64,000 nucleotides of DNA from Roseibacillus persicicus (GTDB taxonomy: Bacteria; Verrucomicrobiota; Verrucomicrobiia; Verrucomicrobiales; Akkermansiaceae), in assembly GCF_014651675.1 (NCBI RefSeq), contig NZ_BMXI01000012.1:1-64000 (forward strand). The letters run 5' to 3'. Under the pieces are notes generated by a model. It saw only the letters and a list, made by a program, of their open reading frames with translations, had not been told where the DNA came from and ran no database searches. The translations under genes and the position numbers were made by a program. Shown here piece after piece: positions 1 through 64,000 of the stretch. Each line of letters opens with the position of its first letter. Positions within the stretch are counted from its first letter, which is position 1.

Positions 1-1
1 G

Positions 2-184
2 TTCTCCCCGAACCCTTACTCATCAAGGACCCGTTTTGACGAATTTCTTCAAAAAATCACCAAAAGCATTCAAGACAACTCTATGCAACTCGCCTATCTT
101 GGCAGACTAAACCCTCAGAAAAGCCTTTCTCCATCCCATCGAGCCAAGCCTTGGACTTGGCTTGCTCGCAAGAGGCTTCCCTGA
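2..184 (+). CDS. Possible 3' end of an unidentified protein (partial)
   Basis: A frame is open from the left edge of the window for 60 codons and stops at TGA 182-184. The translation has a natural-looking amphipathic stretch (TRFDEFLQKITKSIQDNSMQ) and then a basic tail. An open run of this length occurs by chance fairly often, so this is only a candidate gene tail. I do not recognise a family. It would end 36 bases before the next gene on the same strand. Confidence 0.25.
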   Translation, partial: FSPNPYSSRTRFDEFLQKITKSIQDNSMQLAYLGRLNPQKSLSPSHRAKPWTWLARKRLP

Positions 185-220
185 ACTAGAAGCATAGAAC
201 GGACCAAACCCCAAAAAACC

Positions 221-3007
221 ATGAAAAAAACGATATTAGCGCTTACGGCGTCTTTCGCAGCAACCATCTGCTTGTTTGCTCAGACAGATTACACTTGGAC
301 CGGAGCAGCCGATCCTGCGGACGGTGATTGGAACAATCCCGCCAACTGGGACGCAAACGGCGTCCCTGTCGACGATGCTCCCGGCGGAGCATTGAGCGTA
401 ACGCCAGGAAGCAACATCATCTTCAGCCCGACGGCGACAGCTTATCCCACGGTCAATGTTCCCACCATGGGCGGCAGCTACTCTGGTGACGCCACAGGAC
501 AGACTGCAATCTACGACAGTCCCTCCTATATTTTCCACACCCCCGGAACCTTTACTCTCCCGTCTCAAAACACTTGGTGGACCAACCTGAACCCGACCAC
601 CCGCGACATCATCGTTGTGGGAGACGGCGTCGGCCCGGCGGAAGAAGTGAACGTCACTATCGATGGCCTTGGCCAGCTTGGGCGCCATGGCGATGGTGTG
701 GTCAATTCGATCCGGGTGCGGCCAGACGGCACTCTCACCCTCCAGCCTGCAAGCGGCACGAACCTGGCTTGGGCTCGATCGAATCGAGTCACCCAGATGT
801 ATATCGATAACGCCCCGGTGGTCGTTACCTCTCCCGTCTCTGACCTCGACATTGCCAATTGTTTCATTCACTTCGAAACGATTGGCGGCTCCTTCACTGC
901 TCCGTTTGGTGGAGATATTGGAGCGGACATTGTGGCAGTGGAATCTCTTTTTGGAGATGACTTCACAGCAGCCTCCGGAGTCAGCCTCGAGGCAACCGAC
1001 AATTTGGACGGGACCTTTACGGTCACTGCTGTGACCCCTCCAGTAGTTGAACGTAATTTTTGGACCGGGATCAATGGCAACGATTGGGATACCAGCACGA
1101 CTGCCAACTTCACCTTGAATTCTCCGTCCGAAGCCTTGATCTCAGGGACTTTCGCCGACGTAATTGCGGGCTCGGGAGTTCCCACCTTTGCCGATACCTA
1201 CGCCGCCGGAGGTTCAACCCCGGCAGTTGCCACAGCGACCGTCAATATTCCTGCCGGCCAAGTCGTTGAGGCTGGCCTCATCGAGTTCATCAACGTGTCG
1301 GTCCCCTACGTGGTCGCCAGCAACGACGCGGTAGGGATCAGCGATCCCGATGCTTCCGAAGATACCTTTGTTGATATCTCGGCAGGCGGAACCGTGACTT
1401 TGCTTGGACAGCATGAATACTTTGGCGACACCACTCTCTCAAACGGCAGCACTCTAATCCTGGGAAACAGCACCGCCGTGGGAGAACTGCTCAATAGTCC
1501 AGTCGCCATTCTCACCGATAGTAACGTTATTTACGATACCTCTGCGGCTACCGAGACGGTAATCATTTCGACTGCATCCATCTACTCGGGTTCGGGAGAT
1601 TTCGAGAAAATCGGTGCAGGCACTCTAGCGTTCGATAGCTTTGCAGGCTACTCCGGTAGCACGACTATCACCGAAGGGACTTTGGTCATGAACGCCAACT
1701 CCAACTCGTCATCGTTCGATATCGCCAGTGGCAGCACTTTGGAAATTGGGGTTGCGGGCGGAACCACCAGCTTCCCGACGTCGACCTTTACGGGATCGGG
1801 CACTATCCGAAAAACCGGAGAGGGAACGATTCGCTGGGGAAAAGAGGTTGGCACTTTCAACCTCAATGAAGACGCTCTGATCGATGTGCAGGGGGGCACC
1901 TTCATTGGTGGCTCAAATGCCAACGAAAACTGGGCGAACAATCTTTGCGACCTGAACCTTGCCGCAGGTGCTCTTTTCGCCGGAACCGAGGCCAACGTTG
2001 TCTTCGACACCCTTACCGGTGAAGGAACCTTCAGAACCGGCTTCGAAGCGGCAGGCTACGTGCAAGCCACGATCGGAGTGTCCAATGGAGACGCGACCTT
2101 TAATGGTGCTATCATTGACACCCCTTCATCCGGCACCGAAGTCCTTCGCACAGGCAATATCCGTAAAATCGGAACCGGGACGCAAATCCTCGCCGGGGAG
2201 AATACCTACACTGGTAACACCGTGATTGAAGATGGAACCCTGACCTTCACCAGCACGACGAGCAGTCTCATCTTCGCCCCCGGTGCCAACAACGTCAGCA
2301 ATGCCGTTTTGGGAGGCGAGCTCACGAGTGGAGCGGTCAATTTGGATGGAAAGATTCTCTTCGACCTCTCAGGGGCCGAAAAGATTGATGGCAACAGTTG
2401 GGTGATCGTGGAAAACGAATTCCTCGACGAAACCTATGGAGCCACCTTCTCGGTGGGAGCTCTGGGTGGACCTGACTTCGTCGAAAGTCCTGCTGACTCG
2501 GGAGTATGGGTCTACGATACTGCTGATGCCGACTCGACTGTATGGACCTTCCAAGAAGGCACCGGCCTTCTAACAGTCGAATCGACTTTCGAAGGTTTCT
2601 CCTACGCCACTTGGGCCGCGGACTTCCCCTCTCTGGATGGAACCAGCCCAGAAGATGATAGTGATGGAGACGGAATCGCCAATGTTCTGGAATACGTTCT
2701 GAACGGTGATCCCGAGGTTGCTGATACGTCCATTCTTCCGACCTATGACATCTCAGGAGCTGACCTTGTCTTTTCCTTTGACCGCTTGGAAATTTCCGAC
2801 ATGGATGTCGACCTCCTCTTCCAATACAGCACTGATTTGCAACCCGACAATTGGACCGATGTTTTTGTCAGTGGTGTTGCTGACCCTGAGGTAACGGTCG
2901 GAGAGGCAGTCGATGGAGTTCAGGCCATCTCGGTCGCCATTAGCAAGACGCTCGGCGAACCCGACGGAAAGCTCTTCGTGCGCCTCAATGCGACCTTGCT
3001 CGAATAG
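221..3007 (+). CDS. Secreted autotransporter-associated beta-strand repeat protein
   Basis: This 928-residue protein starts with a signal peptide (basic MKK, a hydrophobic core, cleavage after about residue 20). The body is rich in Gly, Thr, Ser and Asn and carries repeats of the autotransporter-associated beta-strand type, for example 'GAGTLAF...TTITEGTL', 'GEGTIRW' and 'GTGTQILAGENTYTGNTVIEDGTL'. Such repeats form a right-handed beta-helix. No C-terminal beta-barrel and no PEP-CTERM anchor is visible, so it is not a classical autotransporter. The last 150 or so residues form a separate module that opens with an acidic DSDGDGIANVLEYVLNGD segment, which probably binds calcium, and ends in beta-rich sequence. 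This is typical of large Verrucomicrobiota exoproteins. A surface or matrix role is inferred; no enzymatic motif is seen. A hairpin terminator follows. Confidence 0.85.
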   Translation: MKKTILALTASFAATICLFAQTDYTWTGAADPADGDWNNPANWDANGVPVDDAPGGALSVTPGSNIIFSPTATAYPTVNVPTMGGSYSGDATGQTAIYDSPSYIFHTPGTFTLPSQNTWWTNLNPTTRDIIVVGDGVGPAEEVNVTIDGLGQLGRHGDGVVNSIRVRPDGTLTLQPASGTNLAWARSNRVTQMYIDNAPVVVTSPVSDLDIANCFIHFETIGGSFTAPFGGDIGADIVAVESLFGDDFTAASGVSLEATDNLDGTFTVTAVTPPVVERNFWTGINGNDWDTSTTANFTLNSPSEALISGTFADVIAGSGVPTFADTYAAGGSTPAVATATVNIPAGQVVEAGLIEFINVSVPYVVASNDAVGISDPDASEDTFVDISAGGTVTLLGQHEYFGDTTLSNGSTLILGNSTAVGELLNSPVAILTDSNVIYDTSAATETVIISTASIYSGSGDFEKIGAGTLAFDSFAGYSGSTTITEGTLVMNANSNSSSFDIASGSTLEIGVAGGTTSFPTSTFTGSGTIRKTGEGTIRWGKEVGTFNLNEDALIDVQGGTFIGGSNANENWANNLCDLNLAAGALFAGTEANVVFDTLTGEGTFRTGFEAAGYVQATIGVSNGDATFNGAIIDTPSSGTEVLRTGNIRKIGTGTQILAGENTYTGNTVIEDGTLTFTSTTSSLIFAPGANNVSNAVLGGELTSGAVNLDGKILFDLSGAEKIDGNSWVIVENEFLDETYGATFSVGALGGPDFVESPADSGVWVYDTADADSTVWTFQEGTGLLTVESTFEGFSYATWAADFPSLDGTSPEDDSDGDGIANVLEYVLNGDPEVADTSILPTYDISGADLVFSFDRLEISDMDVDLLFQYSTDLQPDNWTDVFVSGVADPEVTVGEAVDGVQAISVAISKTLGEPDGKLFVRLNATLLE

Positions 3008-3056
3008 AGATTAATCCGGAGGGTCACTCGAACTCTCTTGTTTTCGCAGAAATCCG

Positions 3057-3095
3057 CGAGCCGCTTTCCTTCGGGATTGCGGCTCGTTTTTTTTT
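3057..3095 (+). terminator. Rho-independent terminator after the beta-helix gene
   Basis: A perfect 8-base stem (CGAGCCGC / GCGGCTCG) with a 14-base loop is followed directly by nine T residues. It lies 50 bases after the stop codon of the upstream plus-strand gene. Confidence 0.85.
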
Positions 3096-3134
3096 CACCT
3101 TCAGGCTAACAACAGAAAAGAGCCAAAGGACTTC

Positions 3135-4097
3135 TTATTCGATCTTCCTCAAGAGCGCGGCCCAATTCAGACTTTCCCTTGCGGGGTCATACTGCTCTTT
3201 CTTGAGGCTGACCGCTCTCTTGAGTTCCTGATAGAAGCCCTGATCGCTCTCGGCCTTTGCCATAAGCTTGGACAAGCCCACAAGATCGTGGGGCTCGAAA
3301 TATCCCGGATAGTCTTCACCGAGCAATCCAACCACCCCGTCAATCCGAGTTGCAAGAATGGGTGTGCCTGCCACCACCGCTTCGCCAACTACTGCCGGGC
3401 CGCCTTCCGAAGTCGAGCTGAGAACCATTAGATCACTTTCACTAATGAGCCGTTGCGCTTCGACTCTTCCCAATTCGCCCAACCATTGATAACGGGGATT
3501 GAGAAATCTCTCATCCTCAATCTCGCGGAGAAACCTCTCTTCCAATATAGCGCCCGCTTGCCGAATCTGAATCGCAGACTCGAAGTCGAGAAGCCTGGAG
3601 GCCAACGCGGTGAGCATCGGGTCCTTTTCTTCGCGGAAATGACCGACCACGCAAACCTGAAAGCCCGACCTCTCTCCCCGTTCCCCAGCTTCAGGTAGAG
3701 GCCTCACGCTTTGGATGATGACCTCTGTCTTTTTCTGAAATTCAGGCGAAAGCACGGCCTTTGCTCTTTCCTGCAATACGACTATTCGATCGGCCCACGT
3801 GAGAGCCTGGTTCCACTCCTCCGAATCCCGGCGATTGAGATCTGTGCCAGTAACTACCACGACGAGCTTGCCCTGTCCGGACCGATGAAAGCGCGAGATG
3901 GCCGGAAAGCTCTTTACCGCATTCAAGGCAATCAACACCTCGCAATCTGCCAACCCATCCGCAGGCAAGAGCTCGACGCGATGGCCTTGATTGGCTAAAA
4001 ACTTAAGCAAGCGCTGAGCGGTGCGCAAATTCCCGGTTCCTATGCCATGGTTGGGAGGAATTGTGATGCCGATGTGCCGGGGTGGAGAACTAATCAT
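3135..4097 (-). CDS. SenB-like glycosyltransferase (TIGR04348 family, selenosugar synthase type)
   Basis: A glycosyltransferase with a GT4-like GT-B fold, 320 residues from the ATG at 4097; an upstream start at 4154 would run further into the fur-like gene. Segments match what I recall of the TIGR04348 family, which includes SenB: 'LVVVVTGTDLNRR', 'ADRIVVLQERA', 'VVGHFREEKDP', 'YQWLGELGRVEAQRLI', 'SEGGPAVVGEAVVAGTPILA' and 'LLGEDYPGYF'. Characterised SenB joins selenophosphate to a UDP-sugar, making a selenosugar for selenoneine synthesis. The SenA and SenC (SelD-like) partners are not in this window, so the substrate here is inferred. The chosen start overlaps the stop of the preceding fur-like gene by 8 bases, which suggests one transcript. 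There is no signal peptide, so the protein should be cytoplasmic. Family is likely; exact reaction is uncertain. Confidence 0.7.
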   Translation of the reverse strand: MISSPPRHIGITIPPNHGIGTGNLRTAQRLLKFLANQGHRVELLPADGLADCEVLIALNAVKSFPAISRFHRSGQGKLVVVVTGTDLNRRDSEEWNQALTWADRIVVLQERAKAVLSPEFQKKTEVIIQSVRPLPEAGERGERSGFQVCVVGHFREEKDPMLTALASRLLDFESAIQIRQAGAILEERFLREIEDERFLNPRYQWLGELGRVEAQRLISESDLMVLSSTSEGGPAVVGEAVVAGTPILATRIDGVVGLLGEDYPGYFEPHDLVGLSKLMAKAESDQGFYQELKRAVSLKKEQYDPARESLNWAALLRKIE

Positions 4098-4539
4098 TGC
4101 AATTGGGGCAAACACCGTAGATCTCAAGTTCGTGATACAATTGGGTGTATCCACTTGTTTTGGCGACTTCGTTCTCCAGCTCCCTCACCGGACAGTCAAC
4201 TTTGAGCAGCTCCACCGAACCACACTCTTTGCAAATCAGGTAGTCGTGATGTCCGCCGGGCATTGCCAGAGTGAAAAATGCCGCGCGCTCGTGCAGCCCC
4301 AGACGGCGGACCAATCCATGCTCCCCCAGACGATTCAAAAGACGGAAGAGTGTCGTGCGGTCACAAATTCCCGCAACCGAGGGCACCTTCTCCAACTCGG
4401 ACAACGGCATGGGGGTCCCCGCAGCAGCCATCGCTTCAACGACGGCCTCCAAGGCCTTGGTTTTCCTCAACCCTGATTCCTTGGCTCTCGCCAGAATAGT
4501 ATCAGCGCAGACATAGTGCCCGTGTTCGCAGCGGTCCAT
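4090..4539 (-). CDS. Fur-family metal-responsive transcriptional regulator
   Basis: A 149-residue protein with the Fur layout: an N-terminal winged helix ('LRKTKALEAVVEAMAAAG' and 'CDRTTLFRLLNRLGEHGLV' around the recognition helix), then the dimerisation and metal-binding region with 'GGHHDYLICKECGSVE' and a C-terminal CPNC pair. The two CxxC pairs (CKEC and CPNC) would hold the structural zinc. An unusual extra Cys/His cluster (CEHGHYVC) lies at the extreme N terminus. Whether it senses iron (Fur), zinc (Zur) or something else cannot be told from the sequence. It is followed with overlap by the SenB-like gene, so it may control that gene or itself. It lies 64 bases after the L,D-transpeptidase gene. 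Confidence 0.85.
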   Translation of the reverse strand: MDRCEHGHYVCADTILARAKESGLRKTKALEAVVEAMAAAGTPMPLSELEKVPSVAGICDRTTLFRLLNRLGEHGLVRRLGLHERAAFFTLAMPGGHHDYLICKECGSVELLKVDCPVRELENEVAKTSGYTQLYHELEIYGVCPNCND

Positions 4540-4603
4540 GCCAGAGAGTTGGCTCGGAACGCCCTCATTTCAACACAGAAGGATCTGTTGCGGTCGAATC
4601 ATG

Positions 4604-5335
4604 TCACGATTCCCCTCGAATGGGACCGAACTGATAGCGCTTTTCCCGCACCTCCACATTGGGCGGCACTTTCTTTTCCTCAAACCAGTCGTAACCGGAT
4701 TGCAGCTCTTTCCAAAAGGATTCCCACCGGTGCCCTTCAGCACGCTTCATCCTCTCGACGCTCATCCGGAAGGGAAAACAATGAACTCGGAAAAAAGGTT
4801 GCCCGTTTTTCAAAGCCGCATTGCACAGGGTATAGATCTCCTCAATCTTCTCATCAGTCATCGCGAAACAGCCAATGGACTGGCGGTCACCATGAACCAT
4901 GATGAAAGTCCCCGTCCGTCCGTGGGCCCGGTCATAGGCATTGGGATACCCAATATTAAATGACAGGTGGAACGCGCTTCGTGGATTCATCGCGGAGGAA
5001 GGGACGAAGTAAAAGCCTTCCGGAGCCTGTCGATCGCCCTCCGCGAGCTTGGGGCCAAGTTCGCCCGACATCGCCGCGATGGGATAAGTGCGAAAAAGCT
5101 GATAGAGGTCACCCTTTTTCAACCAGAGCTCCAATTCCCGCTCCTCCTTGAAGACGCGGATGAAAACCGGACTCCCCATCGAAAGGCCAGCCCCCTCCAG
5201 GTTCTCACTGAGGGTTGGCCCCACCCGCAATGCAACCTTCGCAGCCCGATCCTCATCACCATTCACAGCCGCCAGAGTGGCGAGGCAAAGCACAAAGCCA
5301 AGCACAACCCTTTTCAGCAACCTCTTTCCCATCAT
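4604..5335 (-). CDS. YafK-type L,D-transpeptidase family protein
   Basis: From the tandem ATGs at 5335 and 5332 the protein begins with a good signal peptide (MMGKRLLKR plus a hydrophobic stretch); an in-frame start at 5401 would add 22 unlikely residues. The YkuD catalytic signature is present: His148 in 'IMVHGD' and Cys156 in 'SIGCFAM'. Spacing and surroundings match the YafK branch more than classical YkuD enzymes. YafK (DpaA) of E. coli detaches Braun lipoprotein from peptidoglycan, so this relative may cut or form peptidoglycan links to diaminopimelate; that is inference. It follows the exbD-like gene and is probably co-transcribed with it. Periplasmic location is expected. Confidence 0.8.
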   Translation of the reverse strand: MMGKRLLKRVVLGFVLCLATLAAVNGDEDRAAKVALRVGPTLSENLEGAGLSMGSPVFIRVFKEERELELWLKKGDLYQLFRTYPIAAMSGELGPKLAEGDRQAPEGFYFVPSSAMNPRSAFHLSFNIGYPNAYDRAHGRTGTFIMVHGDRQSIGCFAMTDEKIEEIYTLCNAALKNGQPFFRVHCFPFRMSVERMKRAEGHRWESFWKELQSGYDWFEEKKVPPNVEVREKRYQFGPIRGES

Positions 5336-5403
5336 TCCTGAACTATAGCGCTTGATTGGGGGCTTCGTAAATCCCTCTCTCTGTCGCCAGGTTCCGACCA
5401 CTT

Positions 5404-5832
5404 CTAGTGCTGGCAGATTCCAATCTCGTCGAAACCTTCGCCCCGGAGACAGTTGAGCACATCCATAAAGCGCTGGTAGTCCGCTCCCTGCGCCACGTCG
5501 AGTTCGACCGTTTGGTTAGCCACCCGCAAAAGCGCGAGATGCTCAGCCAAACGCGGAAGCTCGCGCCCATCGCTGGTCGCACCCACCTCTTCAGCGAAAG
5601 GCTGGCCCGCATGCAAAATCACCCGGTTGTCACTTTCGATTCGGACTTCGATAGGAGCCAACTCGCTCGCAAGTCCGCTACCCGGCAAGGTCAGGGGCAT
5701 ATCCTGCTCTTTGGCAAACAAAGTGGTAGTCACCAAAAAATAAATCAGTAGCAAAAAACTGATATCCACCAACGAACTGACATCCACTCGCGGTTGCGCT
5801 AAAATTTCTCCGATTTCTTTCCTTCTTCTCAT
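5404..5832 (-). CDS. ExbD/TolR-family biopolymer transport protein (orphan)
   Basis: About 142 residues from the ATG at 5832 (a TTG at 5844 is also in frame). It has a short cytoplasmic N terminus, one transmembrane helix with the conserved Asp of the family ('VDVSSLVDISFLLLIYFLV'), and a periplasmic domain of about 100 residues. ExbD/TolR proteins form a proton-driven stator with ExbB/TolQ. No exbB or tolQ gene is adjacent; the only one in the window is about 41 kb away beside its own exbD. The downstream neighbour is the YafK-like gene. It either uses a distant ExbB or works differently. Confidence 0.85.
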   Translation of the reverse strand: MRRRKEIGEILAQPRVDVSSLVDISFLLLIYFLVTTTLFAKEQDMPLTLPGSGLASELAPIEVRIESDNRVILHAGQPFAEEVGATSDGRELPRLAEHLALLRVANQTVELDVAQGADYQRFMDVLNCLRGEGFDEIGICQH

Positions 5833-5879
5833 ACCTGGAAACAACGGCCAGGCGGGAACAAGAATTAGAAAGAATTTCG

Positions 5880-6329
5880 CTACCCGCGTTTCAGGGCGAC
5901 AAAAGCTCCTTCCAACTCCCCAACAAGATCTCCCTCGCAGAACAAACGGGCTTGCACCACCAGACGCGCTCGCCCACGCCGCTCATAGAGCTTAAGAAAA
6001 CGCAGCCACGCTTCCTCGTCCACATAGGTGCAGACCGCTTCGAAATCCTTGTCGAACGGGAGAAGGTATTCCATCGAGTTACGTTGAATCACCAATTCGC
6101 AATTCAAGCCAGCTTCCCGCAAGCGCACATGCATCAGGCTCCAGGCAGCAAGAATAGCCACTGCGGATGCGCTCCCGCCAAAGACCGTTGCCTGATGATT
6201 GATATTTGGTTCGAAGAGAGCATTGAGCCGAACCTCACTGGACGAGGCCTGCAGCGCAGTCACCCCCATGGCCGCACTCAGCGGAATATGGAGATGAAGA
6301 TAATTAGTCAATTCATCGACCGTTATCAT
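5880..6329 (-). CDS. YiiD C-terminal-type hotdog thioesterase
   Basis: A 149-residue protein resembling the hotdog thioesterase domain found at the C terminus of YiiD ('LHIPLSAAMGVTAL', 'NINHQATVFGGSASAVAILAAWSL'). Members of this group probably hydrolyse acyl-CoA or acyl-ACP thioesters; the substrate is unknown. Its ATG overlaps the TGA stop of the upstream PAP2 gene (ATGA at 6329-6326), so the two are translationally coupled. A longer in-frame reading towards 6560 only shadows the PAP2 gene. Coupling to a membrane phosphatase suggests a role in lipid metabolism, which is inference. Confidence 0.8.
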   Translation of the reverse strand: MITVDELTNYLHLHIPLSAAMGVTALQASSSEVRLNALFEPNINHQATVFGGSASAVAILAAWSLMHVRLREAGLNCELVIQRNSMEYLLPFDKDFEAVCTYVDEEAWLRFLKLYERRGRARLVVQARLFCEGDLVGELEGAFVALKRG

Positions 6330-7102
6330 TCCATCACCTCCCGCTCCCCTCGCATCGCCCCCCAAAACCAACCTATCAGCGTCCCCAATGCCGCGCCGGA
6401 CAAGACATCGGTCGGCCAGTGATAATTGCCATAGATTCGCGACCAGCCCACGATGGAGGCAAAGATAAGAAGTGGAACCAGAGCCCTCCGAAACCGTAGT
6501 CCCAGTGCAATGCAACTGGCCCAGACCGCTGCCGAATGTCCACTGGGGTAACCTCTCCACCCCCCTTTGAAGGTGATCCCGCGGAAGTCATAGGCAGTTT
6601 GCGCTTCTTCACTTTTTGCTAGGGTAGAAGGACGGGGACGCCCGGAAAAGGTCTTCAGAGTTTGCACTGTCACTCCGGCCATTGCTCCCGCCAAAAAGAA
6701 AGCCAACCCAGCGCGTCGCCAGTGAACCTTCTTCTTCCAAAAGCCGTATCCGAGCAAAGCCAAGCCCCCAAAAAAATTAAACCAAAGAAAATCCGAGTAG
6801 ACCCGCAACCACTTGCAAAAAGCCACAAGCCCTTCCTGATTCGGTGCGATCACCCTTTTCACATTCAGGTCAGCTCCGCTACGACCTTGAATCCAAAGCA
6901 GGAGCGGCTCGTCGAACCATCCGAATAGGAGCCAAGTCATTGCGACCCATCCTAACAGAAAGAGGAGGCCACGCTTGAACCCCGAGTTCCAACGCCAGGC
7001 AAAATCGGCCCAACAGGCCTTCCAATCTGCAGTGAATTGCGACACGGACTGAATGGAACCGATGAAACGCTCTCGCACCAGTCCAGAACGTGACAGAAGC
7101 AA
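6326..7102 (-). CDS. PAP2-family membrane phosphatase
   Basis: An integral membrane protein of up to 258 residues. It carries the three-part PAP2 phosphatase signature: 'KTFSGRPRPS', 'YPSGHSA' with the catalytic His, and 'SRIYGNYHWPTDV' with the nucleophilic His. Several hydrophobic helices surround these motifs. Such enzymes remove phosphate from undecaprenyl pyrophosphate, phosphatidic acid or lipid A; which applies here is not visible. The outermost start is TTG at 7102 and a GTG at 7078 is an alternative, so the N terminus is uncertain. It is the first gene of a leftward run and is coupled to the thioesterase by an ATGA overlap. A second PAP2 gene diverges from the same point. Confidence 0.85.
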   Translation of the reverse strand: MLLSRSGLVRERFIGSIQSVSQFTADWKACWADFAWRWNSGFKRGLLFLLGWVAMTWLLFGWFDEPLLLWIQGRSGADLNVKRVIAPNQEGLVAFCKWLRVYSDFLWFNFFGGLALLGYGFWKKKVHWRRAGLAFFLAGAMAGVTVQTLKTFSGRPRPSTLAKSEEAQTAYDFRGITFKGGWRGYPSGHSAAVWASCIALGLRFRRALVPLLIFASIVGWSRIYGNYHWPTDVLSGAALGTLIGWFWGAMRGEREVME

Positions 7103-7116
7103 GCAGGGTGACCAAA

Positions 7117-8289
7117 GTGACTGCTGACAAGTGGCCCCAAGCGAGTCAAACTCTGGTCGTGCGCGCCGCTATCTACCTACCCATCGCCATTCTGGCCGCT
7201 CTTTCCCTGCCTTTCCTATTCTCCGACCTCGACCTCGCGCTTCAGGAGCCTTTTTACGGAGGTGACAATCGATGGCCGGTTGGCGATTCCCCCATTTGGC
7301 GTTTCTTTTACACCATCGGTCCCGTCCCAGCCATTCTGCTCGGGGTCGTCTCCATCTTCACCCTCATGCTAGGCTTTGGAAATCAGAGCTTGGCAAAATA
7401 CCGAAAGCTCAGCGCTTACTTCTTCTTCGTATTACTCATTGGGGCCGGTCTCATTACCAACTCCATATTGAAGGACCAGTGGGGGCGCCCCCGCCCCAAG
7501 CAAGTGACCGCTTTCGACGGAACAGAAAGCTTCGAGCGACTGCTCCACTACGAACCCGAATCAACAGGAAAGTCTTTTCCCTGTGGCCATGCCACCGTCG
7601 GATTTTACTTCTTGGCCCTGGTTCCCCTCTTGAAAGGTCGGCGTCGGTGGTGGGCTCTCATTCTCTCGCTTTTGTTGGGCCTCCTCATCGGCATTGCAAG
7701 GATGACCCAAGGAGGGCATTTTGCCTCCGACGTCATCTGGGCCGCCGCAGTGATGTGGTTCACTTCGCTGCTTTTCTACAAACTCCTTCGACTTGACCAA
7801 TCCCTCTACTGGCAAGCAAAAGAAGGGACCAAGCCCCTGCCCAAATGGGTTCGCTGGGCTTCCGCTCCGGTCGTGGTCTTGATTCTTGCTCTGGTTGGAA
7901 CCATTTGGCCCTACGACAAAAGACTCACCGCAACCCCAGACGACCTCCCGCCTCTGGAAGAATTGCGTTTGGATTTCAATGGAGAGGACATTCTTGAAAT
8001 CGTGCCGGGCAAAGAGTTTTCCATCACAAGCTTCACCGATGGTCATCGCGCGCCCAAGAGCCGGCTGCGGGCAAGCAGCACCTTCACCGACGGTCCACCC
8101 ACCATCCGCGTCGACTATCGACGGGAGGGCTTTTTCTCCGAGCTCAATGTTCGCACCGTCGTTACGGTGCCCGAGGGGCTTTCCTTAACGATCGTAGGGA
8201 GCGAAGAACTGACTCGTCTTGTTCTTCCCAAAGAAGGAATCGAGCCCCAGCTGGAGCTCTCCCCGGAGACCAAGGTCCTGAAGCGCTAA
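7117..8289 (+). CDS. LpxE-like PAP2 phosphatase with C-terminal periplasmic domain
   Basis: A membrane phosphatase of about 390 residues. The PAP2 motifs are 'KDQWGRPRPKQ', 'SFPCGHATVGF' and 'RMTQGGHFASDV', a variant close to LpxE-type lipid A or phosphatidylglycerol-phosphate phosphatases. After the last membrane helix ('VVVLILALVGTIWPY') about 120 residues form a beta-rich, probably periplasmic domain ('TFTDGPPTIRVDYRREGFFS', 'NVRTVVTVPEGLSLTIVGS') that is not part of standard PAP2 proteins. The start is ambiguous: GTG 7090, 7108 and 7117 are all in frame. 7117 is preferred because AGGG lies 8 bases upstream and overlap with the divergent PAP2 gene is avoided. lysA follows after 75 bases. 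Confidence 0.8.
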   Translation: MTADKWPQASQTLVVRAAIYLPIAILAALSLPFLFSDLDLALQEPFYGGDNRWPVGDSPIWRFFYTIGPVPAILLGVVSIFTLMLGFGNQSLAKYRKLSAYFFFVLLIGAGLITNSILKDQWGRPRPKQVTAFDGTESFERLLHYEPESTGKSFPCGHATVGFYFLALVPLLKGRRRWWALILSLLLGLLIGIARMTQGGHFASDVIWAAAVMWFTSLLFYKLLRLDQSLYWQAKEGTKPLPKWVRWASAPVVVLILALVGTIWPYDKRLTATPDDLPPLEELRLDFNGEDILEIVPGKEFSITSFTDGHRAPKSRLRASSTFTDGPPTIRVDYRREGFFSELNVRTVVTVPEGLSLTIVGSEELTRLVLPKEGIEPQLELSPETKVLKR

Positions 8290-8318
8290 AGTCAGTTCCG
8301 CAAAGACAACTTCCCCTC

Positions 8319-8347
8319 TTGCCCAATTTGGCAGGGAATCCCATAGT
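8319..8347 (+). promoter_or_regulatory. Candidate sigma-70-type promoter for lysA
   Basis: TTGCCC (8319-8324) and CATAGT (8342-8347) are separated by 17 bases and end 18 bases before the lysA start codon. The match is moderate, and the leader would be very short. Confidence 0.3.
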
Positions 8348-8364
8348 CCGCCCCGTCCAAGGTC

Positions 8365-9654
8365 ATGCATTACTTCTCATTTCACGATAACGCCCTTCAC
8401 GCGGAACAAGTGTCTCTCGTCGAGATTGCCGAGCAACAAGGCACTCCGACTTTCGTCTACTCAGCCAACACCATCCGCGAGCACTACAAGCGCCTCGATG
8501 ACGCCTTGGCCCCGATCGACCATGAAGTGGCCTATGCCGTTAAAGCCAATTCCAATGTGGCGGTTCTGTCCCTTCTCAATGAGATGGGAGCATCCTTCGA
8601 TATCGTATCGGGAGGTGAGCTCTACCGCGTGGTGAAAGCCGGTGGAGATCCGGCCAAATGCACCTTCGCCGGAGTCGGAAAAACCCGGGAAGAGATCGAG
8701 TATGCGCTGGAACTTGGCATCCACGCTTTCAACGTGGAGTCGGAGGCAGAACTCAACTTCATCAACAAGGTCGCCGGGGAGATGGGAAAGACCGCGCCAG
8801 TCTCCATCCGGGTCAATCCCAATGTGGACGCCAAGACCCATAAATACATTTCGACCGGCAAGTCGGAGAACAAGTTCGGCATCGACTTCGATGTGATCGC
8901 CGACGTCTTCGAGCGGGCCTCGAAGATGGAACACGTTCAGCTGAAGGGACTCCAGATGCACATCGGTTCCCAACTCACGACCGTGCAACCGTTCCGTGAT
9001 GCCGTGACCAAGGTCGCCCCGCTCGCAGCCGATTTGAAGGAAAAGTATGGTATCGAATTCTTCTCCATCGGAGGGGGAATCGGCATCATCTACGACCCCG
9101 CGCTGGAGTCCGGCAGCCCCGATTGGTGGGATGCGAACCACCCGGAGGATATGCCTCTCACCACCGAGAAGTATGCCTCGGAACTCATCCCCATCCTCAA
9201 ACCGCTGGGTCTGAAAATCCTTCTTGAGCCCGGTCGCTACATCGTGGGCAATGCCGGCGTGATGATCACCCGCTGCCTCTATGAAAAGCGCGGCAAGGCC
9301 AAGACCTTCAAAATTGTCGATGCTGGCATGAACGACTTGATTCGTCCCGCGCTTTATCAGGGCTACCACGAGATTGTTCCCCTAACCCAAGGCGGTCCGC
9401 GTAGCACGGTGAAGACCGATGTCGTGGGACCAGTCTGCGAAACCGGAGACTTCTTTTGCCAAGATCGTGAGCTCCCAGACTTCGAGGAAGGAGAGCTTCT
9501 CGCACTCATGTCCGCAGGTGCCTACGGTGCGGTGATGGGCTCGACCTACAACTCGCGCCCCCTTCCCACCGAGGTTCTCGTAGACGGCGATCAGGCAACC
9601 GTGATTCGCAAGCGCCAGACCATGGACGACATTCTGGCGCAGGAGATTTTTTAA
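8365..9654 (+). CDS. lysA: Diaminopimelate decarboxylase
   Basis: Catalyses the last step of lysine synthesis, meso-diaminopimelate to L-lysine plus CO2, with pyridoxal phosphate. At 429 residues it has normal family length. Visible signatures are the PLP lysine Lys60 in 'YAVKANSN', the TIM-barrel segment 'MHIGSQLT', the phosphate-binding glycine run 'SIGGGIGI', 'LEPGRYIVGNAGV', and the second active-site region 'GPVCETGDFF' with its conserved Cys. The protein is cytoplasmic. It appears to be transcribed alone, with a candidate promoter before it and a hairpin after it. Confidence 0.96.
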   Translation: MHYFSFHDNALHAEQVSLVEIAEQQGTPTFVYSANTIREHYKRLDDALAPIDHEVAYAVKANSNVAVLSLLNEMGASFDIVSGGELYRVVKAGGDPAKCTFAGVGKTREEIEYALELGIHAFNVESEAELNFINKVAGEMGKTAPVSIRVNPNVDAKTHKYISTGKSENKFGIDFDVIADVFERASKMEHVQLKGLQMHIGSQLTTVQPFRDAVTKVAPLAADLKEKYGIEFFSIGGGIGIIYDPALESGSPDWWDANHPEDMPLTTEKYASELIPILKPLGLKILLEPGRYIVGNAGVMITRCLYEKRGKAKTFKIVDAGMNDLIRPALYQGYHEIVPLTQGGPRSTVKTDVVGPVCETGDFFCQDRELPDFEEGELLALMSAGAYGAVMGSTYNSRPLPTEVLVDGDQATVIRKRQTMDDILAQEIF

Positions 9655-9690
9655 CCGGATATCCCGTTTATTCGAACGCTTCAGGACAAA

Positions 9691-9722
9691 GCGCTCTTCC
9701 CTGCAATTTGGGGAAAGAGCGC
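9691..9722 (+). terminator. Candidate terminator after lysA
   Basis: GCGCTCTTCCC pairs with GGGAAAGAGCGC with one bulged base. The stem lies about 40 bases after the lysA stop. It is followed by a pyrimidine-rich tract (CCTCTCTTTC) rather than a clean T run. Confidence 0.5.
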
Positions 9723-9862
9723 GCCTCTCTCTTTCATACTCGTGGCAGCCTTGAAGCCTGAACTGGCCTACCGGCAGCGCCGATTGACTTGTTTGACTGA
9801 AAGCAATCTCCGTTATTGGAAGAACCCGGGCACCCCATTCGAGAGAGCGCGAACCAGTTGAC

Positions 9863-10135
9863 TTGATTTTATTGAACCAAGATCCCTACAAAGGTCCCAA
9901 GTCACTCGCTGAGTCGACCGATGCCCGGAGAGACAGGCAAAAGAGAGCCAGAATCAAAAGTAGAGTCCTGTTCGTCGGTTCCTACATCACGGCTTTACTA
10001 GTCATAGAGCACCGTTTTTTTCTGCGAATCGGTCCTGTGAAATCTGCTGACTCACCGAGTGTTTTCGCAAGCACTTTTGTTCTCTTGCTGCTTTGGATTT
10101 TTGGTCGGATTCGAATCGGCCTTTTTCGAAGATGA
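9863..10135 (+). CDS. Possible small membrane protein
   Basis: A 90-codon frame with a TTG start lies in the 592-base gap between lysA and the sugar kinase gene. The translation has a basic N-terminal third and two hydrophobic stretches ('VLFVGSYITALLVI' and 'FVLLLLWIFG') that could be membrane helices. It has no ATG, no clear ribosome-binding site and no family I recognise. Apart from the lysA terminator, the rest of this gap shows no gene. Confidence 0.25.
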   Translation: MILLNQDPYKGPKSLAESTDARRDRQKRARIKSRVLFVGSYITALLVIEHRFFLRIGPVKSADSPSVFASTFVLLLLWIFGRIRIGLFRR

Positions 10136-10246
10136 TCGCCGCATTGAAAATCCGACACCGCCGCCGCAGGCACCGGCCCGTCAGCCCGTTCCTCGAGATT
10201 CCATCAGTTCCTTCTAACAAGGGGGTCTCGAATCACATGAGAAAGG

Positions 10247-11371
10247 CTAACTCGAAGTCTTGGCGACCTTGGCAACGTAGTTGTTCATCGCCTCTTGAGC
10301 CTTTCCTATCTCAACCGCCAACTTCAGCTGGGTTCGGGCCCGGTCCAAATTTTGCCCTTCGCGTTTGACTTTGAAATACTGGTCCCCGTTGAGGTAATCT
10401 GTTAGGAAACGCATTCCCAATTCGAGAGCTATTAATTTGCCCGAAAAGGGAAGGAGCTTCACCTCCTCATCGGTCAGAACATCGCGCGCCGACTCGAGGT
10501 AGCCTTCTACCAGCGCCTCGAAGATTGGCATTCTCATCTCAACTTTGGACAAGTCCCGCTCGTCTTCGGCAGCCGGATTAGTCGCAGTTCTTACCAGATC
10601 GCCAAAGTCGTAGAGTGAGACCCCCGGCATCACCGTATCGAGATCGATTACACACATGGCTTCATCCGAATCGACATCGAAGAGTACGTTATTAATCTTG
10701 GTATCGTTATGGGTCACGCGAATTGGCAACTTTCCATTCTCCACCATTCCGGCAATCAAGCTCATCTCCGCCGACATTCCGGCCACAAGATCCAACTCCG
10801 CCTGAACCTCGTGGACTCTGCCCGCGAGGTCCGCCTCCACTGCCTCCAGCAAGCGACGATGACGACGGGGCGTGTTGTGAAAATCCGGAATCACCTCGAC
10901 GATATCCTCGGGTGAAAGGTCACTAACCAAATCTTGAAAAGCTCCAAAGGCATGACCAGCCTGATAAGCCTGCCGGGTGTTCTCGACAACATCATAGGTC
11001 CGACACCCTTCGATATAGTTATAGCAACGCCAAATTCCTCCCCCGGGCCCTTTCACAAAACTATTGCCTCCCCGACCGGGGTAGAGATTGAGGGTGTGAC
11101 CGCCGAAGTCTTTCTTCACCCGAAGGACCTTCCAATTGATATGTCTGGTGACGCATTCCACATTGCGCATCACCACCAGCGGATCACCAAAGACCGATTC
11201 GTTGATTCGCTGCAGGATGAAGCGAATCCTTTCTCCATCTTCCTTCTCATAGCTGGCCAACCAAGTTGAATTGATAAGACCAGTTTCGACCTCCTCCGCG
11301 CCTAAGAATTCGCCCTCAATCGCAAACAGATCTGCAATCTCTCCAATTTGTTCTTCGGCCGCTTCACTCAC
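10247..11371 (-). CDS. NahK-like sugar kinase (APH/choline kinase fold)
   Basis: About 374 residues from the GTG at 11371. It resembles the phosphotransferase family containing N-acetylhexosamine 1-kinase NahK: 'INSTWLASY', 'FILQRINESVFGDP', the catalytic loop 'VTHNDTKINNVLFD' (HxDxxxxN type) and the metal-binding 'VIDLDTVMPG'. NahK phosphorylates GlcNAc or GalNAc at C1 during salvage of glycan or mucin sugars; that substrate is inferred. The frame stays open upstream to 11698, but that part overlaps the divergent methyltransferase gene and reads like non-coding sequence, so a start near 11371-11392 is preferred. No partner salvage genes are adjacent. Confidence 0.8.
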   Translation of the reverse strand: MSEAAEEQIGEIADLFAIEGEFLGAEEVETGLINSTWLASYEKEDGERIRFILQRINESVFGDPLVVMRNVECVTRHINWKVLRVKKDFGGHTLNLYPGRGGNSFVKGPGGGIWRCYNYIEGCRTYDVVENTRQAYQAGHAFGAFQDLVSDLSPEDIVEVIPDFHNTPRRHRRLLEAVEADLAGRVHEVQAELDLVAGMSAEMSLIAGMVENGKLPIRVTHNDTKINNVLFDVDSDEAMCVIDLDTVMPGVSLYDFGDLVRTATNPAAEDERDLSKVEMRMPIFEALVEGYLESARDVLTDEEVKLLPFSGKLIALELGMRFLTDYLNGDQYFKVKREGQNLDRARTQLKLAVEIGKAQEAMNNYVAKVAKTSS

Positions 11372-11508
11372 TAAAGAGAAGATTACCAACACTTTTGAAA
11401 GAATCACAACTACCAAGAGCGTCGTAAAAACGATGGTTTCGAAGGAGAGCAGGACACCAAAGGGCGTTTTCTCTCGTTTTCGGCTATTTTGGTTGCTAAG
11501 TCGGGACC

Positions 11509-12168
11509 ATGCACCTGCCAAATCGTCCATTTTCTTACCGGGAGACGCCCGAGGACTTGGCAGCTCTGCGGAGTTTACTGGAAAACCACGCAATTCCGTT
11601 TCTTGGCAAGAACCTCCCCAGCCAGCGCCACATTCTGAACCTCGCTTGCGGCCGCTCGGATGAGACTGGCCTTTTGGCCGATCTCTTTGCCGACCCATTT
11701 GGCGAAACCCAGTTCACCGGAATTGATATTCGGGCTGCGGAATTGGACGAGGCTTCCGCCAGATGGTCAGCCCAAAACCAGTCGTCCTCCAAACTGAGAG
11801 CGAACTTTCTCAACTTGGATGCCTCAAAGCTGCCACTACTGAAGGAAATTCCCAGTCCTACTCATCTGGCCTTTTTCCGGCACCAGAATTTCTGGAACGG
11901 GCCTCAACTTTGGACTTCTCTCTTCGACCACGCCTTGCACCAACTCGACCCCGAAGGCTTGCTCATCATCACCTCCTATTTCGACAAGGAACACCTTCTA
12001 GCCCTCAGTGCGATGGAATCTCTGGGGGCGCATTTGCTAACAACGGTCAGGAATCCCCAATCCCGTCCCGTGATTCAAACCGAAGGAAAGTCCGTCGATC
12101 GACATCTCGCGGTCTTTGCCCTCAATCCAAGGCCCGGGACCCAGCGCATTATCGTCCCATCCCGCTAA
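11509..12168 (+). CDS. SAM-dependent methyltransferase-like protein
   Basis: A 219-residue cytoplasmic protein with a class I methyltransferase core: motif I 'HILNLACGRSDETG' for SAM binding, 'TGIDIRAAELDEA' with the acidic ribose-binding residue, and later strands 'THLAFFRHQNFW' and 'GLLIITSYFD'. The substrate is unknown. It is divergent from the sugar kinase gene and its tail overlaps the end of ftsA by 4 bases in convergent orientation. Confidence 0.7.
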   Translation: MHLPNRPFSYRETPEDLAALRSLLENHAIPFLGKNLPSQRHILNLACGRSDETGLLADLFADPFGETQFTGIDIRAAELDEASARWSAQNQSSSKLRANFLNLDASKLPLLKEIPSPTHLAFFRHQNFWNGPQLWTSLFDHALHQLDPEGLLIITSYFDKEHLLALSAMESLGAHLLTTVRNPQSRPVIQTEGKSVDRHLAVFALNPRPGTQRIIVPSR

Positions 12169-13379
12169 CGGTGTCCGAACGGAAGAAGAGCTTTGAAGAA
12201 AGTCCCAAGTCCACCCCCCTTTTCCGGACGTTCTTCGTCAAGAATCTGGGCATAGCGAATCAAACCTAGTGCGGTGGAATACTGCGGGTCCTTGAAGTAA
12301 GCGTGAACTCCACTGACCTCGGGACGCTCGGGACGATAGACAGGAAGACCAAAGACCTCGCAGGCAAGCTCACCGATTCCATTCATCAGGCTGGTTCCTC
12401 CTGTTAGAAAGACTCCCGTCCCCACATTCTCTTTCCATCCTTCGGGCAGCTTGCCTCGAACAATCTCGAAGGTTTCTTCCAAACGCCACCGCGCCACATC
12501 GTTGAGTTCCTGCCGTTGGACTTCCACATCGGGGAAACCTTTGTCGTCCGTGACCTTCACTGTGCCGACAGACTTGGCCGGATCGCCCGAGACATCGGCC
12601 TCGGTCACCTTGAGTTTTTCCGACTTGGAAAGTGGCACATGAGTGACCAGGTGAATGTCATTTGTGATGTGATCTCCACCCACCGGAACACAGCCCGAGG
12701 CAGCAATCGCACCATCGATATAGAGAATATAATCCGTCGTTCCGCCCCCGATATCAATAACCATCGCGCCCGCTTCCTTGCGGGCTTTGGTTAGAGCAAT
12801 TTGAGCCGAAGCCACTGGAGCAAAGACCACGTCATCGACATCTAGCGGTGTCTCGCGAACACATTTGATGGAATTTTGAATTCGGGTCTCCATCCCGTGC
12901 ACGATGTGGAAGTCAGCCTCCAAGGTCCGGCCAATCAGCCCCACGGGACTATTCGCATGCTGTTGCCCATCAAGGCTAAAATGACGAACAAGATTATGGA
13001 GGTAAACATGCTCCACAGGCAGCTGCATGTCGGCGGCAATCTCTTTGACCTCCTCGACGTGCTCCAATGAAACTTCCTTCTCGTTATCGGGCAAACGAAA
13101 CGTTCCCACGTTGTTCACGCCCTGAATGTGGCTACCGGTCACCGCGAGGAAAACGCTGTTGATTTCGACATCACTGGCATCTTCAGCCTCTAGCAGAGCG
13201 GACTTCACGCAAGCCTTGACCTGCAGGAAATCTGCGATTTCCCCTTTGCGCACTCCAGCCGAACGGCCTTCGCCTACTCCTAGAATCTTGACGGAGCCAT
13301 CCGGCTTCACCTCCGCCACGACCATACAGGTCTTGGTGGTTCCAATTTCCAATCCAACGTGAATACGGGTCTTTGCCAT
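12165..13379 (-). CDS. ftsA: Cell division protein FtsA
   Basis: An actin-like ATPase that tethers FtsZ to the membrane and recruits later division proteins. The 404 residues carry the actin-fold motifs: phosphate 1 'HVGLEIGTTKTCMVV', the SHS2/1C region 'VFLAVTGSHIQGV', phosphate 2 'AMVIDIGGGTTDYILY', and the adenosine segment 'GVFLTGGTSLMNGI'. A C-terminal amphipathic helix is plausible in the final residues 'GTFFKALLPFGHR'. ftsQ ends four bases upstream (13384), so the two are co-transcribed. Unlike many dcw clusters, ftsZ does not follow; a convergent methyltransferase gene does. Confidence 0.95.
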   Translation of the reverse strand: MAKTRIHVGLEIGTTKTCMVVAEVKPDGSVKILGVGEGRSAGVRKGEIADFLQVKACVKSALLEAEDASDVEINSVFLAVTGSHIQGVNNVGTFRLPDNEKEVSLEHVEEVKEIAADMQLPVEHVYLHNLVRHFSLDGQQHANSPVGLIGRTLEADFHIVHGMETRIQNSIKCVRETPLDVDDVVFAPVASAQIALTKARKEAGAMVIDIGGGTTDYILYIDGAIAASGCVPVGGDHITNDIHLVTHVPLSKSEKLKVTEADVSGDPAKSVGTVKVTDDKGFPDVEVQRQELNDVARWRLEETFEIVRGKLPEGWKENVGTGVFLTGGTSLMNGIGELACEVFGLPVYRPERPEVSGVHAYFKDPQYSTALGLIRYAQILDEERPEKGGGLGTFFKALLPFGHR

Positions 13380-13383
13380 GTCT

Positions 13384-14355
13384 TTAACTGCGGGTCAAAA
13401 TTGCTTCCAAACTGCTCTCCAGAGGTGAGCCCGGTGCTTCGAGATTCCCCCCCGCATGCGCAAAAACAACCGGAATGTTGCGCTCAGGAATCAGGTTCAC
13501 CCGCTCCACTCCCCGGGAAGTTTTGCGAGCGTGGTCGAGAATGAGAAGGAGGTCCTCCAATTGACGTTCATGTTCATAGAGCCCGAAGGTCACTACTGTT
13601 CCCGTGTGGGTTTTCGCCATCAACGAAAAGTCATTGCGCAACCCAATGGCGGGAAGACTCCAGCCCGCTTCTGCAAGATAGCGCTTGGAAAGCTTGACCA
13701 ACTCCAGCGCGCGCAGGAACTCGCGGCCTTTCACCTTCTGACCCGAAACAAAATCATCTTTTCCGCGATCACCCGTGGTGATTACTGGCAGGTCGTTGAC
13801 AACCTCCATCATCGCGCGGGAGGGCTGGAAGCAGTAGCCGTCGGCATCCACCAGCATTCCGTGATCGTAGTTTCGCCCAATAATACGCTGGCGGGGAGAC
13901 TCCACCCAAGCCACCGGTTCGCGTTCCTCCACCCGGATGCGGAGAACGTCAGGCAGGCGGCGGGTGGCGCGCACTCTTTTAACTTCCGGCAACGCGGCCA
14001 ACTGATTTTCCACTTCGCCCAATTGAAAGGCGAAGATGCTTGCGCGGGGATCCAAACCGGTCACCTCCGCCAAACGGGCATGGTCGACCAGGCGGGGCAT
14101 TTCTTCCCCCTCCCATTGCCAGAGCTCAACTCTTTTGAGCGCAAACTCTTCGCTATCCAGAAAGACCTTCTGCAGGGTGGACTTCCCGATCACCACTCCT
14201 ACCCCCAGAACAGCGAGAAAGACCAGCCATTTGGCAGCCCGCCAAGTGCCGGCCTTGGTGCGACACCACATCACCCGACCGCTGGACGCGCGCAAGTTGA
14301 CTGTCCTCGGCCCGGAGGCTTGCTTTCTAACTTTGCTGGTTCGTTTGCGTGACAT
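13384..14355 (-). CDS. ftsQ: Cell division protein FtsQ/DivIB
   Basis: A bitopic divisome protein of 323 residues. It has a basic cytoplasmic N terminus of about 42 residues, one transmembrane helix ('WLVFLAVLGVGVVIGK'), and a periplasmic POTRA domain ('FALKRVELW', 'EVTGLDPRASIFAFQ', 'RVRATRRLPDVLRIRVEERE') followed by the FtsQ beta domain. It links early and late division proteins and scaffolds FtsL/FtsB in other bacteria. It lies between ddl (7-base gap) and ftsA (4-base gap), the usual dcw order. Confidence 0.92.
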   Translation of the reverse strand: MSRKRTSKVRKQASGPRTVNLRASSGRVMWCRTKAGTWRAAKWLVFLAVLGVGVVIGKSTLQKVFLDSEEFALKRVELWQWEGEEMPRLVDHARLAEVTGLDPRASIFAFQLGEVENQLAALPEVKRVRATRRLPDVLRIRVEEREPVAWVESPRQRIIGRNYDHGMLVDADGYCFQPSRAMMEVVNDLPVITTGDRGKDDFVSGQKVKGREFLRALELVKLSKRYLAEAGWSLPAIGLRNDFSLMAKTHTGTVVTFGLYEHERQLEDLLLILDHARKTSRGVERVNLIPERNIPVVFAHAGGNLEAPGSPLESSLEAILTRS

Positions 14356-14362
14356 GGATGGC

Positions 14363-15295
14363 TCAGGCTTTCACCCCACGCTGTTGCCAGGATAACTCCG
14401 AGATGCGACGGCACAGGCCACCGAAAGAATAGCCCGCAGCCTTTGCGCCCATAGGCAAAAGGCTGCTCGCGGTCATTCCAGGAATAGTATTGGCTTCCAA
14501 AACGTAAGGATTACCTAAGTAATTTAACAGAACATCTACCCGCGAGTAAACTCCAATTCCTAACGATTCGTGCGCTTTCAAAGCCGCTGCCTGAACAATC
14601 GCTGTCTCTTCGGGCGAAATCTCGGCTGGGCAGATATAGTTGCTGGCGTTCTTTTGCCCACTCAACCAAGTGTATTTGGTCGCAAAGTCGTAACTTCCTC
14701 CATCCGGCGGGATGATCTCGACGACGGGAAGAGCCACGCCATCCAGGACCCCGACCGTCAACTCTCGTCCCTCCACAAACTCCTCAATTAGCAAATCATC
14801 ACAAAATTTCGCGCCCCGCTCGATTGCCGGAAGAGCCTCCGCCTGCTCCTTCACAATCTCAATCCCAACGCTGCTGCCTTCCCGAGGGGGCTTCACTACG
14901 AAGGGCACCGGGATTGAGGGTAATTTCGCCCCTCCGGAAACATCCAGAATTTCGGAACGAGGAGTTGGCACCTCCTTCTCGAGGAAAACCGCTTTGCTCA
15001 GGGCCTTGTCAAAGGCAATCCGGCTGTCTTCCACCCCCGCTCCCGTGTAGGGCACGCCCAGACTTTCCAAATAGGCCTGCAGTTCGCCGTCTTCGCCGAA
15101 AGTCCCGTGGATGACGTTGAATACCAGTCCAGTGTTTTCAGGCAAAGCGGGAGTAGTATCAGTCACATCCACCCCGACTGCGGTGAGCCCTTCCTCCTGC
15201 AAAGCTTGTAAGACGGCTTTGCCAGAAGCCAAGGAGACTTCCCGTTCGGAACCTGGTCCGCCCATCAAAACCGCAATCAAAATCGACTCATCCAT
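14363..15295 (-). CDS. ddl: D-alanine-D-alanine ligase
   Basis: Makes the D-Ala-D-Ala dipeptide for peptidoglycan precursors, using ATP. The 310 residues from the ATG at 15295 (a TTG at 15307 is also in frame) show the ATP-grasp layout: 'LMGGPGSEREVSLASG' near the N terminus, 'VFNVIHGTFGEDG', 'PFVVKPPREGSSVGI', 'LIEEFVEGRELTVGV' and 'VLEANTIPGMTASSLLP' with metal-binding residues. It is cytoplasmic and the first gene of the ddl-ftsQ-ftsA run. Confidence 0.95.
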   Translation of the reverse strand: MDESILIAVLMGGPGSEREVSLASGKAVLQALQEEGLTAVGVDVTDTTPALPENTGLVFNVIHGTFGEDGELQAYLESLGVPYTGAGVEDSRIAFDKALSKAVFLEKEVPTPRSEILDVSGGAKLPSIPVPFVVKPPREGSSVGIEIVKEQAEALPAIERGAKFCDDLLIEEFVEGRELTVGVLDGVALPVVEIIPPDGGSYDFATKYTWLSGQKNASNYICPAEISPEETAIVQAAALKAHESLGIGVYSRVDVLLNYLGNPYVLEANTIPGMTASSLLPMGAKAAGYSFGGLCRRISELSWQQRGVKA

Positions 15296-15387
15296 AACGC
15301 GGCGCAATTCTCCCCCGACCTTGCGCCAAGTCGAGTCCTAAGGGGTTCTTAATTTGTTCACCGTGAAGCACAAGCCTCCTCTGTTCC

Positions 15388-16818
15388 TCACGCCAGAATG
15401 TCCTCAACGACTTTCGCCGGCTCGACCCCCGACAACTTAAAGTCCAGTCCTTGAAACTTGTAGGTGTAACGCGCATCATCGATCCCGCAAAGACGCAGCA
15501 TGGTGGCATGCAAATCGTGGACGCTCACCGGATTCTCCGCGACTCCGTAGCCAAGCTCATCTGTAGCACCGTAGCTCATCCCACTCTTCACTCCTCCACC
15601 CGCCAATACGATGGAGAATGCGTTGATGTGATGGTCACGCCCGCTGCCCTGCCCCATCGGAGTCCGACCAAACTCTCCTCCCCAAATCACCAAAGTGTCC
15701 TCAAGCATGCCTCGCTCTTTGAGGTCTTTGATGAGTGCTGCCGAAGCTTGATCGCTGGATTTGGCCGATACCTTCATCTGCTTTTCGATTCCCCCATGGT
15801 GGTCCCAACCACGGTGATAGAGCTGAACAAAGCGCACTCCCCGCTCGAGCATGCGACGCGCCAGGAGGCAGTTCGAAGCGAAAGAGCCATCCCCGGGCTG
15901 CTCGAGACCATACATGTCGAGAGTCGATTGCGACTCGCCGCTCATATCCGTGAGTTCAGGAACTGAACTTTGCATCCGAAAGGCCATCTCGTATTGAGAG
16001 ATGCGGGTATCAATTTCCGGATCAACTCGCGATGAGCGCAGATGCTGGTTGAGCTTTTGAATCTCATCAATCAGCTGTCGCTGGGTCGATTGGCAGACCC
16101 CTTCCGGATTCCCCACAAAGTGAACGGCATTCCCTTTCGACTGGAACTGGATTCCCTGAAACTTGCTAGGCAAAAATCCCGAGGACCATTGCCGGGAGGA
16201 AATGGGCTGAGCCGAATTGCCTTGTCCCGGGTGAGAGACCAAGACCACGTAACCCGGCAATTCTTCCGTCTCCGCCCCCAGGCCATAGAGCATCCAGGAT
16301 CCCATGGAAGGACGCCCCTTCACAATCGAACCTGTGTTGAAAAATGCGTGAGCTGGATCGTGATTGATCTGCTCGGTCTTCATCGAGTTGATGATGCAAA
16401 GATCATCCGCCACCCCTGCGAGATGCGGAAACAAATCGGAGATCCAAAGACCGGATTGTCCGTGTTGGGAAAAGCCCGCAACAGCTCCCCGGGCCGTCAA
16501 CTTTTTCCCCTGTAACTGCGCCAACTGCTGACCGGCGGTGAAAGACTCGGGAAAGGGCTGCCCATCGAGTTTAGTGAGCTCGGGTTTGTGGTCAAAGGTC
16601 TCCAGATGCGAAGGACCTCCCGCCATACAGAGGTGAATCACTCGCTTCGCCTTTGGCGCATAGTGGAGAACATTGTCATAGGTTCCCGGCCAAGGCGTTT
16701 GAGAGGCGTTTGTGCGCGCCACAAGCGAAGCCAACGCCATTCCTCCGATACCTGCGAATGAACGGTCGAGAAAGGTCCGGCGATTGATTGAAAGAGCGTG
16801 TTCTGGGGTAAACAACAT
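15388..16818 (-). CDS. DUF1501 family protein, Tat-exported
   Basis: A 476-residue protein of the DUF1501 family, which is abundant in Planctomycetota and Verrucomicrobiota and has a sulfatase/alkaline phosphatase-like fold. The N terminus has a twin-arginine signal ('NRRTFLDRSFAGIGGMAL'). Typical motifs are 'AKRVIHLCMAGGPSHLETFDHKP', 'GLWISDLFPHLA', 'LVIWGGEFGRTP' and 'GRDHHINAFS'. The biochemical role is unsettled; partnership with the PSCyt1/DUF1549/DUF1553 protein is conserved, and here that gene lies 36 bases upstream on the same strand. Periplasmic or membrane-bound location is expected. Confidence 0.9.
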   Translation of the reverse strand: MLFTPEHALSINRRTFLDRSFAGIGGMALASLVARTNASQTPWPGTYDNVLHYAPKAKRVIHLCMAGGPSHLETFDHKPELTKLDGQPFPESFTAGQQLAQLQGKKLTARGAVAGFSQHGQSGLWISDLFPHLAGVADDLCIINSMKTEQINHDPAHAFFNTGSIVKGRPSMGSWMLYGLGAETEELPGYVVLVSHPGQGNSAQPISSRQWSSGFLPSKFQGIQFQSKGNAVHFVGNPEGVCQSTQRQLIDEIQKLNQHLRSSRVDPEIDTRISQYEMAFRMQSSVPELTDMSGESQSTLDMYGLEQPGDGSFASNCLLARRMLERGVRFVQLYHRGWDHHGGIEKQMKVSAKSSDQASAALIKDLKERGMLEDTLVIWGGEFGRTPMGQGSGRDHHINAFSIVLAGGGVKSGMSYGATDELGYGVAENPVSVHDLHATMLRLCGIDDARYTYKFQGLDFKLSGVEPAKVVEDILA

Positions 16819-16854
16819 AAGATAAAAAGATTCGGGTTCTGAAATACTAGAAAT

Positions 16855-19800
16855 CTAGTATCGGGTAATTGTTTCGTGCAAATTGAGGATGAGTCGGGAG
16901 ACTTGGAACCAAGGTGAAAGCTCACTCTCTCCTTCTCGGATCGAGTCCAGGACCTTCCCGAAACTCGCCAGCTCCACCTCGTCGGGCGCTCGATTGAGCA
17001 CGCGCTGGAAAAGAAACTCGATACGCTGTTGGTCACTCCCTTCGGGCAACTCTCTCGTCACCACCTCACCGAGCGCTTGGGCTGCCTCGACAAAGATAGG
17101 ATCATTCAAGAGAGCGAGAGCTTGCTGCGGCGAGTTGGCCATTGGCCGGTCCGCCGCGCACTCGTCCCGCGCGGGAGCATCGAAGCTCGCCATAGTGGGA
17201 TGGAGGAAGGTGCGCTGCCAATGGGCGTAGACGCTCCGCCGATGCTGCTGGAAGCTCCCGCTGGCGCGATATTTCCGGGTGGGAAAGTTCAGCGGCTCAT
17301 AGTAGCCCGCTGGTTGATATGGGAAAACCGAAGGCCCACCCACGAGCCTCTGCTCGAGCAGACCGGCCACTGAAAGAGCATTGTCCCGAACAAATTCAGC
17401 GTCCAGGCGACGCCCGCCTTGCTGGGCCAGGAGCCGATTGTAGGGATCTTTTTCCAGCAAATCCTCCCGGTGAGCCGCGGCCTGGCGATAGGTGTGGGAT
17501 TCGGTGATGAGCCTCACCATATGCTTCACATTCCACCCCGAATCCCGGAACTCGGCAGCCAACCAATCGAGAAGATCAGGATGGCTGGGGGGCTCGCCCT
17601 GTCCTCCAAGATCGTCCAGCACGTTGGAAAGCCCGCTTCCAAAAAACTGCTTCCAAAGCCGATTGACGAAGTGTCGAGCGGTCAAAGGGTTCTCGTCCGC
17701 AACAATCCAGTTGGCCAAGTCCAGTCGGGTCAAACGCCGATCCGAGGGAAGAGAATCAGAGGGTAAAAACGAGAGCACCGCCGGCTCCACGAGCTCGCCG
17801 GATTCATCCTGCCAATCTCCTCGATTGAGCACCCGGCTTGGGTACGCCGGCTTGTCTATCGAGTTACTCACCACGGTGCGGGTCCAACCACCACGTGCAT
17901 CGCGGATGCCGGCAAGAACGTTCCCATAGCCAGCCCCCAGCTTGGCTGGAGGCGTGAAACACAAGTGGAAGGCCGCATTTTCTTGAGAAGACTCGAGGGC
18001 GGCCCGAAACTGGGGGGAAAAGGCATCGTGGCCAGGAACCGGATCGAGACGAGGGGAAAGGGAAAAACGCATTCTTCCTATATCTGCCGAAGCGATTTTC
18101 GCCCGCACTATTGCCCCCGCCGGAATTTCAATCGCTTGCTCGAGACAGAAGACGGCGGTGGCTTTCTTTCGAGTCAGGTCCGAAGGCAGCTCGAATCGAG
18201 CCGGCGCAGAAAACCAGGTGCCGTCAAAAGAGAGCGACCTCCGGTCTCCATTCGCATACTTGGCGGGTCGATCGAGGTCAGCCTGGGCGAACCGGACCTT
18301 CAAAGGACGCGCGTCCTCTCCGGGAACAAGCAGCTCAAATGATGGCGAGAGACTGAACCGCCCCGAAGCATCCCGCCCCACGTGACCAGCATTCGCCGCA
18401 TCAGGCAGCGCCTCGAGCCGAATCGAGCCCAAGTTCCTTCCCTTCGGCTGCAGCTCTACCGATAGAACATCATCCTTCCTTGGACTGCCGGTTAGAAGAA
18501 TCGACTGGTCATCCGGAAGAACTTTGCCCGGTGTATTCTGACTACTTTGAAAAGCCTTCGTCTCCATCACCGACCAGCCGTCTGGGTGCTTCTCCATGAA
18601 ATCCTTCAGCTCAATCAGCTTCTCCTCACCCTCCTCAGGAATGCCCTGTTGAGCGAGCAACTCCACAGCCTGGGACTCAAGAAACTGAATTCGTTCCAAC
18701 AGAGATGATGAGCGAGTCACAAGCTCAGGAGGGAACGGATGGTCGTTGTTGAAACCGTTCAAGTCCGGGGTCGAGCGATTGTAGTTTTGATAGACGCCCC
18801 ATTGCTGCAAATCATCGAAAAATGCCGCGAGCGAGTAAAAGTCCTTCGCGCTGATGGGATCATATTTGTGGTCGTGGCATTCTGCGCATCCCGTGGTCTG
18901 CCCGAGAAAAGAGGTTCCAATGGAACGAACCCGGTCAGCGGCATACTTTTTAATATACTCCTTGGGCTGAGCTCCTCCCTCCCGCGTAACCAAGTTCAGG
19001 CGATTGTAGCCAGTCGCCACAATTTGCTCCTCAGTTGGATTGGGGAGGAGATCTCCCGCGATCTGCTCAATCACAAACTGGCTGAACGGCTTGTTGTCGT
19101 TGAAACTCTGAATCACATAATCTCGATAGGGAAAGATTCGCTGATTCTGGTCCCCGTGATAACCCACCGTGTCCGCGAAGCGAACCACATCCAGCCACGG
19201 AACCGCCATCCGTTCTCCGTAGGCTGGCGAATTCAAACTCTCCTCGATCACCTGTTCGGGGTCACTTGCGGCACCCGGCCCGGGCGGCAATCCAGTGAGG
19301 TCTAGCGAGAGCCGCCGCACGAGAGTGGCTTCGTCCGCAAGGGGCGATGGCTCGACTCCTTCTTTCTCCAAACGCCGGAAAATAAATTGATCGATGGGAT
19401 TCCTCACCAGCTCCTGATGCTTTTCGACCGCAGGAACAGGAGGCCTCACAATCGGGGTGTAGGACCAATGCGCTTCATACTCCGCGCCTTCGCGAATCCA
19501 CTGCTCAAGAATCTTCCGCTCTTCTTTGGTGACCTCCTTGTGAAAGTGATGCGGAGGCATCACCTCGTCTTCATCCGTGGTGTCGATGCGATGCAGAAGA
19601 ACGGAATCTTCCGGCTTACCCGGCACAATGGCGTATCCTTCCCCTTCTTTCAAAGGAGCAAAGGCCCCTTCCTGCGTATCAAGCCGCAGGCCAGCCTCAC
19701 GCTTTTTTCCATCGGGACCATGGCACGCGATGCACTTTTCAGAAATTATCGGTCTAATATCTCGATTGAACTGCAGTATATCTTCTTCTGCGGAAATCGT

Positions 19801-19884
19801 AGCCCAGCACCCGAGAGCGGAAAGAGTGGTTGTCAGTCGAAACGTCACACCCTTTATACTGAAAACCAAGGGTTTGGCTATCAC
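16855..19884 (-). CDS. Planctomycete cytochrome c-type/DUF1549/DUF1553 protein
   Basis: A 1009-residue exported protein. A hydrophobic signal region is followed by a Planctomycete cytochrome c domain with the haem motif CIACH and a distal Met in 'EVMPPHHF'. DUF1549 follows ('NPIDQFIFRRLEKEG', 'LVRRLSLDLTGLPP') with a second CxxCH (CAECH in 'TGCAECHDHKYDPIS'), then a beta-sandwich region, and a C-terminal DUF1553 domain ('LTARHFVNRLWKQFFG', 'NVKHMVRLITESHTYRQ'). Such proteins occur with DUF1501 partners and are suspected to take part in periplasmic redox or polysaccharide breakdown, without proof. The start is GTG; a second GTG at 19848 is possible. Confidence 0.9.
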   Translation of the reverse strand: MIAKPLVFSIKGVTFRLTTTLSALGCWATISAEEDILQFNRDIRPIISEKCIACHGPDGKKREAGLRLDTQEGAFAPLKEGEGYAIVPGKPEDSVLLHRIDTTDEDEVMPPHHFHKEVTKEERKILEQWIREGAEYEAHWSYTPIVRPPVPAVEKHQELVRNPIDQFIFRRLEKEGVEPSPLADEATLVRRLSLDLTGLPPGPGAASDPEQVIEESLNSPAYGERMAVPWLDVVRFADTVGYHGDQNQRIFPYRDYVIQSFNDNKPFSQFVIEQIAGDLLPNPTEEQIVATGYNRLNLVTREGGAQPKEYIKKYAADRVRSIGTSFLGQTTGCAECHDHKYDPISAKDFYSLAAFFDDLQQWGVYQNYNRSTPDLNGFNNDHPFPPELVTRSSSLLERIQFLESQAVELLAQQGIPEEGEEKLIELKDFMEKHPDGWSVMETKAFQSSQNTPGKVLPDDQSILLTGSPRKDDVLSVELQPKGRNLGSIRLEALPDAANAGHVGRDASGRFSLSPSFELLVPGEDARPLKVRFAQADLDRPAKYANGDRRSLSFDGTWFSAPARFELPSDLTRKKATAVFCLEQAIEIPAGAIVRAKIASADIGRMRFSLSPRLDPVPGHDAFSPQFRAALESSQENAAFHLCFTPPAKLGAGYGNVLAGIRDARGGWTRTVVSNSIDKPAYPSRVLNRGDWQDESGELVEPAVLSFLPSDSLPSDRRLTRLDLANWIVADENPLTARHFVNRLWKQFFGSGLSNVLDDLGGQGEPPSHPDLLDWLAAEFRDSGWNVKHMVRLITESHTYRQAAAHREDLLEKDPYNRLLAQQGGRRLDAEFVRDNALSVAGLLEQRLVGGPSVFPYQPAGYYEPLNFPTRKYRASGSFQQHRRSVYAHWQRTFLHPTMASFDAPARDECAADRPMANSPQQALALLNDPIFVEAAQALGEVVTRELPEGSDQQRIEFLFQRVLNRAPDEVELASFGKVLDSIREGESELSPWFQVSRLILNLHETITRY

Positions 19885-20096
19885 TCCAATTTCATTTTAA
19901 GAGCAAAAAAACGTCACCCGTCGCCGCACTCTCTTGACGAAAAAAATCAAATACCGAAACCCGACTCATCCTAAAATAGATAGGACCGTTCGAAAAGTGG
20001 CGCCCTCCTGTTTCTCCAATCGTCAAAACGCAAGCCTCCCCAAAACGATGGCCTACCAAATTTGTGGCACTCTGACTTGTCCTGACCTTTTGAGTG

Positions 20097-20468
20097 CTAC
20101 CGTCCTGCCTCAAAATCCCGATAAAGAGCGATCTGATCGACCCCATCCCGCCCCTCCATTTCAGGATGATCGTTCAACCATTTCCGAAAGTGAACATCCT
20201 CTCTGACAAGCTCCTCAATGCTCTTTTCAGGTTGCCGAGCCTCGACTTCGGATTCGACCACGACTTCTGCCTCTGCGCTAGAGTCCGGCTCGAGATAAGC
20301 AGGATCAAAAAACGAAACTTCCCCACACGACTCACAAAGAAAGAGCGAGAAAATCAGCTTGTTGACCATCAGTTCTCCAATCTCACCCAGAGCCCCCCAA
20401 CGAGGACCTTCGTGAAATTCTCGATCTCCGGTATACTTTAACTCGGTTCCACACCTTGTGCAGTTCAT
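20097..20468 (-). CDS. Small zinc-ribbon protein of unknown function
   Basis: About 123 residues from the ATG at 20468. Two Cys pairs, CTRC at the N terminus and CESC about 40 residues later, form a treble-clef or zinc-ribbon-like domain. An acidic Glu-rich linker follows, then a charged helical tail ('SIEELVREDVHFRKWL'). Short proteins of this kind are annotated only as zinc-ribbon or domain-of-unknown-function proteins. It stands alone, with gaps of about 200 bases on both sides where I see no other gene. Confidence 0.65.
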   Translation of the reverse strand: MNCTRCGTELKYTGDREFHEGPRWGALGEIGELMVNKLIFSLFLCESCGEVSFFDPAYLEPDSSAEAEVVVESEVEARQPEKSIEELVREDVHFRKWLNDHPEMEGRDGVDQIALYRDFEAGR

Positions 20469-20676
20469 CGGCAAGCAATATCAGTTCTCCCACAGGGCTA
20501 GAATTACAAACCGGCATGAAATAGTAGTCGAAGCTACGCTTCCACTTCTACTGGACACGAATGAGTAGCTCCGACCTGCTGGTTCGAAGCGACTGAAAAC
20601 AGAGCACGCTCACAGGATCCGCTGCCGTGGCTCTTTTCAAGTTCCCTGAGCTCCCGACTTCGGACCCGGATCGATT

Positions 20677-21459
20677 CTAACCCTGCAAAAATCCCGTCAA
20701 TGGGCTAGTGGCCTCGGCATTGTCGAGTTGATCGGGAAGACCCATTTCAAAGGCCATACGACCCGCTTCAGTGGCCATGGCGAACGCGCGGGCCATGCCG
20801 GAAGGGTCGCTTGCCACTGCGATTGCGGTATTGACGAGGACTGCATCAGCCCCCAGCTCCATCGCCTCGGCAGCGTGGCTGGGAACTCCCAGTCCCGCGT
20901 CGACCACGACGGGAACCGTCGCTTGCTCGACAATGATGCGCACCTGGTCACGGGTCGAGATGCCTCGATTCGACCCAATGGGCGCACCCAAAGGCATCAC
21001 GGTGGCGGTTCCGACTTCCTGCAAACGCTTGGCGAGAACCGGATCAGCGTTGATGTAGGGCAAAACAACAAAGCCTTCTTTCACCAACTCTTCGGCGGCC
21101 TTCAGGGTCTCGATTGGATCGGGCAGAAGGTAATTGGGATCGGGGTGAATCTCCAGTTTGATCCACTTCGGCAAACCTGCGGCGGCCGCCAACTTGGCTA
21201 GACGAACCGCCTCGGCCGCGTCCATCGCTCCACTGGTATTGGCCAGCACGAGATACCTCTCCGGATCGACGTGTTCTAGGATATCCGCAAAGGGATCTTT
21301 CTCTCCAGTCAAATTCGCTCGACGAAGAGCCACAGTCACAATTTCGGTGCCACTCGCTTCGAGGGCATCCTTCATCGCGGAGGGCGAACCGAACTTGCCG
21401 GTTCCCAACATGAGACGTGAGCGGAACTCGCGTCCCGCAATCACCAAGGGGTCACTCAT
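20677..21459 (-). CDS. thiG: Thiazole synthase ThiG
   Basis: Forms the thiazole phosphate of thiamine from deoxyxylulose 5-phosphate, dehydroglycine and ThiS thiocarboxylate. The 260 residues begin at the ATG at 21459; a longer reading to 21666 only shadows mdh. The (beta/alpha)8 barrel shows '[10 protein letters not shown]', 'VTVALRRAN', the Schiff-base Lys101 in '[16 protein letters not shown]', '[11 protein letters not shown]' and '[20 protein letters not shown]'. mdh lies 10 bases upstream on the same strand, an unusual partner. No thiS, thiF, thiH or thiO is in the window. Confidence 0.95.
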
Positions 21460-21469
21460 TAAAAAAAAT

Positions 21470-22459
21470 CTAGGCTGGGATGAGGTCTTTGACCGCCTCG
21501 CGCTCTTCGAGAAGCTCGTTGATGGTGGCATCGATTTTCCCTTGGGAGAATTCATCAACCGGAACGCGTTCCACCACACTCCAGGAGCCATCGGCATTGG
21601 TGCGAATGGGCATGGAGGCGATGAGACCTTCCCGAATACCATAGGCGCCCGGCGAACAAACCGCAACCGAGTGCCAGTCGCCGGCCGGAGTTTCCGTGGT
21701 CAGGCTCGACACGGTGTCTACGACCGCATTGGCAGCAGACGCAGCCGAACTCGCGCCCCGGGCCTTGATAATCGCCGCACCACGCTGCTGCACCGTCGAG
21801 ATGAACTCGCCTTCCAACCAATTCTGGTCGGTGATGACGGAGGTCAAGGGCTGACCTTTGATTTTAGCATTGGTGAAGTCAGGATACTGGGTCGCGGAGT
21901 GATTGCCCCAGATGCAGAGATTGGTCACGTCACTCGAGTGAACTCCAGCCTTGGCTGCGAGCTGGCTCTTGGCGCGATTCTCGTCGAGTCGGGTCATGGC
22001 AAAGAATTGCTCGTTGGGCACGCCGGCCGCATTGTTCATCGCGATGAGCGCGTTGGTATTGCAGGGATTACCCACCACCAAGGTGCGCACATTGGGAGCG
22101 GCCGCCTTGGCGATAGCCTGCCCTTGTCCGGTGAAAATCTTTCCATTGATACCGAGCAAATCGTTGCGCTCCATACCAGCCTTCCGAGGAACAGAACCAA
22201 CGAGCAAGGCCCAGTTGGTGTCCTTGAACCCGTCTTCGAGGTCTGAGGTGCCATGGACACTGTTCAGCAGTGGGAATGCGCAATCGTCCAGCTCCATAAT
22301 AACTCCTTCCAAAGCCGCCATCCCGGGCTCGATCTCGATGAGCCGGAGATTGACCGGTTGGTCGGGCCCAAACATGGAGCCGCTAGCGATACGAAATAGG
22401 AGGGCGTAACCGATTTGACCCGCTGCCCCTGTCACTGAAACTGTAATGGCTTCCTTCAC
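21470..22459 (-). CDS. mdh: Malate dehydrogenase
   Basis: Oxidises malate to oxaloacetate with NAD in the TCA cycle. From the GTG at 22459 the protein has 329 residues, the size of the cytosolic/actinobacterial MDH branch. It begins with the Rossmann motif '[19 protein letters not shown]'. Other signatures are '[15 protein letters not shown]', '[11 protein letters not shown]', '[14 protein letters not shown]' and the catalytic His in '[12 protein letters not shown]'. The frame is open to 22600 but the family starts at this GTG. thiG follows after 10 bases. Confidence 0.95.
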
Positions 22460-22610
22460 CCCTTTTGAATATCCGCCCTGCTCCCTGCGGTCAATAGTCG
22501 ACCGCGAAAGTCGCAAGCAACGCGAGGTCTGGCGCAGAGATTGCGCGGGCCAGCTCTGCCGACACTGATTTCCATTCCTACTTTCCTCAAGTTCCCCCAT
22601 CCTCTCCCAC

Positions 22611-23720
22611 GTGCCGCAATTGAATGGTCTTCGCGCATTTTGTGTCCTCGTCGTGATTTTTCACCACTGGACAGGAGCTTTCGTGCACTTCCGCTTCCCC
22701 TTCGAAGCGGGTGCCTTCTTTTTCTTCGTCCTCTCTGGCTTTCTCATCACCCGCATTCTGCTGCATGCAAAGGACAAGTCACAGAATCTGCCCCACACCT
22801 ATCGCAACTTTATCATCCGCCGCTCCTTACGCATCTTTCCCGGCTACCTTCTGATTCTCGCCATCCACCTTCTTCTCAATCAGGCCGATGTCCGCGAGAA
22901 CATCCTTTGGTATCTCTTCGGAATTGTGAATATCAACTTTGCTTTTCACGGCTGGCAGGGAGGCGCGGATCAGTTCTGGACCTTGGCGATCGAGCAACAA
23001 TTCTACATTCTCTGGGGATTGGCATTGCTCTTCCTCCCGCGCAAAGGAGCCCTCCTGTTATTGTGGCTGAGCCTCTTGCTCCCGTGCCTCGCTCGCTCGC
23101 TCCCCGCCTTCGTGGGAGACAATGCGCTCTCCTCCCTCCTTCGTCCCGGGACCCTTTTCGGCCAAGATCTCACCATGACGGGCAAACTCACTTGGAACGC
23201 ATTCGATTATATCGCCGCGGGTTGCATCTATGCCTATGGACGGCACGAAGGATGGACATTGCCGAAAAAACCAGCCCTCATTGTGGGGGCAATTTCAGCT
23301 TTGGTCTATCTGGTTGTTCGCACCGGCTACCTCAACGATTACTTGCCAGTTCAGGTGAAAGGGTTGCAACAGTTCTTCCTCATCATCGGCACTCTCTGGG
23401 TCGTTCATCTCGCGGCCAACGGCATCCCCGGATCGATTGGAAAGCTCCTTGAGCACCCCATCACGCAATCGATTGGCACCAAGTCCTACGGACTCTATCT
23501 CTATCACAATTTGGTGGGGGGGCTGTTCTATATGGCCTTCATTCAGCACAAGATCGGGATGGCTTGGTTTCCTGTCGTGTTTCTTGCCTGTTCAGCCCTT
23601 GTGTGGGGCTTGGCCTCCCTTTCCTGGAAGTATTTGGAAGAACCCATTTACAAAAAGAAGTCCAAGTTTCCCTACACCCGCAAACCAGATCCGAAAGCAC
23701 CCCAACTCGCTCCTCGTTGA
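22611..23720 (+). CDS. Acyltransferase family 3 membrane protein
   Basis: A multi-spanning O-acyltransferase of 369 residues with a GTG start. It shows the family 3 hallmarks: '[17 protein letters not shown]' with the catalytic-type His, '[15 protein letters not shown]', and '[17 protein letters not shown]' with basic residues. About ten hydrophobic helices follow, and the C terminus is basic and cytoplasmic. Such enzymes acetylate or acylate surface sugars, for example in O-antigen, exopolysaccharide or peptidoglycan. No polysaccharide genes are adjacent, so the target is unknown. It diverges from mdh and converges on the M14 peptidase gene. Confidence 0.85.
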
Positions 23721-23728
23721 GCAAGGCG

Positions 23729-23745
23729 TAGCCGAAGAACGGCTA
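23729..23745. terminator. Hairpin between convergent genes
   Basis: TAGCCG and CGGCTA form a perfect 6-base stem around AAGAA, between the ends of the acyltransferase and M14 peptidase genes; the stem includes the peptidase stop codon. It could act as a weak two-way terminator, although no T tract follows on either strand. Confidence 0.35.
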
Positions 23746-25545
23746 TTCAACATCGACCCGAAAGAAGCCCCGCGTAGCTTCGCTCGAAAACGGCAACGCC
23801 TCGCTGGTTTCCCCCGACAAGGCAACAACTCCCTCGACCACTGGGACAAAAGGCTCATCCAAAGCGTCGCTATGCGAGATGCGATAGCTTCGCCCCGGCA
23901 CGCTGATCCAAGTCAAATGACTACCAGTATCACTCAAGGTCATGGCGATAATTTGCAAAAATGAAGAACCATCATCGGGCAGAGTTCCGGCCAAATACTC
24001 CCCGAGGTTTGCAAGCCCGTCCCCATCACCATCCAACAACGCGTCCGCTGAATCGTAAGGATTGAGACCGTAGGCGAGCTCCCAATTATCCGGCAGACCA
24101 TCGTCATCATCATCAGGGTCCTCCCCATCCGGAAACCCATCGTCGTCAAAATCAGGCCGCACTGTCTGATACAAGACGAGGTCAGCCCGAGTAGCTGACT
24201 CGGCGTTTACGGTCAAATCTTCCACAGATGCAGGGACGTATCCATCCGCGTGATAACTTAGCGAATATGTGCCGGGCAAAAGCATGCGATGATAGTCTCC
24301 CACCTGGGGATCGGTGTAGACCGCTTGCGTGTTTCCCTCCACGAGGACTTTGGCAAAGACCGGTTCCCCGGTGTCGCCATCAGTTATCACCCCTCGAATC
24401 CCGAGATGGACTGCTTCCAAATAAGCCATCATGGAGTCCCTGTTTTCCGTCCAAAATTGGGGAATCTGAGATTGGGGAGGAATGAACTGATTTGAAATCT
24501 CCATTGTAATCTCGTTACAAGAAAGGTAGCGGTAATTCCAATCCTGCATCCCTCCATCAATCGAAAACCAAGCGGCTCCATTGGAGATCCCATTCTCGAA
24601 AAAGGGTGAATTCCACATCGGAGGATTATGGATCGAATAGGTCAGCGCCAAAAACTCGAATAAGGCGTCGTCGCTCGTTGGCGAATCCACACTACCGAGG
24701 CCATCGTTGTCGTAGGGGTAATTGGCGACCAAGGCGCCGCCATGGAAGTTTGCAGAAAGCACAAAGGAATTGGCTGCCGACCAAGTGATGACATGAGCAA
24801 CTTCCGGAGGAAGCTCGATGAGGTCAGGTTCCGGACCGTCAAAAAGATTCCCGATTTCTTCATTGGAACCGTCAGGGAACGTTCGATTCAAATCGTCCCC
24901 TTCGGCATTAAAGCGATCAAGAACTTCCCTCCCGTCAGGATTCATAAGCGGAAGAATCCAAATTTCCGTCGTGTTGATGAGGTTCGTTATCGTTGGGTCG
25001 CTACCATAGTTGGAAAGGAGTTCATCGATGAAATAAAGACACATCTCAGTCCTGAGAAGCTCGTCGCCATGCATAGTCGCGACGTATTTGAACTCAGGTT
25101 CATCTTCTTCCTCGGTGGGATTATCCGTAATCTTGATCACCCGCAAATCACGTCCCTCCACCGACTGCCCAATGTTGGAAACCTGACAAATCCCGGGATA
25201 GGCAGTCTGCATATCGCTAAGAAACGAAAGCACTTCGCTATAACTGTGATACTCGCCAAGTTGGGCCTTGCCCCCTATTTTTTTCCGAAGCTGGGGTGAG
25301 GGTAATTCTCGATAGGTCCACCCCGCATCCCTGAGCTGAATCCGCTCCTCGCGAGTCACGTAGAGACGGGCTCCGTCTTCCCAAATATTATCGATGATAT
25401 AGTCACCCGCCAACAACAACTCCCTTCCCCTCTCCTCTCCGAAATCGACCTCCACCCCCCGATGTTCAAAGCTCCTTTCGCCGTCAGCACTGAGGCAAAA
25501 AACCACGTGCAGAAATACGAGGAACGAGCGCACAAGTGAATTCAT
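23743..25545 (-). CDS. Secreted M14 zinc carboxypeptidase with regulatory and DGDG modules
   Basis: About 600 residues from the ATG at 25545, starting with a signal peptide. The metallocarboxypeptidase domain has the zinc pair His and Glu in 'ATMHGDELL', the substrate segment 'LMNPDGREVLDRFNAEGDDLNRTFPD' split across 'NPDGRE' and 'DLNRTFP', and the third ligand His in 'SANFHGGALVANYPYD'. A carboxypeptidase regulatory-like beta domain follows ('GIRGVITDGDTGEPVFAKV'). The C terminus is an Asp-rich, probably calcium-binding segment ('DDDGFPDGEDPDDDDDGLPD', then 'DGDGLANLGEYLAGT') and a beta module like that of the 221-3007 protein. It probably trims peptides outside the cell. Confidence 0.9.
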   Translation of the reverse strand: MNSLVRSFLVFLHVVFCLSADGERSFEHRGVEVDFGEERGRELLLAGDYIIDNIWEDGARLYVTREERIQLRDAGWTYRELPSPQLRKKIGGKAQLGEYHSYSEVLSFLSDMQTAYPGICQVSNIGQSVEGRDLRVIKITDNPTEEEDEPEFKYVATMHGDELLRTEMCLYFIDELLSNYGSDPTITNLINTTEIWILPLMNPDGREVLDRFNAEGDDLNRTFPDGSNEEIGNLFDGPEPDLIELPPEVAHVITWSAANSFVLSANFHGGALVANYPYDNDGLGSVDSPTSDDALFEFLALTYSIHNPPMWNSPFFENGISNGAAWFSIDGGMQDWNYRYLSCNEITMEISNQFIPPQSQIPQFWTENRDSMMAYLEAVHLGIRGVITDGDTGEPVFAKVLVEGNTQAVYTDPQVGDYHRMLLPGTYSLSYHADGYVPASVEDLTVNAESATRADLVLYQTVRPDFDDDGFPDGEDPDDDDDGLPDNWELAYGLNPYDSADALLDGDGDGLANLGEYLAGTLPDDGSSFLQIIAMTLSDTGSHLTWISVPGRSYRISHSDALDEPFVPVVEGVVALSGETSEALPFSSEATRGFFRVDVE

Positions 25546-25627
25546 GGAGACCAGACCTCTTACCCTGCGCACCCCCATTGGTCCAACCCTTAGAAACTTC
25601 CTGCCACGCTCGCCCGACGCGATGACC

Positions 25628-26197
25628 TCAAACTTTCAAGCACGCTCGAAAGCCTCGTCCGGAATAATAGGACTCAGCCCCATTGTGATAAAAGAAGACT
25701 CGACCAAACCGACGGTCACCAAAAAGAGCGCCACCCAGCACCCTCATTTCCGGAGGAGTCTCCAACCAGCTGGAGCTCTTCGTATCGAATTCGCCCAAAG
25801 TCTGCAAATGAGCGTATTCATTTTCCGTCAAGAGTCTCACCCCCATCGCCGCGGCAAAATCAACAGCTGAGTCAACGGGCTTTTGCGCCTTTCGCGATTC
25901 CAGCGCCTCGCGATCGTAGCAAAGACGACACCGTTCTTTTGGGCTCTGAGGGCTACAATCGTAGAAGAAAAAGGCACCTGTCTCCTCGTCTCTGCCCACC
26001 ACATCAGGCTCTCCACCAGTCGCCTCCATCTGAGCGAGAGACCAGAGTTTATCAGCATCTGCCTCGAGCCTGGCTTCCACCTCACCCCAGGGAAGATCAG
26101 GGTGGCGCCCCGCATTATCCTCGAAGCGTTTCCGCAAGACCGAGAACAAAATCTGCGAATCGCTCGCGGTCAACTTTTTGCCTGCAGAGGACTTCAT
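25628..26197 (-). CDS. DUF4256 family protein
   Basis: A 189-residue cytoplasmic protein matching the DUF4256 family: 'LRKRFEDNAGRHPDLPW', 'LWSLAQMEATGGEPDVVG', 'GAFFFYDCSPQSPKERCRLC', 'MGVRLLTENEYAHLQ' and 'FDTKSSSWLETPPE'. The function is unknown; members are single-domain proteins scattered across many bacteria. It lies between the M14 peptidase and the GH15 gene, all on the minus strand, with no sign of coupling. Confidence 0.85.
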   Translation of the reverse strand: MKSSAGKKLTASDSQILFSVLRKRFEDNAGRHPDLPWGEVEARLEADADKLWSLAQMEATGGEPDVVGRDEETGAFFFYDCSPQSPKERCRLCYDREALESRKAQKPVDSAVDFAAAMGVRLLTENEYAHLQTLGEFDTKSSSWLETPPEMRVLGGALFGDRRFGRVFFYHNGAESYYSGRGFRACLKV

Positions 26198-26245
26198 TTC
26201 GTTGTTCCTATTCTGCCTGAAATTTATCTTTAGGCAAAGCCAAGC

Positions 26246-28096
26246 TCACGCCTGAATCATTTCATCGTCTTCTTCTTTGGAGAGTGCCAGCGCGCAATCG
26301 ATGAGTGCCAGGTGACAGTATGCTTGCGGGAAGTTCCCAAGATGTCGGCGAGTCTCAATATCGAGGTCTTCCCCATACAGCTTGTGCTCATTGCTAGCCG
26401 CGAGCAACTGCTCAAACATCTCGCGAGCTTCCGCCTTCTTCTTGATTTGCACCAAGGCTTTCACCAACCAAAAGGAACAGACCGTGAAGGCGCTCTTTGG
26501 TTCGCCAAAGTCATCCTGATTGCGATAGCGAAACATCAGCCCGTCCTCACAGAGTTCTTCTTGAGACTTTTCAACCGTTGCGATGAAACGAGGGTGGGTC
26601 GGCTCGATGAAGCCATACTCCGCCATCAGCAGGTTCGACGCATCCAGATCGTCCGCACCGTAAGCTTGCACAAACGCCCCCTTCTCTTCGTTCCAGCCCC
26701 GCTTGTGGATATCTTCGTGAATCTGGGCCAGAGCAGGACGCTGCATCTCCGCCCACTCGTCTTTCCCCAAGAGCTCAGCGATCTTGATCGCCCGGTCCAT
26801 CGCCACCCAACAGAGCATCTTGGAAAAGACAAAGTGACGCTTCTCACCGCGAATCTCCCAAATCCCCTTATCTGCCTTCTGCCAAGTATGCAGAACAATA
26901 CGGGATACCGAACGAACCCGGGTCCAGATTCGATCCAGAGACTCCGGCGTCCGCTGCCGCTGCAGCAGATCCTGATAGATCACGTCCAACATCACGCCAT
27001 AGATATCGTGCTGAGCTTGAGTGTAAGCGGCATTGCCAACGCGAACAGGGCTCGAGCCCTGGTAACCACTAAGATGATCCAGAGTCTGCTCGGTTAGGTC
27101 CCGCTCCCCTCTCAGGCCATACATGATCTGCAAGGAATCATCCTTGGTAGGCATGGTATGCATCATCCAATCAATGAAGCGACTTGCCATCGAAGGGTGA
27201 CCAATTTTGTGAAGGACAGCTACCGTCATCGACGCATCACGAATCCAACAGAAACGGTAGTCCCAATTGCGCTCCTCCCCGATGGTTTCGGGGAGAGAAG
27301 TTGTGGCAGCTGCCACAAGAGCTCCAGTTGGACTGTATTGAAGAAGCTTGAGAAGGAGCGCGCTCCGAATCATTTCCTCTTGGTATTGAACCGTCTTATG
27401 AGTTCTAGCAACCCAAAGGAGCCAATAGGAACGAGTCCGCTGCAACATCAGCTCCACCGTATCCCGATCCGGTTCTTGCACCTTGTCATGATAACTCAGG
27501 AACAAATAAGCATCATCCCGAAGCTCGATCTCCTCGCTTCGAGCGATCGCCTTGGAATCCATGTTGGTGTAGAGATAGACTGACTCGTAAACATCTCCAC
27601 CCGGCGTCTTCCATTCCGTCGTCGCCTTCAAGCCCGCATGGTAAGGTTCCACTTTGGTCGCATTCTGGGCATATTCCAATCTGGGGTCGAAGTTGACCTT
27701 CACCTTGGGCCGTCCCGAGCTAAGCCGGATGACCCTGACGATATCGGAACCCACATCACTCCGGGTGCCGGCACGGCCGTCCCAAGTGTAGCGGGGCATG
27801 AAATCAATCACCTCAAAGGCTCCCGACTCCCCCTCGAAACGAGTTACGAAGATATTCGTATTTCGTTCATAAGCTTGGGAAACCACTTGGCCATCGACCA
27901 TCTCGATGCCGAAGCGGCCGCCTTTCTCCTCATCCAAAAGGGAAGCGAATACGGTGCCGGAATCAAAGTCAGGGAGACAGGCGAAAACAACACTACCAAG
28001 CGCATCGACCAGCGCGCAGGTGCGCCCGTTGCCGATTAAAGCCATGTGATAGTCATCGTGCAGGCCGGGCTTGCCGGCAGGTAGAACAGGGATCAT
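26246..28096 (-). CDS. Glycoside hydrolase family 15 (glucoamylase/trehalase-like)
   Basis: A 616-residue cytoplasmic protein of the GH15 (alpha/alpha)6-barrel type with an N-terminal beta-sandwich domain ('YHMALIGNGRTCALVDALGS', 'VVFACLPDFDSGTVFASLLD'). The barrel has 'WDYRFCWIRDASMTVAVL', 'YGLRGERDLTEQTLDHLSGY' and the general-acid region 'GIWEIRGEKRHFVFSKMLCW'. Some members of this branch (mycobacterial type) are trehalases and others glucoamylase-like. It lies 9 bases after the otsAB-type fusion on the same strand, so trehalose or a related glucoside is the likely substrate. No signal peptide is present. Confidence 0.88.
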   Translation of the reverse strand: MIPVLPAGKPGLHDDYHMALIGNGRTCALVDALGSVVFACLPDFDSGTVFASLLDEEKGGRFGIEMVDGQVVSQAYERNTNIFVTRFEGESGAFEVIDFMPRYTWDGRAGTRSDVGSDIVRVIRLSSGRPKVKVNFDPRLEYAQNATKVEPYHAGLKATTEWKTPGGDVYESVYLYTNMDSKAIARSEEIELRDDAYLFLSYHDKVQEPDRDTVELMLQRTRSYWLLWVARTHKTVQYQEEMIRSALLLKLLQYSPTGALVAAATTSLPETIGEERNWDYRFCWIRDASMTVAVLHKIGHPSMASRFIDWMMHTMPTKDDSLQIMYGLRGERDLTEQTLDHLSGYQGSSPVRVGNAAYTQAQHDIYGVMLDVIYQDLLQRQRTPESLDRIWTRVRSVSRIVLHTWQKADKGIWEIRGEKRHFVFSKMLCWVAMDRAIKIAELLGKDEWAEMQRPALAQIHEDIHKRGWNEEKGAFVQAYGADDLDASNLLMAEYGFIEPTHPRFIATVEKSQEELCEDGLMFRYRNQDDFGEPKSAFTVCSFWLVKALVQIKKKAEAREMFEQLLAASNEHKLYGEDLDIETRRHLGNFPQAYCHLALIDCALALSKEEDDEMIQA

Positions 28097-28105
28097 GTAG
28101 AGTGG

Positions 28106-30304
28106 TTAGAGGGAGAGTTCATGCTGGAGGCTTTCGAGGAAAACGCGGACTCCACTGGTATCAGTTCGATACTTGGCGCGAGTCGTTCCCGCGCCCACTT
28201 TGACGGTGTAGAAATCGGCTCCATCGGGAACAAGCGAGAACATTGTCTCATCGGTCTGGTCATCACCGGCCGCGAAAGCAACGTCGGTGTGCCAGTATTT
28301 CATCAGATGGTCCACTGCCGCCCCCTTGCTCACCTGGAGACTGGAAACTTCAACAATCTTTTTCCCGTGATGAACTGTAACAGGAAGATTGGCAGCCATG
28401 GACGTGAGCTCATCGAGCAATCCCCGTGCCCGCCAGAGACCAAACTCAGGTTCCGCCTTGCGATAGTGCCACACCACCGCCGACTGCTTTTCCTCAACAT
28501 GGGTCCCCGGCGTCAGCAATGCTGCTTGCTCGAGATGCTCGCGAATCTGTTCCCTCCACTCAGTGTCGACATGGGGATTGAAAAGTTCCCACTCCCCTTT
28601 TCCCTCGTTCAGCCAACGATAGCCATGCTCCCCGACCAGGCTAAGCCCCAGCCCACCCAAATGTTTCTCGAGAAAAGATGGTGGCCGCCCGCTCACGATT
28701 CCGACGTTGAGCCGCTCGGTATCGCCCAAGGATTTGAGCAGGGGCGGCAACTCCGAATCAGGAATTGCGTCCTCCGGCTTGTCGACAAATTCACGCAATG
28801 TTCCATCATAGTCCAAGAAGAGACCAACCGTCGCGCCCTTGCGCCAGCGCTCCGCAATTTCCTTAGCCAGGGGCACCATTTCAAAGACCGCCACCCGCTG
28901 TTCGCGAGCGGGCACTTTCTCCAAGTCCTCAACGAAACTTTGCGCCCAAGGACCACTATGCCGAAGACGGAGACGCCGTTGCATGGCCTCGATGCGGAAC
29001 TTCCGCTCTTCGTCCGGCATCTCGAGAGCCCGCGCAATCGCGTCGGCCACCTCTTCGGTGTTGTGCGGATTTACCTGAATCGCATTGGAAAGTTCCTCCG
29101 CAGCTCCCGCGAGTTCACTGAGAATCAGAACGCCCGGACGCCCCGCAATCTCCTCACGCTGACAATCCAGAAACTCCTTTGCCACCAAATTCATCCCGTC
29201 CCGCAGAGGGGTCACGAGGCAAAGTTCCGAAAGCGCATAAAGAGCCGCCAAATCCGCTGGAGGAAAACCCCGATGCAAAAACTGAACCGGTGAATGTCCC
29301 ACCGAGCCGAACTCCCCATTAATCGCTCCTACCGCCCGTTGCACTTCTTCGGTGAGCTGGTCATACTCCTCGACCCCCTGTCGGGAAGGGACCGAAATCA
29401 GGACGAAGATCACCTCGTCGCACCATTCCGGATTGTCTTTGAGAAAGCGATGGATGGCAGTCAGCTTTTGCGGAACCCCTTTCGTGTAGTCCAAGCGTTC
29501 AACGCTCAATACCAGTCGTTTGCCATTCAACTCCTCCCGGTGCTCAGCCACGATCTCGCCGAAGTCTTCACGCTCCATACACTTCTGGAACCCCAAGTGA
29601 TTGTGACCGATTGGAGCAGCAAGCAATCGAACCTCACGCCCCCCATACCAAATGGAATCCATCTCAGACTCCTTCCCAAGCACCCGCAACAAGGTGGACC
29701 GGAAGTGTCGTAAATAGGAGCTGGTATGGAACCCAATGATATCCGCCCCCAGCACTCCGCGCAGCAACTCGGCGCGGTGCGGAAGCACGCGAAAAACCTC
29801 ACTACTACAAAACGGTGTATGTAAAAAGAATCCCACCCGCAGATTCATATTCGTTCCTCTCAGCAGCTCGGGAAGGAGGAAGAGATGATAGTCGTGGATC
29901 CAAATCATGTCCCCGTCCTGGGCGATACTGAGAATCACGTCCGCGAACTTTTGGTTCACCGCTTTGTAAGAGTCCCACCACTCTTGTGAAAATTTCGCCC
30001 GCTCCACCATGTAGTGTAGAATCGGCCAAAGAGTGGAGTTGGCGTAACCCTCATAAAATCCATCCAATTCTGCCTGGGACAGAAAGACCGGCCAAGTATT
30101 CTGCTCGTTGAGCTGCTTGGAAATCGCCTCCGGATCATCAAATTCTTCCTCCGCTCCTCCCGGCCAACCAACCCATATCTGTTCATTTTCCAGCTCCGCT
30201 CCTTCCAGAGCACTCGCGAGTCCTCCGGCAGTGCGAGTGGCAGTGCCATCGGCAGCGATCTTGACCGGAAGACGGTTGGATACCATGAGAAGTCGTTTTT
30301 TCAT
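28106..30304 (-). CDS. Bifunctional trehalose-6-phosphate synthase/phosphatase (OtsA-OtsB fusion)
   Basis: A 732-residue fusion that makes trehalose from UDP-glucose and glucose 6-phosphate. The N-terminal GT20 synthase part has 'VSNRLPVKI', 'TAGGLASALEG', 'WIHDYHLFLLPELLR', 'VERLDYTKGVPQKL' and 'PLRDGMNLVAKEF'. The C-terminal HAD phosphatase part, from about residue 490, has the nucleophile motif 'LFLDYDGTLREF' and the acidic motif 'AAGDDQTDETMF'. Fusions of this kind are common in Bacteroidota and related groups. The gene is divergent from gltB across 412 bases and is followed closely by the GH15 gene, giving a synthesis and breakdown pair. Confidence 0.93.
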   Translation of the reverse strand: MKKRLLMVSNRLPVKIAADGTATRTAGGLASALEGAELENEQIWVGWPGGAEEEFDDPEAISKQLNEQNTWPVFLSQAELDGFYEGYANSTLWPILHYMVERAKFSQEWWDSYKAVNQKFADVILSIAQDGDMIWIHDYHLFLLPELLRGTNMNLRVGFFLHTPFCSSEVFRVLPHRAELLRGVLGADIIGFHTSSYLRHFRSTLLRVLGKESEMDSIWYGGREVRLLAAPIGHNHLGFQKCMEREDFGEIVAEHREELNGKRLVLSVERLDYTKGVPQKLTAIHRFLKDNPEWCDEVIFVLISVPSRQGVEEYDQLTEEVQRAVGAINGEFGSVGHSPVQFLHRGFPPADLAALYALSELCLVTPLRDGMNLVAKEFLDCQREEIAGRPGVLILSELAGAAEELSNAIQVNPHNTEEVADAIARALEMPDEERKFRIEAMQRRLRLRHSGPWAQSFVEDLEKVPAREQRVAVFEMVPLAKEIAERWRKGATVGLFLDYDGTLREFVDKPEDAIPDSELPPLLKSLGDTERLNVGIVSGRPPSFLEKHLGGLGLSLVGEHGYRWLNEGKGEWELFNPHVDTEWREQIREHLEQAALLTPGTHVEEKQSAVVWHYRKAEPEFGLWRARGLLDELTSMAANLPVTVHHGKKIVEVSSLQVSKGAAVDHLMKYWHTDVAFAAGDDQTDETMFSLVPDGADFYTVKVGAGTTRAKYRTDTSGVRVFLESLQHELSL

Positions 30305-30566
30305 AATTTATGAGCGGCGAATGCCTTAAAAAGGTTGTTCCGGCCCATCCTAAGTCACAATCACGAGAGATCCACCCTATGACTAAAAAAGTTTTTCCTC
30401 CCTCCCTCTCTTCGCCTGAAACAGAATTCGAAAATTCTCCCATCTAAAAAGTAAACCAAGAGTTCGATTAAGTCATTTCATCTAGGTTCTCCTACAATAC
30501 GAACCAGCAACAAGGCCCGAACTCAATAGGTTTTCCGCATTCTAATTCTCTAAGCTCACGTAGTTC

Positions 30567-30583
30567 TTGGCAGACCATCTGCT
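30567..30583 (+). promoter_or_regulatory. Candidate sigma-54 promoter for gltB
   Basis: The stretch TTGGCAGACCATCTGCT has GG and GC exactly 10 bases apart, as in the -24/-12 consensus TGGCAC-N5-TTGC, with a few mismatches. Initiation would fall near 30594, about 120 bases before gltB. Nitrogen genes are frequent sigma-54 targets. No rpoN is in the window to confirm it. A TTGACT at about 30629 is an alternative -35 element. Confidence 0.3.
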
Positions 30584-30599
30584 CTCCTCTATTTTGCGC

Positions 30600-30613
30600 C
30601 GCCCTGCAGGGCG
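30600..30613. promoter_or_regulatory. 14-base perfect palindrome upstream of gltB
   Basis: CGCCCTGCAGGGCG is a perfect inverted repeat without spacer. It sits at the start point predicted from the -24/-12 site and about 100 bases before gltB. It could be a regulator binding site or a leader hairpin; no known operator is recognised. Confidence 0.3.
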
Positions 30614-30716
30614 CTTGGAGCTTTGAAATTGACTTGAATTTTTTGCTCTCCGAGATGATTGCAGACCCGTAACCTGCTTAGAAGCACTGAACAGCACTTC
30701 AGCCCAACACCATTCA

Positions 30717-33700
30717 ATGACCAGCCAGTCTCCCTACCATCCCGATTTCACTCCCGATTCCACCGGAACATTGCACTCCTTTGAAAACGAGAAGGACAAC
30801 TGTGGTATGGGTGCCATTGCCCACCTGGGTGGAGCAAAATCCTACGAGATCATTGAGCGCGCGATTGATTCAGTTTGCAACATGACCCACCGGGGCGCAA
30901 TTGATGCCGATGGCAAGACTGGTGACGGTTCGGGCGTCTTGACCCAGATCCCCCGCACTCTTTTTTCCCGGGAACTAAGCCGTCTGGGACACGCCATCAG
31001 GGATATCAACGATTTGGCGGTGGGAGTCTTCTTTCTACCTGCCGATGATGCCGCGGCGGCGAAGTCTATTCAGGAGGCAGCTGTGTCAATTGCGACCAAG
31101 CGGGGCATCAAGGTTCTCGGCTGGCGGGAAGTTCCCGTCAATCCTGACGAATTGGGCGAATTGGCAGCAAAGAGTCGCCCAAATATCCAACACCTCCTCC
31201 TCGAACGTCCCCGCGAGTGGGAAAGCGACCTCTTCGAGCGCCAGCTCTATCTTTGCCGCCGGACCATCGAACGCCAGTTTGCGGAGGTCTCCAACTTTTA
31301 CATCCCCACCCTCTCCTCCCGCCTCATCTCCTACAAAGGCCTGGCGATGCCGGCGACTCTGCGGGCCTTCTATAGTGATTTGCAGGACTCTGACTTCCAA
31401 GTGGCGCTGGCTCTCTATCACCAGCGTTTCTCGACCAATACCTTTCCCGCCTGGCCTTTGGGGCAGCCCTTCCGCATGATGTGCCACAACGGCGAGATCA
31501 ACACGGTTCGCGGCAATCGCAACTGGTGGTCATCTCGCGAGGAATTCTTCGAAAGTGAACTCTGGGGTGAGGACGTCGACCTCCTTAAAGGGGTGATGTC
31601 CGGACGTGAGTCCGATTCGGCCTCCTTGGACCACGCACTCGAAATTCTGGTTCTCTCTGGGCGTTCTCTCGAACACGCCATGTGCATGCTGGTTCCTCCC
31701 GCTTTCCGACACGATCAGGAGATTTCCGAAGAAGTTCGCGACTTCTTCCACTACCACCGTTCCTTTGCTGAACCATGGGATGGCCCAGCCGGTCTCGTCT
31801 TTACCGATGGCGAGAAAGTGTGCGCGTCTCTCGACCGAAACGGTCTCCGCCCTTCCCGCTACACCTTGAGCCAGGAGGGCCTTCTCATCATCGGTTCGGA
31901 GTCCGGAACAAGCCCCATCGAAAACAATCAAATCGCCCGCCGCGGCCGCCTGGGGCCAGGGCAAATGATCTCTGCCAACACCGTCACCGGCGATTTGCTT
32001 TTCGATCGCGAAATCAAAAACGACCTCGCGGCCCAACAGAACTACGGCAAGTGGGTGGATGAAAACCGCGTGGAATTGCGCAAATTCGTTTCGCACGAGC
32101 CTCATTCTCCAACTTGCGATTTCGACCCGATCGAACTTTCCCAGCTTCAGGTCACTCACGGGGTGACTGCGGAGGATCTCGATATGGTCTTTCCTCCCAT
32201 GGTAAAGGGCTCGCAGGAGGCGGTTTTCTCAATGGGTGACGACATTCCGCTCGCTCCCCTGTCCCGCTACCCGCGCCTACTTTTCACCTACTTCAAGCAG
32301 CTGTTTGCCCAAGTGACCAACCCTCCCATCGACCCTATCCGGGAATGGGCAGTCATGACTTTGGGAGCCGGTTTGGGACGCGAACTCAATATCCTGAGCG
32401 AGTCTCCTGAGCACGGTCGCATTCTTCACTTGGAGTCGGCCATCCTCTTCGAACAAGAGGTCGAATACATCGCCGAGCGCTCCTCCCATGGCTTCAAATC
32501 CTGTGTTCTCGACACCACCTATCCGGTTGAAAACGGGGCTTTCGGTCTTCGTGTGGCAGTGGAAGCTCTCTGCAAAACTGCCGAACAAGCAGTCGAGGAC
32601 GGCGTCGAAATCATTATTCTTTCCGACAAAAAAGTCTCCGCCGACCGAGTCCCGATTCCATCTCTCATGGTCACGGGCGCGGTTCACCACCATCTCAGCA
32701 AGACCCGCAAGCGCTTGCGCACCTCCCTGATTGTGGAAACGGGCGAAGCGCGCGACACCCACCAACTCGCATGTCTCTTTGGCTACGGAGCCACTGCGGT
32801 TTGCCCTTATCTCGGCTACGCGACCGCCCGGGCGATTCTGAAGGATGAGAAGCTCATCAAGAAGCACAAGTTCACTGAAGAGCTCACTCCCGAAATCGCA
32901 ATGGCGAACTATCGCAAGGCTTTGGAGAAGGGCTTGCTGAAGATTATGTCCAAAATGGGCATTTCCGTTCTCAACTCTTATCAGGGAGCTCAAATCTTCG
33001 AAGCCCTCGGAGTGGGAACCGAAGTGGTGGATCTCTGCTTCACCGGAACGGTAACCCGGATTGGCGGGGTAGGCTTCAACGAGATTGCTCACGAGACCCT
33101 GACCCGTCACCAGACCGCCTACGCGGAACCTGTCAGCGAGCCTCTCGACCTGGGCGATCCCGGCTACAACCGATATCGCAAGGCTGGCGAATCACACGCA
33201 ATCTCCACCGAGGTCATCAGCAATCTTCACACCTTTGTTAAGCACAACAAGATGGAGGATTACGAAGATTACGTGAAGGCCTCTCTGACCAACAATCCGA
33301 TTACCATCAAGGATTTGCTGGAGTTTAACACCGAGGGAACCACCGCCATTTCAATCGATGAGGTGGAACCTGCCGAAGACATCGTGAAGCGTTTCACGAC
33401 GGCGGCGATGTCGTTGGGAGCCCTGTCTCCGGAAGCACATGAGACCTTGGCCATCGCGATGAACCGCTTGGGCGGAAAGTCTGATTCTGGCGAAGGCGGG
33501 GAAGACACCCGACGCTTCGAGCCCTACCCGAACGGGGACAGCGCCCGTTCGGCTATCAAGCAGGTTGCCTCCGGACGTTTCGGCGTCAGCGCGCACTACC
33601 TGGTGAATTGCGACGAGATCGAAATCAAGATGGCACAAGGCGCCAAGCCAGGTGAGGGCGGTCAGCTGCCGGGTCACAAGGTCAACGGTCTGATTGCCCG

Positions 33701-35330
33701 TCTGCGCAACACCCAACCGGGGGTCCAGCTCATCTCACCTCCCCCTCACCACGATATTTACAGTATTGAGGATTTGGCGCAGTTGATTCACGACCTCAAG
33801 GAAGTGAATCCTTCGGCCCGAATCACCGTCAAACTGGTGGCTGAAGCAGGTGTGGGAACGGTAGCTGCCGGGGTGGCAAAGGCCTGCGCGGACAACATTC
33901 TCGTCTCGGGTCACGATGGCGGAACTGCCGCATCCCCCCTTTCCTCCACCAAGCACTGCGGTCTCCCCTGGGAGCTTGGGGTTGCCGAAGCACAGCAGAC
34001 CCTCGTCATGAACAACCTCCGGGACCGGGTCGTTCTCCGAACCGACGGTGGCTTCCGCAACGGACGTGACGTGGTCATCGGCGCTATGCTGGGTGCTGAG
34101 CAATTCAACTTCGGAACAATCGCAATGATTGCGATGGGCTGTGTCTACGTTCGCAAGTGCCACCTCAACAACTGCCCGGTCGGTGTGGCAACCACGGATC
34201 CAAAGTGGCGGGCCAAGTTCAAGGGCACCCCTGATCACGTGGTCAACTTCATGATGGGAGTAGCCGAGGAAGCCCGCCAGCACATGGCCAGTCTCGGCAT
34301 TCGCACCATCGAGGAGATGATCGGTCACACCACCTACCTGCGTCAACGGGAAGTCCCGAACCATCCGAAAGCCGCCACCATCGACCTTTCAAAGGTTCTC
34401 AAGGAGGCCGTTCCACGGGAGGGCTCATCACGTTTCCGCACCTTTGAACGCAATACCGGAATCCACAAGCCCGCTCTCGATCTCGAGATTCTCGATGATT
34501 TGCGCTCCCACACCGGTGTGGCAACTGACGAGAACCCCGCCCGTCTCCTGATGGACTGTGCTCCTTTCGAGAAGACTTATTCCGTCGTGAACACCGATCG
34601 TAATATTGGCACCAGACTGTCTGGACGGATCGCGGAAGCGTTCGGCAACAACGGTCTGCCGGAGGGAACGATCAATCTCACCTTCACAGGTTCGGCCGGC
34701 CAGTCCTTCGGAACCTTCCTCTGCGGAGGAGTAACTCTGACCCTGATTGGAGAAGGCAACGACTACACTGGCAAGGGAATGGCTGGAGGAACCATCATCG
34801 TCCATCCCCCATCGGACATGTCCACCAGCTTCGAGCCTTCGCAAAACTCCATCGTCGGGAACACGGTGCTCTACGGTGCCACCGGCGGCGAGCTCTTCGT
34901 CAACGGGCGGGCGGGTGAACGCTTCTGTGTGCGAAACTCCGGAGCAACTGCGGTATGCGAAGGGGTTGGCGACCATGGTTGCGAATACATGACCAATGGC
35001 TTGGTTGTGATTCTGGGACTCACCGGCAAAAACTTCGGAGCCGGGATGTCAGGCGGAGTCGCCTACGTCCTTGACGAAGACGGCCTCTTCCAGTCTCGCC
35101 TGAATTCTGAAATGGTGGTCGCTCTTCCTGTCGCTCGCGAGCAGGACATCGCCGAGGTTAAGAAACTGATGGAGCTCCACCTGCAAAAGACCGGCTCTCC
35201 TGTCACCAGTCAGCTTCTGGCGGATTGGGAAGGAACCCTCCTCCGACTCTTGCGAGTGATTCCGAAGGATCGTCACACTTTGGAACTTGAGGAAGCTAAG
35301 CACGAGTCTGCCGTTGAACCGGTGAACTAG
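30717..35330 (+). CDS. gltB: Glutamate synthase large subunit
   Basis: Transfers the amide nitrogen of glutamine to 2-oxoglutarate, giving two glutamates. At 1537 residues it is full length. Cys29 in 'EKDNCGMGAIAHLGG' should become the N-terminal nucleophile after removal of a 28-residue propeptide. Further parts are the glutaminase domain ('HQRFSTNTFPAWPLGQPFR'), the central domain, and the FMN domain with 'GGKSDSGEGGEDTRRF' and the 3Fe-4S cysteines in 'CVYVRKCHLNNCPVGVATT'. The last part is the C-terminal beta-helix with GxxGxxxG repeats. The small subunit gene gltD is not adjacent; an FHA protein gene follows. Confidence 0.97.
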   Translation: MTSQSPYHPDFTPDSTGTLHSFENEKDNCGMGAIAHLGGAKSYEIIERAIDSVCNMTHRGAIDADGKTGDGSGVLTQIPRTLFSRELSRLGHAIRDINDLAVGVFFLPADDAAAAKSIQEAAVSIATKRGIKVLGWREVPVNPDELGELAAKSRPNIQHLLLERPREWESDLFERQLYLCRRTIERQFAEVSNFYIPTLSSRLISYKGLAMPATLRAFYSDLQDSDFQVALALYHQRFSTNTFPAWPLGQPFRMMCHNGEINTVRGNRNWWSSREEFFESELWGEDVDLLKGVMSGRESDSASLDHALEILVLSGRSLEHAMCMLVPPAFRHDQEISEEVRDFFHYHRSFAEPWDGPAGLVFTDGEKVCASLDRNGLRPSRYTLSQEGLLIIGSESGTSPIENNQIARRGRLGPGQMISANTVTGDLLFDREIKNDLAAQQNYGKWVDENRVELRKFVSHEPHSPTCDFDPIELSQLQVTHGVTAEDLDMVFPPMVKGSQEAVFSMGDDIPLAPLSRYPRLLFTYFKQLFAQVTNPPIDPIREWAVMTLGAGLGRELNILSESPEHGRILHLESAILFEQEVEYIAERSSHGFKSCVLDTTYPVENGAFGLRVAVEALCKTAEQAVEDGVEIIILSDKKVSADRVPIPSLMVTGAVHHHLSKTRKRLRTSLIVETGEARDTHQLACLFGYGATAVCPYLGYATARAILKDEKLIKKHKFTEELTPEIAMANYRKALEKGLLKIMSKMGISVLNSYQGAQIFEALGVGTEVVDLCFTGTVTRIGGVGFNEIAHETLTRHQTAYAEPVSEPLDLGDPGYNRYRKAGESHAISTEVISNLHTFVKHNKMEDYEDYVKASLTNNPITIKDLLEFNTEGTTAISIDEVEPAEDIVKRFTTAAMSLGALSPEAHETLAIAMNRLGGKSDSGEGGEDTRRFEPYPNGDSARSAIKQVASGRFGVSAHYLVNCDEIEIKMAQGAKPGEGGQLPGHKVNGLIARLRNTQPGVQLISPPPHHDIYSIEDLAQLIHDLKEVNPSARITVKLVAEAGVGTVAAGVAKACADNILVSGHDGGTAASPLSSTKHCGLPWELGVAEAQQTLVMNNLRDRVVLRTDGGFRNGRDVVIGAMLGAEQFNFGTIAMIAMGCVYVRKCHLNNCPVGVATTDPKWRAKFKGTPDHVVNFMMGVAEEARQHMASLGIRTIEEMIGHTTYLRQREVPNHPKAATIDLSKVLKEAVPREGSSRFRTFERNTGIHKPALDLEILDDLRSHTGVATDENPARLLMDCAPFEKTYSVVNTDRNIGTRLSGRIAEAFGNNGLPEGTINLTFTGSAGQSFGTFLCGGVTLTLIGEGNDYTGKGMAGGTIIVHPPSDMSTSFEPSQNSIVGNTVLYGATGGELFVNGRAGERFCVRNSGATAVCEGVGDHGCEYMTNGLVVILGLTGKNFGAGMSGGVAYVLDEDGLFQSRLNSEMVVALPVAREQDIAEVKKLMELHLQKTGSPVTSQLLADWEGTLLRLLRVIPKDRHTLELEEAKHESAVEPVN

Positions 35331-35466
35331 TGCTTCGCGACAAAGGTTTAGCGGAGACATTCAAATCAATAAGAAGTCGCAGTATGGCGTAATCGCTCCA
35401 TCTTGCGGCTTCCTGTTGTCAAACTTGCCGCTAAGATAATCTTTGCTTCCAACGTAGATAACAAGA

Positions 35467-36066
35467 ATGCCTCGAATTTGTATTACCATCCCGGCCAAGA
35501 CCCCTCAACCGTATCGTTTTCCTCTCGATACGGAGGTGGTCACCATCGGTCGCTCAGCGGCCAATGATGTAGTTATCGACCACGGCTCGGTTTCCTCTCG
35601 TCACTGCGAGATGAGACGAGTCCCCGGTGGATTCATTCTGGCCGATCTCGATTCGACCAATGGCATCCACCTCGATGAAGAGGAGATGGAAGTCATTGAC
35701 CTTAAGGACGGGATGGATGCCGAGGTCGGCGATGTTCTTTTCAACTATCAACTGACCGAGGAAGAGCAGGACGAATTGGGGAGCGAAAAATTCAAGCCCC
35801 ATCAGAAAAAGAAGAAAAAGAAAAAAGCGGTAGCGACTCCTCCTCCCGCTCGCCCGCCAATGCCCCAGAGCAGTCCCACCTTGGTCGCATCCAAGAGTGA
35901 TAACGGAGCTCAGGAATTCATTATCTTTCTCATCTTTGCAATCCTCGCAATCTTTGCATTTTGCTTCGGGCTGAATAGTGCCCACCGAGCGAGCATTCCC
36001 GCGGACGAGCGTTCCGGTCGTTCCCTGCTTAAGGACATGTCCGCTTCCTCCGAAGACGGGAAATAG
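35467..36066 (+). CDS. FHA-domain protein with C-terminal membrane helix
   Basis: A 199-residue protein. Residues 1 to about 95 form a forkhead-associated domain, which binds phosphothreonine peptides: 'VVTIGRSAANDVVID', 'GSVSSRHCEMRR' and 'LADLDSTNGIHL' hold the GR, SxxH and NG signature residues. A lysine run (seven Lys) and a Pro-rich linker follow, then one hydrophobic helix ('EFIIFLIFAILAIFAFCFGL') and a short hydrophilic tail. The layout suggests a membrane-anchored receptor for Ser/Thr kinase signals; no kinase or phosphatase gene is adjacent. The next gene begins 36 bases later and may share the transcript. Confidence 0.85.
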   Translation: MPRICITIPAKTPQPYRFPLDTEVVTIGRSAANDVVIDHGSVSSRHCEMRRVPGGFILADLDSTNGIHLDEEEMEVIDLKDGMDAEVGDVLFNYQLTEEEQDELGSEKFKPHQKKKKKKKAVATPPPARPPMPQSSPTLVASKSDNGAQEFIIFLIFAILAIFAFCFGLNSAHRASIPADERSGRSLLKDMSASSEDGK

Positions 36067-36102
36067 TTCATTTCCAACCGCACTCCATTTCGGTCCGAAC
36101 CG

Positions 36103-36597
36103 ATGATGAAAGTCATTTGCCCCCAAGTCTCTGCCGTTCTACTCGGCGCATCATCACCACTCGTTTACGGTGAGAAGAATCCTTCGGCAGAATTGAGCGA
36201 GAGCACCATTCTGAGCGGGAGTCACTTTTCCAAAGGAAGTCGGGTGGACTTTTCCTTCGTAGAGGGAAAGCTCATTTACCTCATCATAACTCGCTCTTCG
36301 CAATCGACCATGGCGGTTTCAGCTTGGACCCCTGGCAAGTTCGTTCTCTCTCCTCCAGATTTGGGAGCCCTTGACTTTCGATATTCAGATGACTCCGCCA
36401 CAGTAGGAAAATCATCTTATTCATTAAAGGAGGGGCGAGTCTTACTCGTTACTTTTGAGCCTGGCAAAAGCAGTGCGGAACAAATCAACGCTGAGTTCAA
36501 TTGGGAGGGTGGACAGATTTCCACATTTCTCGAAAAGCGCTTGATGAATCTCAGCAAAGAAAGCCCAAAATTCGGGGCCTTTCTAGCCCCTCAATGA
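36103..36597 (+). CDS. Hypothetical protein, possibly exported
   Basis: A 164-residue protein I do not recognise. The N terminus ('MMKVICPQVSAVLLGASSPLVYG') is a weak signal-peptide candidate. The rest looks beta-rich with alternating hydrophobic residues ('SRVDFSFVEGKLIYLIITRS', 'GRVLLVTFEPGKSSAEQI'). It lies 36 bases after the FHA protein gene on the same strand and converges on trkH about 100 bases later. Confidence 0.6.
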   Translation: MMKVICPQVSAVLLGASSPLVYGEKNPSAELSESTILSGSHFSKGSRVDFSFVEGKLIYLIITRSSQSTMAVSAWTPGKFVLSPPDLGALDFRYSDDSATVGKSSYSLKEGRVLLVTFEPGKSSAEQINAEFNWEGGQISTFLEKRLMNLSKESPKFGAFLAPQ

Positions 36598-36699
36598 AGA
36601 CCGTAGAGGAGCCGCCACTCATTCGCCTCTCCAAGGATTCGGAGCTTCAGGTAATAATGAAACGGACCTCTCTCAGTGCCCTCCGTCTCCGTCTGCCCG

Positions 36700-38181
36700 C
36701 TAGAACTTACGCCACGCAGCGGGGACGAAGAGAACCAGAAAAGCAAAAATCTCCAAGCGCCCCATCACCATGAGCAAAGCGAGATAGATCTGAGTGGGTT
36801 GCCGCAGATGGCTGAAATTGTCGGTTGGACCCACATCGCCAAATCCAGGTCCAATATTCGACAGCGTGGTTAGAACCGCTGCCACTGTTGTCTCGAAGTC
36901 CACCCCATGAGCGGTTTCCAGAATGGCAACAACCATCATCGAGACAATCGCAATGAACCAGAAGAGTGCCACGAAGAGAACCGTTTGCGCCCGGCTCTGG
37001 TCGTTGATCGAATTCCCATTTACATGAAGGCGGAAGACCTGATGAGGGCGAAAGGCTTGGATAATTTCCTGATGAACGGAACGAACTAACAAGATCACGC
37101 GGCTCACCTTCGCCCCCCCCGCAGTCGAGCCCGCGCACCCTCCCATCAACATCAGCCCCAGGATAATGAAGTGGGTTCCTACCGGCCATTGCTCGAAGTC
37201 CGCAGTGCCATACCCTGTGGAGGATACGATGGAAACTACCGTAAAGATGGCTCCCCGGAAGCTCTCCCCCAACTCCCGTCCGCCCAAGACATACTTGATC
37301 GCCACAATACCAATCACCGAGAGCACGATGAGGATGAGATACCATTTCCCCTCCTCCTCGTTCCGCAACCGCTTCCAATTGCGCTGGATGATCACCACGT
37401 AGACTAGGAAACTGATACTGCCGAGTAGCATGAAAAGGGTCAGCCACATCTCAATGGCCAGCCCAGTACGCCATCCGGAAAAATACCCGATACTCTCGTT
37501 GTGATTGGAGAATCCTCCAGTGGAAAGACAGGTCATGGCATGCGAGACAGCATCGAACCAAGACATCCCGAGCGCCTTGAGCCCAAAGAGACAAACCAAA
37601 GTAAGCGCCAGATAGATCTTCCAAAGCAAAAGAGCGGTATCGCGAATTTTCGCATTGGAAACCTCCGCCGCTTCGAACGAAGACTCATTGCGGAAGAGCG
37701 ACTTGGTCCCGGCTCCCAAACTCGACAGGAGGGCGACGAAAAGAACCAGAATCCCCAAACCACCCAGCCATTGGGATATGGACCGCCAGAGGAGTATCCC
37801 ACGCGGCCACTCACTCAAATCAGCAATTACGGTCGACCCCGTGGTGGTCAACCCGGAGACGGATTCGAAAAAAGCTCCAGCCACCGTTAGACCGGGTTCG
37901 GCCAGAAGGAACGGGATGGAGCCGATGACTCCCGAGGCGAGCCAACCAACCCCCACGATCAAAACCCCCTCGCGACGGGGAATCCGATCATACTTTCCGC
38001 GACCGAAGAAAACCAACAACAAGCCGAACAGCAAAGCGGTGGAAGTAGCCGTCCCCAGAGCAAAAGAGGACGAGTCCCCGATTCCCACGTCAAAGACGGC
38101 AAAGAGAAAGCAGACCAGAAGAGCCAAACTCTCCATCATCAATAAGAGTCCGAGCACTCTCGCCAGCAGCTTGTAATTCAC
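36700..38181 (-). CDS. trkH: Trk-type potassium uptake protein TrkH
   Basis: A 493-residue membrane protein with a GTG start. It shows the fourfold pore repeat of TrkH/KtrB: 'SGLTTTGSTVIADL', 'TCLSTGGFSNHNES', 'IVSSTGYGTADFEQ' and 'TTLSNIGPGFGDVG', where each central Gly lines the selectivity filter. About ten membrane helices are visible. TrkH imports K+ with a TrkA ring on the cytoplasmic side; no trkA is in the window. The gene stands alone between the FHA operon (convergent) and a divergent small membrane protein gene. Confidence 0.95.
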   Translation of the reverse strand: MNYKLLARVLGLLLMMESLALLVCFLFAVFDVGIGDSSSFALGTATSTALLFGLLLVFFGRGKYDRIPRREGVLIVGVGWLASGVIGSIPFLLAEPGLTVAGAFFESVSGLTTTGSTVIADLSEWPRGILLWRSISQWLGGLGILVLFVALLSSLGAGTKSLFRNESSFEAAEVSNAKIRDTALLLWKIYLALTLVCLFGLKALGMSWFDAVSHAMTCLSTGGFSNHNESIGYFSGWRTGLAIEMWLTLFMLLGSISFLVYVVIIQRNWKRLRNEEEGKWYLILIVLSVIGIVAIKYVLGGRELGESFRGAIFTVVSIVSSTGYGTADFEQWPVGTHFIILGLMLMGGCAGSTAGGAKVSRVILLVRSVHQEIIQAFRPHQVFRLHVNGNSINDQSRAQTVLFVALFWFIAIVSMMVVAILETAHGVDFETTVAAVLTTLSNIGPGFGDVGPTDNFSHLRQPTQIYLALLMVMGRLEIFAFLVLFVPAAWRKF

Positions 38182-38359
38182 TGCCGCTATCCAAGCGTAT
38201 CAGCCTCAAATCCCAATCCAAAAGATTGCCACCCTATCGCCCTCTTCTCCCGGAAGACCCTCCGGTAACAAGTCAGCCTCCCCGCTCCCACCGGACGACG
38301 AAAACAGGAAATAAACGTGCAACTTTTCCCATTAGATGGTGTTTTTATGGGCAAGAACG

Positions 38360-38785
38360 ATGAGCAAGTCCGATAAATCAACCCATTCCCCCGCTCCCGA
38401 GGATTTTGAACTCTCTCATGATCAGGAGCTTTGGGATTTGCTGGGAAACTCCACCTCGGACGAGGCCAGCCCGCTGTTCAGCCGCAATGTCATGCGCGAG
38501 ATCCGCTTGGAAGAGAGCGAGGCGACGGCAAAAGTCCCGTTCTGGCGCGCTCTGCTGACTCCGCGTTGTCTGGTCCCATCCGCGATGGCTCTCGCTCTCG
38601 TGGTGGCTTGGCCGTCACTCTTTGGTCCTGAGGCGGAAACTGATGCGCAGGCCTCCCACTCCAACGAACTCCCCGCAGAAGTGGTCGAGTCCTTGGAAAT
38701 CTCGCTCGAGTCCGAGCTTCTCATCGCAGCAGCCGACAAGCCCGGCCTCTTCTCCGATGAAGAAGTCATTGCGATGCTTTTCTAG
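38360..38785 (+). CDS. Small single-span membrane protein of unknown function
   Basis: About 141 residues from the ATG at 38360; an in-frame start at 38336 is less likely. A charged cytoplasmic N terminus ('LSHDQELWDLLGNSTSDEA', 'FSRNVMREIRLEE') is followed by one hydrophobic helix ('PSAMALALVVAWPSLFG') and an acidic tail. The layout resembles proteins encoded beside sigma factors in Verrucomicrobiota (anti-sigma-like), but no sigma factor gene is adjacent and no zinc-binding motif is seen. A strong hairpin terminator follows. Confidence 0.6.
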   Translation: MSKSDKSTHSPAPEDFELSHDQELWDLLGNSTSDEASPLFSRNVMREIRLEESEATAKVPFWRALLTPRCLVPSAMALALVVAWPSLFGPEAETDAQASHSNELPAEVVESLEISLESELLIAAADKPGLFSDEEVIAMLF

Positions 38786-38808
38786 GAAACTCCCGCTTTC
38801 CTCTCACT

Positions 38809-38859
38809 CTCCTCAAGAATCCCGCTTTTGAACAATCGGGGTCTTGAGGAGTCTTTCTT
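38809..38859 (+). terminator. Rho-independent terminator
   Basis: CTCCTCAAGA pairs perfectly with TCTTGAGGAG over 10 bases, and an inner CCCG/CGGG extends the stem past a small internal loop. TCTTTCTT follows. It separates the small membrane protein gene from the coiled-coil/OmpA-like gene. Confidence 0.75.
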
Positions 38860-38918
38860 GCAGGGGGCTCGGAGTTCTGCTACTTCCCCCAGCCACGCAA
38901 CACACCTGCATTTCAAAA

Positions 38919-40058
38919 ATGTCCGACGATTCCAATCAATCCCCCTCCAATTCCGGTTCCCAAGTGACTCCGGCTTCCAATCAGAACCTTATCATTGGTC
39001 TGGTTATGGGGGCTGCAATCCTCCTGCTCGTTTTTCTCGTTTTTAATAACCAGAACAATAGCAGCAACAGCAGCAGTGATTACGATGAAGTTGCCGAGTT
39101 GAAAGAACGAATCGCCAACCTCAAACGCGAAGGCAACCAACTTCCCGCTCAACAGAACATGGGAGCAGGTGCCAACAACTACGGAGTCGACCCTCTGAAG
39201 CTCGCCGAAGAGATTTCCACTGAAGCCAACACCCTCGCTGGTCTCATCGGCAACTTCGCTTCTGAAATCCAGACCAAAGAAGCTCTCCTGCAGACCGCAC
39301 GGGACACGGAAACTCTTCTCAACCGCCGCATTCAGGACCTTCAACGGCAGAACAGCGACCTTCTGGCCAATTCCAATGAGGCAGCGAAATTGCGCAACGA
39401 GTTGGAATCTCTGAAGACTCTCTACGACAACGCCCAACGCCAGATTGAGGAGCTGCGCAAACGCCCCGACGTGGCGACCCTCGACGAACTTCGCCGCCAA
39501 AATGATGAGCTGCGGGCCCGCGTGGCGGATCTCAGCGAATTGGACGCTGAAAATGCCCAGCTGCGAGCTGAAGTCCGGCGCCTGCGCAACCTCTTGGATC
39601 GCTCAACCCTCTTTGTTGAAAGCGCCGACGCCCTGCCAGCTCTAGCGCAGAGACTTTTCCGCGAACTGGAACGTCTTGAGGAGTTCAGCCCCGCCGCCTT
39701 GGCCGACCAGTACAAGCGCATCGAGATGGAACTCAATGCCCGTCCCCTTCGTTCGATCAACTTCGAAACCGGCTCCTCCCAGCTCACGAGTGAAAAGGTC
39801 AGCATCATCAAGAACGATCTGCGGGTGACTCACCCCGAGGCTTTTCTCCTCGTAGTTGGCTATGCCTCCAAGACTGGCGAGTTCGAGCTCAATCGCAAGC
39901 TCTCCTCCGACCGGGCCACTTCCGTAGCCTCTCAGGTCAATGCCGACAAAAAGAATACCCAGAGCGTTCGGGCAGTCTTTTTGAACGAAACCAGCCGATT
40001 CTCGAAGGAGCAGGAGACACTCAACCAAATCTGCGAAATCTGGGAAATCCGCCCCTGA
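38919..40058 (+). CDS. Membrane-anchored coiled-coil protein with OmpA-like domain
   Basis: About 379 residues from the ATG at 38919; the in-frame start at 38844 overlaps the terminator and is rejected. A short Asn/Ser-rich N terminus is followed by one membrane helix ('LIIGLVMGAAILLLVFLVF') and an Asn/Ser linker. About 180 residues of heptad-like coiled coil come next. The C-terminal domain of about 110 residues resembles OmpA/MotB peptidoglycan-binding domains ('INFETGSSQLTSEKVSIIKN', 'GYASKTGEFELNRKLSSDRA'); the usual Asp before the Gly is Ser here but the Arg is kept. It may span from inner membrane to cell wall. ruvC follows directly. Confidence 0.75.
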   Translation: MSDDSNQSPSNSGSQVTPASNQNLIIGLVMGAAILLLVFLVFNNQNNSSNSSSDYDEVAELKERIANLKREGNQLPAQQNMGAGANNYGVDPLKLAEEISTEANTLAGLIGNFASEIQTKEALLQTARDTETLLNRRIQDLQRQNSDLLANSNEAAKLRNELESLKTLYDNAQRQIEELRKRPDVATLDELRRQNDELRARVADLSELDAENAQLRAEVRRLRNLLDRSTLFVESADALPALAQRLFRELERLEEFSPAALADQYKRIEMELNARPLRSINFETGSSQLTSEKVSIIKNDLRVTHPEAFLLVVGYASKTGEFELNRKLSSDRATSVASQVNADKKNTQSVRAVFLNETSRFSKEQETLNQICEIWEIRP

Positions 40059-40076
40059 TTGTCCGATTTCTCCGCA

Positions 40077-40580
40077 ATGCGCGTTCTGGCTATCGACCCC
40101 GCGATTCGCAACACTGGTTTTGCGGTCATCGAGGGTGATGCCTATCAACAAAGGGCGCTCGCCTACGACGTTATCACCATCCCACAACGGCTCCCCCAAT
40201 CCCGGGCGCTCGCTGCGGTGCGGACGGGAATTGCGAATCAGATTGAGAAGTGGGAACCCGATGTCGTAGCGGTCGAAGGCATCATCTTCGTCCAGTCACA
40301 CCGCACCGCCATCTCGATGGGGGCCGCCCGCGCCGCCACTCTCATCGCCGCCGCCGACCGGGGACTCCCCATCTACGAGTATGCTCCCCGCAAGGTGAAG
40401 CTTGCGGTGGTGGGAAAAGGTTCGGCCGACAAAGCGCAAGTTGCCTTCATGGTGCGCGCTCTGCTCGGTCTCTCGGAAACTCCCCCTGCGGACGCGGCCG
40501 ATGCTCTCGCCATTGCGCTGGCGCATCTTTACGCCTCCGACCCGCTCAAAGCGAAAGCGCTCGAGCGAAAGGAAATCTAA
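40077..40580 (+). CDS. ruvC: Crossover junction endodeoxyribonuclease RuvC
   Basis: Resolves Holliday junctions by paired nicking in the RuvABC complex. From the ATG at 40077 (a TTG at 40059 is in frame) the protein has 167 residues, normal for RuvC. The acidic catalytic residues are seen in 'VLAIDPAIRNTGFAVIE', 'DVVAVEGIIF' and the final 'DAADALAIALAHL', with the family segment 'APRKVKLAVVGKGSADKAQV'. ruvA and ruvB are not in the window. lipB starts 9 bases later. Confidence 0.95.
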   Translation: MRVLAIDPAIRNTGFAVIEGDAYQQRALAYDVITIPQRLPQSRALAAVRTGIANQIEKWEPDVVAVEGIIFVQSHRTAISMGAARAATLIAAADRGLPIYEYAPRKVKLAVVGKGSADKAQVAFMVRALLGLSETPPADAADALAIALAHLYASDPLKAKALERKEI

Positions 40581-40589
40581 CAAGCAACC

Positions 40590-41222
40590 ATGAATCTCGA
40601 ACTCCAGATTCTCGGAACCGATGTCCCCTACTCTGACGCTCTTGAGCTTCAGCAAGAGCTCGTGAGCCAACGATTGGCGGGCGACATTCCGGACACCCTT
40701 CTTCTACTCGAGCACGCTCCAGTCTACACCATCGGTCGCACCCGTGATCAGTCTTCGCTGCAGAATCCCGAGAAGCTTCCCCATACAGTTCACGAGATTT
40801 CGCGCGGAGGACAGGCCACCTATCACGGCCCCGGACAACTTGTCGGTTACCCCATCGTCGACCTCAATCCTCTGGGCAAAGACTTGCACCACTACCTTCG
40901 CGCAATCGAAAACTCGCTCGAGAACTTTTGCCGACACTTCAAGGTCCCAGCCATCCAACGGGAAGGTCTCACTGGCATTTGGGTGGAAGACCGCAAGCTC
41001 GCATCCATCGGGGTTGGCGTGCGCAAGTGGATCACCTACCACGGCTTTGCTCTCAACCTCCGACCCGAATCCCTGGGCCCTTTTGAGGCCATCACTCCCT
41101 GCGGTCTCTCCGGCGTTTCCATGACCTGTCTCACGAAAGAAGGGGCACCTTCGCTCGACCTGCAAGATTGCGCCCGTCACTATCCGGCCTTTCTAGAAAA
41201 AGAACTCGCCTCCCTGACCTAA
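40590..41222 (+). CDS. lipB: Octanoyltransferase LipB
   Basis: Moves the octanoyl group from acyl carrier protein to lipoyl domains, the first step of lipoate synthesis. At 210 residues it has normal length. The signature 'RGGQATYHGPGQLVGYPIVDL' is present, with the catalytic Lys in 'RKLASIGVGVRKWITYHGFA' and the catalytic Cys in 'TPCGLSGVSMTCL'. It is cytoplasmic and probably co-transcribed with ruvC. The partner lipA is not in the window. Confidence 0.96.
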   Translation: MNLELQILGTDVPYSDALELQQELVSQRLAGDIPDTLLLLEHAPVYTIGRTRDQSSLQNPEKLPHTVHEISRGGQATYHGPGQLVGYPIVDLNPLGKDLHHYLRAIENSLENFCRHFKVPAIQREGLTGIWVEDRKLASIGVGVRKWITYHGFALNLRPESLGPFEAITPCGLSGVSMTCLTKEGAPSLDLQDCARHYPAFLEKELASLT

Positions 41223-41379
41223 GACCTGCTTGTCCGAGTCCAAACTGGTGAAGGGCAGCGGGCTCCTCTCTGATAAGGACTGAACTACCTTTTAAATACA
41301 ACGGGCTAGTTAGGTTGCCCAGGGTCAATTATCAGGACCCGCAGTTGCCAAGAACCCGTTCCCTGTGGAGACTCCCACG

Positions 41380-41943
41380 ATGAAGAGCGAACGGGACAAG
41401 ATGCTGGCAGGAGAACTCTATGATGCCCTGGACGCGGAACTCAGAAAAGAACGCAACAGCTGCCGGGACATTCTTTTGAAGCTCAACTCCACTCGCGAGG
41501 ATGAAAAGAAGGAACGCAAGCGCCTCCTAGCCGAACTTTTCGGAAAGAAAACGGTCGCTTGGATTCAGCCCCCCTTTTTCTGCGATTACGGCACCAACAT
41601 CGAGCTCGGAAGCAACGTCTTTTTCAACTTCAACTGCGTGGTGCTCGATTGCGCAAAGGTCACCATTGGTGACAACACGCTCTTTGCTCCTGCGGTCCAA
41701 ATCTACACCGCCACTCACCCTACCGACGCCGACGAACGTCGTAGTGGGCTGGAGTTCGCCAAGCCAATCACCATCGGGTCCGACGTCTGGGTCGGTGGCG
41801 GAGCAATTATATGCCCGGGCGTCAGCATTGGAGACCGCTCGATCATCGGTGCGGGCAGCGTGGTCACCCGTGACGTCCCCAGCGACGTCGTGGTTGCTGG
41901 GAATCCCGCCCGGGCGATTCGCGAATTGCAGCCGAAAGGCTAG
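41380..41943 (+). CDS. Maltose/galactoside O-acetyltransferase-type hexapeptide transferase
   Basis: About 187 residues from the ATG at 41380 (a GTG at 41365 is in frame). The N-terminal Mac domain is seen as 'DKMLAGELYDALDAELRKER', and the left-handed beta-helix of hexapeptide repeats follows ('NIELGSNVFFNFNCVVLDCA', 'ITIGSDVWVGGGAIICPGVS', 'IIGAGSVVTRDVPSDVVVAG'). The catalytic His is in 'IYTATHPTD'. It acetylates a sugar with acetyl-CoA, probably in detoxification or polysaccharide modification. It is convergent with the coiled-coil gene at 41980. Confidence 0.9.
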   Translation: MKSERDKMLAGELYDALDAELRKERNSCRDILLKLNSTREDEKKERKRLLAELFGKKTVAWIQPPFFCDYGTNIELGSNVFFNFNCVVLDCAKVTIGDNTLFAPAVQIYTATHPTDADERRSGLEFAKPITIGSDVWVGGGAIICPGVSIGDRSIIGAGSVVTRDVPSDVVVAGNPARAIRELQPKG

Positions 41944-41979
41944 CTAGCGGCCAACCAAAGGCTTGCGCCTCAGGTTTGA

Positions 41980-42954
41980 TCAATCGCGCTCGAGGCGGCG
42001 AAGATCGCTTTCGACTTGGCTAAGCTCTTTTTCCAAGGCTCTGATATTGTCCTCTTGAATCCGCAGCCCCGCATTGAGCTTCTCAGCTGAAGCCTCGGCC
42101 TTTTGGGCGCTATTCGAGTGACTGGAAGTATTGCCACGAGCACGAGCTTCGTTGGCCTTTTGGCGGTAATCGCGGGCTTTTCCACGAAGAATGGTCACTT
42201 TCGCACGAGCGTTTTCTACTTCCACTTTTTTAGCGCTGATCGCTTTCTTGATGCGGCTGAGTGACTTTTTCAATTCCATCTCACGGAGCTCCTTGCTTCG
42301 GCTGGCACGCACGACAGCGGCGGCTTCACTCCGCTGCTTGCGGGCTTCATCCAATTTTGCCTGCGCGACCTCGAGCTCCCCTTCTCCAATTTGGAAACGA
42401 TCCCGCCAACTCTGGGGTAGCTCGTCCCAAGTCGCCGTCGAACTCCCGAATTCAGTGGTGAAACGAACCTTGTTCGTCTGCAGCTCTTTGATCTCAGCTT
42501 TCTTCAGTACTTTGCCATTGGTCAGCTCAATTTCGTCGAAGGTTTCTCCAATCGCTCGCTGGCGTTCGTAGAGACGGTATTCATCGCGGTAGGCCAACTG
42601 GTCCTCGCCGAATTTGACAATTTCTTCCTTAGCCTGCTCGATCTCTTCTTCAAGAGTCGCTTTTTTCTCCTCCAAGAGCTCGAAGGTTTTCTCAGCAACA
42701 GCCAATTTCTTGGCGACTTCCTGATTTCGCTTTTGCTCCACAATGGTCTTCTCGGTGCGCTCAATCTCATCTTCCAGAGAGAAGATTTCCAAGCTTTGCT
42801 CCGAGACCTCATCCTTCAAAGCCGCCGCGGCATCCCCGTTCAAACGAGGATCGAAGACAGCCATTGAGAGCCCTCCGAAGGCACATAGGACCACTAAACC
42901 TAACACCACTCCAATGACTCCCGGAGAGCGCGCACTATCAAAAAAACCAGACAT
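41980..42954 (-). CDS. Membrane-anchored coiled-coil protein with embedded beta motif
   Basis: A 324-residue protein with a short cytoplasmic start, one membrane helix at about residues 13-33, then long Glu/Lys/Ala-rich coiled coil to the C terminus. At about residues 144-190 the coil is interrupted by a small beta segment ('LTNGKVLKKAEIKELQTNKV', then 'ATWDELPQSWRDRFQI'). Segments of this pattern recur inside many secreted Verrucomicrobiota proteins. No enzymatic motif is seen. It lies 29 bases after a small coiled-coil lipoprotein gene on the same strand; the pair may form an envelope complex. Confidence 0.7.
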   Translation of the reverse strand: MSGFFDSARSPGVIGVVLGLVVLCAFGGLSMAVFDPRLNGDAAAALKDEVSEQSLEIFSLEDEIERTEKTIVEQKRNQEVAKKLAVAEKTFELLEEKKATLEEEIEQAKEEIVKFGEDQLAYRDEYRLYERQRAIGETFDEIELTNGKVLKKAEIKELQTNKVRFTTEFGSSTATWDELPQSWRDRFQIGEGELEVAQAKLDEARKQRSEAAAVVRASRSKELREMELKKSLSRIKKAISAKKVEVENARAKVTILRGKARDYRQKANEARARGNTSSHSNSAQKAEASAEKLNAGLRIQEDNIRALEKELSQVESDLRRLERD

Positions 42955-42983
42955 AATTCTTATTCTATTCGAGCTTCAAAAAT

Positions 42984-43310
42984 CTATAGTCCCACCGGAT
43001 ACTTTGCCTTGTAATCGTTGAAGGCTTTTTCGGCCTTCTCACGATCCTTATGCAATTGCTCAAGTTCGCTTTCCAGATCCGAAATCACTCCCTTCAAGTC
43101 CCCGATTGCATACTCCTCCTCCTCCAGCAGGCGAGAGAGGTCCTTCGACCAGTTGGCATCCAACTTCACTTTAACCATTGCCAACTCAGCACGAAGAGCT
43201 TGGATTCGTCGCTCCTGCTCACGGCTTTGAGTTACCAATTCTTCATCTTTGCACGAAACGAGGAGCGGAATCGCCAGCGCGGTTAGCAAAACAAATAGAC
43301 GGGCACACAT
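42984..43310 (-). CDS. Small coiled-coil lipoprotein
   Basis: A 108-residue protein with a lipoprotein signal peptide: hydrophobic stretch, then lipobox LVSC with the acylated Cys at about residue 20. The mature part is almost entirely coiled coil with Glu/Lys/Leu heptads ('SREQERRIQALRAELAMVKV', 'VISDLESELEQLHKDREKAE'). The size and layout recall Lpp-like or cell-wall spacer lipoproteins, but no C-terminal Lys anchor is evident. It is upstream of, and probably co-transcribed with, the larger coiled-coil gene. Confidence 0.75.
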   Translation of the reverse strand: MCARLFVLLTALAIPLLVSCKDEELVTQSREQERRIQALRAELAMVKVKLDANWSKDLSRLLEEEEYAIGDLKGVISDLESELEQLHKDREKAEKAFNDYKAKYPVGL

Positions 43311-43661
43311 GCGGGCACCCTATTTCGACAAGAGACGAAAAGCCAAGCTTAATGAATGGCAAAACACACAAAAAGACATGACAAGTTCGTGACTTTAAAA
43401 ATGAACAAAGAATAGAATCGGAGCTCTTTCCCAACTACGCAAAACCTTTGTTTCCGCGGCTTTCTGTTCTTTTGGTTTTTTAAAGAAAAAAGCACATTAT
43501 CGAGCAGATTGCGTTCCAACTCAGGAAAGCGGCACGCGCAGCCACTCGGGAGGATGACACTCTCTCGGAGTAGCTGAACTTCCCAGAAAGGTTCGCTGCC
43601 ACTCGACAAGCGGACTTCGCCCTTTTCAAGTGGGTTCCAACTCGTCACTTTCTCTCTCAAC
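43311..43661. other. Intergenic region before the DUF5069-like gene
   Basis: These 351 bases lie between divergent genes. A minus-strand open frame across them (43349-43687) looks non-coding: Cys/Phe-rich, no family resemblance, and overlapping the next gene start. An AT-rich patch has TTGGTT (43472-43477) and CATTAT (43495-43500) separated by 17 bases, a weak plus-strand promoter candidate. Confidence 0.4.
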
Positions 43662-44174
43662 ATGACTTGGGACGAACAATTTCTCACTCTTTTCGAACGC
43701 TGCCTGAAACGCTATCAGGGAGGCGATTCCGACTTCAACGCATACTACTCCGACTCCGACTTGGCTTTTTTGAAGTCAATTGGATACAAGCCGCGCGAGC
43801 TCTTTGACTTTGTGGAAGACCTGGTGGACGAGGGGCAGCCGGCAGCTTCCACGGCTCTTCTCGTTGCTGCCGTTCGGCGCGACTATCTCCTCGTGGTGCA
43901 GAATGGAGAACACTCCGACCACGAAATCACCTCCCAAGATCTGCCGACTTTTGGCGACGAATTGGAAGGCATGACCTACCTGCCGCGCATCATCAAGAAG
44001 GCTGAACACAAGCTGCGGGGTGAGCTCGACCCCAACATTATGTATGGCTGTGGAGGCGATCGGAACTTTCTGCGCAAGAACGGCAATATCCACCCCGCCG
44101 ATTTCCTGCGAAATGTTTGGGCTGCCGATGGCGACAATTCCAAAATCGCGGCCTACGTCCGTTCGCACTCCTAA
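43662..44174 (+). CDS. DUF5069-like protein
   Basis: A 170-residue cytoplasmic protein. The C-terminal half resembles DUF5069, a family common in Verrucomicrobiota and Planctomycetota ('MTYLPRIIKKAEHKLRGELD', 'NIHPADFLRNVWAADGDNSK'). The N-terminal half ('FERCLKRYQGGDSDFNAYYS', 'KSIGYKPRELFDFVEDLVDE') is helical and differs from what I recall of that family. The function is unknown. It lies 12 bases before a Nudix-like gene and is probably co-transcribed with it. Confidence 0.65.
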   Translation: MTWDEQFLTLFERCLKRYQGGDSDFNAYYSDSDLAFLKSIGYKPRELFDFVEDLVDEGQPAASTALLVAAVRRDYLLVVQNGEHSDHEITSQDLPTFGDELEGMTYLPRIIKKAEHKLRGELDPNIMYGCGGDRNFLRKNGNIHPADFLRNVWAADGDNSKIAAYVRSHS

Positions 44175-44186
44175 CCCGGACTTTTT

Positions 44187-44801
44187 ATGTCAAAATATCA
44201 GGGCGAACAAATTCTCGTGGTTCCTCGTTCACTCTTCGACGAGCTGGGTGACTTCCAAGGGTTCAACTCCGACTGGAGCCACTATGTGGATACCCTTCTC
44301 AATCCGAAGAACAACTTCTTCATGGACCGCGCGGAGGCGGAGGAAGACCCCACCCACAAGCAGATCATCCCCTACTGCGTCTTTCATCACGAAGGCCAGG
44401 TGCTCCATTACACGCGGGGCAAATCCTCGGGCGAGTCGCGGCTTCATGCCCAAGGGTCGGTCGGGGTCGGTGGACACATCAACCCCATCGATGCCGGCGA
44501 GCAACATCTGGGGCAGGCCACCTATTATGCTGCAGTTGATCGTGAGATCGACGAGGAGCTCAATATCGCTGGCGACTTCAGCAATCGCATCGTGGGACTG
44601 ATTAACGACGACTCCAATCCCGTGGGACAGGTTCACCTGGGCATCGTGCATTTGGTCGACCTGGAAAGCTCCGAAGTCGCCTCCAATGAAGATGCTTTGG
44701 CCAATCTGGCCTTTCAATCTGAAGAGCGACTCTTAGGTGAGCTTTTCCCTCATCTGGAAACTTGGTCCGCCCATTGCGTGAAAGCTCTTTTCGGCAAGTA
44801 A
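44187..44801 (+). CDS. Nudix-like hydrolase
   Basis: A 204-residue protein with a Nudix-type box: 'GVGGHINPID', then 'AAVDREIDEELNI' matching the REUXEE core that binds the metal ion and diphosphate. The N-terminal part ('QILVVPRSLFDELGDFQGFN', 'IIPYCVFHHEGQVLHYTRGK') occurs in a group of predicted phosphoesterases of similar length. The substrate, some nucleoside diphosphate derivative, is unknown. It converges on uvrC. Confidence 0.8.
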   Translation: MSKYQGEQILVVPRSLFDELGDFQGFNSDWSHYVDTLLNPKNNFFMDRAEAEEDPTHKQIIPYCVFHHEGQVLHYTRGKSSGESRLHAQGSVGVGGHINPIDAGEQHLGQATYYAAVDREIDEELNIAGDFSNRIVGLINDDSNPVGQVHLGIVHLVDLESSEVASNEDALANLAFQSEERLLGELFPHLETWSAHCVKALFGK

Positions 44802-44847
44802 ACGGAGAAGAAATTCCATAATGCCGGGCGTTGCGATGGGCCCCATG

Positions 44848-46401
44848 TTAGAGATTATCGAGCCACTCCAGTATTCCTTCCGCCGTCTTCTCGGAAATTC
44901 CCGGCAGGGTGGCTATTTCGGTCGCGCTGGCTTCCCGTAGGCGCGCCACACTGCCAAACTTTTTCAGAAGGGCGGCCTTGCGACGCGGAGACACCCCGGG
45001 ACACTCGTCGAGGAGGCTCTCTTTCATCCGCTTGCGCAAAAGTAGTTCATTATAGCCGTTGGCGAAGCGGTGGGCCTCGTCACGGATCCGTTGCATCAGC
45101 TTGAGGGCTCCCGTTTCGTGGGAAAGCAACAAGGGCTCGCTTTCACCTGGAAAAAAAATCTCCTCCCGCTGCTTTGCGAGCCCCACGATGGTCAGCTCTC
45201 CAAGCCCCAAGCGCTCCAGTTCAGCCACCGCGGAAGACAGCTGGCCCTTGCCACCATCCACAATCACGAGGTCCGGAATGGTGATGGGACTCTTTCCTTC
45301 CTTCGCCAACCGCCTCAAAGCTTCGAGAGGACGTTCCTGGTTCGCCTCCGCGACTTCCGGGTTGGCTTCCCCATTTTCCATGAGAATCCGCGCATACCGC
45401 CGCCGCACCACTTCGGCCATACTGGCAAAGTCATCCTGTCCTTTGACCGTCTTGATGCGATAGCGGCGATAGTTCTGATTGTCCGGTGCCCCCCCTCGAA
45501 AGCGCACCATGCTGGCCACGATGTGAGTGTCGGAAATATTGGAAATATCGAAGCACTCCATAATCTCGGGAGGTCCCGGCAGATTCATCAACCGACCGAG
45601 TTCTTCAAGGTCTTCGGTGGGCTTGACCGTAGTGGGAACTCCCCGCCCGCGAGTGAACTGACGGGTCGGGCTGAGCGTCTTTTCCAAATTCTGCATGATG
45701 TCTCGCAGTTTGGCCGCGCGCTCGAAGTCCATCCTCACGGACGCCGCCTCCATCTCCTTTCGCAATCCCCGCAATCGCTCCCGACGGCCCTTTCCCTCCA
45801 GCAAATCACAAGCTTCCATAGCCCGCTCGAGATATTCTTCGCGGCTGATTTTATCGATACAGGGAGCAGTGCAATTTCTGATGATGTCGGCATTGCAATG
45901 CTTGTAGTCCTGCTCCCCCGGATTCTTGGGCTGACAACTTCGCAAGCCGAACTCGCGATGCAACCACGCCAGAGTCGAGCGGAGGGCTCCGGAATGCGCG
46001 AATGGTCCAAAATACCTCGCACTGTCCTCTTTCTTCAAACGCGTGGTGGTAAACTTGGGCCACGGTTCCTCCAAATCGATTCGAACGAGGAGAAAACGTT
46101 TGTCATCACGGAAAGCCACGTTGTAGCGCGGTCGATACTGCTTGATGAGCTTCCCCTCCAAGAGAAGCGACTCGGGTTCATTGCGAACCTCGTGAATCTC
46201 GAAGTCACAGATGGAGTCGATGAGCGCCCGGGTTTTCAGATCCGCGCGCATCTTTTTGGAAGGCATGAAGTAGCAGGAAAGCCGTTTTTTCAGGTCTCGC
46301 GCCTTCCCCACGTAGATGATCGAGCCCAATCTGTCCTTCATCAGATAGACGCCGGGCTTGTGTGGAACGGTGCGAAGTTGCTCTTTGAGATCGACTGCCA
46401 T
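44848..46401 (-). CDS. uvrC: Excinuclease ABC subunit C, short form
   Basis: Makes both incisions in nucleotide excision repair. The 517 residues from the ATG at 46401 include the GIY-YIG nuclease ('KPGVYLMKDRLGSIIYVGKA') and four cysteines in the 4Fe-4S pattern (within SCQPK, HCNAD, NCTAPC). The UVR motif ('MDFERAAKLRDIMQNLEKTL'), the RNase H-like nuclease ('MECFDISNISDTHIVASMVR', 'LVIVDGGKGQLSSAV', 'DEAHRFANGYNE') and a C-terminal helix-hairpin-helix pair also appear. The protein is shorter than the usual 600 or so residues because the region between UVR and RNase H-like domains is only about 45 residues. All catalytic parts remain, so it should be active. Confidence 0.93.
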   Translation of the reverse strand: MAVDLKEQLRTVPHKPGVYLMKDRLGSIIYVGKARDLKKRLSCYFMPSKKMRADLKTRALIDSICDFEIHEVRNEPESLLLEGKLIKQYRPRYNVAFRDDKRFLLVRIDLEEPWPKFTTTRLKKEDSARYFGPFAHSGALRSTLAWLHREFGLRSCQPKNPGEQDYKHCNADIIRNCTAPCIDKISREEYLERAMEACDLLEGKGRRERLRGLRKEMEAASVRMDFERAAKLRDIMQNLEKTLSPTRQFTRGRGVPTTVKPTEDLEELGRLMNLPGPPEIMECFDISNISDTHIVASMVRFRGGAPDNQNYRRYRIKTVKGQDDFASMAEVVRRRYARILMENGEANPEVAEANQERPLEALRRLAKEGKSPITIPDLVIVDGGKGQLSSAVAELERLGLGELTIVGLAKQREEIFFPGESEPLLLSHETGALKLMQRIRDEAHRFANGYNELLLRKRMKESLLDECPGVSPRRKAALLKKFGSVARLREASATEIATLPGISEKTAEGILEWLDNL

Positions 46402-46547
46402 GGGAAAGTTTCGGGGTGGGATGATAGCACACTCCGGCGGTCCGTCAGACAAATTGAATGAAGGGGGGCGCTTTTCAGTCGAATCCGCCGCGAGCGCAGC
46501 TCTTGCGGATAGGGCGGGAGTTGCTAAGCTCCAACCCAGAAAGTTCT

Positions 46548-47390
46548 ATGAAATATCTCCCCCTGCTCCTGATTCTGTCCTCTGGACTGGCTTTGGCCCA
46601 GACCACCCCTGCCGTCCCCACAGAAACAGAGACCGCTGCTCCTGCGGTTCCCTTGATTGACATTATGGGCCAGGGAGGAGTGATGATGATTCCTCTTGCC
46701 GCGCTGGCGTTGTTGGCGCTCATCCTGATCATTCTTTACATGCTGACCATCCGTCGGGCCACCGTGGTGACCAATCGCTTCATGAATGCGGCAGACTCCA
46801 TGCTGCGCAAACGCGACTTCATGGGCTTGCTCTCCTACAGTCACCGACGTTCCGAGATGGTCGCCCGGCTCTGCGCCAAATCTCTCCAATTTGTCACCGA
46901 GAATCCCACCGCCTCGGTGGACGAGGTCAAGGATGTCGCGGAGACCGAAGGCTCGCGCCAGTCCAGCATCCTCGCCCAGCGGATCACCTGGCTGGCAGAC
47001 ATCGGAGCAATCGCTCCCATGCTCGGTCTGCTGGGAACGGTAATCGGAATGATTAAGTCCTTTATGCTCATCTCACAAGGATCGGTCGGCAACCTACCGA
47101 TGCAGCTGGCCTCCGGAGTCTCCGAGGCCCTGGTCACAACTGCCAGCGGTCTGGTCGTGGGCATTACCGCGATGGTCTTCCACTCCTACTTCAAGGGGCG
47201 CGTCAATCGCTTGCTCTCCGAATTCGAAGCGGCCTCCACGCACTTGATCTCGCTCCTCACCTCCCAATTGAAAAATCAGGCCACTCCGGGAGTCACCGGA
47301 CAGCAGGTCGCGCCCGTCCATCCCCACCCCCATCCTCAAACAGGGGAAATGTATGCCCCACAGGATGTGGTGATGCCCCACGGTCAATAA
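46548..47390 (+). CDS. ExbB/TolQ/MotA-family proton channel protein
   Basis: About 280 residues from the ATG at 46548; the in-frame start at 46458 lies before a clear signal peptide ('MKYLPLLLILSSGLALAQ'). After a short periplasmic segment come three membrane helices typical of TolQ/ExbB: 'MMIPLAALALLALILIILYM', 'ADIGAIAPMLGLLGTVIGMI' with the conserved GLLGTV, and 'SEALVTTASGLVVGITAMVF'. The tail is rich in His and Pro ('VHPHPHPQ'). ExbB/TolQ uses the proton gradient to drive a periplasmic partner. exbD follows after 15 bases and a TPR gene after that. Confidence 0.92.
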   Translation: MKYLPLLLILSSGLALAQTTPAVPTETETAAPAVPLIDIMGQGGVMMIPLAALALLALILIILYMLTIRRATVVTNRFMNAADSMLRKRDFMGLLSYSHRRSEMVARLCAKSLQFVTENPTASVDEVKDVAETEGSRQSSILAQRITWLADIGAIAPMLGLLGTVIGMIKSFMLISQGSVGNLPMQLASGVSEALVTTASGLVVGITAMVFHSYFKGRVNRLLSEFEAASTHLISLLTSQLKNQATPGVTGQQVAPVHPHPHPQTGEMYAPQDVVMPHGQ

Positions 47391-47405
47391 TTTGCCTCTA
47401 CCGCT

Positions 47406-47828
47406 TTGAAATTTAAAAGACCAGAACCCGAACCCGCCGGCTTCCAGCTGGCGCCAATGATCGACATCGTCTTTCTTCTTCTCATTTTCTTCATTGTCAC
47501 CTGGCAGTTTTCTCGCTCCGAGCTCGACCTCAAGGTCTCCGTTCCCTCTTCCACTGACAGCAAGGAGCGGGAAAGTCGCACCTATTTGGAAATCATTATC
47601 AACGTCCGCGCGGACGGAAGCACCTACGTGAACGGACAGCAGTTGAGCGATGATGCGCTCTTCGACAAACTTTCCGCCATTACCCGGGTCGAACGCAACC
47701 AACCAATCCGTGTCCGTGGCGATGCGGACACCGACTTCCAACACGTGGTGCGGGTGATGGACATTTGCACTCGGGCCGGGGTGTGGAATATTTCCTTTGC
47801 GACCCAGGCCCCCGGTTCCTCGAGTTAA
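47406..47828 (+). CDS. ExbD/TolR-family protein
   Basis: A 140-residue protein with a TTG start. A basic N terminus precedes one membrane helix with the conserved Asp ('LAPMIDIVFLLLIFFIVTWQ'). The periplasmic domain of about 95 residues has the usual 'LEIIINVRADGSTYVNGQQL' and 'IRVRGDADTDFQHVVRVMDI'. With the preceding ExbB/TolQ-like protein it should form a proton-driven stator. It ends 6 bases before a large secreted TPR gene. Confidence 0.92.
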   Translation: MKFKRPEPEPAGFQLAPMIDIVFLLLIFFIVTWQFSRSELDLKVSVPSSTDSKERESRTYLEIIINVRADGSTYVNGQQLSDDALFDKLSAITRVERNQPIRVRGDADTDFQHVVRVMDICTRAGVWNISFATQAPGSSS

Positions 47829-47834
47829 TAGTTC

Positions 47835-50216
47835 ATGAACTTTTCCCCCACCGCCTTTTCCAAAAACCGCTCCACGCTGTGCTTCTTAACCGGGTGGGCT
47901 GTGCTTTCTTCCGCTGAGGCTCAACAACCCCAACCTGCCCCAGCGCCCCCCGAGCCAGCTCCCCTCACCGCGGACCCGGCTCGTGACCTCTACGAGGCCG
48001 CCCAACTGGCTTACGCTGAAGCCAAGTCAGCCAAACAATCCGATGCACGCAAGATTGCGTATGAAAGCTCCCTCCGGACCTTCGAGCGATTTCGGAAGGC
48101 CTTTCCCAATGACAGACGGGCCACCGAGGCCCAATTTTACATCGCATCTTGTTACGAGAAACTGGGGAACAACGATCAGGCTCTCTCGGTCTACACTTCT
48201 TTGGCGAATTCTGGAGCGAGCGGACCTCTCGTAGAAGCCGCCGCCCAACAAGTGGCCAACACCTACTACCAGAACAAGAATTACGAAGCAGCCGAGCCCC
48301 TGTTTGCCCGCTTGGCCACCGTGGCAACCAAGGCAGAGACGCGCCATATTGCCCTCTTTCAAAGAGCTCTTTGCCTTCAACACCTCGACCGCACCGATGA
48401 CCTGAAGGCAGCCTTACGGGCGGTAGTCTTTGACTCGGGATCCCCCTATCAGGAGAAAGCACGCGCGGCCATCTCCGCACTCTATGTGAAGACTGGTGAG
48501 AAGAGCCGAGCCTATTCCAACTACAAGATTCTAGCAGAATCCAAAGACGCCAAAGTCGCCGCCGACGCGACTCTTCAGAGCGCCTTGCTCGCCCGTGAAT
48601 TGAAGAAACCGGAGAGTAATCAGTGGTTCGTCCGTATATTACAAAATCCGCAACTGGCGGAGTGGCATGGCAAAGCCCAGTTGACTCTCATGTCGCAGGC
48701 CTACGATGCCAAGGACTACCCTCAAATCATCAAACTCTATGAACGGGGGAACTACAAGCTCCCGCGCGATCAGGATGCCCAACGCATCGCGATGGCGGCA
48801 GAAGCCTATCGTCTAACAGGCGATGGCGATACCGCCAATGAGCTCTACGCGCGGCTTTCCAAGGTCTCTACCAACAAGAATCAAGCCTTCGATGCCGGCT
48901 ATGCGGTTCTTACCCGCGAGTATCAGAAGGGACAAGCCAGCTTCTTGAAGGCCGGCGAAGATTTCCTCAAGAAATATGAAGCCGCCCACAACGAGGATCC
49001 GCGGGTGGATAACGTTCACCTCATGTTGGCAGAGAAGTATTCCGCCAGCCGGAATTACACCAAGGCAGCCCAACAGTACGGAAGCATCAATCTCTCCCGC
49101 ATCGACGCTGCCAATATTCCCCGAGTGCGCTATCGCCTCGCCTATGCGCGGATGAAAAGCGGCGACCGCAAGGGTGCGCGGGACTCCTTTAATGTATTCT
49201 TGGAGAAACACCCTGCGGACAAGAATGCGGTGCGTGCGCTGGCTCATCGGGCTGCGATCCAGGTCGCGCTGGGAGCGGAAGAAGCAGCCACTGCGGACTA
49301 CGAACTCCTGCTCTCTCGCACGAACGAAGCGGCCTTTCGCCTCCAAGCGCTATCCGGAATGGCTGAGCTCTTTCGCAAGAAGGAGAACTTCCCCAAGCTG
49401 ATCTCCACCCATCAGCGCCTGTTGAAAGAGTTTCCCAAACGTCCGGTCCGCGAGGTAGCAGCCTCACACTTCATCTTGGGCTGGTCCTACTTCAAGCAGG
49501 ACCAAACGGACCTTGCATTGCCCCAGTTTCAACAAGCTCGCCAGCTCAATCCTTCCGGACTTGGCAAAGATGCGACCATTCATCTCGCGCTCATCTACTT
49601 TGCGCGCCAAGACGAAAAGGCCCTGCAACCCGAACTCGACCGACTGCTGAAGGAATTCCCCGACTCTGGTTTGCCTCGCCCGGTATATGCATGGCTCGGT
49701 GCCAAGCGAGCATCGGATGGAGCCTACGCGGAGGCTTGGAAGTATCTCAACAAGGCGGTCACTCCTAACAAACCAGGAGACACAAAACCTGCAGTATGGA
49801 AAGCCTACGCCCTCTCAGCAGAAGCCCTGGGACACCATCAGGAGACACTTCAAGCTTGTGACATTCTTCTCCCGCTGGAAGAAAGCGCCTACCTCCGGGC
49901 CGTCCTCCTTCACCGCAAGTCCAAAGCCCTTCTCGGGCTTCGACAATACCGCAGCGCGAGCGAAGTTGCCAAACAAGCGCTTGAACTCAAACCTCAAGGC
50001 GAATTGAACGCGCAACTTCGCGTCACGCTTGGGGACATCGCCCGCAGTCAGGGTGATCTTGATGGAGCACTCAGCCACTACGTCGTTGTCGCGGAAATCA
50101 TCGGCACAGGTGACACCAAGACCGCCGCGATCAGAAGAGCGATCGAGGCCTACGAAGAGAAGGGCGACGCCACCTCACTGGCGGCGTCGGCTAAATACAA
50201 GCAACTGTTGAAGTGA
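47835..50216 (+). CDS. Large secreted TPR protein linked to ExbB/ExbD
   Basis: A 793-residue protein with an N-terminal hydrophobic signal region, a Pro-rich linker and then about 740 residues of tetratricopeptide-type helix pairs ('AYAEAKSAKQ', 'RRATEAQFYIASCYEKLGNN', 'NTYYQNKNYEAAEPLFARLA', 'GWSYFKQDQTDLALPQFQQA'). Early repeats resemble CpoB/YbgF and BamD-type TPRs, which work with Tol systems. It is the third gene of a tight exbB-exbD-TPR run (6-base gap), so it may be the periplasmic effector of the stator. No TonB or TolA is present. Confidence 0.8.
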   Translation: MNFSPTAFSKNRSTLCFLTGWAVLSSAEAQQPQPAPAPPEPAPLTADPARDLYEAAQLAYAEAKSAKQSDARKIAYESSLRTFERFRKAFPNDRRATEAQFYIASCYEKLGNNDQALSVYTSLANSGASGPLVEAAAQQVANTYYQNKNYEAAEPLFARLATVATKAETRHIALFQRALCLQHLDRTDDLKAALRAVVFDSGSPYQEKARAAISALYVKTGEKSRAYSNYKILAESKDAKVAADATLQSALLARELKKPESNQWFVRILQNPQLAEWHGKAQLTLMSQAYDAKDYPQIIKLYERGNYKLPRDQDAQRIAMAAEAYRLTGDGDTANELYARLSKVSTNKNQAFDAGYAVLTREYQKGQASFLKAGEDFLKKYEAAHNEDPRVDNVHLMLAEKYSASRNYTKAAQQYGSINLSRIDAANIPRVRYRLAYARMKSGDRKGARDSFNVFLEKHPADKNAVRALAHRAAIQVALGAEEAATADYELLLSRTNEAAFRLQALSGMAELFRKKENFPKLISTHQRLLKEFPKRPVREVAASHFILGWSYFKQDQTDLALPQFQQARQLNPSGLGKDATIHLALIYFARQDEKALQPELDRLLKEFPDSGLPRPVYAWLGAKRASDGAYAEAWKYLNKAVTPNKPGDTKPAVWKAYALSAEALGHHQETLQACDILLPLEESAYLRAVLLHRKSKALLGLRQYRSASEVAKQALELKPQGELNAQLRVTLGDIARSQGDLDGALSHYVVVAEIIGTGDTKTAAIRRAIEAYEEKGDATSLAASAKYKQLLK

Positions 50217-50219
50217 CCG

Positions 50220-51080
50220 CTATTTAATCTCCTTCAACTTGGAAACGGTCTTCATCACGAGGGGCATCTTGCCGGCTGCCCCTTCGGCGACCTCTATACC
50301 TTCCGGCAAACCGATTTCGACATCGAAGTTCATCATCACCTCGCGAGGTTGCCCAATTGCCGGGTCAAAAAGCATTTCCCCTCCCAGCTCGCGGGAAGTG
50401 ACCTGAAGGTTCTCATCGCCGTCGTCAATTGTTCCCTTGATGATCACTTTGGCCATCTTGTGACCGTCTTTCTCCACCATACTATCGAAGGTCAGGACAT
50501 AATTGATTGGGACTGGGGCCTCAGTCATTCCCCCGGTCGGGAAGTTCGAAGTGCTCTTCCAGGAGTCCCCTTCGCTGATGACTTTGTTCGGCATGAGGTC
50601 GAAGACTTCGCGAGCGGACTGGGTTACCTCAGCTTCTCCCATCCCCATGTTCTCCATTCCCGGAGCGACTTCGGCGACCACCTCGACCACCTTGCCATCC
50701 CCATCGAGGGTCAGTGTGCTTTTAGACTTCATCATGGGGCTGATCATGGCATCCAACATTCCGCCTCCAGGATTCTCCGAGTCGAATTTGAGCTCCATCC
50801 CAGCTGCGAGCATATCCATTTTCAAAGAATCGATCTCCTGAACGATGTCGAGGCCCTCCTCACTTTTGCTCACCACTTGAGAGGTCACCATCTTCATGCT
50901 CACCTTGGAGTCAATGTTTTGACCGGCCATCTGCATGCTTGAAGCCTGTTCAATCTGGGACTCGGTAATATAGGACTTACCGGGTTCAAATTTTAGCATG
51001 AACTTAACCTCTTCCGCGAATATTGAGGCTGAGGTGGCAAAGGCGAGCAAGCTCACACATAAAAAAGGACGTTTCATCAT
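50220..51080 (-). CDS. Secreted DUF6263-like protein
   Basis: A 286-residue protein with a signal peptide (MMKRPFLCVSLLAFATSASIF then AEE). The mature part is beta-rich with Met-rich acidic stretches ('EVKFMLKFEPGKSYITESQI', 'LTLDGDGKVVEVVAEV', 'ISEGDSWKSTSNFPTGGM'), matching what I recall of DUF6263-type lipid- or ligand-binding-like secreted proteins. The function is unknown. It converges on the TPR gene with a 3-base gap. Confidence 0.65.
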   Translation of the reverse strand: MMKRPFLCVSLLAFATSASIFAEEVKFMLKFEPGKSYITESQIEQASSMQMAGQNIDSKVSMKMVTSQVVSKSEEGLDIVQEIDSLKMDMLAAGMELKFDSENPGGGMLDAMISPMMKSKSTLTLDGDGKVVEVVAEVAPGMENMGMGEAEVTQSAREVFDLMPNKVISEGDSWKSTSNFPTGGMTEAPVPINYVLTFDSMVEKDGHKMAKVIIKGTIDDGDENLQVTSRELGGEMLFDPAIGQPREVMMNFDVEIGLPEGIEVAEGAAGKMPLVMKTVSKLKEIK

Positions 51081-51262
51081 ATCGTTGATAAGATTCAGTT
51101 ACTTTGGGGATAACTCAAGTGGTTAATCTTGTGCCACTGGTCCTTTACCCCAGACTACGAGCCTGCGAGAAAGCAAACGTTCCGGCCGGAGGAAACGGGC
51201 GAGCTGTCTTCTCAAGTCGCTCCTTGCCGATACTATTCTATTTTGTTAAGTTCTCCTAACTA

Positions 51263-52162
51263 ATGCCTGCTGCCGAATTGTTGGAGGACGCTTTTCTCGA
51301 GTTTCTCTCGACCGAAAAGAACGCCTCTCCCCACACCCTCAACAACTATGAGCGTTCCCTCCGATTCTTTCGTGAGGCCATGGGCGACAAGTTCACCAAC
51401 TGGACCGATATGGGTGCCGATCACTTTCGACGCTACCTCTTTGACCTGATGAAGGCCGAGACCGCCCGTTCGACCATCCGCCTGCGTTTCGCGGCCCTTC
51501 GATCGTTCTACAAATACCTCACCCATCGGCAGGGTCTGCCCAAGAATCCACTCGCTGAGGTCCAATTGCCCAAGGCGGAAAAGAAGCTCCCCGTGACCCT
51601 AAGCCTCAAACAGATCGAGCACCTCCTGGCTATCCCTCTGCAGCTGCCGGTCGCGAAGCAGGCACCCGACTGGCTCCCTTTTCGCGACACCGCCATCCTG
51701 GAACTCTTTTACTCCACCGGCTTGCGATTGTCGGAGCTCACCAGCCTGAATGCCGAGCAAGTAGACTCCACCACGACGACCTTGCGCGTGATGGGAAAGG
51801 GTTCCAAAGAACGCTTGGTGCCTGTTGGCTCCTACGCGTCCAAAGCGATTCAAAAATATCGCTTCGAAGCTCAAGTTCACGAAGGCCCCCTCTTCATCTC
51901 AAAACTACGCAAACGCCTGTCTCCCCGAGCGATTGACCAGCTTCTCAAAAAGTACCTCGCGCAGTCCGAGATCCCCTTTGCGGTGACTCCCCACAAGCTC
52001 CGGCATTCCTTCGCCACTCACTTGCTCGATAGTGGTGCGGATTTGCGGGCCGTGCAGTCCCTGCTCGGCCACGCCTCTCTTTCCACTACCCAAATCTACA
52101 CCGCCGTGACCAAGACGCGACTACAGGAAGCCTATCGCAACGCCCACCCCCGGGCCAAGTAG
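51263..52162 (+). CDS. xerC: XerC-type tyrosine recombinase
   Basis: A 299-residue site-specific recombinase. The N-terminal SAM-like core-binding domain ('[20 protein letters not shown]') is followed by the catalytic domain with Arg in '[10 protein letters not shown]', Lys in '[14 protein letters not shown]', His and Arg in '[15 protein letters not shown]', His in '[14 protein letters not shown]', and the nucleophilic Tyr in the same motif. Length and motifs fit the chromosome dimer resolvases; the last motif is closer to XerC than XerD. Nothing suggests an integron or phage nearby, so a housekeeping role is likely. Confidence 0.9.
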
Positions 52163-52166
52163 ACGC

Positions 52167-54803
52167 TTACTCGTTGGGCTCTTCTTGGCGCGCTGGCTCG
52201 GGCTCGGGCTTTTCTTGAGGGAGAGGAAAGGGGTCATCGCGGAAGTGCCGGTATTGCACTCTTAGCATCCCCAGAGTCGCCATCCCCTCTGACTTCTTAC
52301 AGGCTTCCTCAGACATCTTCAGGGCCTGCTCCCGCTCACCTCGAGCGAAGGCAACTTCAGCCCGGGTATCGAGGTAGGCGGACGAGCCCGGCTTGCCTTC
52401 CAACGCCTTTTCTACCCAAAGAGCTGCGTCATCCAAATCGCAGGCTGCACGCGAGGCCACCCAAGCGGCGGTGTTAAAAGTATTGTGGCCCTTCGGATAC
52501 AATTCCATCGAACGACGATAGGCAGGCGAAACCCGCGCCCAGACCCGCTCTGCCTGCTCGTGTAGCCCCGCCCGACGCAAGGCGGGAAAAACGTCATCCG
52601 CAAAGAATGAGTCGTGACCCGCATAGCCAACCAAGCGCTCGAGAATAGCATCACCCTTTTCCATCTCTCCGTTCTCAAAAGCAGCCATCGCGCGACTGAA
52701 ATCAACATGTCCGCGTCCCAGGAAATACGAACGAGGACTCCCGCCCAGTTCGAAGACCAGGAAGGTTTGATAAGCTTCCCGACACGCCGCCGCCTGCTCC
52801 CATTTGCCTGCCATGCGGGCGGATTCCGACAAGATATACAAATGGCGAATCCAGCCACTACTCTCTGCGGGCAGAAGAAGGAAGGCTCGCTGATAGAGTT
52901 CGTGCTGGCGCTGATAGTCTCCCAGTTCTCCCCAAATCCCTCCCAGCGAAGTCAGCCAGGAACCATCGCCCAAGGCCAGCTTCTCCAACATCTTGAGCCA
53001 TTCTTTGGCATCCTCGCTTCTGCCCGCCGCTTCCAAAGTCACCGCCAGGTATTCCATCAAATCAAAGCGCGACGGTTCCTTTTCCAACAAGTCTTCCAAC
53101 AGAGTGACGGCTTCGCCAAATCGTCCATCGGAAAAGAGTAGTGAAGCGAGATTGGTGAGACTGGACTCGTCTTCGTTGTCCAGCGCGACCATCGCGCGAA
53201 TCGCTCGTTCCATCGCCGGGATATCACCTCTCACCGAAGCCGATTGCATCAACATATCCCACCGCTCACTCGAGTTTTCTTCCGCAGCCTCTTTCTCGAA
53301 CTGTTCCAGAATTTCGGCAAACTTCTCCTTGGGAAATTTGACGGGACGGCCGAAGAAAGCAAAGACTCCCCTCACCCGCTCCCAATCATCCATCTCTTCG
53401 TCGTATTCCGCGAGGAAGCGGTAGAACTCATTCACACTCTCCTCGGCAAAAAAGGATTCGGATAGAAAACTATCAGGCTCGAAGAGTCCTTCATCCCGCT
53501 CGGAAGCAGCCTGGATGGCATACTCGGGATAACCTCCATAACCGGTCGCAGACTGACGCCCAGCCAAGAATGCGATCATGCTGTTCACCTCATTGATGCC
53601 GAGGTCATCCATCTCCGACAAGAGAACATCGAACAGTCTTTCCGCTTCAGTCAGCCGATCCTTTTCCACAAGAAAAAGGCCGACACTAATCAAGGCCCGG
53701 CAACCATCATTGGAGAGGTCGAATTCCGCTCCAATCTCGTCCACAACTTTCTCGACCCAGCTGTCAGGAATAGGCTCCCCAGCTTTCAAGCCGATGGCAT
53801 CAAAGGCCTCATCCAGCAATTCGAATCCGTGATAATACTCGAAGAGATCGAGAGGAGAATTGTCCTCAAAATAGGGCAAAGTCTCCTCCGCGTATCCCAA
53901 CTGAGCCAATAAGACGAGGACGTCAGGTGACTCCTCCACGCCATTTTTCTTGAGAGCTGTTAGGAGATCGTCTTTCAGCTTCTGGATCCGCTCGCTGTCT
54001 TCCTCTCCCGACCAAAACGACTTGGCAAGACGCGCGCGCAGTCCCTGCTGGTCATTGCTGGTGGAACGCTTGTCCAGATAAGGCATGACATTCCCATCAA
54101 TGAGTTGAAGAGTCGTTTGAATCTCGTGAGTGGCGGGCGCCAGCTTCCGAATCAGGTCGAGATCCCCCTCCCAGCGGGCGAAGCGCATGCGGTCCTCTTC
54201 GCTCAAGTCGGGCCACAATTGTTCCTTCAGTCCAAGCGCACTGGCGAGGGCAACCCAACGCAAGTTCCCTGTCTCGGCATCCTTGGCATCTTCCAGAATC
54301 GAAAGAGCCTCCATATCCTTGCCCTCTAGAATTTTTTCCTCCGCAACCTGCCCGGCCAATTCCGCAACGCGTTCGGCGAGACTGCGCGAGACAACCTCGT
54401 CCGAAATGTGGCGAGGCAATCGAAACAGTTGAACGTAAGCCTCTTTCTCCAACAGGTCGTTATAGATGCGCTCCCGCTCCTGAGCATTCGTCGCATCAAG
54501 ATAGTCCTCAATGAGCGAAACGATATCCTTTGGAGTGTCCGGAGTGATTTCCAAGTCGACCCAACGCAAGATTTGACGGGCGCGCCAAGCAACCTCCGGA
54601 TCATCGGAGTTCGCGAGAGTATCCAACAGCTTCTGCGATTCTTTGCCCCGTGCCCACAGTTCTTGCTTGGCCTGCTCTCTTTCCAAGTAGGTGCCATCGC
54701 CCAACGCACTCTCAGCCACGGACTCCGCGTCGTCCGCAAGGGCCAAACCACCAAAACACGAGCCACAGAGGCCAAGGAGCAATAGTCTCTTCACTTCCAA
54801 CAT
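52167..54803 (-). CDS. Large secreted TPR/helical repeat protein
   Basis: An 878-residue protein with a signal peptide ('MLEVKRLLLLGLCGSCFGGLALA'). The first part resembles HEAT-like or pre-TPR helical sequence ('AKQELWARGKESQKLLDTLA', 'VAWRARQILRWV'), as in proteins that monitor repeat wear. The second half is clearly TPR-like ('ASLLFSDGRFGEAVTLLEDL', 'EYLAVTLEAAGRSEDAKEWL', 'TAAWVASRAACDLDDAALWV'). A Pro/Glu tail ends the chain. No enzymatic motif is seen; a scaffold role in the periplasm is inferred. It converges on xerC (4-base gap) and diverges from the PBP1A-like gene. Confidence 0.75.
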   Translation of the reverse strand: MLEVKRLLLLGLCGSCFGGLALADDAESVAESALGDGTYLEREQAKQELWARGKESQKLLDTLANSDDPEVAWRARQILRWVDLEITPDTPKDIVSLIEDYLDATNAQERERIYNDLLEKEAYVQLFRLPRHISDEVVSRSLAERVAELAGQVAEEKILEGKDMEALSILEDAKDAETGNLRWVALASALGLKEQLWPDLSEEDRMRFARWEGDLDLIRKLAPATHEIQTTLQLIDGNVMPYLDKRSTSNDQQGLRARLAKSFWSGEEDSERIQKLKDDLLTALKKNGVEESPDVLVLLAQLGYAEETLPYFEDNSPLDLFEYYHGFELLDEAFDAIGLKAGEPIPDSWVEKVVDEIGAEFDLSNDGCRALISVGLFLVEKDRLTEAERLFDVLLSEMDDLGINEVNSMIAFLAGRQSATGYGGYPEYAIQAASERDEGLFEPDSFLSESFFAEESVNEFYRFLAEYDEEMDDWERVRGVFAFFGRPVKFPKEKFAEILEQFEKEAAEENSSERWDMLMQSASVRGDIPAMERAIRAMVALDNEDESSLTNLASLLFSDGRFGEAVTLLEDLLEKEPSRFDLMEYLAVTLEAAGRSEDAKEWLKMLEKLALGDGSWLTSLGGIWGELGDYQRQHELYQRAFLLLPAESSGWIRHLYILSESARMAGKWEQAAACREAYQTFLVFELGGSPRSYFLGRGHVDFSRAMAAFENGEMEKGDAILERLVGYAGHDSFFADDVFPALRRAGLHEQAERVWARVSPAYRRSMELYPKGHNTFNTAAWVASRAACDLDDAALWVEKALEGKPGSSAYLDTRAEVAFARGEREQALKMSEEACKKSEGMATLGMLRVQYRHFRDDPFPLPQEKPEPEPARQEEPNE

Positions 54804-54913
54804 TCTTACCTTAGATTAACGTAAGCACCAACCACTCTTCTTTGAGCAAGATCAAAACTTTTTCTCGTAGTGTTGACGATAATCAAGCAAGAGAACGAAT
54901 TGGGAACAGGACA

Positions 54914-56614
54914 ATGACTTGGCAGGCTGAAGATGAACCGGGACTTTGGGAGCAGATCCCACCGTGGGTAGGGGCACTGTGGCGAATCTTTTTAAGAGTA
55001 TCGCTCGTCGCCCTCGTGCTCGCGATCCTCGTCGGGGTTGGCTACTGGGTGATGGCCTCCCGCTACCAGATGAAGGAGGTGGTCTCCATGCCGGAGAGAA
55101 CCCTGCTCTTGGATCGCACTGGCAAAGAGCTGGCAGCCATTCACGGCTCACGTCGACGTCTCATCACCCGCTCGGAGATCCCCAACCACCTCGTCAAAGC
55201 CCTGACCACGCGTGAGGACAAGGATTTCTTTAAGCACGGAGGCGTGCACCTGCGCGGGGTTGCTCGAGCCACGTTGCGCAACCTCACCGATCGCAGGGTC
55301 AGCCAGGGTGCCTCCACAATCACGATGCAGTTGGCTCGCAACACCTTCGAGCTGAGACAAATGTCACTTCATCGCAAACTCTTGGAGATGGCCATCGCCT
55401 TCCGGATCGAGGCCAATTACTCCAAGGACGAGATTCTAACAGCCTATCTCAACCGGATTTATTTTGGCTCCGGAGCTTTCGGCATCGAGCAGGCCTCCCA
55501 ATCCTATTTTGGTAAAAAGACCTCCGATCTCACCGTGCCGGAAGCGGCCCTGCTGGTGGGTATCATCCGCGCTCCACACGATTTCTCGCCCCGCAACGAC
55601 GAGGAGGCCGCCTTGCGGGAGCGGGATGAAGTTCTCAGGAGGATGGCCGATGATGGCCAGATCACCTTCGAACAACGCGACCAGTATCTCCAAGCTCCCC
55701 TGCATCTCCTTCCCCTCCGCGAGTCCCAGACGGACGCGATTCGCTGCGTGCGACGCCACCTCAACGAGTTGCTGGACAAAAACGACTTCCTTTCGGGTGG
55801 GCTCACCACCACCTCCACCATCGACCCCGAAATACAAAAGCTCGCCCGCGATGGCATCGACGAACTCGTGGCCCCGTTCCCCAACTTACAGGCCGCCCTG
55901 GTTGCCATCGAGCCTTCCAGCGGCGCAATTCGAGCGGTCATTACTGCCCGCGATCCGGACTCGTCCCAATTCAACCGGGCCTTTGATACCAGGCGCCAAT
56001 TGGGCCCGGTTTTCCAACCGTTTCTCTATGCTTTTTCAGCGGAAAGAGGTCGCCTTCCCATTCCCGACCAACCCATTCAAACCGCCCGCCAACTCCCGAA
56101 AGGCGAGATTGAACGCCTCGCGAGGCGCATCGGCTTGGGCGGTCCTTTCACCAGCGGTGACGAACTGGCCCGTGGCAACCTGCAAGCCACCCCTCTGGAG
56201 GTCGCTACCGCGCTCACCGTCCTTTCCAATGAAGGCGAGAAACCGACCACCTACCTCGTCCAGAGGCTCCTTGACTCTGAAGGCGCAGTCCTATTCGAGC
56301 AAAAGCCCTCCGCAAAGCTGGTGCTCGATTCCTTCGCCGCAGAAAGTCCCTTCGACATCACGAAAAAGCGAACTTGGTCCGCGCTCAACCACCCGGCCAA
56401 CGACTTGTGGGCCCTGCACAGCGGAGAAGAACTGGCGGTCGCTCTGTGGCTGGGATTCGACGACCCCGCCGACCTCCCCAGCGCGGATTTGCTAGAGAAT
56501 GGCGCCTCGGCCCTGGTCAGCGCCCTCTCCCGCATCGCCACTGTGCAAGCCGAGGAGCAGGCCGCTGAGGAAGCAGCGCAAAAGGCGGCTTTGGAATTCG
56601 AGTCTACAAACTAA
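54914..56614 (+). CDS. PBP1A-like glycosyltransferase with degenerate transpeptidase domain
   Basis: About 566 residues from the ATG at 54914; a TTG at 54842 is in frame. One membrane helix precedes a GT51 peptidoglycan glycosyltransferase domain with its motifs intact: 'TREDKDFFKHGG' (catalytic Glu), 'QGASTITMQLARN', 'RKLLEMAIAFRIE' and 'LNRIYFGSGAFGIEQASQSY'. It should polymerise lipid II. The C-terminal half aligns with a PBP1A transpeptidase ('LQAALVAIEPSSGAIRAVI', 'LWLGFDDP') but the active site is lost: SxxK is GPVFQPF (56003-56023), the SxN region is missing, and KTG reads KKRTW (56363-56377). Cross-linking activity is therefore unlikely. DUF58 follows 85 bases later. Confidence 0.85.
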   Translation: MTWQAEDEPGLWEQIPPWVGALWRIFLRVSLVALVLAILVGVGYWVMASRYQMKEVVSMPERTLLLDRTGKELAAIHGSRRRLITRSEIPNHLVKALTTREDKDFFKHGGVHLRGVARATLRNLTDRRVSQGASTITMQLARNTFELRQMSLHRKLLEMAIAFRIEANYSKDEILTAYLNRIYFGSGAFGIEQASQSYFGKKTSDLTVPEAALLVGIIRAPHDFSPRNDEEAALRERDEVLRRMADDGQITFEQRDQYLQAPLHLLPLRESQTDAIRCVRRHLNELLDKNDFLSGGLTTTSTIDPEIQKLARDGIDELVAPFPNLQAALVAIEPSSGAIRAVITARDPDSSQFNRAFDTRRQLGPVFQPFLYAFSAERGRLPIPDQPIQTARQLPKGEIERLARRIGLGGPFTSGDELARGNLQATPLEVATALTVLSNEGEKPTTYLVQRLLDSEGAVLFEQKPSAKLVLDSFAAESPFDITKKRTWSALNHPANDLWALHSGEELAVALWLGFDDPADLPSADLLENGASALVSALSRIATVQAEEQAAEEAAQKAALEFESTN

Positions 56615-56699
56615 CTGATCTCGGGGAAAAGTAAGCACTCTCCACACTTGAGACAATTTCGAGGGGCTCTATCGTTCTCCCAGAAACACTTTTATCCTT

Positions 56700-57593
56700 T
56701 TGACCGAACCCGACGACATCGAAGAGATCATGGCCCGTGTCCGACGCTTGGAGCTGCGGGCGAAGCGACTGGTGAAAGAAACTTTTGCGGGTGACTACCA
56801 TTCCTCGTTCAAGGGTCAGGGCCTGGATTTCGACGAGTTCCGCGAGTACCAGCACGGAGACGAAATTCGTTTCATCGATTGGAACGTGACTGCCCGGCTG
56901 GGGACGCCCTTTATTCGGAAGTTCCGCGAGGAGCGCGAACTCTCGGCCGTCATTGCAGTGGATATCTCCGCCTCCATGGACTACGGCTCGGTGCGCTTGT
57001 CGAAGCGTGAGCTCGCGGCGGAAATCACGGCCCTCATCGCCTTTTCAGCCCGTGACAATGGCGACAAGGTGGGACTGCTCCTCTTTGCCAATGAGCCTGT
57101 GCTCTATCTTCCCCCGGCGAAAGGGACGAAGCACATCCTGCGCTGCATCCGGGAGATTCTAGCCACCCCGGCACCCGCTGGAGCGGTGAACTTCCCCCTA
57201 GCCACCAAGGTCATGATGAAAGCCATCCGGCAAAAGTCGCTGGTCTTTCTGGTGTCTGACTTCATCGGGGCCGACTTTTCCAAATCCATTGCCACCCTTT
57301 CGCAAAAACACGACCTGGTCGCCTTACGCATCTTTGACCCTGTCGAACGGGAGCTGCCCTCGGTCGGAAAGGTCACTCTCATCGACCCCGAGACCGGCTT
57401 CGAGCGAGTGGTGAATACTTCCAACAGCAACGTGCGAATGGGATTTGCAAAATTGACCCGACGCCATCGCGAGGGAGTGCTGAAGATTTTCAAACGCTAC
57501 GACATCGACTTCGCTTCCCTCGCAACCGACGAAGACCCCTTCAAAGCCATGCACGGGCTTTTTCAACGACGCTCAAAACGGAAGAACGCATGA
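56700..57593 (+). CDS. DUF58 domain protein, Bat operon
   Basis: A 297-residue cytoplasmic protein with a TTG start (ATG at 56730 possible). It carries the DUF58 signature 'FREYQHGDEIRFIDWNVTAR' and a von Willebrand-like fold starting 'SAVIAVDISASMDYG', whose DxSxS is a metal-site motif. DUF58 proteins usually lie directly after moxR, an AAA+ ATPase gene, but no moxR precedes this one. Its stop overlaps the next start by 4 bases, so it belongs to the five-gene Bat run. Such operons are linked to stress and aerotolerance in Bacteroides and to envelope integrity elsewhere. Confidence 0.9.
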   Translation: MTEPDDIEEIMARVRRLELRAKRLVKETFAGDYHSSFKGQGLDFDEFREYQHGDEIRFIDWNVTARLGTPFIRKFREERELSAVIAVDISASMDYGSVRLSKRELAAEITALIAFSARDNGDKVGLLLFANEPVLYLPPAKGTKHILRCIREILATPAPAGAVNFPLATKVMMKAIRQKSLVFLVSDFIGADFSKSIATLSQKHDLVALRIFDPVERELPSVGKVTLIDPETGFERVVNTSNSNVRMGFAKLTRRHREGVLKIFKRYDIDFASLATDEDPFKAMHGLFQRRSKRKNA

Positions 57594-58246
57594 GAAGAGA
57601 AGCGAAGAGGCGTCTCCTTGACGCAAGGCGGTGGGGATACGTGTTGGCGGCATCCATGGGCTTGGCTTGGTTGCCGGTGGGAGCGCAAGAAGGCCTATCG
57701 CCCGTCGCCGAGCAACCCGAGAGTCCTTCTCTGCCGGTGGAACTCATTGACCCCTCCCCCCACCTTCCCGGCCTACCCGGTTGGGTCATGCTGCTATTGA
57801 TTGGGATAGCCCTAGCCATCGCGGCCGGGGTCGTGGCCCTCGTGATTCACCTCAGCCGCAATAACGAAACTACCCTCACCCACCGTCAAAGCCCTTTCCA
57901 ATTTGCCCTCCAGCAACTCGAGTCTTTTCGGGCTTTGCCAGAGAACACCCCTCTGGCCGAAATAACGACTCGAATCTCTCTCGCCCTGCGGGGCTATCTT
58001 GCGGCATCAAAGTCGGATTCCGCGCTCTATCAGACCCGCGAGGAATTCCTAACAGACGAAGAGCGGCTGCGTCACGTTGAAGAACCCGTCCGCAGCCAAA
58101 CCGCAGATTTTCTCGCCGAACTCTCCTCCCTGCAATACGCCCCTCCTACCAGCGATCCGGAAGAAGTGACAAAGCTCATCGACCAAGGCATCCGAATCCT
58201 CCACAACCTAGCCGAACCTAGCCCCTCGCCAGCCGATCATGCTTGA
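57590..58246 (+). CDS. DUF4381-like membrane protein of the Bat operon
   Basis: A 218-residue protein with an N-terminal signal or anchor region, a Pro-rich periplasmic stretch, one strong membrane helix ('WVMLLLIGIALAIAAGVVAL') and a cytoplasmic domain of about 120 residues ('FALQQLESFRALPENTPLAE', 'RISLALRGYLAASKSDSALY'). Position and layout match DUF4381-type proteins between DUF58 and BatA genes. It overlaps DUF58 by 4 bases and batA by 8 bases, which shows tight coupling. Confidence 0.75.
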   Translation: MRREAKRRLLDARRWGYVLAASMGLAWLPVGAQEGLSPVAEQPESPSLPVELIDPSPHLPGLPGWVMLLLIGIALAIAAGVVALVIHLSRNNETTLTHRQSPFQFALQQLESFRALPENTPLAEITTRISLALRGYLAASKSDSALYQTREEFLTDEERLRHVEEPVRSQTADFLAELSSLQYAPPTSDPEEVTKLIDQGIRILHNLAEPSPSPADHA

Positions 58247-59243
58247 ATTTTTTCAAAAGCTCAGCTTCGCCGCTCCCTTTTGGTTTGTTGGATTGTTAGT
58301 CATTCCGGCACTCTGGTTCTTGCAGCGTCGGGAAGGGGCTAAGTCGTCGATAGCCTTCTCGTCTCTTTCGATTCTAGGCTCCCTTGGCTCGAAGCCAAAG
58401 CTCCGCCCCGGAGGACTCTCCGCCCTCCTTCTTTCGCTCGCGCTGGCTCTCTGCTTTGTCGCCTTGGCCCGACCTCAGCACCGCGAAACCTTCACCGCCC
58501 GCAAGGCTTCGGGCATCGACATTTTGCTGACTCTCGACCTCTCGGAATCGATGAACATCCGTGACTTTCTCCCTCCCCAAGCCCGACGAACCATCCCGCG
58601 GATCAGCGCTGCCAAACTCGTGCTCAAGCCCTTCATCCGCCACCGTCCCAATGATCGGATGGGGCTGGTGATCTTCTCGGGGCAGCCCTATCCCGTCTGC
58701 CCCCTCACGCTGGACCACGACTGGTTGCAAGAGTCCATCGAGCGGGTTCAGATCAACGACATCACCGAACAAGGCACGGCCATCGGGTCCGCAATCGCAG
58801 CGGCAGCCACGCGCTTGGACGCCCGGGATTCCAAATCCAAAATCATTGTTCTAATCACTGACGGAGCATCCAACTCAGGCAAACTGTCCCCCAAACAAGC
58901 CGCTGAACTCGCTGCCGAACTAGGCATCAAAATCTACACCATCGCCATCGGAACCGAAGATGGACGGGTTGGCCGTAACGTGATGTCGATTCCCCGCCAG
59001 GAATTCGATGTGGAGACCCTACAGGAAATCGCGAGAGTGACCGGTGGAGAATTCTTCCGCGCCAAGAACTTCGAAGCTCTGGAAGAGACTTTTTCGAGCA
59101 TTGATAAACTAGAAAAATCCGAAGCCCGAGTCTCCAGCACAGTTCAAGAAACTGACTTTTATCCGTGGGTGTGCGGACTTGCCGCACTCCTGGCCTTTGC
59201 CGCCTATGTGGTGCACGCCATCGCTCTTCCTCCCCAACCCTAA
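58239..59243 (+). CDS. batA: BatA-type von Willebrand factor A membrane protein
   Basis: A 334-residue protein. Two N-terminal membrane helices ('FWFVGLLVIPALWFL' and 'LSALLLSLALALCFVALARP') precede a VWA domain with the metal-ion site DLSES in 'GIDILLTLDLSESMNIRDF', the Thr in 'EQGTAIGSAIAAAATRL' and the Asp in 'IVLITDGASNSG'. A last helix ('PWVCGLAALLAFAAYVVH') anchors the C terminus. BatA and BatB are predicted to form a complex in the inner membrane. The next VWA gene starts 12 bases later. Confidence 0.9.
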   Translation: MLEFFQKLSFAAPFWFVGLLVIPALWFLQRREGAKSSIAFSSLSILGSLGSKPKLRPGGLSALLLSLALALCFVALARPQHRETFTARKASGIDILLTLDLSESMNIRDFLPPQARRTIPRISAAKLVLKPFIRHRPNDRMGLVIFSGQPYPVCPLTLDHDWLQESIERVQINDITEQGTAIGSAIAAAATRLDARDSKSKIIVLITDGASNSGKLSPKQAAELAAELGIKIYTIAIGTEDGRVGRNVMSIPRQEFDVETLQEIARVTGGEFFRAKNFEALEETFSSIDKLEKSEARVSSTVQETDFYPWVCGLAALLAFAAYVVHAIALPPQP

Positions 59244-59255
59244 CAGCAGATTGAC

Positions 59256-61205
59256 ATGACTCTCGCCGAACCTGCCTTCCTGTTCTTTCTTCTCCTAGTC
59301 CCGCTCCTCGCGCTTGGTGCTTGGCTGGCAGACCGCCAGCGGAGGGTTGCTTGGCAGAGCTTGGTCGCCCCCAGACTGCGCCGCAAATTGGCCGCCCCTG
59401 CTTCCCCTCTGGGCCGCTGGCTTTCCCTGGGCTGCGGATTGATTGGTCTTTGTTTATTGGTGGTAACCCTCGCCCAACCCATCGCCGGCGAGGTGGAAAC
59501 CACCTCCCAGGTGCGCGGCCGCAATATCATCATCGCAGTCGACGCTTCCCGCTCCATGCTGGTGAGGGACGTCGCGCCGGATCGGCTGAACGCAGCCAAG
59601 ACGGCAGTCTACGAGCTACTTGAACACTTTCCCAACGACCGCATTGGCCTTCTCGCCTTTGCCGGCAGCGCTTCTCTACAAGCCCCTCTGACCATCGACC
59701 ACAATGCCCTTCGGGAGACCCTCGATCAACTCGACGAAACGAACGTCCCGTCGGGTGGTTCCAACCTCGCGGACGCCATCAATCTCGCAACCAAAACCTT
59801 CAAAGAAACCGGCCAACGCACTCACGGTCTCATCGTCATCTCCGACGGAGAACTCCATGAGGGAGAGCTCGAGGATGCCTCCTTCGATGCTCGGCAAGAA
59901 GGCGTCTTTATCGTGACCATTGGGGTCGGAACCTTGGAGGGCGACTTTGTCCCCGACCCCGAGGAGACCGATGGACGCTTTCGTGATCGCAGTGGCAGAC
60001 CGGTCTTATCTCGACTCAATCCAGCCCCATTACGAACCCTCGCCGGAGATACCGGAGGCCTTTATCTCGAGGGAGTGAGCGGAGACTTTACAAAAAAAAT
60101 TGAAACCGTGATCAGTCGGCTCGACGCTTTTGAAGATGAGGGTCGAGTTCAGAAGCGTCCCATCCCCCGCTTTCAATGGTTTCTCATCCCAGCCATGCTC
60201 TTTATGATAGCCAGCCTCCTCCTCCGCTTCCTTTGGGTGCCAGCCCGCCCCCGCGCGGTTACAGCCACCCCAACCACCACACTCTTGGTGTTAATCGCAT
60301 TGTTTGGAGCCTCCCCGGAGAGTTCCGCCTGGAACAATCCTTTGGAAGGATTTTTTGGCTCGCGAGCCTTGAAAAAAGGAGACACCGCAAAAGCATTGGA
60401 ACACTTTGAAAAGGCCGCCGAAGACGCCTCCCCAGAAGAACTGGCCCGCATCCGCTACGGTCAAGGAGCAGCCAGTTATCGCGCCGGAAATTATGAAAAG
60501 GCCGCCGATGCCTTTGCGGATGCACTTCTAAGCAAGGAATCAAGCCTGCAGCGCGATGCTTACAGCCAACTCGCCAACACCCTTTACCACCGGGCAATGT
60601 CCCCCGACAGTAGCGACGGCATCCCATTGGAAGAACGAATCGACCTGATGGAAGATGCTCTGGAGCACTACGATTCCGCATTGGAAATTGATTCCAAGCA
60701 CAAGGCTTCCACTCAAAACCGAAAGGCCACCGAACAAGCCCTTGAACAACTGAAACAAGTCCAACAGCAGCAGCAGGAACAGCAAGAACAAGAGCAACAA
60801 GAATCCGGCGAGGAGGGAGAAGAGGAAGAGGGCGAGCCCCAAGAGTCCGATCAACAAGGAGAGAACGGAGAGAATCAAGAAGGAGAACAAGGCGAGGAAG
60901 AAGACGGCGAGGAAGGCGAACAAGACGGCGAAGGCCAAGAAGGTGAAGAAGGAGAGCAAGATGAAAATGGCAACGGCCAGGAGGAGGGCGAAGAGGATGG
61001 TCAAGACGGAGAGCAGCAGTCGGGACAAGAGGGCCAGGAAGAAGGCCAACAAAACCAAGCTCAGCAAAGCCAGCAAGGACCAGCCCCACGGGAAGATGAG
61101 ACCGCCGAGGAATTTGCCCGCCGCATTCTGGAGGAAAATGCTGACTTTCAAAAAGACGCGCTGCGCAAACGGGGACGCCAGGCAGCCCCGACCAAGGATT
61201 GGTAA
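59256..61205 (+). CDS. batB: BatB/BatC-type VWA-TPR fusion with acidic tail
   Basis: A 649-residue fusion. The BatB part has two N-terminal helices, a VWA domain with the metal site DASRS in 'NIIIAVDASRSMLVRDVAP', and a third helix ('WFLIPAMLFMIASLLLRFL'). A further hydrophobic stretch precedes a BatC-like TPR part ('ALEHFEKAAEDASPEELARI', 'AASYRAGNYEKAADAFADAL'). A tail of about 110 residues made almost only of Glu, Gln, Gly, Asp and Asn (about 60760-61080) follows, and the C terminus turns basic. The acidic tail is typical of BatC-like proteins and is probably disordered. Confidence 0.9.
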   Translation: MTLAEPAFLFFLLLVPLLALGAWLADRQRRVAWQSLVAPRLRRKLAAPASPLGRWLSLGCGLIGLCLLVVTLAQPIAGEVETTSQVRGRNIIIAVDASRSMLVRDVAPDRLNAAKTAVYELLEHFPNDRIGLLAFAGSASLQAPLTIDHNALRETLDQLDETNVPSGGSNLADAINLATKTFKETGQRTHGLIVISDGELHEGELEDASFDARQEGVFIVTIGVGTLEGDFVPDPEETDGRFRDRSGRPVLSRLNPAPLRTLAGDTGGLYLEGVSGDFTKKIETVISRLDAFEDEGRVQKRPIPRFQWFLIPAMLFMIASLLLRFLWVPARPRAVTATPTTTLLVLIALFGASPESSAWNNPLEGFFGSRALKKGDTAKALEHFEKAAEDASPEELARIRYGQGAASYRAGNYEKAADAFADALLSKESSLQRDAYSQLANTLYHRAMSPDSSDGIPLEERIDLMEDALEHYDSALEIDSKHKASTQNRKATEQALEQLKQVQQQQQEQQEQEQQESGEEGEEEEGEPQESDQQGENGENQEGEQGEEEDGEEGEQDGEGQEGEEGEQDENGNGQEEGEEDGQDGEQQSGQEGQEEGQQNQAQQSQQGPAPREDETAEEFARRILEENADFQKDALRKRGRQAAPTKDW

Positions 61206-61261
61206 ATGACCACCGACTTGTTCGGCCAATGTGAAACCCAAGCTAGATTTTCAATTTTAAG

Positions 61262-63673
61262 ATGACCCGCTCCATTATCCTTTTTATTTTCGCTCTCTCC
61301 GCTCGTCTCTTTACCCAAGAGTTGGGCGACGTTTCATCGTCGCTCCCCTTGCAACAGGTCTTGGTCGGAGAAGAGGCACTTCTCAACATTCAGATCTATG
61401 GCGAGCAACCTTCCTCGCCACTCAAGTCAACCGAAGCTAGCCCCTTATCCTTCCGCACCCTGCAACCGGACATTCTGGGGCGGCGCGAAGTGTTTTCTGC
61501 CAATCTCGGGGTTAGTTCCGCCACGACCGGGACCTTTACGGTTCCCTCCTTTACCGTTCCTTTGAAGTCCGGCGACAAGACGACCCGCACCTTTACCATG
61601 GAAGTCTTTCCCACCGATGGACTGACCTGGCAAAATCTGAGGATAGGAGACCAGACCTATAAAATCGGCTCCACTCTCCTTCACCCCAGGGGGACCATCT
61701 ACGCAGGACAGTCGATACCCTTAACCGCGAAGGTCCTCGTTCCTGTCGCACTCCCTGTCGGTAGCACTGGCTTCGCGGAAATTGAAAAGGAGAACATCGG
61801 AGCTTGGCGAATGGAAGCTCCCCTCCCCCCCAATTACGACCAGCAAGTATCCCCCCGTTCTCCAAATGCCATCCAACCTCGCGAAGTGCGTATTGATGGC
61901 GAACGCTACCATGCCATCAACTACGTCACCTTTGCTGCCCCCCTCAAAGACGGTGCGGTGAAGGTCGGCCCGGGTAAAATCCAAGGGCTTCAAGTGCAGG
62001 TAACCACCCGAACAAACCAAGCCCGCGGGTTCTTCGGTAGCTTCAGCCGCAGCTACAACCTTGAGCTGGACCTTCCGGAGGTCACCTTCTCTGCCACGGC
62101 CCTCCCCAAGGGCGCTCCCGCGGACTTCCAAGGCGCCGTGGGTGACTTCACTCTAGAGGCCGCCCTCGATGTCACTTCCGAACTGAAACCCGGGGACCCT
62201 GTGATGCTAAGTCTCACCGTTTCGGGAGAAGGCAACCTCGACACCCTTGCCCCTCCTGTTCTGGATGCCCCGGAATCCAACTGGAAAATCTATCCGTCGT
62301 CGCGAAATGAGAAAGACGGAGCACGCCGGACCAATCAAGGAACGGTCGTCTTCACCCAGATTCTGCGCCCTCGGGTTCCGATCAAGGAAGTCCCCGCCTT
62401 CACCCTTCCATTCTTCAACCCCAAGACCGCGAAGTACGAGACTCTTCGCAGCGCCCCCATCCCGCTCAATCTTTCCCCAGTTGTCAGCCAATCCGCAGGG
62501 GTTCCGCAAGCTGGGCTCGTGCCCATTGCCGAGATGCAAGACATCCTCGGACTCATTGAGCCCCAGCCATTTCGCTCCAAAGACGGGATTCAGCTTGGTC
62601 TCTGGTGGCAGATTTTCCCTGCCGCCATCGTCGCAGTCCTTGCCTTTTTGCTTATTAAACGTCAGCTCCCCCGCCTCCAGTCCAACAATCCGGAAAAGAC
62701 CCGGCTTCACACCGAGCTCAAGGAGTTGGAAGAGCTTGGCACACCCTCGGAATTTCTCCGGGCAGCTGCACATCTGGCTGAAAGCCATGGACTAGCCGGC
62801 GACGAATTTGTGGCGGATCTCATCGAAGAGCGGGACCGCTTTTGCTTCCAACCAGGTGAACAACCCGGAAAGTTGGAGAACAGTCGCCGACAGGAAATTC
62901 TCAAGAACCTGAGAGAAAAACTCAGTCTTGGGATCATGCTTCTGACCCTCTTCCTTGTCTGGCAACCAACGACCGCAGAAGCCTTTCACGACAAGGCTCA
63001 GGCAGCCTGGGATGAGGGCAACTATCAGGAGGCACTGGATGCCTATCAACTATCACTCAAAGATGAGAAAACTCCGGACCTTCTCTACAACATCGCGAAC
63101 TGTTACTACCGGCTTGATCAACCGGGCAAAGCCGCACTCTTTTACCGGCGAGCCCTAGAGCTGAATCCGAGCCATCCGGAATCGCTTCAGAATCTCGCAT
63201 TTTTAGAGCGCAAAATGGGAGCAATCCCAACGCCCGAGAGCGACCTTCCCGCTTGGTCCAAGAAGCTCACTACCCCTCTTCTTACCAACCTTCTCCTTGG
63301 CCTGGTGTGGCTCTTTCTCATCGCCGTTTTGATTCGATTCGTCCTCCGCAGCTCGCGAGTCCAGCAGCTCTCGACCCTGACCATGATCGGGACCGGGCTC
63401 ATGGGGATTCTGTTCGGGGTCTTGCTGTTCTTCCATCCCGGCAAAGAAGAGATCGTCGAACTCGATACGGTCCTCATCAGTGATGAACCCACCGAGGTTC
63501 GAACTGAACCTTCATCGGGAGGCAGCGAGATCTTGAATGCCAACCCATCCACCGCCTGCCGGGTCCTCACCCAGCGCGGAAACTGGTCGTATATCGAGCT
63601 TCCCAATCAAACCCGGGGCTGGATTGAAAGCGATGCCCTTGAGCCGATCGCTTTTCCCGAAAATCAATCATAA
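61262..63673 (+). CDS. batD: BatD/BatE fusion with TPR and SH3-like domains
   Basis: An 803-residue membrane protein. After a signal peptide, about 430 residues are BatD-like beta sandwiches ('LVGEEALLNIQIYGEQPSS', 'PGDPVMLSLTVSGEGNLDTL'), then one helix ('WQIFPAAIVAVLAFLLI') and a cytoplasmic stretch. A second export-type helix ('LGIMLLTLFLVWQPTTAEA') leads into a TPR pair ('AQAAWDEGNYQEALDAYQLS', 'NIANCYYRLDQPGKAALFYR'). Two more helices and an SH3-like domain follow ('VRTEPSSGGSEILNANPST', 'GNWSYIELPNQTRGWIESDA'). The second half matches BatE, so two Bat genes are fused here. It ends the operon. Confidence 0.88.
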   Translation: MTRSIILFIFALSARLFTQELGDVSSSLPLQQVLVGEEALLNIQIYGEQPSSPLKSTEASPLSFRTLQPDILGRREVFSANLGVSSATTGTFTVPSFTVPLKSGDKTTRTFTMEVFPTDGLTWQNLRIGDQTYKIGSTLLHPRGTIYAGQSIPLTAKVLVPVALPVGSTGFAEIEKENIGAWRMEAPLPPNYDQQVSPRSPNAIQPREVRIDGERYHAINYVTFAAPLKDGAVKVGPGKIQGLQVQVTTRTNQARGFFGSFSRSYNLELDLPEVTFSATALPKGAPADFQGAVGDFTLEAALDVTSELKPGDPVMLSLTVSGEGNLDTLAPPVLDAPESNWKIYPSSRNEKDGARRTNQGTVVFTQILRPRVPIKEVPAFTLPFFNPKTAKYETLRSAPIPLNLSPVVSQSAGVPQAGLVPIAEMQDILGLIEPQPFRSKDGIQLGLWWQIFPAAIVAVLAFLLIKRQLPRLQSNNPEKTRLHTELKELEELGTPSEFLRAAAHLAESHGLAGDEFVADLIEERDRFCFQPGEQPGKLENSRRQEILKNLREKLSLGIMLLTLFLVWQPTTAEAFHDKAQAAWDEGNYQEALDAYQLSLKDEKTPDLLYNIANCYYRLDQPGKAALFYRRALELNPSHPESLQNLAFLERKMGAIPTPESDLPAWSKKLTTPLLTNLLLGLVWLFLIAVLIRFVLRSSRVQQLSTLTMIGTGLMGILFGVLLFFHPGKEEIVELDTVLISDEPTEVRTEPSSGGSEILNANPSTACRVLTQRGNWSYIELPNQTRGWIESDALEPIAFPENQS

Positions 63674-64000
63674 TCAACTCCGGCCCTGGACCAAAGAGGA
63701 GTTGCGAGCCTTTATCTTGCGAGCTCACCACCGTTCGTCCTCGTGTCATAAGGATCAAAATCAGAGTTATCTCCAATTGCCGCGGCTTCCTTCCAACCAA
63801 TCCTTCCCCGGCTGACCTCATTGAGAGTCTCCGGATCAGTGCGAGAACCTTCTCAGTCCAAGTCGCGGCAACGGTATTTACCCGTTTCGAAAATAAGCGA
63901 AAACGCGTTGAGCTCCTGAGTTTAAATAGATCAACCGTCCTCAATATCGATAATCCGCGCCATCGCGACTGACCTGGCAAGAACGCTCAATTGCCTCCAC
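63674..64000. other. Right-edge region without a supported gene
   Basis: No convincing gene is seen in these 327 bases. Short plus-strand frames lack starts and differ from one another in character. A minus-strand frame open from the right edge and ending at TGA (complement of 63931-63933) reads '...LARSVAMARIIDIEDG' and could be the last 22 codons of a gene beyond the window, but this is too short to call. Confidence 0.4.

Follow-up and report, generated by a model that had tools for sequence, protein, structure and literature searches.

Class A penicillin-binding proteins (PBPs) are usually seen as a polymerase coupled to a cross-linker. In the stretch of Roseibacillus persicicus DNA analyzed here (64,000 nucleotides, referred to as the window), a gene for a PBP1A-like protein raises the question of what remains of such an enzyme when its transpeptidase (TP) half has lost the catalytic motifs, and allows one to ask what a TP domain gives to a polymerase besides catalysis. 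The mechanical open reading frame covers 54842-56614 on the plus strand, with a TTG at 54842; the ATG at 54914 was preferred because the orthologues share an M[ST]W start. The features of the gene are as follows.

54914..56614, plus strand: gene for a predicted GT51 polymerase with a non-catalytic TP-like domain, 566 aa; ATG start fixed by orthologues.
54977..55039, plus strand: N-terminal transmembrane helix, residues 22-42; hydropathy maximum and a long helix in the AlphaFold2 model.
55121..55645, plus strand: GT51 domain with catalytic Glu101 and Glu158 intact; PF00912.
55790..56467, plus strand: degenerate transpeptidase (PF00905) domain, 226 aa; Pfam, span comparison, AlphaFold2 and Foldseek.
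56003..56023, plus strand: former SxxK site, now GPVFQPF, with Ser replaced by Pro365 and Lys by Gln368; alignment.
56054..56083, plus strand: approximate junction at which the canonical SxN-bearing segment is missing; alignment with canonical paralogues.
56375..56383, plus strand: former KTG site, now Trp-Ser-Ala (WSA) within TWSALNHPANDLW; alignment.

The glycosyltransferase (GT) half has all that is expected of a class A enzyme. The membrane anchor at the N-terminus of the 566-aa protein was found both by hydropathy and as a helix of the AlphaFold2 model, and the GT51 domain is complete (PF00912 Transgly match of 1.2e-59 in Pfam). The catalytic residues Glu101, in EDKDFFKHGG, and Glu158, in RKLLE, are present together with the GASTITMQ and NRIYFG motifs, and both glutamates are invariant in all 51 distinct orthologue sequences. 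A first reading made from the sequence only had called the GT51 motifs complete, which the analysis confirms, and the protein is predicted to polymerise lipid II.

To assess the TP half, the canonical PBP1A of the window genome (G000:C1, 796 aa, with SLFK, SRN and KTG) was used as reference for the motif alignment. At the catalytic SxxK site the window protein carries P365 and Q368; the SxN segment is deleted relative to the canonical paralogues; and WSA takes the place of KTG within TWSALNHPANDLW, after which the domain closes with the usual ALWLGFDDP. The TP span is trimmed to 226 aa, compared to 300-344 aa in the canonical paralogues, and its PF00905 match is marginal (1e-4 with the whole protein, 6e-6 with the domain alone). 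These are the three losses that the sequence-only reading had described, and the alignments extend them to the entire orthologous family. None of the 51 distinct sequences has Lys at the Lys site (of the 50 that are complete, 34 have Glu), and 15 of them still have Ser at the Ser site. In most, the KTG box either reads GATGS or has disappeared; the orthologue copies aligned with canonical paralogues have no SxN segment, and the TP region of the set is as a rule shortened. A KTG string found in orthologues (ETKTGA) was considered as the real KTG box and rejected, as it is located in an N-terminal beta strand.

Two findings would have spoken against a dead domain. Firstly, an orthologue with intact SxxK or KTG was sought and none occurs among the 51 sequences; a sequencing or assembly artefact was rejected since the same state is found in three other congeneric species (63-72% identity) as well as in these 51. 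Secondly, the orthologue alignment contains no conserved Ser/Lys pair anywhere in the TP-like domain that could have replaced the original one, and no Lys column above 62%; substitute residues were also looked for, and no Cys or His column exceeds 66% in this domain. Since the motifs that define a transpeptidase are gone, this class-A-derived product does not warrant the label of bifunctional PBP and, judged from its sequence, should not be counted as a penicillin target.

The distribution of the gene was analyzed at increasing distances from the window genome. A protein search in 58 genomes (that of the window and relatives) showed that most genera of the family have an orthologue, usually 540-650 aa long, and a profile built from the dead domain alone gave a strong match (E <= 1e-43) in 113 of the 145 family genomes searched. 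At least 11 of the 19 genomes of genus g3 carry a divergent form of the protein, roughly 600-640 aa long; SxxK, SxN and KTG are all missing from the two g3 copies examined. The gene was not found in genera g4, g5, g6 and g15, which have small genomes, or in six g12 assemblies, and it is therefore not essential everywhere. Outside the family, the phylum sample (195 genomes) yielded no such gene and the order sample (142 genomes) a single one, in G186 (contig C500, L157). This copy is 63% identical to the nearest copies within the family and comes from an assembly that is 3% contaminated and 77% complete; it is probably misbinned, horizontal transfer being the alternative.

AlphaFold2 was used to predict the fold of the dead domain, with the window protein aligned to named PBPs as input and orthologues from the family genomes left out. 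Over the full length of the protein the mean pLDDT is 81; the dead domain modelled by itself gives a compact TP fold with a pLDDT of 90.2 and a pTM of 0.90. When the predicted model of the isolated domain was searched with Foldseek, the TP domain of Streptococcus pneumoniae PBP1b matched with a TMq of up to 0.84 and PonA1 with 0.81, and all 50 PDB matches listed were class A PBPs; neither the family profiles nor Foldseek matched another family or fold. The PF00905 fold is thus faint by sequence and plain by predicted structure, and in the model it survives although the part carrying SxN is gone. That the fold was kept and the gene not truncated had been proposed from the sequence and is borne out by the model.

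In a tree of GT domains, the 29 copies examined form one clade (support 94/95), apart from canonical PBP1A and from a second degenerate lineage; some outgroup rows of this tree are non-GT51 ORFs with very long branches, and its root and deep branch order were left unused. Selection on the C-terminal half, a check proposed with the first reading, proved to be purifying and close to that on the GT half. In close pairs, omega (NG86) ranges from 0.03 to 0.29 for the dead domain and from 0.03 to 0.27 for the GT domain, single values being rough as synonymous distances are high in many pairs. The values are 0.051 and 0.037, respectively, for L143/L145 and 0.034 and 0.044 for L100/L127, and no pair suggests a lack of constraint. 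Two sets of residues are conserved in the domain. G364, G407, G421, W499, W512, G514 and D516 are common to canonical PBPs. E377, R378, T390, R405 and R420 are specific to the group, canonical PBPs carrying other or variable residues at these positions, and so is an Asp at position 417, where the window protein has Glu. Such a gain of conserved residues would not be expected of a domain in mere decay.

The immediate upstream neighbour of the gene, on the same strand, is canonical PBP1A at 16 of 29 loci (8 genera), and at 14 of these 16 tandem loci a plausible start is found 8-112 nt past the PBP1A stop. In G027 the two genes are 2.6 kb apart, and genera g1 (that of the window), g3, g9 and g11 have the gene at a site separate from PBP1A. 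The window and g3 have a common neighbourhood of TPR genes upstream of the gene (clusters 12, 13 and 31), which supports counting the diverged g3 copies as orthologues. The single clade, together with the tandem loci, leads us to infer that a PBP1A-type gene was duplicated early in the family. The same loss is conserved across the family, often beside a normal copy, and for this reason the dead half probably serves some other purpose now.

Two other features of these neighbourhoods were observed. Two genes for HtrA-like trypsin/PDZ proteases lie divergently upstream of the PBP1A/dead-TP pair (L083-L103; 10-11 loci, 6 genera), and these proteases might control the two synthases. In the window, positions 56700-61205, directly downstream of the gene, encode a DUF58 protein and two VWA proteins, the second with TPR, forming a Bat-type (aerotolerance-like) cluster that was not seen beside the gene in the other genomes compared.

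On balance, we lean towards a GT-only peptidoglycan polymerase derived from PBP1A, in which the former TP would serve as a scaffold or docking domain, cross-linking being left to PBP1A and class B PBPs. According to this mechanism, an early duplicate of a PBP1A-type gene would have shed the catalytic Lys, the cleft wall that bears SxN, and the KTG strand, and retained the membrane anchor, the full GT51 active site and a compact TP fold under selection. The protein would polymerise lipid II into uncross-linked strands beside canonical PBP1A, and these strands would then be cross-linked by PBP1A and class B PBPs. The dead domain would act as a rigid periplasmic surface that positions the GT domain and partner synthases, and would not be a substrate-binding sensor. 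The sequence-only reading had suggested that it may be a regulatory or binding module. The missing SxN wall and KTG speak against binding of stem peptides, which makes a structural or partner-docking role the more likely one. A stronger version, in which the former TP is a new allosteric or docking domain and the family a dedicated partner subunit that forms an obligate pair with PBP1A through the new conserved Arg and Thr residues and sets the ratio of polymerisation to cross-linking, can be put forward only tentatively.

A regulatory subunit is the first alternative. The protein would form a heterodimer with PBP1A via the dead TP and mainly activate or restrain its partner, its own GT activity being secondary. 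The close spacing with PBP1A in 8 genera and the arginines and Thr390 newly conserved on the dead domain point in this direction; however, the GT catalytic residues, needless for a pure regulator, are invariant in 51 of 51 sequences, and several genera carry the gene apart from PBP1A. We regard this explanation as unlikely, if a serious one. The group-specific residues T390, E377, R378, R405 and R420, absent from canonical PBPs, could also be taken as signs that the domain has gained another catalytic or ligand-binding activity, but the missing Ser/Lys pair, the failure of any Cys or His column there to exceed 66% and the absence of a match to any other family or fold make this quite improbable. 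A beta-lactam-insensitive polymerase, in which the TP was discarded so that strand synthesis goes on while penicillins block the other PBPs, agrees with an intact GT and with the loss of any acylatable Ser-Lys pair. This is nevertheless a very improbable reading: the loss is fixed across a broad family with no sign of antibiotic pressure, uncross-linked strands by themselves would not rescue the cell, and a folded domain was kept where plain deletion would have been enough. Finally, neutral decay, with the TP half as a leftover in the course of being lost, is hardly credible: sequence conservation is lower in the TP half than in the GT half (mean identity of 0.47 vs 0.56), but the selection test contradicts this reading with a GT-like omega far below 1, and the single ancient clade, the invariant G, W and D, the new family-specific residues and the confident, compact predicted fold all stand against it.

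A GT-only polymerase would not be short of cross-linking partners in the window genome, which keeps the canonical class A PBP (G000:C1) and three more PF00905 proteins of class B size (628-756 aa). It also carries a member of a second class A lineage found across the order, the P0002 type (L109, G000:C19:70889-73417; other copies L176-L204). In this lineage Thr replaces the catalytic Ser in 30 of 30 sequences and Lys is missing from 29 of 30 (TxxL/F, with one TxxK); SxN is mostly SK[IVL], KTG is mostly kept and so is the GT51 motif. This type is apparently the sole GT51 match in G006, G007 and G019. The window genome has three class A PBPs, of which two, by their motifs, seem to be TP-dead. 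An extra class A-like PBP of 707 aa in G003:C4 (L112), in which GFSGSS stands where KTG is expected and SKL replaces SxN, is possibly another altered transpeptidase.

Compared to known systems, the window protein resembles class A PBPs of the PBP1A type (PF00912 plus PF00905; TIGR02074) in its transmembrane helix, its complete GT51 domain and a TP fold that extends to the last strand, and in many genomes its gene is directly paired with one of that type; it differs by the lack of SxxK, SxN and KTG and by a TP region about 85 residues shorter. Its TIGR02074 score is 318 bits for a cut-off of 508.75, which the canonical paralogue also misses, narrowly (481). With monofunctional GT51 enzymes (MtgA/MGT, TIGR02070) it shares the predicted role of polymerase only, but it also has a TP-like domain (about 226 aa) that is predicted to fold and is under selection, and it reaches 118.9 bits against a cut-off of 182.65. 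Like the canonical paralogue, it falls below every NCBIfam cut-off listed. The P0002-type lineage of the same order likewise keeps GT51 and lacks SxxK; it forms a separate clade (100/96), however, with a full-length TP and KTG mostly retained. The literature searched, which did not extend to most subscription journals or to any bioRxiv preprint, yielded no example of a class A PBP in which a dead TP is natural and conserved.

That GT and TP activities are separable follows from engineered precedents. In MRSA, PBP2 with an engineered inactive TP is complemented by PBP2a, the GT of PBP2 still being required (PMC7617827); in Clostridioides difficile PBP1, septum synthesis needs GT and not TP, and growth needs both (PMC12539705). 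The cooperation of Staphylococcus aureus PBP2 (GT) with PBP2a (TP), in which the GT of one PBP works with the TP of another (PMC7617827), is a parallel to the arrangement proposed here, except that native PBP2 has an active TP and its TP-dead form was engineered, whereas here the TP-dead form is natural and fixed. One consequence is that PBP counts based on GT51/PBP1A annotation overestimate the targets of beta-lactams. Combined, an uncoupled class A PBP has become fixed across the family, in many cases in tandem with a coupled copy, and a second, order-level lineage has also lost the Ser-Lys pair. As far as its sequence tells, the protein is a polymerase that derives from class A PBPs and carries a transpeptidase domain devoid of catalysis, distinct from both the bifunctional PBPs and the MtgA-type enzymes.
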